Source: an uncultured Pseudorhodoferax sp. (GTDB lineage Bacteria; Pseudomonadota; Gammaproteobacteria; Burkholderiales; Burkholderiaceae). Taken from it: DNA of 7,300 nt. Location of the stretch: contig CAJYRH010000359.1 of the NCBI GenBank assembly GCA_913776795.1, positions 1 to 7,300 on the forward strand. The letters run 5' to 3'. Of this stretch, positions 1 through 7,300 are shown piece by piece. A model generated the notes under the pieces. That model searched no databases. It was given only the letters and a program-made list of their open reading frames with translations, and was not told where the DNA came from. The translations under genes were made by a program, and so were the position numbers. Each line of letters opens with the position of its first letter. Positions within the stretch are counted from its first letter, which is position 1.

Positions 1-1018
1 CCAGCTGGCACTGGAAGGCTTCACCGCTGCGCTGCCCGAGCTGCTGGGCGGCTCGGCCGACCTGACCGGCTCCAACCTGACCAACACCAGCCACACGCCG
101 GCACTGCGCTTCAACGCCGAGACCGGCGCCGTGGTGCTGGGCGCGGCGCCTGACCGCAAGGCCGGTGCCGAGGACGAGAAGGCCGCACCGGTGGACGAGC
201 CGCCGCACGGCGTGATCGGGCGCCACATCAACTACGGCGTGCGCGAGTTCGGCATGGCCGCCATCATGAACGGCATCGCGCTGCATGGCGGCTACATCCC
301 CTACGGCGGCACCTTCCTGACCTTCAGCGACTACAGCCGCAACGCGATCCGCATGGCCGCGTTGATGAAGCAGCGCATCGTGCACGTGTTCACGCACGAC
401 TCCATCGGCCTGGGCGAGGACGGTCCGACGCACCAGTCGATCGAACATGCGGCCAGCCTGCGCCTGATCCCGGGCCTGGACGTTTGGCGCCCGGCCGACA
501 CGGCCGAAACCGCCATTGCCTGGGCCGTGGCCCTGGCCCAGAAGCAACGGCCGACCGCGCTGCTGCTGTCGCGCCAGAACCTGCCCTACGCGCCCAAGAG
601 CGAGGACGCGCTGGACCACATCGCCAACGGCGCCTACGTGCTCAGCGAACCCGCCGACGTGGGCCTGAAGGGCAAGGCCCGCGCCGCCATCATCGCCACC
701 GGCTCGGAAGTGCAGCTCGCGCTGGCCGCCCAGAAGATGCTGGCCGAAGCGAAGATCGCCGTGCGCGTGGTCTCCATGCCCAGCACCACCACCTTCGACC
801 GGCAGAGCCTGGCGTACAAGAAAGCGGTGCTGCCCGAAGGCCTGCCGCGCATCGCGGTGGAGATGGGCGTGACCGACGGCTGGTGGAAGTACGGTTGCGC
901 GGCCGTGGTCGGCATCGACACCTATGGCGAGTCCGCCCCCGCGCCCGTGCTGTTCAAGCACTTCGGTTTCACGCCCGAGAACGTGGCGGCGACCGTGCGC
1001 AAGGTTCTGTCCAAGTAA
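1..1018 (+). CDS. tkt: Transketolase, C-terminal part (5' end outside window)
   Basis: Transketolase moves two-carbon ketol units between sugar phosphates in the non-oxidative pentose phosphate or Calvin pathway. It uses thiamine diphosphate and Mg2+ in the cytoplasm. The frame is open from base 2 and gives 338 residues before TAA at 1016-1018; the N-terminal ThDP-pyrophosphate domain lies upstream. Visible landmarks are GSADLTGSNLT at the start of the pyrimidine-binding domain, then NYGVREFGM, whose Glu (codon 245-247) matches the cofactor-activating Glu of E. coli TktA. FTHDSIGLGEDGPTHQ follows, with the substrate-binding His at 395-397, then SRQNLP and the C-terminal domain with IATGSEVQLA, VVSMPS and GESAPAPVLFKHFGFT. 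Compared with remembered TktA, there is an extra acidic, Ala/Lys-rich stretch of roughly 20 residues (about 128-215) before NYGVREFGM. gap follows after 24 bases with no terminator, so the two are probably cotranscribed. Confidence 0.97.
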   Translation, partial: QLALEGFTAALPELLGGSADLTGSNLTNTSHTPALRFNAETGAVVLGAAPDRKAGAEDEKAAPVDEPPHGVIGRHINYGVREFGMAAIMNGIALHGGYIPYGGTFLTFSDYSRNAIRMAALMKQRIVHVFTHDSIGLGEDGPTHQSIEHAASLRLIPGLDVWRPADTAETAIAWAVALAQKQRPTALLLSRQNLPYAPKSEDALDHIANGAYVLSEPADVGLKGKARAAIIATGSEVQLALAAQKMLAEAKIAVRVVSMPSTTTFDRQSLAYKKAVLPEGLPRIAVEMGVTDGWWKYGCAAVVGIDTYGESAPAPVLFKHFGFTPENVAATVRKVLSK

Positions 1019-2041
<1,023 letters not shown>

Positions 2042-2094
2042 GCGCCACGAGGCGGGCCGGGCGGCGGACGGCGGCCGGCGGCCTGCCCGGGCGC

Positions 2095-2122
2095 TTGCGG
2101 GCGTCCACGGGCGCGCTACGAT
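2095..2122 (+). promoter_or_regulatory. Candidate sigma70 promoter for the small helical protein
   Basis: TTGCGG (2095-2100) and TACGAT (2117-2122) are separated by 16 bases and would start transcription about 25 bases before the ATG at 2155. Both boxes match four of six consensus bases. TACGAT boxes are common in GC-rich betaproteobacterial promoters. The position in the short spacer after gap supports it, but this is pattern matching only, and read-through from gap could also serve the gene. Confidence 0.35.
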
Positions 2123-2154
2123 GTGCGCCCACCTTGTCTCGCAAGAGTTCGAAC

Positions 2155-2436
2155 ATGTCCCAGCCTTCCAACGACGCCCAGGCCGCCAGGGACCTGGAGC
2201 TGGCCATTGAAAAGGCCAAGGAGGTCGCCGCCGACATCCGGCAGGCCGCCGACGATCTGGCCGTGGCCAATACCGTGCTCGATTCCCACCTGGGCGAACA
2301 GGCGCGCACGCGCGAAGTCGACCTGGCGCTGGACCACACGGGCGCTGTCGAAAAGACGCTGACCCGATCGGCCGAGACGCTGGACCAGGTCAACGACGCG
2401 CTGGACAAGGCTGTCTCGCCGGCGCCACGCGGCTGA
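2155..2436 (+). CDS. Small acidic alpha-helical protein, unknown function
   Basis: I do not recognise a family for this 93-residue protein. It is acidic, Ala/Leu/Asp/Glu-rich and lacks Cys, Trp, Tyr and Phe. Residues about 8-86 show near-heptad spacing of Leu, Ile, Val and Ala (for example DLELAIEKAKEVAADI and AETLDQVNDALDKAV), which predicts a long helix pair or coiled coil. There is no signal peptide or membrane segment, so it should be cytoplasmic. The frame is open far upstream because of high GC. The ATG at 2155 is chosen because helix-like composition begins there, a weak AAGAG site sits at 2143-2147, and a candidate promoter lies just upstream. A strong hairpin terminator follows 26 bases after the TGA, which supports a real short transcript. 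It could be a phasin-like or chaperone-like helical protein; nothing in the sequence decides. Confidence 0.7.
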   Translation: MSQPSNDAQAARDLELAIEKAKEVAADIRQAADDLAVANTVLDSHLGEQARTREVDLALDHTGAVEKTLTRSAETLDQVNDALDKAVSPAPRG

Positions 2437-2462
2437 GCCGCAATCCTCCCAATCCAAAGACA

Positions 2463-2494
2463 AGGGCCGGTCCAGACCGGCCCTCCTGCTTTCC
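2463..2494 (+). terminator. Hairpin terminator after the small helical gene
   Basis: A perfect 9-bp stem pairs AGGGCCGGT (2463-2471) with ACCGGCCCT (2476-2484) around the loop CCAG. It is followed by CCTGCTTTCC, a pyrimidine-rich but poor T-tract. This is the usual look of an intrinsic terminator in a GC-rich betaproteobacterium. It ends only ten bases before the ATG of the next gene, so it either separates the two transcripts or forms a structured leader for the second. Confidence 0.7.
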
Positions 2495-3409
2495 ATGGAC
2501 AAAGAAGTCGCACCCGCCGTCCTGACGGTCATCAACGAAAAGCGCCTGTCGGGCGACAAGCGCACGCCGGTCGAGATCATCACCAAGATGGGCGTGTTCG
2601 ACGCGCGCGACAAGGCCTCCGACATGGCCTGGCTGGCCAGCGGCGACAACATCATCGTGACCATCTGGGCCGAGCTCGTCAGCGTTGGCGAAGGGGGCCG
2701 CTGGTTCCTGCTGGAATCGCTGGACCCGTTGCACCGCATCGGCGGGGGCGAGCGCACCGAACTGCGCATCCAGCGCACCAAGGACCGCATCGGCCTGATC
2801 AAGCGCGCGTTCGACGCCGGGCAGGGCCTGCGCGCCGTGCTGCAGACCAACCGCGTGGCCATCGCCGACCTGGAGACCGACAAGGCCGCGCGCATGTCGG
2901 TGCGCGTGCCCGACGAGCAGGAATGGCACGTGGCCGTCTGGAGTCCCGAGCAGCGCCACGTGGTGCTGGTGCGCGGCCAGCGCGGCTGGGTGCCGGGCGA
3001 GGCCGAGATCCAGGCGGCCCGCGCGCGCGCCGGCATCGCCGAGGCCGCGCCGGATGCGCCGGCCATCGCGGTCGGCGGCGGCGACCTGCGCAGTGCAGCG
3101 CTGGACCACCTGACGCGCCACTTCGCCGGTTATGGCTACAAGACCGAGGCCCCGGACACCCCCAACCCGGGCTACGAGGTGGAGGTGCGCGACAAGAAGG
3201 GCAAGACGCTGCTCAAGCTGGTCGTGAAGGGCACGGCCACGGGCGCGGCCGGCTATGCGCTGACGTCCGGGCAGCGCGCCTTCGCGCGGCGCGATCCGCA
3301 GTGGCGCCTGGCCGTGGTGTCCGACGCGGGCAGCCCCGCTGCGCAGCACAAGCTGTACAACGGGGCCGACATGGACAAGGCGCCGGGCCTGGCGCCCGAA
3401 CTGGGCTGA
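2495..3409 (+). CDS. Hypothetical protein with degenerate DUF3883-like C-terminal domain
   Basis: This 304-residue cytoplasmic protein has no signal or membrane segment. Residues 1-170 form an uncharacterised region rich in beta-type segments (for example NIIVTIWAELV and HVAVWSPEQRHVVLVRGQRGWVP), followed by an Ala/Pro linker at about 174-195. Residues about 197-295 resemble DUF3883, a PD-(D/E)XK nuclease-like domain found in defence and restriction proteins: a helix ALDHLTRHFAGYGY, then NPGYEVEVRD (224-233), LLKLVVKGT (239-247) and YALTSGQRAFARRDPQWRLAVV (254-275, given here as landmarks). The family typically has NPGYD and an E-x-K motif. Here the Asp is Glu228 and the Glu before Lys245 is Val243, so nuclease activity is doubtful. 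The start at 2495 has no visible ribosome site and sits right after a terminator hairpin; ATG 2588 is an alternative. The assignment is by recalled motif resemblance, not a search. Confidence 0.82.
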   Translation: MDKEVAPAVLTVINEKRLSGDKRTPVEIITKMGVFDARDKASDMAWLASGDNIIVTIWAELVSVGEGGRWFLLESLDPLHRIGGGERTELRIQRTKDRIGLIKRAFDAGQGLRAVLQTNRVAIADLETDKAARMSVRVPDEQEWHVAVWSPEQRHVVLVRGQRGWVPGEAEIQAARARAGIAEAAPDAPAIAVGGGDLRSAALDHLTRHFAGYGYKTEAPDTPNPGYEVEVRDKKGKTLLKLVVKGTATGAAGYALTSGQRAFARRDPQWRLAVVSDAGSPAAQHKLYNGADMDKAPGLAPELG

Positions 3410-3428
3410 GCGCCGGCGCCGCGGACCT

Positions 3429-4898
3429 TCAGGCCATCTTGCCCGACAGGTCCCACATGGCATCGACCAGCGCGTCGATGTCGTTCGCGTCGTGCCACAG
3501 GTGTGTGGAGATGCGCATCGCGTAGTGGTTCGACGCGGCCCCGATCACCGGGAAGCTGGCGTTGCGGATGATCAGGCCCTGCGGGTACTCGGCCTGCAGG
3601 CGCGCCACGAACTGGTTGGCCTTGGTCGCATTCGTCACGTCGGCCCTGTTGCGGAACACGTTGAACGAGGTCAGTGCGCACACCAGCTTGGGGTCGTCCT
3701 TGGGCGAATACAGCGAATCCACGCCCCAGCGCTCGACGATCTTCTCCTTGAGGTAGGCCGACAGCGTGAGGTCGTAGGTCTCGATGTTCTTGCGGCCGAT
3801 CTGGTCCCACAGCTGGCAGGCGCTGGTCAGGGCCTGGAACAGCGGCGTGTGCGTGCTGCCGCAGCTGGTCACGCTGGCGGCGATGTCGTAGGTCGCCGTG
3901 CCGTTGGTGGTGCGCTCGCGCGTGGAATAGGTGCTCGTGTGGATCGGGTACCACTTGGGCAGCGGCAGCGGGTTGGAGGCGCGGATCTTGTTGCGGATGA
4001 CCAGGATGCCGGTGGAGCCCGGGCCGCACTGCCACTTGTGGCCGGCGCCGGACATGAAGTCCATGCCCAGTGCGCCGTAGTCGTAGTGCATCATCCCCGG
4101 CAGGTGGGCGCCGTCGACGATGCTGATGAGCTCGTGCTGCTTGACCACCTGCATGATCTCGGCGATGGGCAGGAGGGTGCCCGTCACATAGGTCGGCGAG
4201 GACCACATCACCGCGCGCACGCGCTTGCCGGCCGCCTTGAGCGTGCGAATGCGCTCGTCGAACAGGTTCTGGTAAGTGGCTGCGGTCTGGTTGTTGCCGA
4301 CGGGCAGCTCGATGCGGGAAATCTCGATGCCGTAGCGGTCCTGTGCGATCGCCAGCGGCACGTTGCCGCCCGGGTGCTCGTGGTTGGTCGTCACGACCAC
4401 GTCGCCGGCCTGCCAGGGGATGCCCAGGATCGCGTGGCACATGCCCGAAGAGGTGTTGGCCGAGAAGGCCAGCTCGTCCGTGTCCACGCCGAAGGCCGGC
4501 GCCACCAGGGCGCGCAGCGCGTTGTGGTCGGTGTAGCCGCTGCCCGATTCGCGGGCCTTCTTGCGGTTTTCGGTGTCGAACAGGTCCAGTGCCACCTTGG
4601 GCATGGAGCCGGCCGTACCGATGTTCATGAAGGTCTTGGTCGGGTCCAGCGTGAACATGTTCTGCACGTCGGTCCAGAAAGCCTCGTTGGCCACCAGTTG
4701 GGCACGCAGGTCGGCCGCGGGCGTGGCCGAGTTGCTGCTGCCGCAGGCCATGAGCGCCGGGCCCAGCGCGGCGGCGCCAGCGCCGTAGCCCAGCATGCGC
4801 AGGAAATCGCGGCGCTTGGACGGCCAGCGCGTCGTGTCGGATGCAGCCAGTGCGTTCAGGTCCGGCGTGTGGACGGTGGCGATCTGTGGGTCTTGCAT
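3429..4898 (-). CDS. Exported PLP-dependent class V aminotransferase-like lipoprotein (isopenicillin N epimerase / PvdN-like)
   Basis: This 489-residue fold-type I PLP enzyme is of the class V aminotransferase group. The N-terminus carries a twin-arginine signal: SKRRDFLRM (27-35), a hydrophobic stretch, then LMAC with Cys52. It should therefore be folded with cofactor in the cytoplasm, exported by Tat and lipid-anchored. Gly at +2 suggests the outer membrane. PLP landmarks are intact: ANTSSG (147-152), NHEHPGG (172-178), Asp262 in VDGAH for the pyridine nitrogen, and the Schiff-base Lys288 in GAGHKWQCGPG. The nearest characterised relative I know is PvdN, a Tat-exported enzyme that modifies the pyoverdine glutamate in fluorescent pseudomonads; nothing here suggests pyoverdine. 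The actual substrate and reaction (transamination, epimerisation, decarboxylation or desulphuration) are unknown. AGGAG at 4907-4911, eight bases from the ATG, fixes the start. The gene lies 22 bases after the RidA-family gene, in the same operon, and ends 19 bases from the convergent gene. Confidence 0.93.
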   Translation of the reverse strand: MQDPQIATVHTPDLNALAASDTTRWPSKRRDFLRMLGYGAGAAALGPALMACGSSNSATPAADLRAQLVANEAFWTDVQNMFTLDPTKTFMNIGTAGSMPKVALDLFDTENRKKARESGSGYTDHNALRALVAPAFGVDTDELAFSANTSSGMCHAILGIPWQAGDVVVTTNHEHPGGNVPLAIAQDRYGIEISRIELPVGNNQTAATYQNLFDERIRTLKAAGKRVRAVMWSSPTYVTGTLLPIAEIMQVVKQHELISIVDGAHLPGMMHYDYGALGMDFMSGAGHKWQCGPGSTGILVIRNKIRASNPLPLPKWYPIHTSTYSTRERTTNGTATYDIAASVTSCGSTHTPLFQALTSACQLWDQIGRKNIETYDLTLSAYLKEKIVERWGVDSLYSPKDDPKLVCALTSFNVFRNRADVTNATKANQFVARLQAEYPQGLIIRNASFPVIGAASNHYAMRISTHLWHDANDIDALVDAMWDLSGKMA

Positions 4899-4920
4899 GG
4901 TGTGTGCTCCTGGTTGCGGT

Positions 4921-5394
4921 TCAGCGGCGGCCGGCGATGACGGCGATCTCGACCTTCACGTCGCGCGGCAGGCGTGCGACTTCGACGGTGGCGCGCACCG
5001 GCGCGTTGCCGGGCTTGAAGTACTCGCCATAGACCTTGTTCATGGCGGCGAACTCGTTGAGGTCCTTCATGAACACCGAGGACGAGAGCACGTCGCCATA
5101 GTCCAGTCCCTGCGACTTGAGCATGGTGCCGATGTAGCGCAGCACGGCGTGCGTCTGGTCCTCGATGCTGGTGCCGACGACGGCGTTGCCGGCCTCGTTG
5201 AGCGGGATCACGCCCGAGAGGTACAGCGTGTTGCCGTGCGCCACCATCTGCGAGTACGGACCGATGGCGGGCGGCACGCCGGTGGTCGACAGGACTGTGC
5301 GTTGGACCGGCACGGCGCAGGCCGTCATGAGCAGCGCTGCGGCGCAGCCAGCCAGCACCCTGGTGAAGCGGCCGGCACGGATGTTGTGGGGCAT
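4921..5394 (-). CDS. RidA-family protein with lipoprotein signal peptide
   Basis: RidA (YjgF/YER057c/UK114) proteins hydrolyse reactive enamine and imine intermediates released by PLP enzymes, giving a keto acid and ammonia. They are normally cytoplasmic trimers of about 128 residues. This 157-residue copy has a prepeptide: basic n-region (Arg6, Arg9, Arg12), hydrophobic core VLAGCAAALLMTA and Cys26 as a likely lipidation site. The mature domain of about 131 residues is of family length. Conserved motifs are present: PPAIGPYSQ (41-49), LYLSGVIPL, and RATVEVARLPRDVKVEIAVIA. Arg134 and Glu149 keep the 15-residue spacing of the catalytic Arg105/Glu120 of E. coli RidA. The lipobox has Met at -3, which is unusual, so an uncleaved or SPase I signal is possible. 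The start is supported by AGGAAGGAAGG at 5402-5412. It is the first gene of an operon with the exported PLP enzyme, which suggests it handles that enzyme's intermediates in the periplasm. Confidence 0.93.
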   Translation of the reverse strand: MPHNIRAGRFTRVLAGCAAALLMTACAVPVQRTVLSTTGVPPAIGPYSQMVAHGNTLYLSGVIPLNEAGNAVVGTSIEDQTHAVLRYIGTMLKSQGLDYGDVLSSSVFMKDLNEFAAMNKVYGEYFKPGNAPVRATVEVARLPRDVKVEIAVIAGRR

Positions 5395-5517
5395 GGAGCT
5401 ACCTTCCTTCCTCTGGAATCAAGAACGACGCGTGGCATCTCGGCCATGCGGAACGACAAGAGCCAGACCCTCCCGGGATGTTTTTGCTGCAGCGCAATGC
5501 GGTCTAACCTGCGCCGA

Positions 5518-5546
5518 ATTCTAGGAATGGCACCGGGGTGTGTGAC
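5518..5546 (-). promoter_or_regulatory. Candidate sigma70 promoter for the RidA/PLP-enzyme operon
   Basis: Reading the - strand, GTCACA (5546-5541) and TAGAAT (5523-5518) are separated by 17 bases. They match four and five of six consensus positions. Transcription would begin near 5510, about 115 bases before the ATG at 5394. The repeated word GTTTCATTT (5548-5556) abuts the -35 box, where an activator or repressor could act. This is the best match in the spacer for this strand, but it is pattern evidence only. Confidence 0.4.
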
Positions 5547-5559
5547 GGTTTCATTTCCC

Positions 5560-5570
5560 CTACGTGGTAG
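5560..5570. promoter_or_regulatory. Small palindrome CTAC-GTG-GTAG, possible regulator half-site pair
   Basis: CTAC and GTAG form perfect four-base arms around GTG, followed directly by TACG. Short TAC/GTA dyads of this kind are compatible with NarL/FixJ-type response regulators, the usual partners of HisKA_3 kinases such as the one encoded to the right. The element is short enough to occur by chance, and only its position just upstream of the left-going promoter makes it worth listing. Confidence 0.2.
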
Positions 5571-5610
5571 TACGCAGCGGCCACTTCCAGCCACCCGGCT
5601 CGCTGCGCCG

Positions 5611-5639
5611 CAGCAGTGTTTCCAAATGAAACGCTGCTG
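5611..5639. promoter_or_regulatory. Long inverted repeat (candidate operator) beside the sigma54 promoter
   Basis: CAGCAGTGTTTC (5611-5622) and GAAACGCTGCTG (5628-5639) are inverted copies with one mismatch (a G-T pair if folded as RNA) around the five-base spacer CAAAT. The core TGTTTC-N5-GAAACG looks like a protein-binding dyad of the Fis-type HTH class used by sigma54 activators. No T-tract follows on either strand, so a terminator is unlikely. It ends two bases before the TGGCAC box at 5642, much closer than the usual 80-200 bp of an upstream activating site, so repression or an atypical arrangement is possible. Confidence 0.5.
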
Positions 5640-5641
5640 GC

Positions 5642-5657
5642 TGGCACCGTGATTGCT
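5642..5657 (+). promoter_or_regulatory. Sigma54 (RpoN) -24/-12 promoter for the histidine kinase gene
   Basis: TGGCAC-N5-TTGCT matches the sigma54 consensus in every invariant position. The GG at 5643-5644 and GC at 5655-5656 are separated by exactly ten bases. Transcription would start near 5668, leaving a leader of about 70 bases before the ATG at 5738. The match lies in an intergenic region, on the strand of the downstream gene. A chance match to ten fixed bases in a window of this size is unlikely (about 0.01 expected for equal base frequencies on both strands). Confidence 0.65.
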
Positions 5658-5737
5658 CTGCACATTCACGCCCGCCATGCCTCTTGCTTTACGTCCCGAA
5701 ACTTTGGTGCATCTCGTCCCTGGAGCGGGGCACTGAG

Positions 5738-7300
5738 ATGCAGTTGCGCCTCAAGCTGGTGCTGTTGTCGGGCGTGCCCATCGTGGTCGCGCTGCTGCTC
5801 ATGGGGGCCACCATGCAGCAGCAGACCTACAAGCTGGTGCGCGAGGAGCAGGCCCTCGTGCAGCAGGCCTTCATGCAGAGCAAGCAGGCCGAGCTCAAGC
5901 ACTACGTGGAGCTGGCGCGCAACACGCTGGCGCGCATCGCCGAAGGGCCGGGCGAGGTCGGCGTGCGCAAGGAGCAGGCGCTGGCCACGCTGGCGCGCAT
6001 GCAGTTCGGCGACAACGGCTACTTCTTCGTCTACGACCAGCACGGCCAGCTGCTGATCGACCCCAAGACGCTGCCCATGCAGGGCGTTGACTTCTGCGAT
6101 CCCAACGACCCGGCCAGCGCAGATTCGGCCCAGCGCATCCTGGCCGCGGCGCGGCGCGGCGGCGGCGTCGTGCATTACAGCTGGAGCAAGCCCAGCTCGC
6201 AGTCCGTCGTGCCCAAGATGGCCTACGTGCTTACGGTGCCGGGTTGGAACTGGGTCATCGGAACCGGCATCTACCTGGACGACGTGCAGGGCGCGCTGCA
6301 GGCGATCGAGCAGGGCGCGCGGGCCAACATCGAGGCCACGCGCCAGCGGGTCTATGCCATCGCCGCCGTCTGCGTGGTGCTGATCGGCCTGGGCGGCATG
6401 GTGCTGAACCTCAAGGACCACCGCGTCTCCAGCGACAAGCTGCGCCGGCTGGCGCGCCGCGTGGTGCGCTCGCAGGAAGACGAGCGCGTGCGCGTGGCGC
6501 GCGAACTGCACGACGGCGTGGTCCAGGTGCTGGCCTCGTCCAAGTTTCTGCTCGAGACCGCGCAGCTGCAGCTGGCCGATCCGGCCGCCGGCATGGGTGC
6601 CGGGCCGCGCCAGGCGCTCGACCAGGGGTTGGAACGGCTGGGCAGCGCGCTGGTGGAGATCCGGCGCGTCTCGCACGGCCTGCGCCCCGCCCTGCTCGAC
6701 GACCTGGGCCTGGCGCCTGCGCTGCAACTGCTGGCGCAGCAGGTGCAGGAGGGTGGCGCCTTCCCGGTCGGCCTGGTGTGCCAGGGCGCGCCCGCAACGC
6801 TGCCGGCAGAGCACGCTACGGTGCTGTTCCGCATCGCCCAGGAAGCGCTGCAGAACTGCCGCACGCACGCCCACGCCGCCCGTGTCGAACTCGTGCTGCA
6901 CGGCACGCGCCGCGGCGTCGGCCTGCAGGTCATCGACGACGGCCAGGGCTTCGACATGCGCAGCGTGTCCGGCGATGGCACGCGCGGCATCGGCCTGCGC
7001 AACATGCGCGAGCGGGCCGAGAGCCTGGGCGGCACGCTCAGCGTCGAATCGGGCCGCCATGGCACGCGCATCGCGGCCTGGCTGCCGCTGCCGCCGGGTA
7101 TCGCCGAGGCGGCGCCGGCTGCGCCGATCGCCCCGGTCCCACCCATCCACCTCGCCCATCCCGCCCCAAGTCCCCCCCCCCCCCCCCCCACCCCCGGTGC
7201 CCTTGCACCCCAGCAACGAGAAATCTTGAAGGCGATTACGGTCAATGAAACAGCTCGACCAGGTGAGGCTTTGTATGACTTTCGCTGTGTTCGTATCGCG
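5738..7300 (+). CDS. Membrane sensor histidine kinase with Cache sensor domain (3' end beyond window)
   Basis: The frame runs from ATG 5738 to the window edge without a stop (521 codons). Order: transmembrane segment 1 at about 8-26; periplasmic Cache domain at about 27-195, with FGDNGYFFVYDQHGQLLIDP (90-109) and PGWNWVIGTGIYLDDV; transmembrane segment 2 at about 205-223; HisKA_3 dimerisation domain with EDERVRVARELHD, phospho-acceptor His258; then HATPase_c with N-box QEALQNCRTHAHA (Asn373), DDGQGFD (400-406) and GIGLRNMRERAESLGG (417-432). Cache domains bind small organic acids or amino acids; the ligand here is unknown. Such kinases usually phosphorylate a LuxR-type response regulator, expected downstream but not seen. 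GGGG at 5727-5730 or GGAG at 5722-5725 may serve as the ribosome site. The kinase core ends near residue 453. After it comes a Pro/Ala tail crossing a poly-C tract, and the residues from about 485 on are unreliable. Confidence 0.92.
   Translation, partial: MQLRLKLVLLSGVPIVVALLLMGATMQQQTYKLVREEQALVQQAFMQSKQAELKHYVELARNTLARIAEGPGEVGVRKEQALATLARMQFGDNGYFFVYDQHGQLLIDPKTLPMQGVDFCDPNDPASADSAQRILAAARRGGGVVHYSWSKPSSQSVVPKMAYVLTVPGWNWVIGTGIYLDDVQGALQAIEQGARANIEATRQRVYAIAAVCVVLIGLGGMVLNLKDHRVSSDKLRRLARRVVRSQEDERVRVARELHDGVVQVLASSKFLLETAQLQLADPAAGMGAGPRQALDQGLERLGSALVEIRRVSHGLRPALLDDLGLAPALQLLAQQVQEGGAFPVGLVCQGAPATLPAEHATVLFRIAQEALQNCRTHAHAARVELVLHGTRRGVGLQVIDDGQGFDMRSVSGDGTRGIGLRNMRERAESLGGTLSVESGRHGTRIAAWLPLPPGIAEAAPAAPIAPVPPIHLAHPAPSPPPPPPTPGALAPQQREILKAITVNETARPGEALYDFRCVRIA
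7172..7189 (+). repeat. Homopolymeric tract of 18 C (then A and five more C)
   Basis: Eighteen consecutive C residues encode six prolines in the tail of the kinase frame. Tract length sets the downstream frame. With 18 C the frame runs past the window. With 17 C it would stop at the TGA at 7227-7229 (tail ending SNEKS). With 19 C it would stop at the TGA at 7246-7248 (tail ending LEGDYGQ). Such tracts slip during replication and are also frequent sequencing and assembly errors. Base composition changes just after the tract, so an artefact or false join must be considered. Confidence 0.9.
7245..7300 (+). CDS. Possible start of a downstream gene (18 codons visible)
   Basis: ATG at 7245 opens a frame, different from the kinase frame, that stays open to the edge and begins MKQLDQVRLC. 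Its ATG overlaps the TGA at 7246-7248 as ATGA, which would be the natural end of the kinase if the poly-C tract had 19 residues. That is the usual coupled arrangement of operon genes. The visible residues do not look like the start of a response regulator, and the local GC is lower than in the rest of the window. The call rests only on the ATGA overlap and a GAAGG at 7228-7232. Confidence 0.15.
   Translation, partial: MKQLDQVRLCMTFAVFVS

What the first reader, a model, noticed from the sequence alone, without database searches (positions are those of the whole stretch)
3429..5394. Exported PLP enzyme paired with an exported RidA-type deaminase
RidA proteins normally work in the cytoplasm, removing reactive enamines and imines made by PLP enzymes. 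Here a RidA homologue with intact Arg134/Glu149 and a PLP enzyme with intact Lys288/Asp262 are in one operon, 22 bases apart. Both have N-terminal signals ending in a candidate lipidation Cys. This suggests an envelope-located pathway in which the PLP enzyme makes an unstable intermediate and its partner hydrolyses it. The nearest known case, PvdN in pyoverdine maturation, is Tat-exported but I know of no RidA partner for it.
Basis: partly seen in the sequence, partly recalled or inferred. Interest (0 to 1): 0.72.

Follow-up and report, generated by a model that had tools for sequence, protein, structure and literature searches.

The report
Exported RidA paired with exported PLP enzyme
Some soil and water bacteria appear to export a vitamin-B6 enzyme together with a clean-up enzyme normally known from inside the cell, beside a sensor system of their own, which points to an undescribed amino-acid-processing step outside the cytoplasm.

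Summary
Window 4921-5394(-) encodes an archetypal RidA with a lipoprotein signal. 22 bases downstream, 3429-4898(-) encodes an Aminotran_5 PLP enzyme with a Tat signal and lipobox.

Pairing and export are conserved: RidA is adjacent in 21 of 21 genome loci and in seven distant pairs (29-47% PLP identity). By motif, 40 of 40 pairs have a Tat signal and 39 of 40 a RidA signal. Lipoboxes vary. RidAs of 39 of 40 pairs branch apart from cytoplasmic paralogues.

A MctS/MctR-like two-component system flanks 32 of 33 close pairs. A TRCGTA-N4-TRCGTA-R-GGGAAA site precedes the pair in 33 of 33 loci with the kinase; in eight genomes it hits 8 times, 7 at the pair. The kinase keeps the carboxylate contacts of pyruvate sensors but has Asp, Asn or Glu for the pyruvate-contacting His in 33 of 33, so it may sense an amino acid.

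Best reading: an inducible envelope pathway in which the PLP enzyme releases an enamine/imine and RidA hydrolyses it; this chemistry is inferred. Exported PLP enzymes are known (PvdN, PtaA); my searches found no exported RidA in print.

The parts
4921..5394 (-). Exported RidA (Rid family imine/enamine deaminase, archetypal subfamily), lipoprotein signal peptide residues 1-25, Cys26
   Evidence: same signal type in relatives
3429..4898 (-). Tat-exported, probably lipid-anchored fold-type-I PLP enzyme (Aminotran_5); RR29/30, Cys52, PLP residues His175, Asp262, His265, Lys288, carboxylate Arg462 (roles of His175, His265, Arg462 recalled)
5554..5576 (-). Conserved promoter site TGCGTA-CTAC-CACGTA-G-GGGAAA (imperfect direct repeat, 10-base period), candidate response-regulator site; 159 bases before the RidA start
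   Evidence: genome counts in relatives
5738..7300 (+). Divergent sensor histidine kinase (sCache_2 + HisKA_3 + HATPase_c, MctS-like), open at the window end; the response regulator that follows it in relatives lies beyond the window

Best explanation
A substrate-inducible amino-acid-processing module of the cell envelope. Step 1: the sCache_2 kinase senses a small carboxylate, most likely an amino acid, in the periplasm (inferred from pocket residues). Step 2: its MctR-like regulator binds TRCGTA-N4-TRCGTA-R-GGGAAA and turns on the pair (inferred from co-occurrence and position). Step 3: the PLP enzyme folds around PLP in the cytoplasm, is exported by Tat and is usually lipid-anchored; RidA is exported by Sec (signals shown by motif, export not measured). 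Step 4: the PLP enzyme takes an alpha-amino acid and releases an enamine or imine, most likely 2-aminoacrylate by alpha,beta-elimination (inferred from the RidA partner and from C-S lyases being the nearest solved relatives). Step 5: exported RidA hydrolyses it to a 2-oxo acid and ammonia, sparing the PLP enzyme and the envelope (inferred from RidA biochemistry).
For: Adjacent RidA in 21 of 21 genome loci and in 12 of 12 further close loci; in 7 distant pairs at 29-47% PLP identity (tblastn), one alphaproteobacterial. Export motifs on both partners in 39 of 40 pairs by script, 40 of 40 with L039 by eye. The pair is kept although gene order is swapped and RidA lineages interleave on the PLP tree. 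Catalytic residues invariant. MctS/MctR-like system in 32 of 33 close loci. DNA site (4 mismatches or fewer) in 33 of 33 loci with the kinase, window included, and in 0 of 7 scanned pairs without it; 8 hits in 8 genomes, 7 at the pair, reversed control 0. Kinase pocket YF-[DNE]-YWK: D, N or E in 33 of 33 distinct kinases (my de-duplication), against His in 4 of 4 fetched kinases next to mctP or cstA. Nearest solved enzymes: cystine C-S lyase, Egt2.
Against: No activity, localisation or ligand data. The kinase is absent from six deeper pairs of the same family sample, one close pair (L043) and the Palleronia record, so its input cannot define the core function. PLP relatives outside the clade do without RidA, several of them with Tat signals, so RidA is not obligatory for the family's chemistry. 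Asp/Asn/Glu at the His position argues against the simplest product-sensing version (pyruvate) and could also fit other small acids. Kinase and regulator reach only about half to two thirds of the MctS/MctR cut-offs. The structure model was poor (mean pLDDT 64.6), so there is no active-site comparison. One site hit lies away from the pair (G006) and the pair of G008 is missed by the strict pattern.
Confidence: 0.5

Rival explanations
1. The PLP enzyme is a transaminase or racemase (JGI names some relatives 'isopenicillin-N epimerase') working on a periplasmic amino acid; RidA only mops up accidental imines and protects the enzyme, which cannot renew PLP outside the cytoplasm.
For: Racemases and transaminases of this fold exist (recalled); PtaA is a Tat-exported periplasmic transaminase (PMC6206403, passages). 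Relatives without RidA exist.
Against: A mere mop-up role does not easily explain why RidA stays adjacent in 40 of 41 tips of the paired clade (with L048 relabelled), including after the RidA lineage changed.
Confidence: 0.22
2. Like PvdN or PtaA, the enzyme tailors an exported metabolite or peptide (a siderophore residue), and RidA hydrolyses the imine formed on it.
For: Distant PvdN similarity (79 bits); PvdN and PtaA act on pyoverdine in the periplasm (passages).
Against: By eye, no recurrent biosynthetic neighbour in the gene lists; the recurrent neighbours are the kinase and regulator.
Confidence: 0.15
3. The exported RidA has no deaminase role and serves as a periplasmic chaperone or binding protein.
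For: Other roles of Rid proteins are in print, for instance an RNase role of YabJ (PMC6435465, listing only); a chaperone role is recalled.
Against: Arg134/Glu149 invariant; tight link to a PLP enzyme.
Confidence: 0.06
4. Chance or passive synteny of two unrelated exported genes.
For: Many loci come from related genera.
Against: Control 2 of 46 against 8 of 8; order swapped; distant pairs in other flanks.
Confidence: 0.02

Closest known systems
PvdN and PtaA of fluorescent pseudomonads (Tat-exported PLP enzymes)
   Same: PLP enzymes carried folded through Tat (passages); PvdN is a sequence relative
   Different: 79 of 650 bits to the PvdN equivalog; no RidA beside the two PvdN-like genes checked, neither of which reaches the PvdN cut-off; pyoverdine side chains are their substrate
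RidA/YjgF/UK114 (Rid) family, archetypal RidA subfamily
   Same: Domain, catalytic Arg and Glu, TIGR00004 above cut-off
   Different: Signal peptide; branches apart from the 32 other RidA rows of the tree
C-DES cystine C-S lyase and Egt2/EgtE C-S lyases
   Same: Best solved sequence relatives in the profile search, PLP region aligned
   Different: About 90 bits or less over part of the chain; no exported RidA partner (recalled); reaction not shown here
MctS/MctR of Rhizobium (controls the pyruvate/lactate/alanine carrier MctP) and its cstA-linked kin
   Same: Best NCBIfam models of kinase and regulator; most carboxylate pocket residues
   Different: 374.7 of 700 and 195.3 of 300 bits; His replaced by Asp/Asn/Glu; beside enzyme genes, not a transporter

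Membership tests
Rid family, RidA subfamily | PF01042/TIGR00004 above cut-off | tested here: met
   120.6 (cut-off 27.3) and 128.4 (cut-off 106.25) bits
Rid family, RidA subfamily | Catalytic Arg and Glu | tested here: met
   R134 and E149 invariant in 23 rows; their role as Arg105/Glu120 of RidA is recalled
Rid family, RidA subfamily | Imine/enamine deaminase activity | not testable with these tools
   needs an assay
Rid family, RidA subfamily | Location inside the cell (usual, not defining) | tested here: inconclusive
   signal peptide by motif in 39 of 40 pairs, L039 by eye, which speaks for export; location itself not measured
Aminotransferase class V, fold-type-I PLP enzymes | PF00266 above cut-off with PLP Lys and Asp | tested here: met
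   90 bits (cut-off 21.5); K288 and D262 invariant
PvdN (NF051467) | Equivalog cut-off 650 bits | tested here: not met
   79 bits
SufS cysteine desulfurase | Model cut-off | tested here: not met
   70.9 of 475.1 bits; the catalytic Cys loop was not compared
Tat lipoprotein | RR motif, hydrophobic stretch, lipobox Cys | tested here: met
   RRDFLRM..LMAC; R29, R30, F32 and C52 invariant in 24 close rows; lipobox absent in 5 of 40 PLP partners (my reading)
MctS/MctR two-component system | Equivalog cut-offs 700 and 300 bits | tested here: not met
   374.7 and 195.3 bits for L001, best models; window kinase 374.8 bits to MctS
Pyruvate-binding sCache_2 | Y96, F98, H109, F148, W150, K161 (4EXO numbering, PMC12415202 passages) | tested here: not met
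   Y96, F98, W150, K161 kept, 148 is Tyr, H109 is D/N/E in all 33 distinct kinases

The most novel reading that the evidence does not exclude
An extracytoplasmic RidA pathway: a Tat-exported PLP beta-eliminating (or deaminating) enzyme and a Sec-exported RidA work as an obligate pair in the envelope, switched on by a dedicated two-component system whose sCache_2 pocket changed from pyruvate to an amino-acid ligand by replacing one His with Asp/Asn. Cells would then turn an external amino acid into 2-oxo acid and ammonia before uptake, and keep reactive 2-aminoacrylate out of the cytoplasm.
Probability: 0.4. Interest if true: 0.82.

Novelty: new variant of a known kind. Interest (0 to 1): 0.64.

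Why it matters
RidA is known as an intracellular guard against enamines, and the two Rid papers I searched for it do not mention export. A conserved exported RidA tied to one exported PLP enzyme says that reactive imines are probably also made in the envelope, and names the enzyme. The small module (four genes in most close relatives, one DNA site) makes substrate, ligand and regulation testable. The kinase offers a natural test of how one residue sets sCache_2 ligand choice.

Tried and rejected
Pyruvate as the sensed product was my first idea, because the kinase is MctS-like. It was weakened when the His that contacts pyruvate proved to be Asp/Asn/Glu.

Structure: one AlphaFold job on A1 gave mean pLDDT 64.6, too poor for a fold search, so none was run.

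Chance pairing was tested and disfavoured. Two independent recruitments of cytoplasmic RidA were considered. The tree puts the RidAs of 39 pairs and the window on one side of a branch (96/83), the Palleronia RidA outside on a long branch, so one exported lineage with later partner exchange fits better. Limits: 127 columns, and few archetypal cytoplasmic RidAs among the other rows.

Rows dropped: of 40 RidA paralogue regions fetched 30 passed my profile search at E 1e-8 and entered the tree; 10 did not. Seven near-identical PLP rows were left out of the PLP tree. Protein searches listed 120 of 504 and 120 of 2377 hits.

PvdN comparison: 2 of 185 genomes had PvdN-like matches at E 1e-60, none over the cut-off. 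Kinase kin on plasmid records: 203 records matched, 25 listed, 4 fetched. A DNA search of the window's pair on plasmids gave 13 records, none covering 80%. The window's last 106 bases had no match in phages or plasmids.

Full report
OBSERVATION. RidA scores 120.6 bits to PF01042 and 128.4 to TIGR00004, over its cut-off. The PLP enzyme scores 90 bits to PF00266; PvdN is its best NCBIfam model but far below the cut-off (79 of 650). The nearest loci found are Pseudorhodoferax and one Variovorax: 91-93% PLP identity with L001-L005.

CONSERVATION OF THE PAIR. A protein-pattern scan of the genome collection gave 21 loci (Pseudorhodoferax, Variovorax, Delftia, Paracidovorax, Acidovorax, Cognatazoarcus, Cupriavidus, Verticiella). 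RidA is adjacent in 21 of 21: upstream of the PLP gene in 7 (as in the window) and downstream in 14. Whole-genome searches found PLP relatives in 7 of 399 genomes of the order (E 1e-60), 2 of 369 of the class and 23 of 299 of the family (E 1e-40), and 6 of 349 of the phylum (E 1e-25); G001 itself is counted in each, the samples overlap, and the gene is patchy. The 12 further distinct close orthologues all have RidA. More distant paired members are L044/55, L045/56, L046/57, L047/58, L048/59 and L050/60 (34-47% by tblastn) and the alphaproteobacterial Palleronia record L054 (29%), whose annotators called the neighbour a Rid family hydrolase.

UNPAIRED RELATIVES, told in full. L025-L028 (31-32%; no signal seen by eye), L049 (Tat signal), L029 (Tat signal), Streptomyces plasmid L052 (46%, Tat signal), Vibrio campbellii L053, L110-L112 (Tat signals) and PvdN-like L128 and L129 have no RidA within the DNA read. 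On the PLP tree the paired members fall in one clade (SH-aLRT 85); 40 of its 41 tips, window included, have RidA, the exception being the Streptomyces gene (L048 was mislabelled in that output and does have RidA). Some deep branches there are long and uncertain.

CONTROL. In eight whole genomes with the pair, 46 other Aminotran_5 matches (40 bits or more) were compared with 88 PF01042 matches: 2 of 46 lay within 2 kb, against 8 of 8 for the pair.

EXPORT. In 40 paired loci (L012 and L013 being near-identical) the PLP partner has the RR motif in 40. RidA has a hydrophobic signal in 39 by script; the fortieth, L039, has one by eye if an upstream start is used. Lipoboxes are not universal. RidA looks like signal peptidase I cleavage in six (L008, L009, L010, L021, L039, L054), and five PLP partners (L045-L047, L050, L054) have Tat signals without Cys. 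This is my reading, whose own tallies are 35 RidA and 33 PLP lipoboxes: its regular expression missed two real PLP lipoboxes (L012, L015) and flagged one false RidA lipobox (L039). Among the 120 RidA homologues listed, 117 have a lipobox-like site; among 120 PLP sequences (the window protein and 119 of the hits) 118 have the RR motif and 110 a lipobox by script. These are motif counts, not SignalP.

RIDA LINEAGES. On a tree with 32 other RidA rows (30 paralogues from the same genomes, two PDB chains), the RidAs of 39 pairs and the window lie on one side of a branch (96/83), Palleronia excepted. There are two types, about 43-54% identical. The types interleave on the PLP tree, so the RidA partner seems to have been exchanged at least twice while pairing was kept. 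With 127 RidA columns, and few archetypal cytoplasmic RidAs among the rows, this is suggestive only.

THE MISSED CONTROL CIRCUIT. Every one of the 21 loci also carries a sensor kinase and a LuxR-type regulator next to the pair. Over 33 close loci 32 have both; L043/L067 has neither. In the window the kinase is 5738-7300(+), divergent from RidA and cut by the window end. Its domains are sCache_2, HisKA_3 and HATPase_c. For L001 the best NCBIfam models are MctS (374.7 of 700 bits) and MctR (195.3 of 300). Each of eight genomes has 2-6 sCache_2 matches, one of them beside the pair in 8 of 8. In Rhizobium MctS/MctR controls MctP, a carrier of alanine, pyruvate and lactate (PMC9100948, abstract and passages; annotated neighbours in L138). 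Kin in two Paraburkholderia and one Pseudomonas record stand next to a cstA-family gene. The arrangement differs between lineages (divergent from RidA, divergent from PLP, or co-directional in Cupriavidus), so this is more than frozen synteny.

THE DNA SITE. Upstream of whichever gene comes first in the pair lies TRCGTA-N4-TRCGTA-R-GGGAAA. In the window it is 5554-5576, 159 bases from the RidA start. It is present (4 mismatches or fewer) in 33 of 33 loci with the kinase, window included. In the 7 pairs without the kinase that were scanned (L043/L067, L044/L055, L056-L060) the best match has 5-7 mismatches; L043 keeps what looks like a half-site. In eight genomes (about 47 Mb) a 21-base pattern with up to one mismatch hits 8 times: 7 at the pair, one elsewhere in G006, none in G008; the reversed pattern hits none. 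A similar repeat lies between cstA and the kinase of L140. The regulator is therefore inferred, not shown, to act almost only on this module.

WHAT THE KINASE MAY SENSE. Its Cache domain is related to solved sCache_2 domains, the best being 2qhk/4exo. 4EXO holds pyruvate, contacted by Y96, F98, H109, F148, W150 and K161; His at 109 goes with pyruvate and Leu with lactate (PMC12415202 passages; PscD in PMC5062169 passages). In 33 distinct kinases of the module all readable positions are Y, F, Y, W, K, but position 109 is D (20), N (12) or E (1), never H or L (44 rows, 42 readable there, duplicates removed by me). Tyr70, a further pyruvate contact in the Vibrio domain that PscD also lacks, is not kept either. 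The four fetched kinases beside mctP or cstA have H in 4 of 4, two of them from Paraburkholderia. So the pocket still fits a small carboxylate, but probably one with an amino group. This inference speaks against plain pyruvate sensing.

CHEMISTRY. Arg462 (RISTH stretch) and the PLP residues are invariant from Palleronia to the window, which fits an alpha-amino acid. The nearest solved enzymes in the profile search are the C-S lyases C-DES and Egt2, then PvdN; with the single sequence C-DES comes first and PvdN next. C-S lyases release 2-aminoacrylate and RidA hydrolyses it (established biochemistry, recalled). Hence alpha,beta-elimination is my first guess; transamination, racemisation or oxidative chemistry remain open.

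RELATIVES WITH OTHER PARTNERS. A periplasmic ligand system next to the enzyme is thus seen in two lineages.

NOVELTY. Tat-exported PLP enzymes are known: PvdN and PtaA (PMC6206403 passages). For an exported RidA I searched the held library with RidA+periplasm+signal peptide+pyridoxal, RidA+Rid family+periplasmic, RidA+2-aminoacrylate+signal peptide, isopenicillin N epimerase/RidA/Tat signal and YjgF+signal peptide+periplasm. Of the papers these listed I opened PMC9537276 (its RidA-family protein OngD is treated under cytoplasmic catabolism, passages) and PMC7688666 (passages; nothing on an exported Rid); six others I saw as listings only. The comparative-genomics paper on Rid (PMC4433059) has no 'signal peptide' or 'periplasm' in its held text, nor has PMC5619798. 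Subscription papers are not covered, so absence is not proven.

VERDICT. New variant of a known kind.

Noticed in passing
   Followed up: partly
L140:4652 (Pseudomonas mandelii plasmid), L139-L141: MctS-like kinases next to cstA-family genes; in L140 a TACGTA-N4-TACGTA repeat lies between them, like the site of this module.
   Followed up: partly
window 7172-7300: A run of C (7172-7189), then about 110 bases unlike the kinase end or regulator start of L001; the kinase frame stays open. Possibly a chimeric contig end; no match in phages or plasmids.
   Followed up: partly
G001:C1:818585-820652 and G007:C4:450207-452272: Another PF01042/Aminotran_5 neighbour pair in two Pseudorhodoferax genomes, the only other such pair within 2 kb in eight genomes at 40 bits or more.
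   Followed up: no
L062-L065: Relatives (31-32%) without signal peptide (by eye) or RidA; in three of the four the next gene begins with an IGVSANAM stretch (amidotransferase-looking, by eye).
   Followed up: no
L056:7254-7799 and L058:5477-6001: A small exported-looking protein follows the pair; in L056 it carries a PEP-CTERM motif.
   Followed up: partly
L067 and L055: Pairs without the kinase lie beside what look by eye like TRAP and branched-chain amino acid ABC transporter genes.
   Followed up: no
L008:1669-3158: The kinase of this metagenome-derived genome is split over two frames.
   Followed up: no
window 2495-3409 (+): 304-aa protein without Pfam or NCBIfam match at E 0.001; a similar frame is kept in five Pseudorhodoferax/Variovorax loci.
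   Followed up: no
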